Of a stretch of 39,549 nucleotides of DNA, positions 1-39,549 are shown piece by piece. The stretch comes from a virus: positions 1 through 39,549 of IMG/VR virus record IMGVR_UViG_3300029787_000125, one strand, 5' to 3'. Every line of letters begins with the position of its first letter. The first letter of the stretch is position 1. The position numbers were made by a program, and so were the translations under genes. The notes beneath the pieces were generated by a model. The model saw nothing but the letters and a program-made list of their open reading frames with translations. It was not told the origin of the DNA and ran no database searches.

Positions 1-1
1 C

Positions 2-196
2 TATCTAACAGATACTGATGCGTTTTTCCTGACGACTGACGTACCTAACGGACTGAAGCACTTTGTGCGTTCACCTGTTGCGACCAGTATGGAAGGCGAC
101 TTCGAAACTGGTAATGTTCGTTATAAAGCCAGAGAACGCTATAGCTTTGGCTTTAGTGACTGGCGTGGTATTTTCGGCTCTCCAGGAGCTGCGTAA
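2..196 (+). CDS. Probable major capsid protein, C-terminal fragment (5' truncated by window edge)
   Basis: Only the last 64 codons are present, read in frame 2 of the window and ending in TAA at 194-196. The tail contains a pattern that I associate with the C-terminus of HK97-fold major head proteins: a TDVPNGLKHF stretch, an RSPVATSMEGDF-type stretch, and a terminal YSFGFSDWRGIFGSPGAA. It is followed immediately by a strong terminator and then by head/connector genes, which is the usual place for a capsid gene. The fold assignment rests on this short fragment plus context, so the exact capsid family is uncertain. Confidence 0.6.
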   Translation, partial: YLTDTDAFFLTTDVPNGLKHFVRSPVATSMEGDFETGNVRYKARERYSFGFSDWRGIFGSPGAA

Positions 197-207
197 TATC
201 GCGAGGG

Positions 208-237
208 AAAGGGGCACTGGTTGCCCCTTTTCTTTTT
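208..237 (+). terminator. Rho-independent terminator after the capsid gene
   Basis: A perfect 9-bp stem, AAAGGGGCA (208-216) with TGCCCCTTT (222-230), closes a 5-nt loop and is followed by TCTTTTTC. It begins 11 bases after the capsid stop. It would cap or attenuate the abundant capsid transcript relative to downstream genes. Confidence 0.9.
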
Positions 238-263
238 CTGCTGTATAAAGCATCCATCCCTGA

Positions 264-282
264 CAAGTACATCCCGTACTTG
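264..282 (+). other. Hairpin in the leader of the next gene
   Basis: CAAGTAC (264-270) and GTACTTG (276-282) form a perfect 7-bp inverted repeat around ATCCC. It lies between the terminator and the ribosome-binding site of the gene at 308. No T-run follows, so it is not a second terminator; it may stabilise or process the mRNA, or be an operator. Confidence 0.45.
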
Positions 283-307
283 ACACTAGCCACGACAGGA
301 GATACTC

Positions 308-856
308 ATGGCGAATACTACCTTTAACGGCCCAGTCCGATCAGAGAACGGGTTTAAAGTTGTTTCAAAAAACGCAAGCACTGGTGCGCTTACTGATGTA
401 GTAGATATTGCATCTACTGGTATCGTTACAAATAAATATGTAAAGCACGTTGGTTTTGCTACAGGCGTTACGGTCAACACCACAGCGGGGGATAGCCCTT
501 CTATTGGTGAGTTTACTCAACCTGCAAATACAATCATTACTGATATTAAAATTTTCTGTGACACCTCGCCTGTTATTGGTACAGGTGACATTGGTTATGA
601 AGTTGGTACTACTAGCTCTGGCGCACAGATTGTTGCGGCAGTAACTGATGAGATCTTGGACGGTGGTACAACTGTTGTAGAACATAACGTAACTACAACG
701 ACGTTGGTAACTCAAACTCAAAGCGGTACTACGGCTCCTGCCTCTGTTCAATATACAGATACTGCAAGAACGATTTTCTGTAATATTACTAACACTGTTG
801 ACGCGACAACTGCTGGTTCATTTACGTTTATTATTGAGTATGTACAAATAGCGTAA
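308..856 (+). CDS. Virion structural protein, possible head decoration protein
   Basis: A 182-residue protein rich in Thr, Val, Gly and Ala with alternating hydrophobic residues, suggesting a mostly beta structure. It has no signal peptide or membrane segment. The ATG is preceded by AGGAG at good spacing. Position directly after the capsid gene fits a decoration, cement or head-fibre protein; similar small proteins follow the capsid gene in many marine phages as I recall them. No catalytic motif is visible. Function is inferred from position and composition only. Confidence 0.6.
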   Translation: MANTTFNGPVRSENGFKVVSKNASTGALTDVVDIASTGIVTNKYVKHVGFATGVTVNTTAGDSPSIGEFTQPANTIITDIKIFCDTSPVIGTGDIGYEVGTTSSGAQIVAAVTDEILDGGTTVVEHNVTTTTLVTQTQSGTTAPASVQYTDTARTIFCNITNTVDATTAGSFTFIIEYVQIA

Positions 857-868
857 TAGGAGACGGAT

Positions 869-1276
869 ATGGCTGATGCGGTAACTTCAACAACTATCTC
901 TGATGGTACGCATAAAGCAGTTATACAGCTGACAAATCTTAGTGACGGCACTGGTGAGGATGCCGTCAATAAAGTAGACGTTAGTGGGTTAGCTACTCGA
1001 GAAGACGGTACTGCTTGTAGTAGTGTATTAATTGAAAAAGTAAGCCATTCAATTATTGGTTTTACGCAAGTACAGCTTTTGTTTGACGCAACTACAAACA
1101 CGATAGCATTGGGACTAGCGCAAGACAGTAATGGTCATATGGATTTTAGCGAATTCGGAGGTCTTAAAAATACTGCCGGTAGCGGTAAAACTGGTGATAT
1201 ATTACTGACTACAATAGGTGCGTCTTCTAACGATAGTTATGTAATTGTCTTAGAACTTATAAAGAACTATGGCTAA
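869..1276 (+). CDS. Small structural protein near head genes, function unknown
   Basis: 135 residues, beginning with a Ser/Thr-rich segment and containing alternating polar/hydrophobic strands. A clear site (AGGAG) precedes the ATG, and the gene lies 12 bp after its upstream neighbour. The stop overlaps the next start: TAATG at 1274-1278. By position it is a head-associated or head-tail joining protein; no known motif is recognised. It is not an obvious enzyme. Confidence 0.55.
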   Translation: MADAVTSTTISDGTHKAVIQLTNLSDGTGEDAVNKVDVSGLATREDGTACSSVLIEKVSHSIIGFTQVQLLFDATTNTIALGLAQDSNGHMDFSEFGGLKNTAGSGKTGDILLTTIGASSNDSYVIVLELIKNYG

Positions 1277-1944
1277 TGGCTACATCAGGTACTCGTACTT
1301 TTAGTTTAAACGCTGCAGATGCGATTGAAGAAGCGTATGAACTAGCAGGTTTAGAATATCGAACAGGATACGACGGCGTAACTGCGCGTCGTTCTATGAA
1401 TATTATGTTTGCTGACTGGTCAAACAGAGGCATACAAATATGGGAAGTAGAACAAGTATCTTTAGATTTAGTTGAAGGTCAGACGACTTACGATTTAAAT
1501 CAATTTGATATAGATATTTTAGACGCTGTAATACGTCGTACGACAAATAGTATACAAACAGATTTTCAACTAGATCGTATAGATCGTGGGGAATATTTAG
1601 ATATACCTAATAAGTTAACGAAAGCGCGGGTAACTCAATATTATTTAGAGCGCACGATTACGCCGAAACTTTATGTTTGGCCTGCACCTGAAAACTCTAC
1701 GGATAAGTTTGTATCTTATCGTTGGAAACGTATTCAAGATATTACAGAGTCTGTAAACGATGTAGATTTACCGAGTAGGTTTCTTCCCTGCCTTACCTCT
1801 GGATTAGCTTTTTATTTAGCTATGAAAAAGAATCCAGAAAAAGCAGGGTTATTACAACCTCTTTATGAAATGAACTTAGTTAACGCAATACGTTACGATG
1901 ATGATAGTTCGTTGAGGTTAGTACCTAAACGGACGTATTTGTAA
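1276..1944 (+). CDS. Head-to-tail adaptor-like protein (P22 gp4-like pattern)
   Basis: 222 residues. The N-terminus has a helical DAIEEAYELAGLE segment followed by an RRSMNIMFADWSNRGIQIWE motif, which resembles the opening of P22 gp4-type connector adaptors (a run of helices with a conserved Trp then Gly). The middle has YDLNQF and FxLDRI segments, and the C-terminus contains a helical 'LTSGLAFYLAMKKNP' stretch. Starts are translationally coupled on both sides by TAATG overlaps. Codons are strongly AT-rich compared with genes after 4400. Assignment to the adaptor class is by pattern and position. Confidence 0.55.
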   Translation: MATSGTRTFSLNAADAIEEAYELAGLEYRTGYDGVTARRSMNIMFADWSNRGIQIWEVEQVSLDLVEGQTTYDLNQFDIDILDAVIRRTTNSIQTDFQLDRIDRGEYLDIPNKLTKARVTQYYLERTITPKLYVWPAPENSTDKFVSYRWKRIQDITESVNDVDLPSRFLPCLTSGLAFYLAMKKNPEKAGLLQPLYEMNLVNAIRYDDDSSLRLVPKRTYL

Positions 1945-2312
1945 TGGCTTTCGCAGTAGGTAAATATGCTTATGGTGTATGTGACCGTTGCGGGTTTCGT
2001 GTTAAATATTTACAAATGAGAATGGAATGGACAGGTTTCAAAGTCTGTCCTGATTGTTTTGAGCCTAAACATCCTCAATTAGACCCTCCTCATCATGTTT
2101 CTGACCCAGAAGGATTACGACAGGCTAGGCCAGAAGTACCTTTACCACAAGCACAATTAGGGTTAGTAAGAACGACAGGGCCAAGTAATACTACTGACTC
2201 GGGGCGTAATATAGGGGGGCAATCATTAGGTACAGTAGACCCTATCGGCACTGATTTCGTGGGTGTTTCAGCTACAGGCAGTGTTGGGACTATTACGGTA
2301 ATTACGACATGA
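1944..2312 (+). CDS. Zinc-ribbon protein with a fibre-type repeat at its C-terminus
   Basis: 122 residues. The N-terminal 40 residues hold two Cys pairs, CDRC near residues 13-16 and CPDC near 31-34, typical of a treble-clef or zinc ribbon. A Pro/Gln-rich linker follows. The last 14 residues (VSATGSVGTITVITT) match the repeated beta unit of the protein encoded at 3663-4298, so a domain seems to be shared between the two. It overlaps both neighbours by a few bases. Probably a virion joining protein; the function of the zinc site is unknown. Confidence 0.6.
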   Translation: MAFAVGKYAYGVCDRCGFRVKYLQMRMEWTGFKVCPDCFEPKHPQLDPPHHVSDPEGLRQARPEVPLPQAQLGLVRTTGPSNTTDSGRNIGGQSLGTVDPIGTDFVGVSATGSVGTITVITT

Positions 2313-2944
2313 GTTTTACTTTAAGCACTTTAAAAACAGCTGTCCAAAATTATACAGAATCTTCTGAAACGACTTTCGTCGCATCATTAGATACTTTCAT
2401 AAAAGAAGCGGAAGAAAGAATACTAAAAGCAGTAGAGCTTCCAGTATTCCGTAAAAACGTCACAGGCACTGCTACGGCTAGTAATACTTACCTTAGTACC
2501 CCTTCGGATTTTCTAGCCCCCTACAGCCTCGCTGTTATCTCTAGTAGCGTATATTCGTACCTACTCTATAAACACGTTTCTTTTATAAGAGATTTTACAC
2601 CTAACGCATCTACAACAGGGCTTCCTAAATATTATGCATTGTTCGATGATAATTCTTTTTTATTAGCTCCGACACCGGATACGACATATTCGTTTGAGTT
2701 ACATTATAAATACCGACCTGCTTCGTTAACGACAACAAGCGGAACAGATACAACATGGTTATCAGATAATGCGCCCGATGCGATGTTATACGGTACTTTA
2801 GTAGAAGCTGCGACTTTTCTTAAAAACCCACAAGAAATTGTACAATATGAACAAAGGTTCATACAGGCTGTAAACGGACTTAAAAATTTAGGTCAAGGAT
2901 ATGGCCTTAGAGATGAATATCGTTACGATATTGCTAAAGGATAA
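2309..2944 (+). CDS. Head-tail adaptor protein, SU10-adaptor-like
   Basis: 211 residues. It starts with a helical TLKTAVQNYTESSETTF segment and continues with 'FIKEAEERILKAVELPVF', a pattern found in phage adaptor proteins that sit under the portal. The second half contains the recognisable YALFDDNSFLLAPTPD strand pair and ends in a helical 'APDAMLYGTLVEAATFLK' segment. I associate this with the family named after phage phiSU10. The gene overlaps the previous one by 4 bp (ATGA) and precedes further virion genes. Function follows from the family; the family call is from memory of the pattern. Confidence 0.65.
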   Translation: MSFTLSTLKTAVQNYTESSETTFVASLDTFIKEAEERILKAVELPVFRKNVTGTATASNTYLSTPSDFLAPYSLAVISSSVYSYLLYKHVSFIRDFTPNASTTGLPKYYALFDDNSFLLAPTPDTTYSFELHYKYRPASLTTTSGTDTTWLSDNAPDAMLYGTLVEAATFLKNPQEIVQYEQRFIQAVNGLKNLGQGYGLRDEYRYDIAKG

Positions 2945-2946
2945 AT

Positions 2947-3231
2947 ATGCAAGCTCCAAAACTGGAAGTAGGAAATTTTTTAGTAACTGCTACAGAACAA
3001 AAAGGCCATTCTCCTGACTTTTGGGCTAAATCAGCGTCTGATAGAATTGTAAGCGTAGGAAATAAATCACATCCTTTAATAGCACAACAAGCAGAGGCAT
3101 TTAAAGAAAGTGTAGAGCAGATAGTTCTTTTTTATTTAAAAGAAGCTATTAAAAGCGATAGAACGACTTTAATAGCAGAGTTAGAACTACAGGGTCAGCA
3201 AGAAATGGCTAATATACTTAGGAGATTATAA
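2947..3231 (+). CDS. Conserved small phage protein, function unknown
   Basis: 94 residues, with a KGHSPDFWAKSASDRIVSVG segment followed by HPLIAQQAEAFKESVEQI, then a charged helical C-terminus. Similar proteins sit between adaptor and fibre genes in other marine phages as I remember. The ATG is 2 bp after the previous stop and the stop overlaps the next ATG (TAATG). No enzyme motif is seen. Confidence 0.6.
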   Translation: MQAPKLEVGNFLVTATEQKGHSPDFWAKSASDRIVSVGNKSHPLIAQQAEAFKESVEQIVLFYLKEAIKSDRTTLIAELELQGQQEMANILRRL

Positions 3232-3662
3232 TGTCTATTACGACAGCGATGTGTACGACTTTTAAAAAAGAAATTTTAGAAGCTGTTCATAATTTTAAAA
3301 ACTCTGGCGGTAGTACGTTTAATTTAGCGTTGTATACAAGTTCAGCAAGTTTAGGTGCGAGTACAACAGCGTATACCACATCTAATGAAGTATCTGGTAC
3401 AGGATATACTGCTAAGGGTGCGTCATTGACTCGTGTTGACCCAAGTAATGATGGGACTACGGCGATCACAGATTTTTCTGATCTTACGTTTAGTTCTAGC
3501 AGTATTACCGCAAGAGGCGCATTAATATTTAATGATAGTGCTTCAGGTGATCCTGCGGTATGTGCTTTAGATTTTGGCGCAGATAAAACGTCTACGTCTG
3601 GAGATTTTACGATACAGTTCCCAACTGCTGACGCTAGTAATGCTATTATCCGTATTGCGTAG
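3231..3662 (+). CDS. Beta-rich virion protein, function unknown
   Basis: 143 residues. The first 25 residues are helical (CTTFKKEILEAVHNF), the rest is Ser/Thr/Ala-rich beta sequence ending in FTIQFPTADASNAIIRIA. The composition resembles tail or fibre attachment proteins. The stop abuts the next start (TAG then ATG). Function is inferred from context only. Confidence 0.55.
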   Translation: MSITTAMCTTFKKEILEAVHNFKNSGGSTFNLALYTSSASLGASTTAYTTSNEVSGTGYTAKGASLTRVDPSNDGTTAITDFSDLTFSSSSITARGALIFNDSASGDPAVCALDFGADKTSTSGDFTIQFPTADASNAIIRIA

Positions 3663-4298
3663 ATGTCTAATCTTACCGGCTGGGGCAGAGGTGCGTGGGG
3701 CGATGGCACATGGGGTGAGCCAAGTCCAGTCCCAGTTACAGGCGTTTCTGGAACGGGCGCGGTTGGGACGGTTACAGTCGCAGCCAGTGCAGTTGCCGCT
3801 GTCACAGGCGTTTCTAGCACAGGGGCAATCGGGTCAGTCACAATCGTCCAAGGAACGGGTGTCACTGTATCCGTTACAGGTGTGGCAGGCACTGGATCTG
3901 TCGGAACGGTTACTGCTACCGGCAGCGCGAATGCTGCTGTTACTGGGAATGCTGGGACTGGAGCGGTTGGTTCGGTTACGGTCACGGGTACGGCAACTAC
4001 CACAGTCACTGGCGTTGAAGGCACGGGGGGTATTGGATCAGTTACGACTACAGGTACTGCGGTTGTGGTTCCTACAGGCGTGGCAGCTACAGGAGAGATT
4101 GGTGTCATCAATATCTGGGGGCTTATTGACACAAGCCAAACACCAAGTTATTCAAGTATATCAACGAGTCAGACACCAAGTTACTCAAGTATATCAACGA
4201 GCCAAACACCAAGTTATTCGAGTGTATCAACGAGTCAGACACCAAGTTACTCAGGCGTGTCAACTAGCCAGACTCCAAATTGGGAAGAGGTTGCGTAA
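3663..4298 (+). CDS. Repetitive fibre-like protein with two repeat families
   Basis: 211 residues in three parts. Residues 1-18 carry a Gly/Trp motif (GWGRGAWGDGTWG), which recurs in the nozzle-like protein at 10387-12243. Residues about 23-150 hold six diverged copies of a unit with consensus VTGVxGTGxVGxVTV. Residues about 157-206 hold four full copies and one partial copy of an 11-residue unit, TSQTPSYSSIS. Such repeats are typical of phage fibres or linkers that vary in length. The start directly follows the previous stop. Long open frames on the other strand across this repeat are artefacts of the repetition. Confidence 0.6.
   Translation: MSNLTGWGRGAWGDGTWGEPSPVPVTGVSGTGAVGTVTVAASAVAAVTGVSSTGAIGSVTIVQGTGVTVSVTGVAGTGSVGTVTATGSANAAVTGNAGTGAVGSVTVTGTATTTVTGVEGTGGIGSVTTTGTAVVVPTGVAATGEIGVINIWGLIDTSQTPSYSSISTSQTPSYSSISTSQTPSYSSVSTSQTPSYSGVSTSQTPNWEEVA
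4131..4280 (+). repeat. 33-bp tandem repeat, 4.5 copies, in frame
   Basis: Units begin at 4131, 4164, 4197, 4230 and 4263 (partial). They encode TSQTPSYSSIS and near variants. Copies alternate between tat/tac and cca/cag codon variants, as if a two-unit (66-bp) block had been duplicated. This is a likely site of copy-number variation by slippage. Confidence 0.9.
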
Positions 4299-4435
4299 TG
4301 GTGCGTAAAGTTAAAAAAATAATTAAGGGTTTAGAGAAAGCATCTAAGACGCACAAAAAACAAGCAAGTACTCTCAAGAAGCATGTTGCTTCAATGAGCA
4401 AGCCAAAGCCTAAGACTAAACGCCGGAGAAGATAG
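4298..4435 (+). CDS. Small lysine-rich protein
   Basis: 45 residues, of which roughly half are Lys or Arg, starting MVRKVKKIIKGLEKASKTHK and ending in a TKRRRR tail. The ATG overlaps the previous stop (TAATG) and the TAG abuts the next gene's ATG, so it fills the gap exactly. Similar tiny basic proteins occur between fibre genes in marine phages. It may bind nucleic acid or act as a virion component; no evidence decides this. Confidence 0.7.
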   Translation: MVRKVKKIIKGLEKASKTHKKQASTLKKHVASMSKPKPKTKRRRR

Positions 4436-7021
4436 ATGGCAACTTACGTCAACGACCTACGCTTAAAAGAGATCGCCACTGGTGACGAATCAGGTACGTG
4501 GGGCACCAGTACGAATACAAATTTAGAATTAATTGCTGAGGCTTTTTCGTTTGGCACGGAGGCAATTTCTACCAATGCTAGCACGCATACTACTACTATT
4601 GCCGATGGCTCTACTGATCCCGGCAGGTCGATCTATCTCCAATACACTGGAACTCTTAATAGCACTTGTACGATTACCATCGGGCCAAACACGGTCAGCA
4701 AGCTCTGGTTCATTGAGAACGCAACGAGCGGATCACAGTCGATCATTATTAAGCAAGGTTCTGGCGCTACGGTTACGATCCGTAATGGTGACGTAAAAGC
4801 TATCTACTCTGACGGTGCTGGCTCTGGCGGAAAAATGGTCGATGCTTTTACCGATCTGCACGTTAACGGTTTGACTAGCGAGGTAGACGGCAATACAGCC
4901 GCGCTTACTGTCCGTTCTACAGATGCGGATGCAAGCGTCGGGCCTTTGATTGTTTTTGATCGGGAATCTAGTTCGCCAGCAGACGATGATTTAGTTGGCC
5001 GTTTGGTTTTTCAAGGACAAAATGATGCTTCTGAGGGTGTCACTTATGGTCGAATTCAAACCACGATCAAAGATGCAAGTGACGGCACAGAAGACGGGCT
5101 TTTGCAATTAGCATCTATGCTTGCTGGCACGGTGGTCAGTCGCATGGAAATGAACGCTACACAAACTGTCTTTAACGAAGGAAGCCACGACCTCGACTTC
5201 CGTGTTGAAAGTAATGGCAACACTAAAAAGTTTTTTGTTGATGGTGGCAACGATGTCGTTTGTATAAATACAGATTCTCCAAGAGGTATCGCTTCAACCA
5301 GTAATCGAGAATTCCAAATGGAAGGTACGAGTGGGGTTTCTTCCAGCTTCTCAATAACAAGAAATCAAAATAACAATGGTGGCGGGGCCCTATATCTTGC
5401 TAAGACCAGAGGTACTGCATTGGGAGCCGTCACTATTGTCCAAGACGGAGACACTTTAGGCGCTATAGGGTTTGCAGCGGCAGATGGCACAGATGTGGCG
5501 CATCAAGCAGCAAGCATTGGCGCAGAGGTAGATGGCACTCCCGGAGCAAACGATGTTCCCGGAAGAATCGTTTTCAAAACAACCCCAGACGGCTCCACTA
5601 CGCTGGGCGAGGTCATGCGAATTAACCAGTCAGGTGCTGTCTTAATCAATACCACTACAGATTACGGCGGCAAGGTAAATATCAAATCCGATGCAAGTGG
5701 AAACACAGTATCAACCCTTGCTCTTGTTTCGACCTTAGCCTCAGCCGCAGATGGCCCGATTTTGGACCTTAATAGGCAAACCGCCTCTCCTGCCGATAGT
5801 GACAACATCGGTCTTATAAGATTCAAGTCTACTAATAGTGCAGATCCAGCCGAAACCGTTCGCTACGCAGAAATAGATACCTTTACTCAAGATGTGACTG
5901 ATGGAACTGAAGACGGAATGATCCGTATCAGAACAATTTTGAATGGAACTCTTAGATCAAGGATTGAATTCGATCAAACAGAAACAGTAATTAATGAAGA
6001 CAGCCAAAACTTAGATTTCCGTGTTGAAAGCGACGGCAACGCTAACATGTTCTTTATCGACGGAGGGCTAAATCGTATTCGGATCGGCAACGAAACCCAC
6101 AAACAAATCGGCGGTGCTGCAAAAATAGTCGGTATTGCGACTAACGGAGGCGACTCTGGGATAGTAATTGCTCGGAATTCAGACGGCAGTGGCGCGGGTT
6201 CATTGGGTTTTGGTAAAAGCCGAGGAACTTCGGATGGAGCCGTAACAGTTGTCCAAGACGGAGATTCTTTAGGTTCTGTCTATTGGGCCGGAGCGGACGG
6301 TACTGATCTTGTTTCTACAGCCGCCAGTATTGCCGCTAAAGTAGACGGGACTCCCGGATCAAACGATATGCCGGGAAGACTTATTTTTAGCACTACGTCT
6401 GATGGTAGCGACTCATCTACCGAAAGGATGAGAATAGATAGCAATGGCTGCGTGATGATAAACAGAACGACCGCTGTTGCTGACGATATGACGGCTGGCG
6501 CACTTCATGTTGGAATAAATGCAACTACCACTTCTCCTACAATGATTGTGGATGATGGTGATTCGAGTGTTGAGGCCAACTCTATTGTCATGGCTGTGAT
6601 GTTTTCAAATGATAATAGCTTCTCTGAGGCAAAATATATTTCTTTTAGAGATTTAGGCGGTGAACAAGGTAGTGTCACTGGTACAGGTAACGGCAGTGTG
6701 AGCTTCAACACATCCTCAGATGTACGTCTGAAAACGAACATTCAAGACACAGCATCTCAGTGGGACACTATTAAAGCCCTACAGGTGAGAGATTATGAGT
6801 GGATTGGAAACGGCAATGAAGAAACTGGATTCATCGCGCAAGAGTTACATGAGCAAATTCCACAGGTTGTCCGTGTAGGTGGGGAAGAAGCTGCGAAACA
6901 ACCGTGGGCGGTGGATTACGGTAGAATCACGCCGCAACTTACTAAGGCTTTACAAGAAGCTATGGCTCGAATCGAAACGCTAGAAACAGAACTGACAAAA
7001 CTAAAAGAAGGAGGTAGCTAA
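4436..7021 (+). CDS. Tail fibre/spike with C-terminal S74 intramolecular chaperone
   Basis: 861 residues. The N-terminal 60 residues (LRLKEIATGDESGTWGTSTN) look like a virion-anchoring segment. The shaft contains an internal duplication: residues about 158-410 and 426-680 share FDRESSSPADDD/LNRQTASPADSD, DASDGTEDG/DVTDGTEDG and VDGTPGANDVPGR/VDGTPGSNDMPGR blocks. The last 101 residues are an S74 peptidase-chaperone domain: SSDVRLKTNI gives a Ser761-Lys766 dyad with the 5-residue spacing known for endosialidase-type chaperones, and the end is a coiled coil. In that family the domain trimerises the fibre and cuts itself off before the Ser. Receptor binding is the likely job; the receptor is unknown. 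Confidence 0.9.
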   Translation: MATYVNDLRLKEIATGDESGTWGTSTNTNLELIAEAFSFGTEAISTNASTHTTTIADGSTDPGRSIYLQYTGTLNSTCTITIGPNTVSKLWFIENATSGSQSIIIKQGSGATVTIRNGDVKAIYSDGAGSGGKMVDAFTDLHVNGLTSEVDGNTAALTVRSTDADASVGPLIVFDRESSSPADDDLVGRLVFQGQNDASEGVTYGRIQTTIKDASDGTEDGLLQLASMLAGTVVSRMEMNATQTVFNEGSHDLDFRVESNGNTKKFFVDGGNDVVCINTDSPRGIASTSNREFQMEGTSGVSSSFSITRNQNNNGGGALYLAKTRGTALGAVTIVQDGDTLGAIGFAAADGTDVAHQAASIGAEVDGTPGANDVPGRIVFKTTPDGSTTLGEVMRINQSGAVLINTTTDYGGKVNIKSDASGNTVSTLALVSTLASAADGPILDLNRQTASPADSDNIGLIRFKSTNSADPAETVRYAEIDTFTQDVTDGTEDGMIRIRTILNGTLRSRIEFDQTETVINEDSQNLDFRVESDGNANMFFIDGGLNRIRIGNETHKQIGGAAKIVGIATNGGDSGIVIARNSDGSGAGSLGFGKSRGTSDGAVTVVQDGDSLGSVYWAGADGTDLVSTAASIAAKVDGTPGSNDMPGRLIFSTTSDGSDSSTERMRIDSNGCVMINRTTAVADDMTAGALHVGINATTTSPTMIVDDGDSSVEANSIVMAVMFSNDNSFSEAKYISFRDLGGEQGSVTGTGNGSVSFNTSSDVRLKTNIQDTASQWDTIKALQVRDYEWIGNGNEETGFIAQELHEQIPQVVRVGGEEAAKQPWAVDYGRITPQLTKALQEAMARIETLETELTKLKEGGS

Positions 7022-7356
7022 TGGCTGCGACATTCACATGGGACATCCCGCAGGTGGACAGGCAAGTCTCCTCTGGGCTAATCACCAACATTCACTGGCG
7101 GCTTTCAGCCGTCGAAACGATCAGCGGCACTGAGTACAAAGCAGACTGTTACGGCTCGAAAGGCGTGTCTGGTGATCCAAGTTCATCAGACTTTATTGCC
7201 TACGATAGCGTGACCAAAGATAACGCTATTGCGTGGGTTAAAGCTGCGCTCGATGCAGATGAAGATGAAGACTCAGCCGCCGACAAAGAGGCTGGCCTGC
7301 AAGGTCAGATCAATAAAAAAGCAACCCCAGTAGACGCATCAGGAGTACCTTGGTAA
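7021..7356 (+). CDS. DUF7936-like phage protein
   Basis: 111 residues. It opens with FTWDIPQVDRQ, has a central IHWRLSAVE strand, a SSSDFIAYDSVT segment and ends in ATPVDASGVPW, the conserved ending I associate with a phage domain catalogued as DUF7936. Its start overlaps the fibre stop (TAATG). It usually lies beside tail-fibre genes, so a fibre-assembly or attachment role is possible but unproven. Confidence 0.65.
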   Translation: MAATFTWDIPQVDRQVSSGLITNIHWRLSAVETISGTEYKADCYGSKGVSGDPSSSDFIAYDSVTKDNAIAWVKAALDADEDEDSAADKEAGLQGQINKKATPVDASGVPW

Positions 7357-7568
7357 TGGAAACAAAACACATACAACTTCACGATCTAGCTAACGTATTA
7401 AACCTTATCGACGCAGCCGCCAAGAACGGCATGGTGTCGGGCGAAGCGATGACCCACATGGGTGCAATGCGAGATCGCTTCATGGCGGAACTCAAAGAGC
7501 AAGCCCCCGCTCAAGACAACGTGGCTACACTCGATGAAGAGCCTGTTGTTTCTGGGCAGTTACAGTAA
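7356..7568 (+). CDS. Small helical protein, function unknown
   Basis: 70 residues from the ATG that overlaps the previous stop (TAATG); AGGAG lies 10 bases upstream. A TTG two codons earlier is possible but less likely. The sequence METKHIQLHDLANVLNLIDA is helical and followed by a Met-rich helix. No motif is recognised. Confidence 0.6.
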   Translation: METKHIQLHDLANVLNLIDAAAKNGMVSGEAMTHMGAMRDRFMAELKEQAPAQDNVATLDEEPVVSGQLQ

Positions 7569-7573
7569 CAACT

Positions 7574-7780
7574 ATGGACGTAGGTTCGGTAAGCGAATCT
7601 GCTCAAGTTAGTTGGAAGCAGGTCGCAATTCAAAAGCAAGAGCGCCTGCGTACAGGTGCCGAAGGTGAGACTGTGCGAGAGATGGTCGAAACCGTTATGC
7701 CTGTGCTCTACACAAAAGAGGGCAGCAAGGTAGAAGCACAACCGCTTGCATCCACACAAAGAGTGAACGTATCGGTATGA
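7574..7780 (+). CDS. Small hypothetical protein
   Basis: 68 residues, polar and partly helical, no membrane segment and no recognised motif. It lies 5 bp after its neighbour and overlaps the following ATG by 4 bp (ATGA). The ribosome site is weak, so translation may be coupled. Confidence 0.5.
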   Translation: MDVGSVSESAQVSWKQVAIQKQERLRTGAEGETVREMVETVMPVLYTKEGSKVEAQPLASTQRVNVSV

Positions 7781-7962
7781 CCCCAACAGAGAAAGCCATT
7801 GCAAAGATCGAAGCGCATGAGCGTGAGTGTGCGATACGCTACGAGGCTATCGAAAAGCGCCTCGCTTCTGGCAGCAAACGATTTGATCGTCTCGAAATGA
7901 TGATTTGGGGTGTTTATGTCACCGTTATTGTTGCGGTAGCTCTTCCCCAGCTACTGACCTAA
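7777..7962 (+). CDS. Small membrane-anchored coiled-coil protein (lysis-associated?)
   Basis: 61 residues. Residues 1-38 form a charged helix (AIAKIEAHERECAIRYEAIE); residues about 42-60 form one transmembrane segment (MIWGVYVTVIVAVALPQLL). This layout resembles XhlA-type accessory lysis proteins. It begins the run of small membrane genes that ends in holin and lysozyme, which supports a role in lysis. Confidence 0.6.
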   Translation: MTPTEKAIAKIEAHERECAIRYEAIEKRLASGSKRFDRLEMMIWGVYVTVIVAVALPQLLT

Positions 7963-7977
7963 CAGGATTGTTAAGCG

Positions 7978-8442
7978 GTGGTGATTGAATCTGTCGCAGC
8001 GGCGGGGTTGCTGCTAAACCAAATTAACCAAGTAATTCAACAGGTTAACGAGACAGGTTCGGGTGTGCAACAGGCTATGGGGATGATCTCCGACTTTGGA
8101 GAAGCCCTGAATACGTTTGAAGTAGACCGTAAAAACTCTACGTTCAAGGCTCTTAGCCAAAATGACATCCTCAAAATGCAAATGCTTCGTAGGCAATATG
8201 AGAGGCATTGGCAGAGCGTAAATGACTTGCTTTTGGTTGCCGACCCGAAGCTATTGGACGATTTCAAAAGAGCCAAAAAAGAACAGGAAGAAGCACGGCA
8301 GAGGCACTTAGCAATGTTAGCTCGAAAGAAAAAAGCGCGTGCTGTCCTTATCAGCCAGCTTTTAGTGGGAGGAAGCACGTTCCTCATTGGTGGAGCGATA
8401 GCGGTTGGGGCCGTAGTGTTAATCATTAAGATATTCGGATGA
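7978..8442 (+). CDS. Helical protein with C-terminal membrane hairpin
   Basis: 154 residues from a GTG start. A long helical part includes a basic and acidic coiled coil (AKKEQEEARQRHLAMLARKK, about residues 99-118). The C-terminal 30 residues are strongly hydrophobic (LVGGSTFLIGGAIAVGAVVL), consistent with one or two membrane passes. The next ATG overlaps its stop. By position it belongs to the lysis/membrane cluster, but a virion role cannot be excluded. Confidence 0.55.
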   Translation: MVIESVAAAGLLLNQINQVIQQVNETGSGVQQAMGMISDFGEALNTFEVDRKNSTFKALSQNDILKMQMLRRQYERHWQSVNDLLLVADPKLLDDFKRAKKEQEEARQRHLAMLARKKKARAVLISQLLVGGSTFLIGGAIAVGAVVLIIKIFG

Positions 8443-8654
8443 TTATGGCGTTCCTGTTAGTCATGTTGGTCGAAGGCGAGCAAGTCGCGGGGCAGTTTCA
8501 CTTCCGCAACATCCACAGGTGCAATCAATTTGCTTATTGGCTGGAACAAGGGACGGTCAAGCCTGTAGAAGGCAAGCGGTTGAACAATCAGCAAAACATT
8601 ACAGCCTACTGTATCCCTGTTAAAGTCAGGCCAAACATACAATTCTATGACTGA
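8439..8654 (+). CDS. Small protein with hydrophobic N-terminus
   Basis: 71 residues. The first ten residues (MIMAFLLVML) are hydrophobic but short for a signal peptide. The rest is a small soluble part with two Cys (one in RCNQFAYW, one in AYCIPV) that could form a disulfide if exported. A spanin-like role is conceivable given the location, but no lipobox is present. Overlaps both neighbours by 4-8 bp. Confidence 0.5.
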   Translation: MIMAFLLVMLVEGEQVAGQFHFRNIHRCNQFAYWLEQGTVKPVEGKRLNNQQNITAYCIPVKVRPNIQFYD

Positions 8655-8982
8655 TATGGCAGCAAAGAAGCTACAAGAAGGTTCTGAATACGCTGAATAC
8701 GATGCGGATGGCGACGGCATTGTTACTGATGAAGAGCTACAAACTAGCAAAGAGTTGCAGGAGCTACGCTTACGACATGAACGAGCAGATGCTCAACGAG
8801 CTATGTCATGGTTTGCGCTCTGGGGGATGCTGCTCTACCCAAGCCTTGTGGTTGTCAGTGAGTTCTTTGGGATGAATCAAGCGGCCTCGATCTTAGGGGA
8901 TATGGCTGCGGTCTACTTTGTGTCCGTTGCAGGTATACTGGCTGCGTTTTTTGGCGCACAAGCATGGTCAAATAGGAAATAG
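8647..8982 (+). CDS. Membrane protein with an EF-hand calcium-binding loop
   Basis: 111 residues. Residues 19-30 (DADGDGIVTDEE) form a perfect 12-residue EF-hand loop with Asp at 1, 3 and 5, Gly at 6, an aliphatic residue at 8 and Glu at 12. A charged helix follows (about 31-55) and then two transmembrane segments (about 57-75 and 82-105). It stands directly before the 3TM holin and the lysozyme. A lone EF-hand fused to a membrane hairpin suggests a calcium-responsive membrane or lysis component; this is inference. Confidence 0.65.
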   Translation: MTDMAAKKLQEGSEYAEYDADGDGIVTDEELQTSKELQELRLRHERADAQRAMSWFALWGMLLYPSLVVVSEFFGMNQAASILGDMAAVYFVSVAGILAAFFGAQAWSNRK

Positions 8983-8985
8983 ATT

Positions 8986-9369
8986 ATGAGTATTGTTGCA
9001 TCGCTAGTTGGGCCGGTCACTGGACTGCTGGATAAGTTCATTGAAGACAAGGATCAGAAGAACCGCCTTAGTCACGAAATCGCTACGCTTGCCGAGAAGC
9101 AATCGCATGAGGCACTCAAGGGCCAGCTTGAAATCAACAAGATGGAAGCGGCACACAAGAGTTTGTTTGTTGCCGGGTGGCGACCTGCCATAGGCTGGAT
9201 CTGTGCTCTGGGCCTGCTCTATAACACTATCATTGCCAACATAATCAGTATCTGGGTAGATGTGCCAGAAGTAGATACAACGCTGCTTGTGCCCGTTATG
9301 ATGGGTATGCTCGGATTGGGCGCTATGCGCTCCTACGAGAAGGTCAATTCCGTAGCACGGGAAAAGTAA
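8986..9369 (+). CDS. Holin of the three-transmembrane (GTA-type 3TM) family
   Basis: 127 residues. An amphipathic N-terminal helix and a charged stretch (HEALKGQLEINKMEAAHKSL) are followed by the family signature FVAGWRPAIGWICALGLLYN and further hydrophobic segments (IIANIISIWV, LLVPVMMGMLGLGAMRSYEK). This matches the 'holin of 3TMs, for gene-transfer release' pattern. Holins form the membrane lesion that lets endolysin reach the cell wall. The lysozyme gene follows with a 1-base overlap (TAATG), as expected for a lysis cassette. Confidence 0.85.
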   Translation: MSIVASLVGPVTGLLDKFIEDKDQKNRLSHEIATLAEKQSHEALKGQLEINKMEAAHKSLFVAGWRPAIGWICALGLLYNTIIANIISIWVDVPEVDTTLLVPVMMGMLGLGAMRSYEKVNSVAREK

Positions 9370-9788
9370 TGACTCAGCTAATTGAAATGATTAAGCGCCA
9401 TGAGGGTGTTAAATCTAAAGTTTATTTATGCTCCGCTGGCTATGAAACCATAGGTGTTGGCAGAAATATCTCAGAGTCTGGCCTTGGGTTGTCTGATGAT
9501 GAAATCGAATACTTGCTGGCGAATGATATAGCGCGTGTGAAGGAAGAGCTTGCGGACACATACTTCTGGTTCAACGGCATCAACGAAGCGCGTCAAGATG
9601 CAATGATTGATATGTGCTTCAACCTTGGTCTGACCAGATTGCGTGGCTTTGTGAAGGCGCTAGAGGCCATGTCACGCGAGCAGTTTGATATTGCGGCAGA
9701 CGAGTTTATGGATAGCAAGTGGGCGCAGCAAGTTGGGACAAGGGCTATTCGAGTTACTGAAATGATTAGGTCTGGAGAATACTTATGA
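9369..9788 (+). CDS. Endolysin, T4-type lysozyme (GH24 family)
   Basis: 139 residues. Compared with T4 lysozyme, the catalytic Glu is E12 (RHEG) and the Thr is T27 in GYETIGVG. The position of the second acid, T4 Asp20, is occupied by Cys21 (VYLCSAGYETIG). Further family features are FNLG (about 80-83), the RLRGF segment and a C-terminal WAQQVGTRAIRVTEMI helix. The enzyme hydrolyses the glycan strands of peptidoglycan. There is no signal peptide, so export depends on the holin encoded just upstream. A Cys at this position is known to be tolerated in T4 lysozyme. Confidence 0.92.
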   Translation: MTQLIEMIKRHEGVKSKVYLCSAGYETIGVGRNISESGLGLSDDEIEYLLANDIARVKEELADTYFWFNGINEARQDAMIDMCFNLGLTRLRGFVKALEAMSREQFDIAADEFMDSKWAQQVGTRAIRVTEMIRSGEYL

Positions 9789-10387
9789 GCGCAGGCGCAC
9801 AGGGAGGAGGTAAAGGCGGAGGTCGTTCCGTGCCTTACCAAAACATCCCTTTTATGCAAAGCGCAGGGCCAATGCTTGGCTCTCGTTTGATGGGTAGTCA
9901 AGGCCCACAAGATTTAAGGGAAATGCAGCAACGACAAATCGATTCCATGTTTGATCGTCAAGGTCGTGGACGGAATCGAGGGCGAGGTATAAGGAGAAAA
10001 GCTCCAGAACAAAATTACGATATGAAGCTTCCTCAAGGGGATGAAATAGCTAACCGTCGCACCACGCTTGTCCCACCTATGCAATCTTACGGTGGTTTTA
10101 TTCGCGCACCACAGCCATCTCCTGGTGGGAAAGGTGGTAGAGGTGGCGGTAAAGGCGGGGGGTACAATCAGCCGTATCAACAGCCTTTGCCCCAAAACTT
10201 AGGTTCTTCAACAGGATATCAAGGGATGGGGTTCACACAAAACTACGGTGTTCCCAGCATGATGAGAGGACAGGACGCTATGGCAAGTCCTTTTGGTTCA
10301 TCTAACCTCCCAATGAGACAACAGTTCTATACTGCATTTAACAGCGGAGGATTGACGCAGCCTGGAATAGGCGGGTTTTTCGGCTAA
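9785..10387 (+). CDS. Glycine-rich low-complexity protein
   Basis: 200 residues, rich in Gly, Gln, Pro, Met and Arg, with GGGKGGGR near the N-terminus and GGKGGRGGGKGGGYN near the middle. An Arg-rich stretch (RQGRGRNRGRGIRRK) lies around residues 58-72. It is probably disordered and may bind nucleic acid. It overlaps the lysozyme stop by 4 bp and abuts the nozzle gene. Related Gly-rich proteins precede tail genes in similar phages; the function is unknown. Confidence 0.55.
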   Translation: MSAGAQGGGKGGGRSVPYQNIPFMQSAGPMLGSRLMGSQGPQDLREMQQRQIDSMFDRQGRGRNRGRGIRRKAPEQNYDMKLPQGDEIANRRTTLVPPMQSYGGFIRAPQPSPGGKGGRGGGKGGGYNQPYQQPLPQNLGSSTGYQGMGFTQNYGVPSMMRGQDAMASPFGSSNLPMRQQFYTAFNSGGLTQPGIGGFFG

Positions 10388-12243
10388 TGCCTTTAGCAAA
10401 AATACAGTTTGCGCCGGGTGTCAACAAAGAAGGCACCGAGTACACAGCAGACTCAGGATGGTTTGACTCTGACAAGATCAGATTTCGGCAAGGTCGAGTC
10501 GAAAAAATAGGTGGCTGGCAGAAGTTAATACAATCGGCCTTTCAGGGTATTGCCCGATCAATACACAACTGGGCATCGCTCGAATCAATCAAGTACATTG
10601 GGTTAGGTACAAATCTAAAGTTTTATGTCATTGAGGGTAGTAGTCTAAACGATGTTACCCCTCTAAGATCTACGACATCTGCTGGTGATGTGACCTTCGC
10701 TGCCACCAACGGATCATCCACGATCACTGTAACAGATACTGCTCACGGCGCAGTTGTGAATGATTTCGTCACCTTTAGTGGGGCAGCGTCACTAGGAGGC
10801 AATGTCATAGCCTCTGTCCTCAATCAGGAGTATCAGATTGCGTCTGTGCCAACCACAAGCACGTTCACGATCACAGCAAAAGACACAAGCGGTACAGAGG
10901 TAACTGCTAACGCAAGTGACTCTGGAAATGGCGGTAGTTCTGTTGTCGGTGCTTACCAGATCAACACTGGTCTGAATGCCTTCGTTCAAGGCACAGGATA
11001 TGGCGCTGGCAGTTGGGGTTCGGGAACTTGGGGTAGTGCTAGTAGCGTCTCTTCTGCTGGTCAGTTGCGGTTAATTAGCCAAGACAACTTTGGCGAAGAC
11101 CTCATATTCAATATCAGAGGCGGCGGTATTTTTTACTGGGACGAATCCTCTGGCACTGGAGCGAGAGCAATAAATGCGACTGCGCTAGGTGGTGCATCTA
11201 ATGTGCCCACGATTGCTCTGCAAATAATGGTATCTGACGTAGATCAGCATGTGATTGCTTTTGGTTCTAATCCAATAGGGTCTAGTACCGTCGATCCTTT
11301 GTTTGTCAGATTTTCGGATCAACAAAACGCAGCAGACTGGACACCAACCGCAACAAACACTGCTGGCGGTGTGAGAATCAACTCTGGCTCGGAAATCATC
11401 GGTGCAGTTCAAGCGCGGCAAGAGATACTCATCTGGACGGATGCAAGCTTGCATTCTATGAGATTTGTCGGTGCGCCATTCACGTTCCAGTTTTCAACGC
11501 TAAGCACAGACATTTCCATGATATCGCCTAAAGCAGCGGTTAACGCCAGAGGGTCTGTGTTCTTTATGGATAAAGGTGGGTTTTATGTTTACAACGGATC
11601 GGTGCAACCATTGCCCTGTTCTGTGAAGGAGCATGTTTTTTCAAACCTGAATCAAGACCAAGCATTCAAGATTTTTGCGGCAGAAAACAACGCATTCTCT
11701 GAGGTAATTTGGTTTTACCCAGTTGGGTCAGACAATACAGAAATCACTAACTATGTCTCGTACAACTATGCAGATAACTTGTGGGCTGTAGGCACTTTGG
11801 AAAGGGGTGCTTGGGAAGGTGCGTCAGTTCGTAACAAACCGATGGCTGCTACCTGTATTGATAGCAACGCAGCCGTTAACTACTTGTTCGAGCATGAAGT
11901 AGGCCACGATGATGATGGCTCTGCTATGACGGCGTTTGTTGAGTCTGGCGACTTAGAGATCGGTGACGGCGAGCGGTTTATGATGATCAGCAGGATACTG
12001 CCTGACTTCAAGTTCAGTGGCACCACTAGTGATGCAAGTGTGGATCTAACTGTGAAGGGGAGCAACTTCCCATTAGAAGATCCAAGCACGTTAGCAACCT
12101 CTACTGTCACCTCTTCGACCAATCAAAATCACATTAGAGCGAGAGCTAGGCACACGGTGCTTCGCGTTGAAAGTTCTGGTGTCGGATATGGCTGGCGACT
12201 GGGTAGTTTGAGATTCGACATGCGGCAAGATGGAAGACGCTAA
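10387..12243 (+). CDS. Tail nozzle / packaged-DNA-stabilisation-like protein
   Basis: 618 residues. The opening, KIQFAPGVNKEGTEY then SGWFDSDKIRFRQGRVEKIGGW, is a hallmark of nozzle-type proteins (P22 gp10 / T7 gp12 functional class) as I know it. Residues about 95-185 look like an inserted Ig-like domain with the DTAHGAVVNDFVTFSGA motif. A GYGAGSWGSGTWG motif near residue 205 parallels the Gly/Trp motif of the protein at 3663. The remainder has repeated beta blades (IALQIMVSDVDQHVIAFG, ILIWTDASLHSMRFVG, VFFMDKGGFYVYNG), consistent with a beta propeller. It probably plugs the distal end of the short tail. Confidence 0.7.
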   Translation: MPLAKIQFAPGVNKEGTEYTADSGWFDSDKIRFRQGRVEKIGGWQKLIQSAFQGIARSIHNWASLESIKYIGLGTNLKFYVIEGSSLNDVTPLRSTTSAGDVTFAATNGSSTITVTDTAHGAVVNDFVTFSGAASLGGNVIASVLNQEYQIASVPTTSTFTITAKDTSGTEVTANASDSGNGGSSVVGAYQINTGLNAFVQGTGYGAGSWGSGTWGSASSVSSAGQLRLISQDNFGEDLIFNIRGGGIFYWDESSGTGARAINATALGGASNVPTIALQIMVSDVDQHVIAFGSNPIGSSTVDPLFVRFSDQQNAADWTPTATNTAGGVRINSGSEIIGAVQARQEILIWTDASLHSMRFVGAPFTFQFSTLSTDISMISPKAAVNARGSVFFMDKGGFYVYNGSVQPLPCSVKEHVFSNLNQDQAFKIFAAENNAFSEVIWFYPVGSDNTEITNYVSYNYADNLWAVGTLERGAWEGASVRNKPMAATCIDSNAAVNYLFEHEVGHDDDGSAMTAFVESGDLEIGDGERFMMISRILPDFKFSGTTSDASVDLTVKGSNFPLEDPSTLATSTVTSSTNQNHIRARARHTVLRVESSGVGYGWRLGSLRFDMRQDGRR

Positions 12244-12440
12244 TGGCTACCACAAGGCAAAACCCACTACCCGTACCATCACCAAGCTACAACCCCAACG
12301 AAGAAGCAACGAATAGGCGAACGATTGAGTTTGCTCTGGATCGTTTAGAAAACGAGGTGCTGGTAGCCAAGACACAGGATGACAAAACAGGATCTCTTTC
12401 TATGCGAAGGTTCCAATTCTTGCTGATGGGCGCATCGTGA
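12243..12440 (+). CDS. Small conserved phage protein
   Basis: 65 residues. A Pro-rich start (PLPVPSPSYNPNEEATNRR) leads to a helix with RTIEFALDRLENEVLVAK and ends RRFQFLLMGAS. Small proteins with this layout lie after nozzle genes in many marine phages. The start overlaps the previous TAA. No activity is predicted. Confidence 0.6.
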   Translation: MATTRQNPLPVPSPSYNPNEEATNRRTIEFALDRLENEVLVAKTQDDKTGSLSMRRFQFLLMGAS

Positions 12441-12766
12441 CAGACGTTATTAAGGTACTTGGTCAGGTTGATGTGTCAGCAACGACAACCACAACTTTAT
12501 ATACGACACCTGATCTTACACAAACAACAGTCAGTTCTTTGGTGATCTGCAACAGAAGCGGATCGGCAATCACATTTCGAGTCAGCATCCATGTGGCTGG
12601 CGCAACAGCAGATGATAAGCAGTTTATATTTTTTGATGAGGATCTTGCGGCAACAACTAGCCGCACCGTTGTAATTGGTATCTGTCTAGCACAAACAGAT
12701 GTCGTAAAAGTTTATGCAAGTGCAGCAAATGTTAGCTTCAACATGTTTGGAGTGGAGACCAGCTAA
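12437..12766 (+). CDS. Beta-sandwich virion protein
   Basis: 109 residues from a GTG start that overlaps the previous TGA (GTGA). The alternating pattern (VSSLVICNRSGSAITFRVSI, then LAATTSRTVVIGICLAQTDV, VKVYASAANVSFNMFGVE) suggests a small beta sandwich, as in many phage fibre or decoration proteins. Coupled to both neighbours by overlaps. Precise role unknown. Confidence 0.6.
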   Translation: MTDVIKVLGQVDVSATTTTTLYTTPDLTQTTVSSLVICNRSGSAITFRVSIHVAGATADDKQFIFFDEDLAATTSRTVVIGICLAQTDVVKVYASAANVSFNMFGVETS

Positions 12767-14865
12767 TGATGAATCAACAACCACCATTCCCAATGCAGCC
12801 TATGGCAGACCAGATGGCTCAACAAGGCCGGTTTGGCGATAGCATGATGGTTCACATGAACCCGATAGAGGTCGCTGGTATCGCCTCTCTGTCGCCCACA
12901 GGGCAGCTTACAACCAACCCGATGACAGGACAGCCTGAAGCATTCCTGCCCTTTCTAGCACCACTGCTGGGTAGTTTTTTAGGTAGCACTGCGTTAACTG
13001 GTCTGGGTGCTGGCGGGATCTTAGGTGCCACGGGCCTTAGCTCGGCAGCGGCAGGTGCTATAGGTTCTGGGTTAGCGACAACAGCAGTTACTGGAGACTT
13101 GAAAGAAGGCTTGATCTCTGGGCTTACAGGCTTCGGTATCGGAAAGGCTTTGGGTGCTGCTAAAGATGTTGTTGGTGGTGTAACAGAAGCCACAAAAGCC
13201 GCAACTGCCGCTGAGCAAGCTCTAGCTAAAGGAACTGAAGCTGCAACTGAGCAGGCCGTTAAAGCTGGAACAACTATCCCAACTTCAGCTACAAATGATG
13301 CGCTTTTACAATTGAGTGAGGATGCAGCACAAGCTCAGGTAAACTTAGCACAAACAGCCCCAGCTACAACAGGCGAGTTGCTTACTTCAGGAAAAGGCTT
13401 AGCGGCTACGGGCAAAGCTTTGCTAACTCCAGGAGCAGCCATACCTATAGCGATTGGTGAAGGTGAGCGAGCCGCTATGGCGCGTCGAGACGAGATGGAC
13501 AGAATGTTTGGCGAGAGGCAGGCGCAGTCTGAAGAGGAGTTGCGTCGAGCAGAGGAAGCGTTGGACTCGGCTAGATTTTTGAACGTGACTGGCGAAGGGT
13601 ACGGCAAGTACGACTATGGAGATGACCCATACTTCCCGACAGGCATGTCTCAAGGCGGTATTACGTCAATCAATCCAGAAGACTTCATGCAAAGACAGAC
13701 AGAGTTGTACGGTTTGGCTGGAGAAATGCCCCCTGTGAAGCGAATGAGGCCGGGTGGGCGAACAAGCTCAATGTCTGAATCTAATCCAATTTTCAATCCA
13801 AGTCCCTCAACGTATGGATTAGGGGGTTCAACTGCTGCACAAAGAGCAATCAGAGGCTCTGTGGTTATAAAGCCAGAGGAGTTAGAGGGCTATAGGCCGG
13901 GGTTCGATCCCGAAATCAAATACTTCAGAGAGCCAACTCAAGAAGAGATTGATGCGGCAAAACCATCCACAGACACATCGGCTTCAACTGCCCCTGTTAG
14001 TGCAGGCCCAAGCGCAGCAGTGAGTGCTGCTCAATCAGATCCTGATAGAGACTACGGCGAAGAAAAAAGTCTTTACGAAAAAGCAAAAGCAACTGTTTCT
14101 AGCGGAGGCGGCTCTTTAAGAAAAAGAAAAGCCGCAAAAGCAAGGGTTGAAAGATACGAAAAAGAGTTCGGTTTACCCGGATCAGCAGAGTCTGTTCAAG
14201 AAAATTATTATCAAGCGCCAGTATCAGCGCCGTCAGTAGCATCTGCACCACCGACAGCAGTATCTGCCCCAGCGGCGACATCACCCACGGCTGGAACAGG
14301 TATTGAATCTATCCTTCAAGCAAATCTTACCCAAGGTAACATTGATGAAGAGACTAGAGCACTCATCATGCGTGAGGCTTTAGGCGAGCGCGGTATGATG
14401 GGGCGTTTCCAAGAGGGGGGTCAAACGAACAAAGCTTTAGAAGACGCTCAAAAGCTCCTTGATCAAACAAGGATGGCTATCCTTGGTAGGCTAGATGAAG
14501 ATGAATCTGAAGTAATCATCAATCGGTTTATTGATGAATTTGGCTTGGATGCTTTTCAAGAATTAAGATCAACTGTGCTGGAAGAAGTGGTGCCAGAGTC
14601 TCAGAAAGAAGGGCTGATCGAAGGCATGGGAAGCGGCATGGATGACTTAGTTCCGGGCATGATTGGTGATCAACAGCCGGTAGCAGTTTCTCCCGGTGAG
14701 TTTATTGTGCCAGCAGATGTCGTTTCAGGTCTCGGTGATGGAGATACGGATGCTGGTGCAGAAGATCTTGAGGGTATGATGGATCGCGTCCGAATGGAGC
14801 GCACAGGAACAACAAAACAGCCTGCTCCTTTGATGGCTAAGCGCGGAGGGATGCTACCAGCATGA
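12766..14865 (+). CDS. Internal/ejection protein with tape-measure-like C-terminal motif
   Basis: 699 residues. Residues about 65-135 are Gly/Ala-rich and hydrophobic (LLGSFLGSTALTGLGAGGIL), fit for membrane insertion. A coiled coil lies near 245-270 and a long Ser/Ala/Pro-rich disordered part near 405-520. The end carries a motif I recognise from podovirus internal proteins: SPGEFIVPADVVSGLGDGDT, then DAGAEDLEGMMDRVRMERTG. It stands with three other large internal proteins. It likely travels in the capsid and enters the cell envelope during DNA ejection; this is inference from class and context. Confidence 0.6.
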   Translation: MMNQQPPFPMQPMADQMAQQGRFGDSMMVHMNPIEVAGIASLSPTGQLTTNPMTGQPEAFLPFLAPLLGSFLGSTALTGLGAGGILGATGLSSAAAGAIGSGLATTAVTGDLKEGLISGLTGFGIGKALGAAKDVVGGVTEATKAATAAEQALAKGTEAATEQAVKAGTTIPTSATNDALLQLSEDAAQAQVNLAQTAPATTGELLTSGKGLAATGKALLTPGAAIPIAIGEGERAAMARRDEMDRMFGERQAQSEEELRRAEEALDSARFLNVTGEGYGKYDYGDDPYFPTGMSQGGITSINPEDFMQRQTELYGLAGEMPPVKRMRPGGRTSSMSESNPIFNPSPSTYGLGGSTAAQRAIRGSVVIKPEELEGYRPGFDPEIKYFREPTQEEIDAAKPSTDTSASTAPVSAGPSAAVSAAQSDPDRDYGEEKSLYEKAKATVSSGGGSLRKRKAAKARVERYEKEFGLPGSAESVQENYYQAPVSAPSVASAPPTAVSAPAATSPTAGTGIESILQANLTQGNIDEETRALIMREALGERGMMGRFQEGGQTNKALEDAQKLLDQTRMAILGRLDEDESEVIINRFIDEFGLDAFQELRSTVLEEVVPESQKEGLIEGMGSGMDDLVPGMIGDQQPVAVSPGEFIVPADVVSGLGDGDTDAGAEDLEGMMDRVRMERTGTTKQPAPLMAKRGGMLPA

Positions 14866-15377
14866 ACAACCTTTTAGATTTCGATGCTTCTAAGATTAAA
14901 GATATATCCCGTGAGCCAAAGGTGCGGCGGCGAGATGAGCTTAGAGACATCACACATACCATCACTATGGTTCCACCAAACTATGCAAGCACGATGTGGA
15001 CTGAGGTGAGAGAGCAGTTAGCTAGAGCGGTTGCTCGATCTAATGGCAGATGGAATCTAGAGTTTTTGTACGCTGCAATACTCAACGGCAACCAACAGCT
15101 TTGGCTGGCGTTCGATGAAGATCAAGTGATTGACGGTGTGGGCACAACAGAGATTTACCAGTATCCAGAAAAAAAGATGCTGGCAATACAATTTTTAGGC
15201 GGTGACAAGTTCAACGATTGGGTTTGGGATATGCTGGATAAGTTCAAGTCTTTTGGCAAAGACACTGGATGCTCTGGCATTGAAGCAACGGCTCGGATGG
15301 GGTTCTGGAAATGGCTAGAGCAAGATGAATTCGAGCGTTCATATGTTGTTTATGAAAGGAGTTTAGAGAATGAGTAA
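14862..15377 (+). CDS. GNAT-fold acetyltransferase-like phage protein
   Basis: 171 residues. The central part (NLEFLYAAILNGNQQLWLAF, then GVGTTEIYQYPEKKMLAIQF, then FLGGDKFNDWVWDMLDKFKS, GCSGIEATARMGFWKWLEQD) follows the strand-helix order of GCN5-related N-acetyltransferases, and phages of this type often carry one among internal virion genes. The classical acetyl-CoA pyrophosphate loop (RxxGxG/A) is not obvious, so it may be a structural relic rather than an enzyme. Overlaps with both neighbours indicate coupling. Confidence 0.6.
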   Translation: MNNLLDFDASKIKDISREPKVRRRDELRDITHTITMVPPNYASTMWTEVREQLARAVARSNGRWNLEFLYAAILNGNQQLWLAFDEDQVIDGVGTTEIYQYPEKKMLAIQFLGGDKFNDWVWDMLDKFKSFGKDTGCSGIEATARMGFWKWLEQDEFERSYVVYERSLENE

Positions 15378-17157
15378 AGGTGGCGGCGGCGGCGGCGTAC
15401 AAGAGAGCGTCGTAACTCAAACAAATCTTCCAGAATATGCGCGTCCTTACTACGAGGACATGCTCAAGCGAACGGTATTCGAGAGCACTCGGCCTTACGA
15501 AGCGTTTCCTGGTCAACGGTTAGCAGACTTTACCCCTGCTGAACGGGCAGGTATGCAGGGCTTTCAAGAGATGGCTGCGACTGGGTCTCCGCAACAAATG
15601 AGAACGGCCTCGGATATTGCCACTCAAGTTGGTTATCAAGATGTTGGTGCTGGCATGGATGTTGCGCGATCTTTCACGCCTGAAATGCAAAGATCTGAAT
15701 ATCAGGCAAGCGACATTGGTAGCGACTATCAAGCGGGTGATCTAGGGCAAGGATTCCAAGCAGGTCAGCGAGGTGTTGGTTATCAAGCGGGTCGTTTTGA
15801 TCCTGGGTATGAGGCTGGTGAGTTAGGCCAAGACTATCAAGCTAGGAATCTGAGAAGTCGGTATCGGGCAGGAGAGGTCGATCCGGGCTATGAGGCTTCT
15901 GTGCAGCGATCTGGCTATGGTGCCGGTAGAGTAGATCAGGGGCCGGGGTTTGAAGCTGGCACCGTTGCTGACGCTGAAACTCTAGAAAAATACATGAATC
16001 CGTACCAGCAACTGGTGACGGACATTGAAAAGCGTGAGGCTAGAAAGCAGTCTGAGATGCAAGGTTCTCAGATTGAGCAGCAAGCGGCGCAAGCTGGCGG
16101 CCTTGGTGGCTACCGAGAAGCCATCATGCAGTCTGAAAGAGAAAAGAATCTCTCTGAGCAACTGCAAGATATTCAGTCTAGAGGTGGTCAAGCAGCATTT
16201 GAGCAAGCGCAAAAAGCTTTTGAAGCGGATCGTGCCGCTCGTTTGCAAGAAGGTCAGTTCGGTTTGCAGTCTTCTCAACAATTAGAGCAAGCAAGGCAAC
16301 AGCAGGAAACTTTCCGACAAAGCTCTTTTCAAGCTGGCGAGCAAGCCAAGCAAAGAGCAGCAGAGCTTGGGTTAAATGCGTCTCAACAAGAGCAAGCAGC
16401 GAAACAAGCGCAAGAGAAGTTTAGGCAAGATGCGTTTGCTCAAACGGAGTCAGGCAGGGCGCTAGAGCAAAAACTCAATCAAGCGTCGTTTGAGGCTGGC
16501 GAACAAGCTAAGCAACGGGCAGCAGAGTTAGGCTTGAATGCCCAGCAACAAGAAGATGCTGCAAGACAAGCGCAAGAAAAATTCGGTCAACAGCAATTTC
16601 AGCAGAACGAGCAGCTTAGGTTGGCTCAGCAGCAGGAAGAAAGAGCCGTCTTTGAGGCCAGAGAAAGGGCTGAGCAAGAGGCTGCTAGGCTTGGTCTCAG
16701 TGGTCAAGAGATCCAAGAAAGAGCGTTACAGGCCGAGAATCAAGCTCGTATGAGGGCAAGACAAGAAAACGCTGCCTTAGAAGAAACAAGGGCCAGATTA
16801 GGCTTTGCCGGTCTTGACGCTGATCGAGCAACTGAGGCTCAACGCTTGGAGGCTGCTGGCTTACTGGGCAGGCTCGGAACTGATGAGCAAAGGATGGGTA
16901 TAGAGCGGTTGAGAAATCTACAGGCAACTGGTCAGATCGAAAGAGAGCTAGGCCAGAGGGGGCTTGATATAGGCTATCAGGATTTCCTACGCCAACAAGC
17001 GTTCCCACGCGAGCAGTTGGCTTTCTTCAGTCAGTTGTTGCAAGGATTGCCTGTCACACCGGGGCAACAAACCACTACATTCGGAGGCCCAAGTCAGGCA
17101 GAAAGACTGTTGGGCGCTGGTATTGGTGGTGTTGGTCTTTATAACGCAACTCGGTAG
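15370..17157 (+). CDS. Internal virion protein with repeats and long coiled coil
   Basis: 595 residues. The start (GGGGGGV, then TNLPEYARPYYEDMLKR) is a common opening of large podovirus internal proteins. Residues about 112-198 hold at least nine copies of a short YQAGxxGxG-type unit (YQAGDLGQG, FQAGQRGVG, YEAGELGQD). Residues about 225-470 are Gln/Glu/Ala-rich coiled coil, including two copies of a GEQAKQRAAELGLNA block about 58 residues apart. The C-terminus (FPREQLAFFSQLLQGLPVTP) is again class-typical. It is likely an ejected or core protein, by class and gene order. Confidence 0.6.
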   Translation: MSKGGGGGGVQESVVTQTNLPEYARPYYEDMLKRTVFESTRPYEAFPGQRLADFTPAERAGMQGFQEMAATGSPQQMRTASDIATQVGYQDVGAGMDVARSFTPEMQRSEYQASDIGSDYQAGDLGQGFQAGQRGVGYQAGRFDPGYEAGELGQDYQARNLRSRYRAGEVDPGYEASVQRSGYGAGRVDQGPGFEAGTVADAETLEKYMNPYQQLVTDIEKREARKQSEMQGSQIEQQAAQAGGLGGYREAIMQSEREKNLSEQLQDIQSRGGQAAFEQAQKAFEADRAARLQEGQFGLQSSQQLEQARQQQETFRQSSFQAGEQAKQRAAELGLNASQQEQAAKQAQEKFRQDAFAQTESGRALEQKLNQASFEAGEQAKQRAAELGLNAQQQEDAARQAQEKFGQQQFQQNEQLRLAQQQEERAVFEARERAEQEAARLGLSGQEIQERALQAENQARMRARQENAALEETRARLGFAGLDADRATEAQRLEAAGLLGRLGTDEQRMGIERLRNLQATGQIERELGQRGLDIGYQDFLRQQAFPREQLAFFSQLLQGLPVTPGQQTTTFGGPSQAERLLGAGIGGVGLYNATR

Positions 17158-17163
17158 CGGTAC

Positions 17164-19002
17164 ATGAATATACTTGAAGTCGAAGACATGGTGAAAGGGT
17201 TGCCCGATGATCGGTTGCAACAAGAGGCTGAGATGCCTACTGGGCAAGTGCCGCAGTTTCTGGTTGTGTCTGAGATTCAAAGACGTTCGGATATGCGTAA
17301 GCGTTTCGCTGAAAGGCAGCAGCAGCAACCTCAAGGCACCGTGAAAGATCAGATCATACAAGAGGGCATAGCGGCGATGGCACCGCCTGACCAGTCAATG
17401 CAGGCTGCGATGATGGGTCAACAGGAGCAGATGCCACAAGAAATGATGCCTCCTCAAGGAATGCCTATGCCTCCTGAAGGAATGCCTATGCCTCCTCAAG
17501 GAATGCCTATGGAGCAACCTCCTATGGGTATGTACGGCGGCGGTGTTGTTCGTATGGCTGGAGGTGGTAAAACGCTAGAAGAAATAGCAGCGGAGCTATA
17601 TGACACGGAAAGACCGATGGTTGGCACTCGACGTGGATCTAGGCCAGCGCCAGGATCTCTGTCTAGAGATGAACTAATACGCAGAGTTCTTGGCGAAGAA
17701 TATGAAGGCTTGATGCCGGGTGAGGTATCTTTCCCTGGCGGCGGTCTCCGAGACAAATTTATTGGTGATGTAGTTGAATATGGGTCAACCCGAAAAGGGT
17801 TAGGCGACACTGATCAAGATGCAGGTTTTGTGGAGCCTACAGCCGTATTTACAAGCGCCTCCGCTGTTGCGGAAGAAGGCTCAGACTCAACAGAATCGGG
17901 GCCATTTGAAATCCCAGAAAACTTAATGAAGCCACCTCCAGTTATCCCGACGTTGTCTGGTGCTATAGGTGAGATTACACAAAGAGATTCCAGCAACATT
18001 CTGCAAAATCTTGAGGCGTTCACCAACCCAGAACTTATGCCTAACGACTTGACGAGACTGACTGGGTCGAATGCGCTTGGAGAGGATGCGAAAAGATTCA
18101 ATCAGAATGCTGACGCATCTAACGTCAGGTCTGCTTTTGAAAGAGACAAGCAAGCTAGAACCGACCTTGCTGGCAGGCGCACCCAGCAATTAGAGGGCTT
18201 AGAAAAGAAATACGAAAGCTACGCTCAGTCTGTTAAAGACATGAAAGTGCCAACAATCGATTACTCTAGCTTGAAAGCGCAGCAGCAAGAGTTTGCAGAA
18301 GGTCAAATAGCAGAGGCTAAGAAGGCTGGCGCAGCACAAGCACTGATCGCACTGGGTGCTGGCATTGCTAAAGGTGATATCGGAGAAGGTTTGAGCGAAG
18401 CGGGTAAAGCCACTGCCGCAGCAAACGCTGAGAAGAGAGCAATCGCAGCAAGAAATAAAGCTGCTGAGTTTGGCTTCACTAGGGCGGAGATTGATAACGA
18501 ATACAATCGGGCTGTTAAGAAAGAAGAAAACAGGCTGAGAGCAATCGAGCTTGAGATCGGCGGCCTAGAAAAACTTGGGGCAAGTCGTTTTGCCGCTGAA
18601 CAATTTGCCATTGTTAGCGAGGTGCCTGTAGAGCAAGCTATTGCAACCCTAAATCAAAGCAAAGAATTGGCTCTTGCAAAGATAGAAAATGATGAGGCTA
18701 AACAAGAAGAGCTTCTGAAGAGAGAGGTTCTCAGAGCTAGTTCCTCTCTAATGAAGATACTTCCTGCCACCGCAACTCTTAAAATGACGCCAGAAGATAT
18801 GCTCGCCTTGCAGAACAAATTAGCAAGAGACATAGGTTCAGAGTTTGGTTTAACGCTTGATCCAAGAGGTACGACAGAGAAAAAAAGCACAGCCGAACCC
18901 GACTCTGACGAACTTTTCGAGGAAAGAATTAAAGATTTAGCTCCAGAAATCCAAGAGCAGTTGCGACAGCAGAGAGAAAGAATATCGGCAGCCGGGGGAT
19001 AG
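17164..19002 (+). CDS. Internal virion protein with Met/Pro repeat
   Basis: 612 residues. The N-terminus (MNILEVEDMVKGLPDDRLQQ, then FLVVSEIQRRSDMRKRF) is characteristic of a protein that accompanies the preceding one in marine podoviruses. Residues about 96-124 are Met/Pro-rich with a repeated GMPMPPxGMPMPP unit. Residues about 330-540 are helical and Ala/Glu-rich, with a small hydrophobic patch (AGAAQALIALGAGIAKGDIG). No catalytic motif is seen. Probable capsid-internal or ejection component. Confidence 0.6.
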   Translation: MNILEVEDMVKGLPDDRLQQEAEMPTGQVPQFLVVSEIQRRSDMRKRFAERQQQQPQGTVKDQIIQEGIAAMAPPDQSMQAAMMGQQEQMPQEMMPPQGMPMPPEGMPMPPQGMPMEQPPMGMYGGGVVRMAGGGKTLEEIAAELYDTERPMVGTRRGSRPAPGSLSRDELIRRVLGEEYEGLMPGEVSFPGGGLRDKFIGDVVEYGSTRKGLGDTDQDAGFVEPTAVFTSASAVAEEGSDSTESGPFEIPENLMKPPPVIPTLSGAIGEITQRDSSNILQNLEAFTNPELMPNDLTRLTGSNALGEDAKRFNQNADASNVRSAFERDKQARTDLAGRRTQQLEGLEKKYESYAQSVKDMKVPTIDYSSLKAQQQEFAEGQIAEAKKAGAAQALIALGAGIAKGDIGEGLSEAGKATAAANAEKRAIAARNKAAEFGFTRAEIDNEYNRAVKKEENRLRAIELEIGGLEKLGASRFAAEQFAIVSEVPVEQAIATLNQSKELALAKIENDEAKQEELLKREVLRASSSLMKILPATATLKMTPEDMLALQNKLARDIGSEFGLTLDPRGTTEKKSTAEPDSDELFEERIKDLAPEIQEQLRQQRERISAAGG

Positions 19003-19011
19003 ATATCAACG

Positions 19012-22000
19012 ATGTCATCTCAAACAATACAACTCCTGGAACAGGCTCTTATTCAGGCAAATGAAGAACAAAATCAAGAAGATATTGAGGTTTTTACAAA
19101 GGCGCTCCTAGATCAGATTCAACAGCAACAGCCATCTGATACACAAGAGATTGTCGATCAGCCCAATATAGCGCCACAACCACAACCTGAATTAGAGCCA
19201 GAGGAAGATGTCACCGTTTTAGGTGGCGTGGGCGAGTTCTTCAAAGCAATACCCAGGGGATTTTCAAACTCCTACCTGAGTGCCGCCGAAGGCTTAGCAG
19301 AGGTAGGTGATGCCGCTACAAACATAGCTGGCTTCGAGGACGCTATAGATTCAGGCGATGCTAACGCTATGGTCTCTTTCGCCAGGGATGGGCGCAGAGC
19401 CGTTCAAGGTGCCCTCGGTGCAGATGAGGCTTACCAGGATCTTTGGTCAACAAAACTAGGCGAAGGTGTTGGATCATTCGCATCTTTCTTTGGCCCTGCT
19501 GGATTCGTGAAGCTACTTGGCCTGGCAGGTAAAGGTGCGGCAGCAGCTAAAGCTGCAAGCACTGGCGCGTTAGCAGTGGGTTCTGGTGCTGGCGATCAAG
19601 CACAAAGGATTGAGGCCGCTAAGCAGGCAGGCATTGACGTATCCCAGGCTGATGAGGACGCAGCGATTCTTTTGGGTGCTGGCGTGGGTGCCACAGAGTT
19701 GATAACAGTCAACAGATTGCTGAGTAAGCTATCCAAAAAAGATATGAGTCCAGGGCAAATACAGAGTGTAAGGGATTCAATTTCATCCGCTCTGAAGACT
19801 GGATCTATCGAGGGTACTCAGGAGGTGCTTGCCTCCCTAGCACAAGACGCTATCGAGCGCAGGATATACAACGAAAACCTACCGCCAGGTGAGTCGCTGT
19901 TTGATGACTTCACTGTGGGCGCAACCATCGGTGCTGGCGCTGATCTCGTCACTAGCGCCTTCATAGGCAAGGCTCGCAAGCAACGTATGGGCGCTGTCTT
20001 GGAATACGAGCAGCAAGAGCGTGAAAAACATCAAGCAAGCGTCGAGATGGCTGAGAGAGATTTAGATCTTGTGCAAGCTGGACGAGAAGATCCCACCTTA
20101 ATCGAACCCACCCCAACTACCGATCCCAAAACAATAACTCCACCTGCTGCGGAAATGCAGACTGATCCACTTCGAGCGGCGACTCTTGGAGAAGCTGAGC
20201 GTATTGGCGTTAGAGAGCAGATGTACGGGTACGCTCAAAAGATTGCTGGGGTCGAGGGTGCAAACTTTCCTTTTGTCGGTAATCGTTTCGAGGCCACCCC
20301 CACTAACGCTGAGCAAACTGAGTTTGAGGTTCTAGACTCTGATGGCAACAAGCATGGCACCACGCTGAGCAGGCCAGAGGCGCTTGAGCTTGCAGATCAT
20401 CTCAATGAAATTGTAGAAACCAAGAACATCACCAAGGCGCTTATAGATCGCCTCGATATCAGCCCAGACTCTTACACAAAGGATCAGACCAGGAAGCTCC
20501 TGGACATTGGTCTCAGGGCAAACTCACCAGACTTCGGCAGATTCACATCGGCACAGATAGACAACGCTGCTGAAGCTGACGAAGAGTCAGGATTCAACCC
20601 AAACAAAAGTGTCAGAGAGCTAGAGCAAGAGGGTGTAAAGAAGAGTGACTACACGCCGTCTCAAAGGCACAACGCTAAGCGTTTAAGCCAGGGGCTATCT
20701 GAAGACGCCACACACTCAATAGAAGATGCCAAGAAGATGTTGGGCGACAAGTTCGAGTTGCTCTCCACGGAAAGGCGCAAGCGCACTGTCAGCGAGATAA
20801 AGACGCTGCTCGAAAGTAAAAATATATCAGCACCACTAGGGTCAACACAGCTACGCTTTCTCATGGAAAAGTTCGTTGGTGTCCCAGCCACTAGTAACAA
20901 AAAGCTGAACGATCTTACTAAAGGCGAGATCAACCTGCTCCATGAGCGACTCAGCCAACTGCCAAGCTTCTCATCCCTCACCAAGCTGCCTGATCTTAGG
21001 CTTCCCAACTACACCGCCATTCAGTTTAGTTCTGCCAGTGAACTACTCAACACCAACCCAAGCGCAACCGACCAAGAGATCGCTGCAATCACGCAGATAG
21101 ATCTGACCAAGAAGAGCGGTCAAAAAAAGCTAGATTCCCTGCGAAAAGATTTGCAGGAGCAAGGAGCTTTAGAATTAGCTGAGACTCGATCAACAAAGAT
21201 TGATGAGGCTGAGCAAGATGTGTCGGCGCTCGATGATTTATCTAGAGATACCTTAGAAAACATAGATTTATCTGCTGGGATAACTTTAGAAGAGTTGTCA
21301 GATGCGAGCGGCAGAACGATTGCCGAAGAACAAGATATTGTTGAAGGGCTAATCAACCGAGGATCAGTTTCCTCTGAAATCTCTGACGGCATTATCACGT
21401 TTGCATCAACTGATCAGGCATCCTCTGACCTTTACCCCGACGATATCGATGATATCCAAGCGTCTAGAGCGGGAGAGACTGTCACCCCTGTCGTTGCAGA
21501 AGAACAAGATGCTCTGCTGAATGAACTAACAAAAACGCTTTCCGATCAGATGAAGCAGTATGGCTTAGGTGATGTTGCGGTAAATGTAGACCATGCCTTG
21601 AGAAGTGTAGCTAGGGACAGTCAAGGCAACCTAGTCTATGGCATCAAAGCTGTACCGATCAGCAAACTCAAGCCTGAAGACACAGAGCTTTATGGGCGAG
21701 GTGACGTTTATGCGTTTGTTGGTAAAGACCTCGATCAGGATGTGGAGGGTTACTACTCACCAAACATAGGCCAGATTTTTCTAGGAATAGATAGGATCAA
21801 GTCTCAGAGGCCAGACGCTACACCTGAACAGATCGCAAACGACATGATCAGCGTCCTTGACCATGAGATCGTACACGCGCTGAGACAGCTTGATGTATTC
21901 AAGCAAAATGAGTGGCGATTGCTTTCAAATCTTGCAGCAAAAAAGAAAAGACAGGATGGTCGCACATACGTCGAGTGGGCCAAGCAGACCTATGCTGCCG

Positions 22001-25000
22001 ATCAATTGCAAGAAGCCTCGATGGTGGAAGAGGCGGTAGCTGAGCTAGTTCGGGATGGCTTAGCTGATAACAAGATGTTTGGTGGTAAGCCAAGATCTGT
22101 GGTCAACAAAATCAAGCAATTCTTTGAAAGACTCAATAACGCTTTCTCTGGTTCTGGGTTCACGTCATTTGAGGACATGATCAGCAAAATCAATTCAGGC
22201 GAGATCGGCAGCAGGGATGTCATCGATGGCAAACGACAGTCTGTTGTCAGAACGCCTTACCGTCTGGAAAAGGCTGGCAGACTTACACGCGATTTAGAAA
22301 TAATTCCAAAGCCAACGGTTGGCGCAGAAAAACGCTTAGATGATTTTGTCATGTCTAAGCGCACAAAGAGTGGTCAATACGTCGGTGCCCCAGAAGGTCT
22401 TAACTCCCCACAAAAGCTTGGTGCTATGCGCCGTTTGGTAGAGGGCTTGGCTAGAGAAGGTGAGCCTGGTCGGTTCTGGTACGAGCGAAGCGGTCAAGAA
22501 ATACTTGATCTTGTGGATGGTGACAAAGCTGAAGCAGAGAAGCTTATACAAGCCATAGCGATCACATCACCACAGACGCCTGTCCCGTCAAATATGCAGT
22601 ACGCTTTACAAGCCTACTATCAGAACAAGACTGGTCAACCAGTTAGAACGGGCATGTTTACAAAGACTGCCAGCAAGAATCTAGAGGACGTGTTTGCTGG
22701 GCGGCAGTGGGAAGGCAGGAAGACTAATAACTTCTACAACAACTTAATGAGGGTCATCGATCCTCAAAGAACACAAGGCGCGACTGTAGATTTGTGGATG
22801 ATGCGAGCCTTTGGGTTTAAGGGTGATGCGCCCACAGACGCTCAGTACACGTTCGTAGAGAACGAAATCAAAAAGCTTGGTGATCGGTTAGGTTGGGAGC
22901 CTCAACAGGTGCAGGCGGCAATCTGGGTGGCCCAGAAGTCCCGCATGGAAAGCAAGCCGGTCAAGAAGAAGACTGAAGAGATCTCTACACGAAAAGGTTT
23001 CATGCACTATGAAACTAAGAACGGCAAAAAGACGAGAGTCATAGATAACCCGGAGGGGCATAGAGCTATCTGGTTTGAGCAGGGGATGAAGCACGATCCA
23101 ACGCTTACAGAAAAAGATACCGCGAAGTTTGATTACAAAGACGCTATCGAGAGTTCTCTTGCCCAGATAAGCTGGGAAAGTATTCCTGGCGCTAAAACAG
23201 GGCATATGCCAGAGGCTTTTGATGCCCCGTTTAAGATACTCAACCAATATCACGTTGATATATCTAAGGCTTTCTTGGATGACAAAGGCAACGATATTGT
23301 CGCTAAAAGGTTAGATGTTTTGTCGCCCGGTGATTTTGAGGCACCAGGCTATTTTGAGGGTCGCACCAGCCCTGGTACACAGACGCAGGTTGCCGCTCCT
23401 CGTAAATACAAGGGTGAAGAGCTTGGTGAGCTAGAGCCAGGGTCTGTAGATCTAATCAACGCATACTCGGCGGTGCGTGGCATCTTGATGAAGCAAGATG
23501 GTGTCGGTTGGCACAGGCCTTTTTATGCCAAGAAATTATCTCGTCCCAAAGCAAATGGCGCTCAAGTTGAAATTGGTAGGCCGTTTTCTTACGAAGAAAT
23601 CAAAGAACTGGCTGATCGTGTAGAAGATCTAGCTGGACACAGTGACTACAATCCAATATCGACTCCAGATGGAGTCCGATTTATCAACTTTGATTTTTTA
23701 GATACCCCTAATAAAGATTTCCATGATATTATTCGTGTTGCGTTATCTGATATGTCGTTCGACAACAACGAAGCAGCAGATGTGGTTTTGTTCGTTTCAG
23801 ATAGCGGATACTTAGGAAACAATTGGACGGAGAATAGAAATGGCGAAGGTTACCTTTCGGATGGCCTCGGAGGACGATCCGATCTTCAGCGGAAAATTCG
23901 TAGTATCATCGAAGAAATTCAGCCCCGGATCGACGCAGTTGACCGATACTATGCAGACAACTACGGCTGGACAACAAACGAAAACCTCAACGCAGAGTTC
24001 AAAGAAAAAGCCCCAGAAGTAGAGTTCATCCCAGAGGTAGTTTCTCCTCTAGAGGCGTTTGTACCTAAGCCTGCCTTGATTAGCGAAGGTCAGGTGAAGC
24101 AAGCGGTAAAAAAAGATGAACAGATCGCAGCAGATGCGCCTGCCACATTCATTCCCCGCATCAATCCAGAAAGCAACGGATATTCTCAAGCGGTAGCTAG
24201 AGATCCTGATCAAGGACAGATACCAGATCAGCTTGATGATGAGTTGTTCTCAAGATCCAATACCCCAGAGTTAGAGCCAGAAGAGCAACAAGCTCTCGAC
24301 AGTTTGGTAGCTGAGCCTCCACCAGATAGCAAGCCAGGCGAGGCTTACCTGAGTGCTGTTGAAGAGCCTAACTGGCGCACATGGCTGGATAAGGTAAAGG
24401 CTGGGGCGGTGAATAGGTATGCTCGCGTTGAACGTCTGTTAAACAAAGACGAAAGGTTTCGCAATCACCTAGCAGATGTAAGCTCAATCTCTGCACTGTT
24501 GATGGCAGATCGTTCCACTGCAATTACTGCTTCCGCTTTGACCAAAGGAGTCCCAGTTTATAGAGATGGCGGCACATCTGTTGAGCCTTTCTCTTTCGGC
24601 GGCAAGCAGTACAAAGGCTTGATCGATGTAATGAAGCCTCTGTTTCAAAATCAATACGGTAAAAATTTAGAGCAATTAGCTCAAGGTTACGCTATTGCCC
24701 AACGAGGTATGCGATTGAATGCTGAGGGTAAGGCGGTGCCTGGCAACGCAGAGGTGAAAGCTGAGATAGAGAAAGCTGCAAGCAAGTATGTAAACGAGGA
24801 AACAGGCAGGCCGATCATCGAGGAGTGGTATGAAACCTGGCAAGCCTATAATCGCAACACCGTACAGTTCCTACAGGACACTGGCGTTCTTGATCCAGAA
24901 ACAGCACAAATGTGGATGGAGCAATCTGATTACGTTCCTTTCTACCGACAGAGCACAGAACCTGATGCAGATTTAGGAGCAAACGTACCAAAAATCTTTT

Positions 25001-26898
25001 CTGGCATGACCAGTGCGGCGCAATTCAAAAAACTGGAGGGGAGCGAAAAAGAGATAAACATACCGATGCTCGATGCAATTACTCGCAACTTAGCTTCAGC
25101 AGTTGAAATGGGTATGAAGAATGTTGCTCAACAAAGAGTCGCTAGAGACCTAATAGAAATGGAGTTAGCGCAAAGGGTCTCTCCGCTCACCCCATCAGCC
25201 CAAGGCACAGGGATAATCAGCTTCAAGAAAGACGGTCAAAAGGTAAGTGTAAGAATTGCCGATCCTTTGATCTACGAATCATTGCTGCCCGTTGACGCTG
25301 GCTACTCTTTCTTAGAAAAGTATTTAGGAATGCCAGCTACCTTTTTGCGAGAGATGATCACCAGAGACCCAGGGTTTGTTCTTACGAACATGGCTAGAGA
25401 CACGCTTGCAACTTGGGTCACTTCGGGCGCTTCGTTCACCCCGGTGATCGATACCGTCAAGAACTACGCAAAGGACATGAACGATCTAGAAAAATTCGGT
25501 GTCGTTGGCGGGTACGATTTCAATCAAGATCCAAAAGACATAGTCAAGTTTATCAACAAAAATTTGAAGAGGCGTGGTGCTCGACGTGGAGACAGAAAAC
25601 TTACTGACAACCCGTTGTTCGATATGTTCGGTGCAGCCTGGGACGGACTAGGCACGTTAAGCACAAGGTCAGATTTCGCTACGCGCAAAGCTGTATATGA
25701 CGATGTCTTGGCCCGTACAGGAAACGAAGTAGAGGCGGCTTTCCAGGCTTTAGAAGTCATTAACTTTGGTCGCAGGGGGTCTAACCCAGTCATGCGAACC
25801 ATGACAGCTATGATCCCCTTTCTGAACGCCAGGCTACAAGGCTTGGACGTTCTTACACGGGCGTATACTGGCGGATATAGCACCGACAAGACAAAAAATC
25901 GCAAACAGCGAGCGGTAAGCACCGCTGTAAGAAGCTTATATCTCACTGCTCTCACGGGCATGTACTACCTTCTAGTAAGCGATGATGAGCAATACAAAGA
26001 ACAGTCAGACTATATCAAAGACAATCACTTCATTATCCCGACTAGCTCTGGTGTACCGATCAGGCTACCTATTCCTTTTGAGATAGGATTCCTATTCAAG
26101 ACTATTCCAGAGCGAGTCATTGATTCTATGGTGGGCGAAAGCACAGCCAAGGACGTAAAAGAGTCTGTCATTCGTGGCACCTTAAATACTTTTGAGTTGA
26201 ATCCGTTTGATGCTGCTGCTTACGGCCCATTGGTGGAAGCTACGATGAACTTTGACTTCTTTACAGGAAGGCCGATAGTTCCGTACTTCATCGATAGAGG
26301 GGTTGAACCTCGGTTACAATCTGTGGATAGGACAACGCAACTGTCTAGAGGTGTTTCAGATGTCCTATCAAAGGGCGGGGTAGAAGTAAGCCCAATCAAG
26401 ATAGACCACCTTTTGTATGGATATACTGGCACTTTGGGCAGCTATGCAATTGATTTGATTGACATGATGATTAGATCTGACGATCCAAAATTAGCGCGAC
26501 CAATGAGAACAGAAGACTATCCCATCATGCGTCGATTCCGCGCACGGGAGTTCGGTGGCGGCCCCGCAGAAGATTTTTTTGAGCTAAAACAATATGTTGA
26601 TCAGCTATATGGGTCAATGAAACAGCTTGAAAAAGAGGGCCGTATTGAAGAAGCGGCAGCTTACGCAGCAACAAACGCGAATGCCTTGTCCTACCGCAAA
26701 GGTTTGACTGATACCGCTGACGATCTATCTGAACTCAGAAAAACAGAACAGTTAATTCTTACCTCTGACATTCCTTTAGAAGAAAAAGAGAAGCAACAAG
26801 ATGAGTTGCGAGAAGCCAGGCAAGTAATCTTGAGAGGGATAGTGCCAATCTACAAGGCGGAAATACAACCACCGCTTAAATTCAAGCCTTTAAATTAA
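19012..26898 (+). CDS. Giant polyvalent ejection protein with HEIVH metallopeptidase motif and LPD38-like end
   Basis: 2628 residues, one fifth of the window. Residues about 65-330 contain Gly/Ala-rich hydrophobic segments (GSFASFFGPAGFVKLLGLAG) fit for membrane passage. Around residue 900-1030 is a zincin-like domain: H951-E952-I-V-H955, followed by glutamates at 1006, 1007 and 1011 that could be the third ligand. Residues about 1102-1317 (SPQKLGAMRRLVEGLAREGE, then GATVDLWMMRAFGF) resemble a phage domain I know as DUF7178. Residues about 2100-2480, with MITRDPGFVLTNMARDT and YGYTGTLGSYAIDLIDMM, look like large polyvalent protein domain 38. No transglycosylase is visible. Probably packaged and injected with DNA. 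Domain names are from memory. Confidence 0.7.
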   Translation: MSSQTIQLLEQALIQANEEQNQEDIEVFTKALLDQIQQQQPSDTQEIVDQPNIAPQPQPELEPEEDVTVLGGVGEFFKAIPRGFSNSYLSAAEGLAEVGDAATNIAGFEDAIDSGDANAMVSFARDGRRAVQGALGADEAYQDLWSTKLGEGVGSFASFFGPAGFVKLLGLAGKGAAAAKAASTGALAVGSGAGDQAQRIEAAKQAGIDVSQADEDAAILLGAGVGATELITVNRLLSKLSKKDMSPGQIQSVRDSISSALKTGSIEGTQEVLASLAQDAIERRIYNENLPPGESLFDDFTVGATIGAGADLVTSAFIGKARKQRMGAVLEYEQQEREKHQASVEMAERDLDLVQAGREDPTLIEPTPTTDPKTITPPAAEMQTDPLRAATLGEAERIGVREQMYGYAQKIAGVEGANFPFVGNRFEATPTNAEQTEFEVLDSDGNKHGTTLSRPEALELADHLNEIVETKNITKALIDRLDISPDSYTKDQTRKLLDIGLRANSPDFGRFTSAQIDNAAEADEESGFNPNKSVRELEQEGVKKSDYTPSQRHNAKRLSQGLSEDATHSIEDAKKMLGDKFELLSTERRKRTVSEIKTLLESKNISAPLGSTQLRFLMEKFVGVPATSNKKLNDLTKGEINLLHERLSQLPSFSSLTKLPDLRLPNYTAIQFSSASELLNTNPSATDQEIAAITQIDLTKKSGQKKLDSLRKDLQEQGALELAETRSTKIDEAEQDVSALDDLSRDTLENIDLSAGITLEELSDASGRTIAEEQDIVEGLINRGSVSSEISDGIITFASTDQASSDLYPDDIDDIQASRAGETVTPVVAEEQDALLNELTKTLSDQMKQYGLGDVAVNVDHALRSVARDSQGNLVYGIKAVPISKLKPEDTELYGRGDVYAFVGKDLDQDVEGYYSPNIGQIFLGIDRIKSQRPDATPEQIANDMISVLDHEIVHALRQLDVFKQNEWRLLSNLAAKKKRQDGRTYVEWAKQTYAADQLQEASMVEEAVAELVRDGLADNKMFGGKPRSVVNKIKQFFERLNNAFSGSGFTSFEDMISKINSGEIGSRDVIDGKRQSVVRTPYRLEKAGRLTRDLEIIPKPTVGAEKRLDDFVMSKRTKSGQYVGAPEGLNSPQKLGAMRRLVEGLAREGEPGRFWYERSGQEILDLVDGDKAEAEKLIQAIAITSPQTPVPSNMQYALQAYYQNKTGQPVRTGMFTKTASKNLEDVFAGRQWEGRKTNNFYNNLMRVIDPQRTQGATVDLWMMRAFGFKGDAPTDAQYTFVENEIKKLGDRLGWEPQQVQAAIWVAQKSRMESKPVKKKTEEISTRKGFMHYETKNGKKTRVIDNPEGHRAIWFEQGMKHDPTLTEKDTAKFDYKDAIESSLAQISWESIPGAKTGHMPEAFDAPFKILNQYHVDISKAFLDDKGNDIVAKRLDVLSPGDFEAPGYFEGRTSPGTQTQVAAPRKYKGEELGELEPGSVDLINAYSAVRGILMKQDGVGWHRPFYAKKLSRPKANGAQVEIGRPFSYEEIKELADRVEDLAGHSDYNPISTPDGVRFINFDFLDTPNKDFHDIIRVALSDMSFDNNEAADVVLFVSDSGYLGNNWTENRNGEGYLSDGLGGRSDLQRKIRSIIEEIQPRIDAVDRYYADNYGWTTNENLNAEFKEKAPEVEFIPEVVSPLEAFVPKPALISEGQVKQAVKKDEQIAADAPATFIPRINPESNGYSQAVARDPDQGQIPDQLDDELFSRSNTPELEPEEQQALDSLVAEPPPDSKPGEAYLSAVEEPNWRTWLDKVKAGAVNRYARVERLLNKDERFRNHLADVSSISALLMADRSTAITASALTKGVPVYRDGGTSVEPFSFGGKQYKGLIDVMKPLFQNQYGKNLEQLAQGYAIAQRGMRLNAEGKAVPGNAEVKAEIEKAASKYVNEETGRPIIEEWYETWQAYNRNTVQFLQDTGVLDPETAQMWMEQSDYVPFYRQSTEPDADLGANVPKIFSGMTSAAQFKKLEGSEKEINIPMLDAITRNLASAVEMGMKNVAQQRVARDLIEMELAQRVSPLTPSAQGTGIISFKKDGQKVSVRIADPLIYESLLPVDAGYSFLEKYLGMPATFLREMITRDPGFVLTNMARDTLATWVTSGASFTPVIDTVKNYAKDMNDLEKFGVVGGYDFNQDPKDIVKFINKNLKRRGARRGDRKLTDNPLFDMFGAAWDGLGTLSTRSDFATRKAVYDDVLARTGNEVEAAFQALEVINFGRRGSNPVMRTMTAMIPFLNARLQGLDVLTRAYTGGYSTDKTKNRKQRAVSTAVRSLYLTALTGMYYLLVSDDEQYKEQSDYIKDNHFIIPTSSGVPIRLPIPFEIGFLFKTIPERVIDSMVGESTAKDVKESVIRGTLNTFELNPFDAAAYGPLVEATMNFDFFTGRPIVPYFIDRGVEPRLQSVDRTTQLSRGVSDVLSKGGVEVSPIKIDHLLYGYTGTLGSYAIDLIDMMIRSDDPKLARPMRTEDYPIMRRFRAREFGGGPAEDFFELKQYVDQLYGSMKQLEKEGRIEEAAAYAATNANALSYRKGLTDTADDLSELRKTEQLILTSDIPLEEKEKQQDELREARQVILRGIVPIYKAEIQPPLKFKPLN

Positions 26899-26993
26899 TC
26901 TGTTAAAATATATATCAAGAAGGCAAACCCATAGATCGAGGCAGCGATGCCTACCCCCATGAGAATGCCTGTCTTTATCTCGTCATCGTTCAG
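26895..26993 (-). CDS. Possible 32-residue membrane peptide with CTG start
   Basis: The - strand frame between the winged-helix gene and the end of the giant gene encodes NDDEIKTGILMGVGIAASIY followed by GFAFLIYILTD and TAA. This is a clean acidic head plus one transmembrane helix. There is no ATG, GTG or TTG before the helix; a CTG at 26993 has GAAGG eight bases upstream. Otherwise an internal ATG would give only 21 residues. Its stop overlaps the stop of the convergent giant gene. Coding is suggested by the well-formed membrane helix, not by homology. Confidence 0.35.
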   Translation of the reverse strand: MNDDEIKTGILMGVGIAASIYGFAFLIYILTD

Positions 26994-27234
26994 TGAGCTT
27001 GCCTTCGTATAGGTTTCTCTTACGCCGAGGTATCATGGTACGAGCCACCATCACGCGCTGCCCTCTACCACTATTACCCTTTCGCCGCTCACCTGTGTAC
27101 ACGATCATCCCCTTTTCCGCCAGAGCCTTGTATCGAGCAGTGACAGAGCTATAAGACAATCCTTGCAAAGAGTCCCTCACCTCATCACTGATCGCGCCCT
27201 GGCGACCAAAGGTTTCGATAACATCGAACACCAT
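26983..27234 (-). CDS. Winged-helix DNA-binding protein (lacks a normal start; probably made by frameshift)
   Basis: 83 residues from the only standard ATG. The sequence ISDEVRDSLQGLSYSSVTAR then YKALAEKGMIVYTGERR is a helix-turn-helix with wing. Upstream in the same frame, protein-like sequence continues (GTSVDSAHSIDTTHLEAMVF spans the ATG) back to the end of the SSB gene, with no ATG, GTG or TTG, and no ribosome site precedes the internal ATG. The frame joins the SSB frame through a -1 shift at 27354-27360. The likely main product is therefore an SSB fusion; see the frameshift signal. Basic C-terminus (MIPRRKRNLYEGK). Confidence 0.75.
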   Translation of the reverse strand: MVFDVIETFGRQGAISDEVRDSLQGLSYSSVTARYKALAEKGMIVYTGERRKGNSGRGQRVMVARTMIPRRKRNLYEGKLTER

Positions 27235-27312
27235 CGCTTCAAGGTGCGTGGTGTCGATGCTATGAGCCGAGTCAACACTGGTGCCGCTCGACTCTCGCCT
27301 ATGTAGTTTGTA

Positions 27313-27360
27313 CGCCTCAGTTCCAAACTCAGCATGGCTCTGAGGCGATCCTAAAAAGGG
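27313..27360 (-). promoter_or_regulatory. Programmed -1 ribosomal frameshift signal at the end of ssb
   Basis: On the - strand the last SSB codons read ATC CCT TTT TAG. They contain the in-phase slippery heptamer C CCT TTT (27360-27354), of the X XXY YYZ type. The TAG overlaps the shifted codon TTA. After a 6-nt spacer comes a perfect 8-bp stem, CGCCTCAG (27347-27340) with CTGAGGCG (27320-27313). A competing 5-bp stem inside the loop (CTCAG with CTGAG) is possible. Heptamer, spacer length and stem match the standard layout. The -1 frame stays open for 123 codons to 26983. Confidence 0.75.
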
Positions 27361-27692
27361 ATATCGTCCTCGAAGTCATCGAAGCCATCCTGGGTCTTCA
27401 CTGGTGGTGGAGGCGCACTTACCTGTGGCGCTGCTGCTGCCTCATCAGGTGGGAATGTCTCGGCTTGCAGCGACAGTTGCACTCCCTGATCGCCTTGATT
27501 CTTCCACGCAGCCAGCCGCACAGTCACGCCATCCAGGGTGCTATCTTGTTTGAAGTGAGCAGCGATGTGCTTCGCCTGATCTCTGCTCAAATTAATAAAC
27601 CCTTTAAAGTGGGGTGCCCTGTCACTCTTTCGCTTGTCACCTTCTGGGTACAAGCCCCCTTTGGATTTAATACCTAGATCATAGTTCGGCAT
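27351..27692 (-). CDS. ssb: Single-stranded DNA-binding protein with canonical acidic tip
   Basis: 113 residues. A small OB-fold-like N-terminal part (residues about 1-80, with HFKGFINLSRDQAKHIAAHF and VRLAAWKNQGDQGVQLSLQA) is followed by an Ala/Pro-rich linker and the tip DGFDDFEDDIPF, which matches the partner-binding tip of bacterial SSB (DDDIPF). The OB part is shorter than in E. coli SSB. It overlaps the ERF gene by 14 bp, fitting an SSB-recombinase pair. The tip codons themselves form the slippery heptamer, so a fraction of ribosomes should read on into the winged-helix frame, burying the tip. Confidence 0.75.
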   Translation of the reverse strand: MPNYDLGIKSKGGLYPEGDKRKSDRAPHFKGFINLSRDQAKHIAAHFKQDSTLDGVTVRLAAWKNQGDQGVQLSLQAETFPPDEAAAAPQVSAPPPPVKTQDGFDDFEDDIPF

Positions 27693-28344
27693 CGCTATTC
27701 TCCTTTGCTGCCTCTATTTCTGCCTTGCGGCTGTTGTATGCCTGCTTCATCTCTTCAAAGATCGCAGGCTGATGCTCTTGTATTGTGGTAATTGCCCCAC
27801 GGTTATTCGCAAAGACGCCAGATAGATCATCGTGCATCGGTAGCACAACCTCTATCCAACCTTTTAAGAACGCCTTAGCGCCAGCCTCAGTGCTGTAGTC
27901 TTCATCACCAGCGGCCTCCTTGACCGGCTTAGGCTTTGTTTTCTTCGGTGCAGCTTGTGGCTTCTCAACCTCTGCTGCTTCGCCATCGTCATCCTCATCG
28001 GCAGCTATACCAACCGCCATCGCTAGACTGTATCGCTTGGCATAGGTCATAGCAGATCCATAGCCTTGGGCGGTGATCTTCTGTGCTGGCACCGGGACAG
28101 GCCCAGTCGCAATCTCTTCCCCGTACCCATACAGCACAGTCTCTACTGAGATGCCGTTCTCCATCGGTATGGATCTCTGTATGAAGGCTATGCCGTTGGC
28201 GTTCAATGCAGGTTTGGCTGCATCGATCACTGACTTGAGTGATGCAAACCTTGATTTGAACTGTGGGTTTACTTGATCGAACACTGCGTGTCCCATCTCC
28301 GATTGTGCTTTGACAAGCGCCTGCACAAGTGTCTTCTCAGCCAT
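27679..28344 (-). CDS. erf: ERF-family single-strand annealing recombinase
   Basis: 221 residues. The N-terminal two thirds follow the ERF pattern: VQALVKAQSEM, then VNPQFKSRFASLKSVIDAAK, ALNANGIAFIQ, and the signature GYGSAMTYAKRYSLAMAVGI ending in AADEDDDGE. A Lys/Pro-rich linker (about 130-145) and a helical C-terminal domain follow. ERF proteins anneal complementary strands in phage recombination. AAGGAG precedes the ATG. Its neighbours are SSB (downstream) and a RecB/Cas4-like nuclease (upstream), giving a complete annealing-recombination module. Confidence 0.9.
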   Translation of the reverse strand: MAEKTLVQALVKAQSEMGHAVFDQVNPQFKSRFASLKSVIDAAKPALNANGIAFIQRSIPMENGISVETVLYGYGEEIATGPVPVPAQKITAQGYGSAMTYAKRYSLAMAVGIAADEDDDGEAAEVEKPQAAPKKTKPKPVKEAAGDEDYSTEAGAKAFLKGWIEVVLPMHDDLSGVFANNRGAITTIQEHQPAIFEEMKQAYNSRKAEIEAAKENSDAEL

Positions 28345-28354
28345 TAGATTCTCC

Positions 28355-28636
28355 TTAGTTTTGACTAGAAAAAGGGTTTCGACGGTAGCCGCTCAAATCA
28401 GTTCGGAACTGCTTGGCATCCACGCCGTACTTTTTTGTTATCTCCTGCTCGATGTATTCCACCAACTCCAACGGTGCAAGGTCATCAAACATCTTGAAAG
28501 GCATCTGAGCTATGTCGCCCCCACGCCAAGCAAAGAACACCTCACCCACGCGAGGTGCCATCACTAACTTGGGTATACTTGTGATCGACCATATGCCAAT
28601 CATCTTTTCGTATACCGTTTTATCCATTTCAATCAT
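28355..28636 (-). CDS. Hypothetical protein in the recombination operon
   Basis: 93 residues, soluble. It contains an aromatic segment (VGEVFFAWRGGDIAQMPFKM) and a helical LELVEYIEQEITKKYGVD segment, and ends in a basic tail. No family is recognised. It overlaps the upstream gene by 4 bp (ATGA) and lies 10 bp before the ERF start. A second ATG three codons in is an alternative start. Confidence 0.6.
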   Translation of the reverse strand: MIEMDKTVYEKMIGIWSITSIPKLVMAPRVGEVFFAWRGGDIAQMPFKMFDDLAPLELVEYIEQEITKKYGVDAKQFRTDLSGYRRNPFSSQN

Positions 28637-28875
28637 TTATTTTCCCACTCGTATTCTGGGTAAGCCTTACGAATACCTGCATCAATCAAACCTAAGTAAA
28701 GATTCACGCCTTGCTCGGTGGTTGGCACGCCATGCGCTTCGGTAATCTTCGTATGGAGGTTCGCGGCATCTATTGCCATCTCCAGTTCGAGATCTGTTTC
28801 TGGATTCGTAAACCAGGGATTGTTTTTCCCCCAGGCTTTGATTCGTTCTTTAAAATTTTTATCGACATCAGTCAT
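28633..28875 (-). CDS. Small hypothetical protein in the recombination operon
   Basis: 80 residues from the ATG that overlaps the nuclease stop (ATGA) with GGAGAG upstream; an ATG five codons earlier is less likely. The sequence has a KNFKERIKAWGKNNPWFTNP segment and two short helices. No family is recognised. Tight coupling on both sides suggests it works with the nuclease/ERF module. Confidence 0.6.
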   Translation of the reverse strand: MTDVDKNFKERIKAWGKNNPWFTNPETDLELEMAIDAANLHTKITEAHGVPTTEQGVNLYLGLIDAGIRKAYPEYEWENK

Positions 28876-29738
28876 GCTATCTCTCTCCACTGATCACAAA
28901 ACTCTGCCACTCGGCACCAGTTCTGATCGCACCTGACATGCACGCCTTCCCGAACCTCTACTTCGTGCTCCTTGCTATCCGCCAGTCCCTGGGTTTTCAG
29001 GTATGCTTCGGCATCTTCCATCGAATCGAAAACTCTCAGCGCACGTTTGTTTGTTGTTTTTTTCGCAGCATAAGTCGTTGGACGAGTCCACCGCTCTATG
29101 TCTGTGCAAGGTGGTAATAGTTCGTCGTTGAAGTTCGCAAACTCTGCATCCTGATGCAGCGATATGCGCTCTGCCATGTAGCTATCCTGCTTCTGGTCAG
29201 ACCAAAGCGCCACATTGATCGTTTGAATTGGTGCAGGAGGGTAGTTCTCGTTGCGCTCTGCCTCTCTGCGATTCCAATCACGCATCACTGCAATGATCCG
29301 CAGGGATTTAGATCGCACACCCTTGGCGTGACGCATCAGCCAGGCGTAAGCGTTTAGCTGTAGCTCCCATTCAATCTTGTCATGGATCACGCTCCAAACG
29401 CTGGTGCATTTGTAATCAATCGGGCCATCTTGATCTTGCACATCAATAGCGCCACTGATCACCCAACCATCTACCTCAACAAACAAACGCTCCTCACTGA
29501 TCACATCATCACCTGCATGATCTTCAAAGATACGATGCACTGCTGTACCCAGCACGCTCCACATCTTCTCTGATATGTCTTCGGTCAACTCATCCCAGTG
29601 CCGCTCTCGCAGTATGCGAATGCGTGGACTGTCGATCAGTTGCGTGACGGATCGGTGGCTGGCACCACGGGTGTAGTCATCCCTAGAAAGGGCTTTGACT
29701 ATCGGTGCCGACAGGTTGTGATGATTGGTTATCCTCAT
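28872..29738 (-). CDS. PD-(D/E)XK exonuclease, RecB/Cas4-like
   Basis: 288 residues. Nuclease core motifs appear in order: H68 in LGTAVHRIFE, D99 in SGAIDVQD, D108-Y-K110 (PIDYKCTS), and Q127-x3-Y131 (QLNAYAW). The C-terminus has a Cys cluster, C270, C275 and C281 (CDQNWCRVAEFC), and another Cys follows DYK. This recalls the iron-sulfur cysteines of Cas4/AddB nucleases, but the N-terminal Cys of those proteins is not evident. The enzyme probably resects DNA ends to give single strands for the ERF protein encoded downstream in the same operon. Confidence 0.85.
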   Translation of the reverse strand: MRITNHHNLSAPIVKALSRDDYTRGASHRSVTQLIDSPRIRILRERHWDELTEDISEKMWSVLGTAVHRIFEDHAGDDVISEERLFVEVDGWVISGAIDVQDQDGPIDYKCTSVWSVIHDKIEWELQLNAYAWLMRHAKGVRSKSLRIIAVMRDWNRREAERNENYPPAPIQTINVALWSDQKQDSYMAERISLHQDAEFANFNDELLPPCTDIERWTRPTTYAAKKTTNKRALRVFDSMEDAEAYLKTQGLADSKEHEVEVREGVHVRCDQNWCRVAEFCDQWREIA

Positions 29739-30015
29739 CGCGCACCGGCCCCTTTTTGCAGTAGACCCGGACGAAAATATCCTCGCCCTCGTCGTGTTTG
29801 CCGATGTAAAACTCCCGCTCTACCTCGCCTGACTGCCGATCTTGCCATCGCTTGTACGAGCTTCGCGCTGCGCTTAGTCTGCTTGTATAATTTTCCGGCA
29901 AGACGGGTATGTCGAATGCGTCCTTCCAATACATCTCGTCCCACGGTATCGTCGGTAGCGATTCTCCTGGCTGACGCACCTTCATGTTCACGTTCTTTTG
30001 TATTTCTAAACTCAT
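29683..30015 (-). CDS. Hypothetical protein at the head of the recombination operon
   Basis: 110 residues. AGGAG lies 10 bases before the ATG. It contains PTIPWDEMYWKDAFDIPVLP, a helical RLSAARSSYKRWQDRQSGEV part and a strand-rich FYIGKHDEGEDIFVRVYCKK part. The balanced composition supports this frame over the competing Arg-rich frame that covers the same DNA. It overlaps the nuclease start by 56 bp. No family is recognised. Confidence 0.65.
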   Translation of the reverse strand: MSLEIQKNVNMKVRQPGESLPTIPWDEMYWKDAFDIPVLPENYTSRLSAARSSYKRWQDRQSGEVEREFYIGKHDEGEDIFVRVYCKKGPVRDEDNQSSQPVGTDSQSPF

Positions 30016-30091
30016 AAGTCAAAGACTCCTCATTGAAGAACATCTCTCCTTGCTCCTCGCTTTCCAGTACATAGTTTCCAATTTTGCTCAT
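29735..30091 (-). CDS. Uncertain overlapping frame with a strong ribosome site
   Basis: The ATG at 30091 has GGAGG five bases upstream and lies about 16 bases after the predicted leftward promoter start, which favours a real first cistron. The first 37 residues (MSKIGNYVLESEEQGEMFFN) look protein-like. From about residue 38 the frame lies over the gene at 29683-30015 and becomes Arg-rich (RIRHTRLAGKLYKQTKRSAK), which looks like a shadow. Either a short N-terminal gene has been shifted into the next frame, or two frames truly overlap. Confidence 0.3.
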   Translation of the reverse strand: MSKIGNYVLESEEQGEMFFNEESLTYEFRNTKEREHEGASARRIATDDTVGRDVLEGRIRHTRLAGKLYKQTKRSAKLVQAMARSAVRRGRAGVLHRQTRRGRGYFRPGLLQKGAGAR

Positions 30092-30107
30092 GCAAACCTC
30101 CATCAGG

Positions 30108-30143
30108 TTGCAAAGTATAACGACACACGTTATGTTGTGCAAC
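30108..30143. promoter_or_regulatory. Interleaved divergent promoters with two inverted repeats
   Basis: Rightward: TTGCAA (30108-30113), 17 bp, TATGTT (30131-30136), predicting a start near the ATG at 30144. Leftward: TTGCAC (30142-30137), 17 bp, TATACT (30119-30114), predicting a start about 16 bases before the ATG at 30091. Two inverted repeats overlie these elements: ATAACG/CGTTAT (30117-30122 and 30128-30133) and ATGTTG/CAACAT (30132-30137 and 30140-30145). The hexamers are only 3-5 of 6 matches, so this is a candidate. It is the only divergent gene boundary in the window. Confidence 0.5.
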
Positions 30144-30491
30144 ATGTTTGAGGCAACAATACTTGGAGAACCTGCATCGAAAGCCAACTCGCGTAGAATG
30201 GTAACGATAGCAGGACGTGCTCGATTGATCAAAAGCCAGAAGGCGATTGATTACGTTGCAGCTTTCAACAAGCAATGTCCCAAGCTAGATGAACTGCTCG
30301 AAGGTGACGTGAAAGTCACCATGACAATCTACTACCGCACTCGCAGGCCAGACCTGGATGAGTCAGTGATACTCGATTGTTTGGAGGGGTGTGCTTACAA
30401 GAACGACAGGCAGGTGAAAGAGAAGCATATCTATCACGGCTTGGACAAAGAGAATCCCAGAGCAGAGATCATCATTGAACCTATCGGATAA
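30144..30491 (+). CDS. rusA: RusA-like Holliday-junction resolvase
   Basis: 115 residues from ATG 30144; an upstream in-frame ATG at 30084 would run through the control region. After an N-terminal strand (FEATILGEPASKANSRRMV) comes the acidic signature RRPDLDESVILDCLEGCAYK followed by NDRQVKEKHIYHG. The PDLD pair and the later Asp are the metal-binding residues of RusA-type nucleases, which resolve recombination junctions and branched DNA before packaging. No ribosome site precedes ATG 30144, and the predicted transcript may be leaderless. Confidence 0.8.
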   Translation: MFEATILGEPASKANSRRMVTIAGRARLIKSQKAIDYVAAFNKQCPKLDELLEGDVKVTMTIYYRTRRPDLDESVILDCLEGCAYKNDRQVKEKHIYHGLDKENPRAEIIIEPIG

Positions 30492-30510
30492 TAAGGAGCT
30501 AGTAATCAAG

Positions 30511-30762
30511 ATGCTCGAACAGACGATCAAGGATTTGAACGATCCGATTCAGTCTGTGCGGGAGGATGCACTGAGATACATGATGAAGTTTGATGCCTGG
30601 GATGTTTGCCGAGATAACAACGTCGATGAAGGCGTGGCGGCAAAGTTCTTCGAGATCACCTACAAGGTAGCGAGCGAAGACAAAGGTATCAGGCGTCAGA
30701 AGGCAGTGATGGATGGGGTGAAGGAACTAAGGAGAACAGTCATAGAAGGCTATCGAATCTGA
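30511..30762 (+). CDS. Small helical protein, function unknown
   Basis: 83 residues from ATG 30511, preceded by AAGGAG; a TTG at 30475 is an alternative start within the resolvase gene. The sequence DPIQSVREDALRYMMKFDAW is helical and resembles phage proteins found beside replication genes. The 3' end carries the first of the repeats at 30744-30804. Confidence 0.6.
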   Translation: MLEQTIKDLNDPIQSVREDALRYMMKFDAWDVCRDNNVDEGVAAKFFEITYKVASEDKGIRRQKAVMDGVKELRRTVIEGYRI

Positions 30763-30804
30763 AAGCTACCGATCAACTTTAAGAGTTGATTAGAAAGCTA
30801 TCGT
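30744..30804 (+). repeat. Three iteron-like repeats flanking a hairpin
   Basis: A 13-bp motif occurs at 30744-30756 (AGAAGGCTATCGA), 30760-30772 (TGAAAGCTACCGA) and 30792-30804 (AGAAAGCTATCGT). Start-to-start spacing is 16 and 32 bp. Between copies two and three is a perfect 7-bp inverted repeat, ATCAACT (30772-30778) and AGTTGAT (30784-30790). The block lies just upstream of the primase-helicase gene. It could be a replication-initiator site or an operator. An AT-rich CTATAAATAT follows at 30815-30824. Confidence 0.6.
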
Positions 30805-30855
30805 CGTTTGCCTTCTATAAATATCACAGACCAAAATGATTCACAAGGAGGCAAG

Positions 30856-32631
30856 ATGAATCAATTAAACGAGGACGATTTCGAGTATTTTTTAACAAGT
30901 CGGGGTGAAGGGAGGCATGTCTGTCCACTGTGTTCAGGCGACAGAAAGAAAAAGAATCAACGCACACTCGATGTCGATCACGTCAGCGACGGCTTGGTGT
31001 ACAAGTGCTGGCATTGTGAGGTATCGGGTAAGGTGAAGGATAATCCATTCGATGACTTTGACATTGATCCCCCAGCTAAGGTGCAAGCGATCAGTGTCCC
31101 AAAGCAAAACGATTCGCTTGTTGCCGATAACTTCCTGCGCCTTCGAGGCATAGACCCGGATCGCATACGCCATCTCAATGTGGTGGGCGGCACTCACTAC
31201 TTTCACAACGCTGGTGATGTGTCAGCTATCGGCTTTGCGTATCAAGACAAGTCAGCGATCAAGTGGCGCAGTACTGAAGGCAAGAACTTCATACAGGATG
31301 GGTCTGCTCAGAACCTGTGGAACATAGAGTCAGCAGCAGAGCAGCACACCACGGTCATCATCACTGAGGGTGAGCTTGATTGCTGCGCTATCTCTGACGC
31401 TCTCGGCACTCGCCCTGATCACCTGGTCGTATCTGTACCCAGCGGTGCCCCTCAAAAGGTGAGTAACCGCAAGGTTGATCCAGCGGAGGACAGAAAGTTC
31501 GGATACCTATGGAAAGCAAAATCTGTCCTTGATCAAGCAGACAAGATCATTCTGGCAATGGACTCTGATGAGCCTGGAGAGGCGCTGGGCGAGGAGATAA
31601 TGAGGCGTGTGGGTAGGGCAAAGTGCTACCACTTAGAGCTACCAGAGGGCTGCAAGGACGCCAACGATGCGCTTATTAATCATGGTGCAGATTATTTAGC
31701 AGAGTTGATCGATTGTGCGGTGCCAACTCCACTGGTTGGGGTTTACAGTGCAGATGACTACAGTGAAGACGTGGCTTTCCTGTATGAACGAGGGCTGATG
31801 CAGGGCAAGAGCACTGGGTTTACAGGTCTTGATGACGTGTACACCGTTCTGCAAGGTCAGCTTACGGTAGTCACGGGTATGCCAGGGTCAGGCAAGTCAG
31901 AGTTTATCGATGCGGTGCTTGTCAATCTGGCAGAGCAGCACGATTGGAAGTTCGCTATCGCCAGCTTCGAGAACCCACCTCCTCTGCACATCATCAAGCT
32001 GAGCGAGAAGAGAGCACGCAAGCCTTTCTTTATGGGCAACACAGAGCGTATGTCTCAGGAGGAGATGAGCGAGGCTAAATCATGGGTCAACGATCACTTC
32101 GCGTTTCTTGATAGTAAGGATGGTGAGCCAGCCACCATCGACTCGATCATAGATCGCACCAAGCAAGCCGTCATGCGGCTGGGATGCCGGGGTCTGGTGA
32201 TCGATCCGTATAACTACATTGCTCAAGGGAACACAGAACAAGAGAGCCATGCGATCAGTGAGATGCTGACACGCATGGTGCAGTTCGCCCGATCCTGTGA
32301 CCTGCATATATGGTTCATCGCGCACCCCGCAAAGATGAGGGCGAATGACAACGGGCAGATGCCTATACCAAACGGCAATCACATCAGTGGATCTGCTGCA
32401 TGGTTTGCGAAGTCAGACTGTGGACTTACGGTGCATCGCACTGGTGAGCACATCGAGGTGCATTCGTGGAAGTGTCGATTCAAATGGATAGGATCGATAG
32501 GCCATGCGAAGTTGAGCTACGATCCAGTGAATGGGCGATATAAAGATTTTGTTGAATGGGATGAGGCAGAGGCCAATCCTGTTCGGACAGTGAGGAATTT
32601 TAATGAAACGAAAGACGAATGGGACATCTGA
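30856..32631 (+). CDS. Primase-helicase (TOPRIM primase plus hexameric helicase, T7 gp4/Twinkle type)
   Basis: 591 residues from ATG 30856, chosen because AAGGAGG precedes it; a TTG 48 bases upstream is inferior. A zinc ribbon holds C23, C26, C51 and C54. A TOPRIM domain follows, with TVIITEGELDCCAI and IILAMDSDEPGE. The RecA-like helicase has Walker A GMPGSGKS (341-348, Lys347), Walker B GLVIDPYNYI, the IWFIAHPAKM segment and a HISGSAAWFAKSDCGLTVHR motif. The protein unwinds the fork and primes lagging-strand synthesis. No DNA polymerase lies in the window, so that gene should be elsewhere in the genome. Confidence 0.93.
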   Translation: MNQLNEDDFEYFLTSRGEGRHVCPLCSGDRKKKNQRTLDVDHVSDGLVYKCWHCEVSGKVKDNPFDDFDIDPPAKVQAISVPKQNDSLVADNFLRLRGIDPDRIRHLNVVGGTHYFHNAGDVSAIGFAYQDKSAIKWRSTEGKNFIQDGSAQNLWNIESAAEQHTTVIITEGELDCCAISDALGTRPDHLVVSVPSGAPQKVSNRKVDPAEDRKFGYLWKAKSVLDQADKIILAMDSDEPGEALGEEIMRRVGRAKCYHLELPEGCKDANDALINHGADYLAELIDCAVPTPLVGVYSADDYSEDVAFLYERGLMQGKSTGFTGLDDVYTVLQGQLTVVTGMPGSGKSEFIDAVLVNLAEQHDWKFAIASFENPPPLHIIKLSEKRARKPFFMGNTERMSQEEMSEAKSWVNDHFAFLDSKDGEPATIDSIIDRTKQAVMRLGCRGLVIDPYNYIAQGNTEQESHAISEMLTRMVQFARSCDLHIWFIAHPAKMRANDNGQMPIPNGNHISGSAAWFAKSDCGLTVHRTGEHIEVHSWKCRFKWIGSIGHAKLSYDPVNGRYKDFVEWDEAEANPVRTVRNFNETKDEWDI

Positions 32632-33079
32632 TGAGATTACAATGGATGTGGGCAATCCGAAACTGCATGAGAGACATGATGTGGTGTTGGAAAAAACAGA
32701 CGGAGAAGTGGTATCGAAAGCCAGGGTAACTGATCAACTTGAGATTGATCGCTTATTGCTAACAGATAAGATCACAAGCCTGGAGCACAAGGCGGCTGAG
32801 TATATGCTGCAAGTGTTTGTAGACGCTGGGGTTTTTGTAAAGACCGTCAACATGAACGCCATCTCTTCTGGCAGGTTTGCCAAGAGTAATTATAACTATG
32901 GGTTGTTGAGGTTCCGAGACACGGCGGGGGTGATTGAAGAGGCGGTGGGTGATGATGCTGCTGTTATGGTATTCAATGCCATCGCTAAGGATCTGCCAGT
33001 GTTGGAAAACGAGCTACCGTTTTTTCGACTAGCGATGCAGGCGCTGGACAGAAACTACATCAAAGGATCGTTCGACTGA
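32603..33079 (+). CDS. Hypothetical protein following the helicase
   Basis: 158 residues. It overlaps the helicase by 29 bp, with GAGG upstream of its ATG. The first 45 residues are polar; then come helices (LTDKITSLEHKAAEYMLQVF) and an SSGRFAKSNYNYGLLRFRDT segment. No family is recognised. It is the last gene before a terminator, so it belongs to the replication transcript. Confidence 0.65.
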   Translation: MKRKTNGTSDEITMDVGNPKLHERHDVVLEKTDGEVVSKARVTDQLEIDRLLLTDKITSLEHKAAEYMLQVFVDAGVFVKTVNMNAISSGRFAKSNYNYGLLRFRDTAGVIEEAVGDDAAVMVFNAIAKDLPVLENELPFFRLAMQALDRNYIKGSFD

Positions 33080-33146
33080 GCACTTGCAATTCCAGAACGG
33101 TCTGAGAGAATCCACGCGACAGTCTCTCCTTAACTGTCATCCCTAG

Positions 33147-33184
33147 CCCCCGGTCATCGCCTCCATTGTGACCGGGGGTTTTCT
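33147..33184 (+). terminator. Rho-independent terminator of the replication operon
   Basis: CCCCCGGTCA (33147-33156) pairs perfectly with TGACCGGGGG (33169-33178), 10 bp with a 12-nt loop, followed by TTTTCTTTT. It stands 67 bases after the last rightward gene. Confidence 0.92.
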
Positions 33185-33187
33185 TTT

Positions 33188-33260
33188 AGGGCCGCATGTC
33201 GGCTTTATGGGTATCACACTGGGCCGCATTGCGGATTCTATCAGGGCCGTATGTCGGCCT
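33188..33260. repeat. Three GGGCCG palindromic repeats
   Basis: GGGCCGCATGTCGGC at 33189, GGGCCGCATTGCGGA at 33221 and GGGCCGTATGTCGGCC at 33244. Each can form a small hairpin of 4-5 bp with a 3-5 nt loop. Spacing is 32 then 23 bp, too irregular and short for CRISPR. They fill part of the non-coding gap 33080-33397 between convergent operons. No coding frame of note is seen in that gap. Confidence 0.6.
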
Positions 33261-33342
33261 AGCTTTGTTTGAATGTGCCAGTTGATCGGATTGAGCCGTG
33301 AATATGGGGCAGCTACTTCATCCGATCTCTTTCACAGAGGAG

Positions 33343-33365
33343 GCTGGGTTATGTTCAAGCCCAGC
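33343..33365. other. Isolated hairpin in the convergent intergenic gap
   Basis: GCTGGG (33343-33348) and CCCAGC (33360-33365) form a 6-bp stem with an 11-nt loop. It lies downstream of the last leftward gene but has no T-run in either direction, so a terminator role is not supported. Confidence 0.4.
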
Positions 33366-33397
33366 AGCACCTGACGCTGACACTCGCCTTGTGCATC

Positions 33398-33637
33398 CTA
33401 GCCCCCAAGTCCTCGTGTTTTTTTGACCGACATGCCACCAATCTCGTAGCCATCAGTAATCTCTGGCAAAGATTGGATGTCGGATATCGACTTGTCCCGA
33501 TAGTTTGCAGTTATCCAGTCCTCGCTCACATCAGGATCGCGGTACATGATCACGATCTCATAGTCACCCTTGGGATGATCGCCTAGTATCTCGTTTGCCA
33601 ACACCATGATTTGCTCCACGTCATCAAACAGAGACAT
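33398..33637 (-). CDS. Small acidic protein, last gene of the leftward operon
   Basis: 79 residues with an N-terminal helix (SLFDDVEQIMVLANEILGDH) and a strand-rich middle (DYEIVIMYRDP). No family is recognised. It overlaps the preceding gene by 14 bp, so it is translated from the same message. No terminator is evident after it. Confidence 0.6.
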   Translation of the reverse strand: MSLFDDVEQIMVLANEILGDHPKGDYEIVIMYRDPDVSEDWITANYRDKSISDIQSLPEITDGYEIGGMSVKKTRGLGG

Positions 33638-33854
33638 CTTGCTTCTCCTCGACCAGTGAAGCCACCTTATCTTGCAGTCTTGTCCAAGCCTGCTTCAGTT
33701 CGGCCTCCTCTTTTTTGGAGTGGGCGTGACTCCAAAAGCATGTGCCGATCAGGCCATGTATTCTGGGATCGTCTTTGCTCAAGCGGAGCAGAGTGCTAAG
33801 CAGCGATAGCTCATCCTGTTCTAGCTTGAGATACTTTGTTTTTAATTCACTCAT
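33624..33854 (-). CDS. Small helical protein
   Basis: 76 residues from the ATG with AAGGAG six bases upstream; two nearer in-frame ATGs upstream lack that spacing. The protein is a predicted helical bundle or coiled coil (KLEQDELSLLSTLLRLSKDD, KKEEAELKQAWTRLQDKVAS). Overlaps neighbours on both sides. Confidence 0.6.
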   Translation of the reverse strand: MSELKTKYLKLEQDELSLLSTLLRLSKDDPRIHGLIGTCFWSHAHSKKEEAELKQAWTRLQDKVASLVEEKQDVSV

Positions 33855-34194
33855 CGTCATCTCCTTGATTGTTATCAACGGTTAGAAAGTAATCCTTATG
33901 AACCACACCTAACGCTTTGTTGCCCCGGCTATGCTGGGGTATGTAAGTCCTTGATCTGACATCACCAAACTCATCCTTGAAAGTTCGCCAGTGACCGCGC
34001 ACAACATGCAAACGCTTGCCATACTTCTCGACTCGCAAAGGCGCTGGACGCATTTCGATGCCATCCTCCTTGGGCAACTTCACTGTGCATCGGTAGTAAG
34101 AATCGTATGGCGCTATGTTCGGGCGCTTACTCTTGTTACCTTTGTTCGAGTTAGGACTTGCTGGATGCTTGTCCACCCACGGATAGTTGAGCAC
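33847..34194 (-). CDS. Hypothetical basic protein with uncertain start
   Basis: 115 residues from a GTG at 34194. Upstream in frame, protein-like sequence continues for 13 codons (KKTTTISWEILR) to a CTG at 34233, 12 bases after an AAGGAG, with no ATG, GTG or TTG between; the longer form may be the true product. The body is basic with YRCTVKLPKEDGIEMRPAPL and RLHVVRGHWRTFKDEFGDVR segments, possibly nucleic-acid binding. No family is recognised. The tail is acidic (NNQGDDDE). Confidence 0.55.
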   Translation of the reverse strand: MLNYPWVDKHPASPNSNKGNKSKRPNIAPYDSYYRCTVKLPKEDGIEMRPAPLRVEKYGKRLHVVRGHWRTFKDEFGDVRSRTYIPQHSRGNKALGVVHKDYFLTVDNNQGDDDE

Positions 34195-34249
34195 TCGAAG
34201 AATCTCCCAGCTTATTGTGGTTGTTTTCTTCAGTCACTATCGACTCTCC

Positions 34250-34543
34250 TTATAGTTCGTTTACAAATACTTCCTGGTGCATCTCGCAGCGCAGGCAGTA
34301 AAAGCCTGGGCCATGATCGTATTCCAGGTCATTGCCATGACAGACCTCACATCGGAGGTTGTCGTTTTCGTTTTCCTCGATAGCAAGGCAGACCTCACAG
34401 AACGTGAAGAAATACCTGCCATCCTCATCTTCATCCTCGACTTCAATCATCTCGATGTCGGGATGCTTTGGACACATGATCGCGTCCGGCTTGTTCCACG
34501 GACAGTTGGGTAAGTAATCGTCCGCATCGCCTCGATCTAGCAT
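34250..34543 (-). CDS. Cysteine-rich probable zinc-binding protein
   Basis: 97 residues with at least nine Cys: PNCPW, MCPKHP, FCEVC, RCEVC and YCLRC. The pairs FCEVC/RCEVC and YCLRC suggest one or two zinc ribbons around residues 48-85. An acidic stretch (EVEDEDEDG) precedes them. Small zinc-ribbon proteins of phages often modify host transcription or translation, but no specific function can be assigned. Confidence 0.65.
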   Translation of the reverse strand: MLDRGDADDYLPNCPWNKPDAIMCPKHPDIEMIEVEDEDEDGRYFFTFCEVCLAIEENENDNLRCEVCHGNDLEYDHGPGFYCLRCEMHQEVFVNEL

Positions 34544-34578
34544 AATTCACTCCTTGTTTTTGGGCGCAAGATGTACCT

Positions 34579-34902
34579 TTAATATATTTCGTATTGACCG
34601 TGTCCCAGCAGGCTATCGCTGTTGATATCATCTCGCTCTAGCTTACCTTCTCGCTCCATCCTAGCGATACGTTCTCGCCATCCGCGATATTGATGGACAC
34701 CTTTAGCCAACAGCCCGATATCCCGTTGGATATAATGGATCAGACGTGTTTGAACCTCTTTTGCCCACCAATCTTTCGATCCAAGCTGATCGACATCCGT
34801 TCTAACAAAGTACATCACGAGTTCTTTCTCACAGACATCGAGCTTGCGATGAACCTCTGCCACCGCCTTCTCGTATTCCCTGATCCATTCTTCATCAGTC
34901 AT
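34579..34902 (-). CDS. Hypothetical helical protein
   Basis: 107 residues, charged and helical (EEWIREYEKAVAEVHRKLDV, then RGWRERIARMEREGKLERDD). AAGGAG precedes the ATG within the end of the upstream gene, which it overlaps by 8 bp. No family is recognised. Confidence 0.6.
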   Translation of the reverse strand: MTDEEWIREYEKAVAEVHRKLDVCEKELVMYFVRTDVDQLGSKDWWAKEVQTRLIHYIQRDIGLLAKGVHQYRGWRERIARMEREGKLERDDINSDSLLGHGQYEIY

Positions 34903-35134
34903 TGCTAATCACTCCTTTTTTGAGCGCAAGACGTACCTGTCCAGCGTGATGACGCCGCCTAAGTTCTATGCGGCACACGTTCAAAGTGTCGAGCCATTGC
35001 TTGCTTTGTTCTTCGGACGCATCGGGGTAGCCCACCATCAATGCCGCCATGTTATGCAGCATCTCTTGGATCTCAGAGATCCTCTCCATTGCGATCACCT
35101 TTTCACGCATATCGTGAATGAATTGCTGACTCAC
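34895..35134 (-). CDS. Small helical protein
   Basis: 79 residues, mainly helical (MREKVIAMERISEIQEMLHN), with a basic C-terminal part (RRRHHAGQVRLALKKGV). The DNA coding for that end is copied, diverged, in the non-coding junction near 34546-34577. Overlaps the upstream stop by 4 bp. Confidence 0.6.
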   Translation of the reverse strand: MSQQFIHDMREKVIAMERISEIQEMLHNMAALMVGYPDASEEQSKQWLDTLNVCRIELRRRHHAGQVRLALKKGVISND

Positions 35135-35448
35135 ACGATCCTCCTTTTATCGGCTCTTTCGGTGCGCTCTGCCTCGAAGCGAAGCTTGCAGGCATCGATC
35201 TGTTTTCGTTTCTTTTCGACCTGGATGTTCTGCATTTGCAGATCGGTGTAGTACTGAGACCACTCAGCAGACCCACGGATCTGAGCCTCGGCGCGAACTG
35301 CGCTGAGACCCGAATCCATGAGTGCTGTCTTGCGTGCAGACTCCCAGCTTTTGAAGGAGGTGTCATAGTTCACTTGAGCCATGGCAGCCTCCTCCCACTG
35401 CACGATCAGTGCATCGAGTGAGTCGAGGATCTCCTCAAAATCACTCAT
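35131..35448 (-). CDS. Coiled-coil protein, function unknown
   Basis: 105 residues from the ATG at 35448, which overlaps the upstream stop (ATGAGTGA); an earlier ATG at 35493 lies inside that gene. The protein is helical, with an acidic start (SDFEEILDSLDALIVQWEEA) and a basic coiled coil at the end (VEKKRKQIDACKLRFEAERT). The layout resembles single-strand-annealing or nuclease-associated coiled-coil proteins, but that is weak. Confidence 0.55.
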   Translation of the reverse strand: MSDFEEILDSLDALIVQWEEAAMAQVNYDTSFKSWESARKTALMDSGLSAVRAEAQIRGSAEWSQYYTDLQMQNIQVEKKRKQIDACKLRFEAERTERADKRRIV

Positions 35449-35815
35449 CGGAGTCAGTCGGCACAACAGCTTGCAGTGCGGTATCAAAGTCATAGTCTCT
35501 GGGAGACTGCTCTTTGATTTTGTTTGCCAGCTTTTTTATACGCCCCTCTTGCTGGTAGAGCGCACGAAAAGATGCTGGACTGGCAGCGGGGGAGCCTTCA
35601 GGAAAGTCATTCTCTAAGGATTGATAATCCGTCTTGATGTCGATGCCAGCGTGGAACAACAGATCCAGAATCAATGCGATATCCGCATGATCAAGGTAGA
35701 TCTTCTGCGGGTACAACTTGTCCTCCAAGTCACCAATCGCTTGTTGCTGCATATTTAGCAGGTGCTCTTGGCGTGCAACTTGATCACGCAGTTCTTGTTT
35801 TGTTTCGGGTTTCAT
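35441..35815 (-). CDS. Hypothetical protein after hammerhead ribozyme 5
   Basis: 124 residues. A coiled coil at the N-terminus (KQELRDQVARQEHLLNMQQQ) precedes an IYLDHADIALILDLLFHAGI segment. AAGGAG stands before the ATG. Its mRNA would begin at the cleavage site of the ribozyme at 35835-35890, 24 bases upstream of the ATG. No family is recognised. Confidence 0.6.
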   Translation of the reverse strand: MKPETKQELRDQVARQEHLLNMQQQAIGDLEDKLYPQKIYLDHADIALILDLLFHAGIDIKTDYQSLENDFPEGSPAASPASFRALYQQEGRIKKLANKIKEQSPRDYDFDTALQAVVPTDSDE

Positions 35816-35834
35816 AGGTTCTCCTTATTGGTTT

Positions 35835-35890
35835 TCCGATATGCCCCGGAGGGCATTTCACCTGGTCACCAGCCAGGATCGTCAGTCGGA
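35835..35890 (-). ncRNA. Hammerhead ribozyme, type I (copy 5, 35.8 kb)
   Basis: On the - strand: stem I TCCGA (35890-35886) with TCGGA (35839-35835); core CTGACGA (35885-35879); stem II CCTGG (35877-35873) with CCAGG (35865-35861), loop CTGGTGA; core GAAA (35859-35856); stem III ATGCCC with GGGCAT around a TCCG loop. Cleavage is predicted after A35840 (AUA site). The pair next to stem II is T-T, unlike copies with G-C, so this may be weaker. Stem I covaries with other copies (TCCAA/TTGGA). It lies 56 bases after a stop codon and upstream of the gene starting at 35815. Confidence 0.85.
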
Positions 35891-35946
35891 TGTTGTTGTT
35901 TGTGCGTTAGTGTACGCTGCCTGTTGCGCTGTCGCAACACCAAGCC

Positions 35947-36183
35947 TTAGCGATCTGTGTGATCGCGGAGCTTTTGTACTGCTGCGAGGCACGTTTTGTT
36001 GCCGTATCGGTTGGCTCTCTTGCCTGCTTTCCAGGCGTGTCGAGCGGGACTTTGGGGGTGACCTGCTTTTGGGCCGCCATTGTATCCAACCCAGAAGGCG
36101 TGCTTTGCAGTCGAGCCTCTGTCGGGAAACCCCTTGTTATTTATGGGAGGATTCTCCAGATAGTGATCGTAGATCGTTGTCAT
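35947..36183 (-). CDS. Small basic protein
   Basis: 78 residues with FPDRGSTAKHAFWVGYNGGP and a basic RHAWKAGKRANRYGNK part. The ATG overlaps the upstream stop (ATGA), and GGGAG precedes it. Similar short proteins with a 'aFwaGynG' pattern occur widely in phages and act in unknown ways. A ribozyme follows its stop. Confidence 0.65.
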   Translation of the reverse strand: MTTIYDHYLENPPINNKGFPDRGSTAKHAFWVGYNGGPKAGHPQSPARHAWKAGKRANRYGNKTCLAAVQKLRDHTDR

Positions 36184-36488
36184 GTTGATGCTCCCTGGGC
36201 TGCTCGCACTTCAGCGTGTAGCTTCTTGGCTATCGGTTGGCTTCCCATGTCGTAAGACTCTGGCAGTCTGCCGTCGATTACGGTGGCGTAGTTGCGGTCT
36301 AAAAGTCCTTCATCTTCGTCGCCCCAGTGAGACCAGGTAAGCTCAATGAACTCGCCCTCTGAGTAGTCGCATTCGGCGTGAGCTTCTGCGTAGGTGTTAC
36401 ACTCGCGGAAGTCGCCGGAGCGATCATCGTGATCCTTGCAGTCCATCCACACCCACCACCGATAGACAATAGATTCGCCTTTTTTCAC
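36180..36488 (-). CDS. Hypothetical acidic protein
   Basis: 102 residues, rich in Trp, Asp and Glu (RWWVWMDCKDHDDRSGDF). No motif or membrane segment. It lies 17 bp after the ArdC-like gene and overlaps the next gene by 4 bp. Acidic small proteins beside antirestriction genes can be DNA mimics, but there is no direct evidence here. Confidence 0.6.
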   Translation of the reverse strand: MKKGESIVYRWWVWMDCKDHDDRSGDFRECNTYAEAHAECDYSEGEFIELTWSHWGDEDEGLLDRNYATVIDGRLPESYDMGSQPIAKKLHAEVRAAQGAST

Positions 36489-36505
36489 ATTTGCCTCCTG
36501 GGCCG

Positions 36506-37420
36506 CTATGCAGCGGCCTGTTGGGTTTTAGATTGCAGGGAGTCGAGGTAATCGACTGCCTTCTGCGCCTGTGCTGCTGCGTCCTTGATGAACGCCTTGT
36601 CATCGTCCAGAGCCTTGAGCCAGCCCTTGAGGTATTGCAGGTGATCGGCACGGATCTCACTGCTGACGCCCAGGTCGATGCAGAGCATGGCGGCACCGAT
36701 CTCAGCGATCAGTTCCTCGAATGCATAGCCTCGCTTGTTCTTCGAGTCGAGGCGATCATTGCGAGACTTGTGCCCCGTCCAGTGGACGTGTTCGTGCAGC
36801 AGCGTCGAGTAGAAGCACTCGGTCGCGGTGCTGGTCTTGGTCGCGCTGAACAGTGATCGCTCTGGCATAACGATCTGATCGTTGCCAGGGTTGTAGAACG
36901 CCCGGCCTTCGCCCGTGTAGGTGAGGCTCGCGCCCACGTTTGCCAGGTACTGATCGACGCGATCATTGCGCTCAGTCTCATCCACCTGGTCGATCACTGG
37001 TGGTGTCCAGGGGTTCTCGAATCCCTCGATCACGTTGTTACGCACGCTGCTGAAATCCCAGACGGCGTCGGTAGTGAACCCAAAGACTCCGTACTGGCTC
37101 TCAGTGTCGCCCGTAGATTCGTTCACCTGCTCGCCAGTCTTCACTCTGCGAGGGCGAGCGATGTAGAAGTCGGCCTTGCTTTTGACCTGGTAGCCAAGCT
37201 TTTGCCAGCCCTTGAACGTGGAATAGAACGCTGAGCCTTTCAGCATTGCGATCAGTGCGTTAGCGCCAGTGGCGCGATGGCCTGTTGCTACGTTGTGGGG
37301 CCGCACTGCCAGGCTGGCGAAGGGTAGTGTGAAATCTTCAGAGTTCACGCCTTCGATAAGTTGGGTGATCTGCTCAGCAAGCTGATCGTTGATGCGCTGA
37401 GTGTGGTCTATCTTGCTCAT
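36506..37420 (-). CDS. ArdC-like antirestriction protein (ssDNA-binding domain plus metallopeptidase)
   Basis: 304 residues from the ATG at 37420 with GGAG upstream; an ATG 42 bases earlier is less likely. The N-terminal half matches the ArdC/DUF1738 ssDNA-binding pattern (TGANALIAML, then FKGWQKLGYQVKSKADFYIA). The C-terminal half is a zincin: ECFYSTLLHEHVHWTGH gives H209-E210-x2-H213, and YAFEELIAEIGAAML supplies the downstream Glu. ArdC proteins protect incoming single-stranded DNA from restriction. This gene has its own strong promoter candidate between the ribozyme and its start. Confidence 0.88.
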   Translation of the reverse strand: MSKIDHTQRINDQLAEQITQLIEGVNSEDFTLPFASLAVRPHNVATGHRATGANALIAMLKGSAFYSTFKGWQKLGYQVKSKADFYIARPRRVKTGEQVNESTGDTESQYGVFGFTTDAVWDFSSVRNNVIEGFENPWTPPVIDQVDETERNDRVDQYLANVGASLTYTGEGRAFYNPGNDQIVMPERSLFSATKTSTATECFYSTLLHEHVHWTGHKSRNDRLDSKNKRGYAFEELIAEIGAAMLCIDLGVSSEIRADHLQYLKGWLKALDDDKAFIKDAAAQAQKAVDYLDSLQSKTQQAAA

Positions 37421-37448
37421 CGGATGCTCCGTTAGTCGTTGTGTGTTG

Positions 37449-37481
37449 CATGTATTATACATGTTGGTTTTGGTTTTCCAA
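37449..37481 (-). promoter_or_regulatory. Sigma70-type promoter inside a palindrome, upstream of the ArdC-like gene
   Basis: On the - strand TTGGAA (37481-37476), 16 bp, then a perfect TATAAT (37459-37454). The -10 box lies in the palindrome CATGTAT-A-ATACATG (37463-37449), a likely operator. The -35 box coincides with the 3' strand of ribozyme stem I. The element is an insertion of about 35 bases relative to the otherwise conserved spacer between ribozyme and ribosome site in the other copies. Confidence 0.6.
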
Positions 37482-37530
37482 GACCCCCGGAGGGGTTTCG
37501 ATCAGTCACCAGTTGATCTCATCAGTTGGA
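37477..37530 (-). ncRNA. Hammerhead ribozyme, type I (copy 4, 37.5 kb)
   Basis: Stem I TCCAA (37530-37526) with TTGGA (37481-37477); core CTGATGA (37525-37519); stem II GATCA (37518-37514) with TGATC (37504-37500), loop ACTGGTGAC; core GAAA (37499-37496); stem III ACCCC with GGGGT around a TCCG loop; cleavage after the classic GUC site, at C37482. The TGA of the upstream gene (37524-37522) is part of the catalytic core. Cleavage leaves a 61-base leader before the ArdC-like ATG. Confidence 0.92.
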
Positions 37531-37749
37531 GTGTTTCGCCTCGAAGGCTTTGCGTCTTCGATGCAATTCCATCGCGCAGTAGTGGCGCTCGTCTTCGTAC
37601 TGCCCACACTTGGGGTTGTCTGGGTTGGCAGTGATCGCGGCAGCGCAGTCCTGCATAACGTAGAGCAGTGAGTCCAGGCTCATGCCCTTGGTCTTGGCGA
37701 TGTACTGCGAATGCCAGCGCCCGTCACCATCGGTGTAGAGTGCGTCCAT
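37522..37749 (-). CDS. Small hypothetical protein whose stop codon lies in a ribozyme
   Basis: 75 residues from the ATG at 37749, which overlaps the upstream TGA (TGATG) and has GAGG upstream. Sequence features: RWHSQYIAKTKGMSLDSLLY and CGQYEDERHYCAMELHRRR, helical with two Cys. The last codons TCC AAC TGA double as stem I and core of the ribozyme at 37477-37530. Family not recognised. Confidence 0.65.
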   Translation of the reverse strand: MDALYTDGDGRWHSQYIAKTKGMSLDSLLYVMQDCAAAITANPDNPKCGQYEDERHYCAMELHRRRKAFEAKHSN

Positions 37750-37970
37750 CAGACAACCTCCCCGGTGATCGGTTTGATGATCACGTTGCTGGGCGACATG
37801 CGTCGGAACAAACCAGAGTGATCGCCGTTGCGCTGAATCCAGATCACCTTGGCGATGCCGTTCTCGATCCTGATCCAGGCAGGTCGCCATTTGACAACTA
37901 CAATCATCTGGGGCGCATAGCCAAACTCAAAGCCTTCTGGGCCGTCTAAAAGCTGATGTGCTAGTGCCAT
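37749..37970 (-). CDS. Small beta-rich hypothetical protein
   Basis: 73 residues with alternating strands (MIVVVKWRPAWIRIENGIAK, VIWIQRNGDHSGLFRRMSP). It starts where the upstream gene stops (overlap of 1 base) and its own stop overlaps the next ATG. No family is recognised. Confidence 0.6.
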   Translation of the reverse strand: MALAHQLLDGPEGFEFGYAPQMIVVVKWRPAWIRIENGIAKVIWIQRNGDHSGLFRRMSPSNVIIKPITGEVV

Positions 37971-38173
37971 TACGCTCGCCCTCCGATCAGTGCTGCCAGG
38001 TTGTTCTCCTGCTCCACGATGATCTCCAGGCCAAGCCTCTCGATCCGCTGTAGATTCTCAGGGGTCAACGTGCGCGTGCCAGCGATCTCCGCAAGGATCT
38101 TGGCGTGCTCGCATACCGGGTAGGCTTTGTTCTCGCCGTACACGTTTTTGATTTTGATCACGATTGCTTTCAT
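37970..38173 (-). CDS. Small hypothetical protein after hammerhead ribozyme 3
   Basis: 67 residues: a strand (MKAIVIKIKNVYGENKAYPV) and then helices (LTPENLQRIERLGLEIIVEQ). GGAG lies eight bases before the ATG, in a leader (AACGGAGACAATCCTATG) nearly identical to that of the gene at 38728-38949. Family not recognised. Confidence 0.65.
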   Translation of the reverse strand: MKAIVIKIKNVYGENKAYPVCEHAKILAEIAGTRTLTPENLQRIERLGLEIIVEQENNLAALIGGRA

Positions 38174-38192
38174 AGGATTGTCTCCGTTAGTT

Positions 38193-38251
38193 TTCCAAGA
38201 CCGTGCAGCGCACGGTTTCGACCAGGCACCACCTGGTCTCGTCAGTTGGAA
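38193..38251 (-). ncRNA. Hammerhead ribozyme, type I (copy 3, 38.2 kb)
   Basis: The most canonical copy. Stem I TTCCAA (38251-38246) with TTGGAA (38198-38193); core CTGACGA (38245-38239); stem II GACCAGG (38238-38232) with CCTGGTC (38226-38220), seven perfect pairs, loop TGGTG; core GAAA (38219-38216); stem III ACCGTGC with GCACGGT, seven pairs, loop GCT; cleavage after GUC at C38199. It begins 2 bases after the upstream stop codon and ends 20 bases before the next ATG. Confidence 0.95.
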
Positions 38252-38253
38252 TG

Positions 38254-38649
38254 TCAGAAGCGTGCCTTTGCACCTGTCCGCTCCCAGTAGGAATTGACTG
38301 GCCTGTATCGGCAGTCCCAGGTATCGATCAGCCAGCCGTGCTCGACTGCCGTGAGGTGTCTGCTGTTACGCACGATAGCCACTCCCCGGAAGTCCCAGTC
38401 TGCAAGCTTGATCAGCTTGCCCTGGGCGTTGCGCGGCGGCTTACGCTTAACCAGCCCCTGGTCTTCGGCGTAGGCGATCCACACCTTGTCATGGTTCGGG
38501 TACGCGCCCATCTCCAGGCCGAGTGCCATGAGATCGCGGAACACGTTCCTGTAGGTGTCACCCAACACGATGCTGAGTGATCTGATCACGCAGTCATCTT
38601 TGAAGGTTTTGCAAATGCGCTCACCAGCGCCCCAGTTTTGATATTGCAT
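38254..38649 (-). CDS. Papain-like cysteine-peptidase-fold protein
   Basis: 131 residues. The order of motifs resembles phage papain-like proteins: Cys20 in KDDCVIRSLSIVLGDTYRNV at the head of a helix, then His98 in NSRHLTAVEHG and Asp109 in WLIDTWDC. Together they could form a Cys-His-Asp triad. Such proteins may be peptidases, deamidases or inactive relatives; the substrate is unknown. The gene is flanked by ribozymes on both sides, so its message is predicted to be released as a single-gene unit. Confidence 0.6.
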   Translation of the reverse strand: MQYQNWGAGERICKTFKDDCVIRSLSIVLGDTYRNVFRDLMALGLEMGAYPNHDKVWIAYAEDQGLVKRKPPRNAQGKLIKLADWDFRGVAIVRNSRHLTAVEHGWLIDTWDCRYRPVNSYWERTGAKARF

Positions 38650-38669
38650 AGGATTTTCTCCGTTGTTGG

Positions 38670-38731
38670 CTTACCTCGTCAGCGCGTCGGGAGCCACCCG
38701 ATCACGAACGCCCTGGGGGCGTTTCGGTTAG
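38670..38731 (-). ncRNA. Hammerhead ribozyme, type II topology (copy 2, 38.7 kb)
   Basis: Order on the - strand is permuted relative to the others. Stem II 3' strand CTAACC (38731-38726); core GAAA (38725-38722); stem III ACGCCC with GGGCGT, loop CCA; cleavage site UU, after T38707; stem I CGTG-A-TCGGG (38706-38697) with CCCGACGCG (38691-38683), nine pairs with one bulged A, loop TGGCT; core CTGACGA (38682-38676); stem II 5' strand GGTAAG (38675-38670) with one A-A mismatch. The upstream TAA (38730-38728) is inside stem II. All core residues are present; the UU site and mismatch make activity less sure. Confidence 0.78.
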
Positions 38732-38949
38732 TGATTGAAGTCGTAGCTGAGTTCGATCCAGCCCACGATTGCCAGCGCGATCGCGTACACGAACATGCCT
38801 GGGCCAAGGATCGCAAAGCCCCAGTGAGCACCCTCGGCTGAGAAGTAGGCCCAGTCTGTGAAGACAACGCCGCTGGCGATGAAGAGCAGCACGATTGCTA
38901 ACCAGGCCGATGCCTTGATCAGTGTCCAGATGATTTGAAATAAGTTCAT
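38728..38949 (-). CDS. Small membrane protein
   Basis: 73 residues with two or three transmembrane segments (IIWTLIKASAWLAIVLLFIA near 6-25; WGFAILGPGMFVYAIALAIV near 43-62). GGAG stands eight bases before the ATG. It lies between two ribozymes. No family is recognised; small phage membrane proteins may alter host envelope processes. Confidence 0.65.
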   Translation of the reverse strand: MNLFQIIWTLIKASAWLAIVLLFIASGVVFTDWAYFSAEGAHWGFAILGPGMFVYAIALAIVGWIELSYDFNH

Positions 38950-38968
38950 AGGAATGTCTCCGTTGGTT

Positions 38969-39027
38969 TTCCAATACGCCCCGTGGGGCGTTTCGGCTGG
39001 TCACCACCCAGCACTCATCAGTTGGAA
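38969..39027 (-). ncRNA. Hammerhead ribozyme, type I (copy 1, 39.0 kb)
   Basis: Stem I TTCCAA (39027-39022) with TTGGAA (38974-38969); core CTGATGA (39021-39015); stem II with G39014-C38995, a bulged T, then GCTGG (39012-39008) with CCAGC (39000-38996), loop GTGGTGA; core GAAA (38994-38991); stem III ACGCCCC (38991-38985) with GGGGCGT (38982-38976); cleavage after the GUA site at A38975. It starts at the base after the TAA of the PAPS-reductase-like gene and cuts 26 bases before the next ATG. Confidence 0.9.
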
Positions 39028-39549
39028 TTAGACCGCCTCGGCATCGATCACCTGCTCCCACTCGGCAACCGATAGACGCTTGCCATTGTGTTTGCGGGTG
39101 AAGAGGCGAACACCCTCGGCCCAGGAGTCTTTGCGCCAGTGGCCTTTGAAGCAGCGTCCGCCCTTGTTCAATGGCTTGCCTGCATCGATCCATGCCTGGT
39201 GCTTACGAGGTGACTCCTCGCTGAATCGCTGCTCGACTAGCTTGATCGTGTCCCACGCCTGCTTGTCCTGGCGAATATCCTTGATCTCCTGGACGCTCAT
39301 GAATGGGCAGAACACGCAGGACGACTTGGCAACCTTGATGCCGTAGTAGTCGAGGATGTCCAGGCACGCCTGTCGATTGAGGTTGCGCTCAACCAGTGGG
39401 TACTCGTATTCGTTGGTGTCACCCTTGGGCTTGGTGAATCGAGCGGTGCGGTGACCCTCGTCAGCCTCGATGCCGATCAGGTAGGTGATCTGCTCGTTGG
39501 GGTATGTCTGATCGATGTACTTCTGGATCACATCGCCTTTGTATTTTTT
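39028..39549 (-). CDS. PAPS-reductase-like (adenine nucleotide alpha hydrolase fold) protein, N-terminus cut by window edge
   Basis: At least 173 codons, open to the right edge. Visible features: TYLIGIEADEGHRTARFTKP, then YEYPLVERNLNRQACLDILD, a Cys pair in AKSSCVFCPFMSVQEIKDIR, and a C-terminal part with GGRCFKGHWRKDSW. This resembles phage proteins of the PAPS reductase/ATP-pyrophosphatase superfamily, where the CxxC-containing part follows the nucleotide-binding domain. The P-loop would be beyond the edge. Substrates of phage members are uncertain; a role in sulfur or DNA modification is speculative. Confidence 0.75.
   Translation of the reverse strand, partial: KKYKGDVIQKYIDQTYPNEQITYLIGIEADEGHRTARFTKPKGDTNEYEYPLVERNLNRQACLDILDYYGIKVAKSSCVFCPFMSVQEIKDIRQDKQAWDTIKLVEQRFSEESPRKHQAWIDAGKPLNKGGRCFKGHWRKDSWAEGVRLFTRKHNGKRLSVAEWEQVIDAEAV

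Follow-up and report, generated by a model that had tools for sequence, protein, structure and literature searches.

The early region of phage T7 is cut between genes by RNase III, which yields separate mRNAs with 3′ hairpins. For self-cleaving RNAs the closest described system is that of Perreault et al. 2011 (PMC3088659), who reported clustered prophage hammerheads around single genes, proposed that these process transcripts into single-gene mRNAs, demonstrated that a triple array is cleaved both in vitro and in E. coli, and cite a 5′ end mapped in phage HF2 that lies at most 3 nt from a hammerhead cut site. The preliminary description of the locus studied here, which held such arrays to be undescribed, was mistaken on this point. 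A 2017 review still treats the purpose of bacterial and phage hammerheads as an open question (PMC6155905).

Here we analysed 39,549 nt of DNA from an uncultured tailed phage (the window). Its early operon carries five hammerheads on the - strand, which is also the coding strand, within 3.2 kb (35.8–39.0 kb), found by combining a three-type descriptor, a covariance model and inspection, and the descriptor finds none on the opposite strand (Table 1). All five lie where the preliminary description had placed them (38969, 38670, 38193, 37477 and 35835), each of the cut positions it predicted falls on H17, the last base before the cut, and its statements on the CUGANGA and GAAA cores, on stem I (TCCAA/TTGGA versus TCCGA/TCGGA) and on stem III, the sequence of which differs in all five copies, were likewise borne out. 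It had assumed one topology throughout, which is true of the four type I copies but not of HH2, a circularly permuted type II hammerhead in which stem II is open and stems I and III are closed. With HH2 read in type II order, the A15.1-U16.1 pair, the cleavage-site H17 and the CUGANGA and GAAA core are found in each of HH1–HH5. Position 10.1-11.1 next to the core is paired in HH1–HH4 and is a U-U mismatch in HH5, where G-C is usual, and stem II of HH1 contains one bulged U after G10.1-C11.1.

A covariance model (R1) trained on 24 ribozymes, all from other contigs or phages, recovers HH4, HH1, HH3 and HH5 at 62–74 bits (E = 2e-17 to 2e-14), and the next-best match in the window scores 9.7 bits (E = 2.2), leaving the interval between 62.6 and 9.7 bits empty. 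The strict three-type descriptor recovers four of the five copies, HH1 being missed solely because of its bulged U, and the chance level for this descriptor is 0.0054 hammerheads per dinucleotide-shuffled window (12 matches in 2208 shuffles). A lack of Rfam hits above threshold had been named beforehand as counting against the claim, and no copy does reach a gathering score (best window scores of 34.2, 31.4 and 24.9 bits against 56.3, 37 and 56.3 bits, respectively; the sub-threshold matches are to RF02276, type II, and RF03152, the RAGATH-1 hammerhead), but the phage-trained model is strongly positive for the type I copies. Folding, also proposed as a check, favours HH1 and HH3, but is modest for HH4 and like that of shuffled sequences for HH2 (z -0.75). 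A CTGATGA..CGAAAC motif at 32628 on the + strand was considered as an extra hammerhead and rejected, the other helices being absent and the score around 32638 only 8.8 bits.

Table 1. Hammerheads, genes and a promoter-like element of the operon (window coordinates)
Feature	Coordinates	Strand	Predicted cut	Remarks
HH1, type I	38964..39027	-	after A17, 38975	R1 70.5 bits, E 1.6e-16; fold z -3.0
HH2, type II permuted	38664..38729	-	after U17, 38707	descriptor; Rfam Hammerhead_II 31.4 bits (gathering 37)
HH3, type I	38187..38251	-	after C17, 38199	R1 67.1 bits; fold z -3.5
HH4, type I	37471..37530	-	after C17, 37482	R1 73.9 bits; fold z -1.35
HH5, type I	35829..35890	-	after A17, 35840	R1 62.6 bits
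g1, PAPS-reductase-like	39028..39549	-		phrog_424 E 1e-11; cut by window end
g2, 73 aa	38728..38949	-		two hydrophobic stretches; no family match
g3, 131 aa	38254..38649	-		phrog_3754 (function not known)
g4, small ORF	37970..38173	-		
g5, small ORF	37749..37970	-		
g6, small ORF	37522..37749	-		
g7, ArdC-like anti-restriction protein	36506..37420	-		zincin-like metallopeptidase domain
g8 and g9, small ORFs	35947..36488	-		
g10, 124 aa	35441..35815	-		first gene past HH5
Promoter-like TTGGAA-16-TATAAT	37454..37481	-		directly past HH4 cut; consensus match only

Five junctions of the operon carry a hammerhead, as had been claimed for its consecutive cistrons, but several do not: g4, g5 and g6 are undivided, as are g7, g8 and g9, and the predicted pieces are g1, g2, g3, g4-g5-g6, ArdC-g8-g9 and g10 onward. 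The claim that each copy sits between a stop codon and the next gene is right as to intergenic position but needs amending for HH2, which overlaps the g2 stop codon TAA, and for HH4, whose core UGA (37522-37524) is itself the stop codon of g6. The next start codon follows each predicted cut at a distance of 24–61 nt. The product of g7 matches Pfam MPTase-PolyVal (4e-36) and ArdcN (1e-6) as well as phrog_7245 (5e-54), and g1 also has a weak match to SspD (PADLOC, E 6e-6). The -35 box of the promoter-like element coincides with the 3′ strand of stem I in HH4, and promoter-consensus matches of this kind are no commoner than in shuffles; because the element follows HH4, and because several junctions have no ribozyme, the region is perhaps not one transcript.

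Between the window and a close relative, L141, the ribozymes have diverged by 0.9% and the adjacent genes by 6.4%, a seven-fold difference (P = 6e-6). Two of the three ribozyme changes fall at the free position H17 (A17/C17, the single substitution in HH1, and the only difference in HH2), and the third, a G to A in loop II that is the sole change in HH3, restores a pseudoknot pair by turning G-U into A-U. HH4 and HH5 are identical in L141, and stems II and III of the HH4 ortholog in L050/L060 carry compensatory changes. Past the window edge L141 has a sixth copy, of type III, so that types I, II and III occur in one operon. In the covariation set, for which stems but not the pseudoknot had entered the selection of ribozymes, 97.5% of cells in the helices are paired and both sides have changed in 70 cells versus 17 in shuffles. 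The pseudoknot between loop II and the tail is observed in 39 of 57, against 12.9 expected and a maximum of 22 in 1000 rounds in which loops and tails were shuffled. This pairing, UGGU with ACCA, is the peripheral contact between stems I and II (in HH1 the ACCA lies downstream of stem I) and shows compensatory changes across loci; it is confined to one subfamily and is not found in copies with TGARA loops or tetraloops. By inspection, loop I of HH2 (UGGCU) is able to pair with AGCCA 3′ of stem II.

Other phages carry arrays of 6–9 hammerheads, and one T7-like phage has 15, two of which score above the RF00163 gathering threshold. Among 256 ribozymes at related loci the median distance is 2 nt from stop codon to ribozyme and 48 nt from cut to start codon. 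Of 190 type I copies, 39 use the core UGA as stop codon of the upstream gene, versus 101 of 2198 other CTGANGA motifs, and in the remaining type I copies that stop lies mostly 0–12 nt from the core. The U10.1-U11.1 mismatch is coupled to A17, and this variant, present in HH5, recurs in other phages; a U-U at 10.1-11.1 is already known as an active variant. DNA comparison of this region with 50,697 phage records gave no matches, and the descriptor found no hammerheads in DSL-LC04, Pag-Yong1, CRP-902, RHph_Y1_20 and GBK2 (searched whole or in large part), the isolates chosen for their most similar structural or replication proteins, so that the search yielded no cultured model. Two cases had suggested that each ORF travels together with the ribozyme at its 3′ end, but this did not hold across pairs in general.

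We favour the reading, at a probability of about 75%, that these are five bona fide hammerheads serving as built-in cut sites in early polycistronic phage RNA and likely to uncouple neighbouring genes. As RNA polymerase passes, each ribozyme would fold and cleave the strand that carries it, at a point 3′ of a reading frame. From known hammerhead chemistry, the upstream message would at all five copies be closed off by the GC-rich hairpin of stem III and carry a 2′,3′-cyclic phosphate, and the downstream message would begin with a 5′-OH and a short leader that contains a Shine-Dalgarno site of its own. This would probably serve to make neighbouring accessory genes independent of each other in stability and expression, much as the RNase III sites of T7 do, but without a host enzyme. 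Self-cutting of the polycistronic RNA into cistrons, as originally put forward, is the best reading of the locus, except that several cistrons stay joined and that we infer the cleavage itself. For phages with their own cut sites mRNA maturation would not need host RNases, and with five to fifteen copies per operon at fixed spacing from stop and start codons, the processing hypothesis can be tested on one gene after another. A wider reading is that many environmental phages use hammerhead arrays as a general system of punctuation, that as many as 15 cuts stand in for processing by host RNases, and that cutting depends on ribosome traffic. We regard it as speculative and unlikely; its tie to translation would come from the core UGA being the upstream gene's stop codon.

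As a stop codon touches or lies within the ribozyme, translation might also act as a switch: a terminating ribosome would keep stem I and the core from closing, cutting would be limited to RNA that is translated poorly or not at all, and the array would report translation and not cut constitutively. The frequency of core-UGA stops among type I copies, the nearness of the other stops and the overlaps at HH4 and HH2 would all fit, but overlap may reflect mere compactness of phage genomes, a cut 3′ of the stop codon does not obviously alter the upstream protein, and hammerheads as a rule fold and self-cleave within seconds of being transcribed. Such gating seems to us rather improbable. Acting at the DNA level, the conserved ~65-bp ribozymes could instead be cassette boundaries, that is, spots of homologous recombination at which RNA cleavage insulates an arriving gene. 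The window encodes an Erf-like annealing protein and an exonuclease (27679-29738), L050, L060, L099 and L112 share with it essentially only the segment from the g6 ATG to the HH4 end and a weak ArdC similarity, and L042 has g1 and HH1 followed by an ArdC relative where the window has g2. We take this possibility seriously while doubting it, as exchange has no fixed direction, the ribozyme staying with the upstream gene only in 14 and with the downstream gene only in 204 pairs that are not independent, and as only one of the three indels between the window and L141 lies at a ribozyme leader.

Two successive ribozymes could also free a piece of RNA whose ends are then joined into a circle or a spliced product. 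The topology of hammerheads in tandem on one strand allows this and type I hammerheads can ligate, but stem I differs between copies, so the design does not favour accurate rejoining. Moreover, Perreault et al. 2011 sought circular or spliced products and detected none (PMC3088659), and we consider this explanation very unlikely. The imperfect stem II of HH1 and HH5 might be taken as a sign that the hammerheads are remnants of a selfish element, in decay and now without function; however, both the bulged U and the U-U mismatch occur again in unrelated phages where the structure is intact, which argues against decay, and the ribozymes have diverged far less than the genes, making this the least credible of the alternatives, with hardly any weight.

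Compared with T7, the likeness of the built-in cut sites is one of analogy and not of membership: early polycistronic RNA is split at intergenic sites, but in T7 by a host protein enzyme that leaves 5′-phosphate ends, whereas here RNA catalysis is predicted to leave 5′-OH ends. The window copies differ from RF03152 in that its extra upstream hairpin is not evident in them. With the clusters of Perreault et al. 2011 the locus shares several same-strand hammerheads that flank individual genes or short groups of genes in a phage genome; types I–III, pseudoknots in all types and the U10.1-U11.1 variant were noted there as well, and an anti-restriction gene is a neighbour in both (ardA there, ArdC-like here). 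In the open-licence literature we found no description of the larger phage arrays. The main text of the 2011 paper deals with a tested triple array, compared with five copies in the window, six in L141 and 15 in the T7-like phage, and is silent on stop-codon overlap and U-U/A17 coupling. Judged by sequence, it is these larger arrays, the stop-codon overlap and the U-U/A17 coupling that appear to go beyond the 2011 work, the coupling as a new constraint on hammerhead active-site models and the array details as features that could help explain the function of phage hammerheads.

Five hammerheads lie on the minus strand of the window at the places named in the preliminary description, and the cut positions it predicted are exact when that strand is read. 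Copies 1, 3, 4 and 5 are type I (stem I-CUGANGA-stem II-GAAA-stem III-UH-stem I) and copy 2 is type II (stem II-GAAA-stem III-UH-stem I-CUGACGA-stem II). A three-type descriptor found four of them, missing the remaining copy because of a one-base bulge; with dinucleotide content preserved, 2208 shuffles yielded 12 matches, or 0.0054 per window. In HH1, and in 16 further ribozymes, the 5′ strand of stem II bulges by a single base directly after the 10.1-11.1 pair next to the core; such bulges recur, never on the 3′ side.

Hammerheads (HH1-HH5, copies 1-5) and other features of the window
Feature	Coordinates	Strand	Predicted cut after
HH1	38964-39027	-	38975
HH2	38664-38729	-	38707
HH3	38187-38251	-	38199
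HH4	37471-37530	-	37482
HH4 core UGA	37522-37524	-	
HH5 (U10.1-U11.1)	35829-35890	-	35840
U10.1-U11.1 in other loci (L006, L013, L025, L128, L176-L252)			
g1	39028-39549	-	
g6	37522-37749	-	
g6 + HH4 block	37470-37749		
Mu-gpT-DE RNA match	258-310		

In the window, the Rfam scan proposed as a check in the preliminary description gave nothing but sub-threshold matches, so a covariance model was trained on 24 phage type I ribozymes from IMG/VR contigs other than the window and its near relatives. The four type I copies score 73.9, 70.5, 67.1 and 62.6 bits, with E values between 2e-17 and 2e-14, and no other match in the window exceeds 9.7 bits. In the training alignment 97.5% of cells are paired, with both-side changes in 70 cells versus 17 in shuffles, although the stems had served as a search criterion for these sequences; the pseudoknot of loop II with the tail after stem I had not. 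Its pairing covaries (UGGU/ACCA, UAGUU/AACUA, UAGCU/AGCUA, CGGG/CCCG), and at least four Watson-Crick pairs form in 39/57 cases (12.9 expected with shuffled tails). Such pseudoknots are reported for all three types (Perreault et al. 2011, PMC3088659).

The nearest relative, IMGVR_UViG_3300025128_000309 (loci L125, L141, L283, L284), keeps all five copies, its ribozymes differing at 3/319 positions versus 184/2895 in adjoining genes (Fisher P 6.5e-6). Two changes fall at the free cleavage-site base, and the third replaces G-U by A-U in the pseudoknot. Past the window end, some 0.5 kb upstream of the gene of copy 1, the relative has a sixth copy (Rfam type III match, 40.6 bits, E 2e-5), so that the types run III, I, II, I, I, I along its operon. 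In L050 and L060, stems II and III of the counterpart of copy 4 differ in a compensatory manner. A 280-bp block of g6 and HH4 (83% identity) is common to L050, L060, L099 and L112, which otherwise share little with the window.

Base 17, the last before the cut and unconstrained in our search pattern, is coupled to the 10.1-11.1 pair. Type I copies with U10.1-U11.1 have A17 in 38/38 cases, those with G-C have C17 in 92/104, and type III copies with U-U have A17 in 46/52. After clustering of the sequences, type III among them, A17 occurs in 22/27 U-U clusters versus 22/84 others (P 5e-7). The U-U variant is already known to be active; we found no mention of its coupling to A17 in the literature searched.

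The window, an IMG/VR record of 39,549 bases, comes from a tailed phage with structural genes on the plus strand, whose proteins share no more than 40% identity with those of isolates. A Mu-gpT-DE RNA match (Rfam RF03012, 68.6 bits, E 5e-14) lies just before the first of these genes. The minus strand encodes an exonuclease, an Erf-like annealing protein, a possible SSB, an ArdC-like anti-restriction protein and small proteins without known function; g1 resembles PAPS reductases and has a weak match to SspD, which belongs to the phosphorothioate defence system. The expectation that ribozymes separate consecutive genes holds in part: they divide the operon into g1, g2, g3, g4-g5-g6, ArdC-g8-g9 and g10, and the other junctions lack a ribozyme. 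Between predicted cut and start codon the leaders measure 25, 57, 25, 61 and 24 nt.

An upstream ORF ends nearby in 186/190 distinct type I copies. The core UGA is itself the upstream stop codon in 39/190, namely copy 4 and 38 others, versus 101 of the 2198 remaining CTGANGA motifs of these loci; in the remainder the stop mostly lies 0-12 nt before the core. A ribosome terminating there would cover the ribozyme, and this placement suggests, from sequence, that translation and cutting may be coupled. Hammerhead cleavage leaves a 2′,3′-cyclic phosphate on the upstream RNA and a 5′-OH on the downstream RNA. With types I and II the upstream RNA would retain the stem III hairpin at its 3′ end, and the array may divide the early RNA into messages of independent stability. 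In vivo cleavage has been demonstrated for comparable arrays (Perreault et al. 2011, PMC3088659).

In ~280 loci, retrieved either with a ribozyme pattern or through their proteins, over 50 strand-specific arrays of at least three hammerheads were counted, 37 with types I and III together; these are not frequencies, because many loci were picked for carrying a ribozyme. The T7-like phage fragment IMGVR_UViG_3300042884_000166, with its own RNA and DNA polymerases, has 15 on one strand (minus, 10950-35286) versus 0.03 expected, 14/15 recovered by the model (E < 1e-4), one immediately before and one immediately after the RNA polymerase gene, which is not the only gene flanked in this way.

A same-strand array of this kind had been thought undescribed, but Perreault et al. 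2011 (PMC3088659) had already reported clustered prophage hammerheads, with multiple copies flanking individual genes. They took this to imply that long transcripts of the phages are processed, and found that a triple array which includes ardA cleaves in vitro and in E. coli. Bacterial self-cleaving ribozymes are also enriched near one another and near Mu-like phage genes (2023, PMC10085705). The window array is a larger example of this described arrangement.
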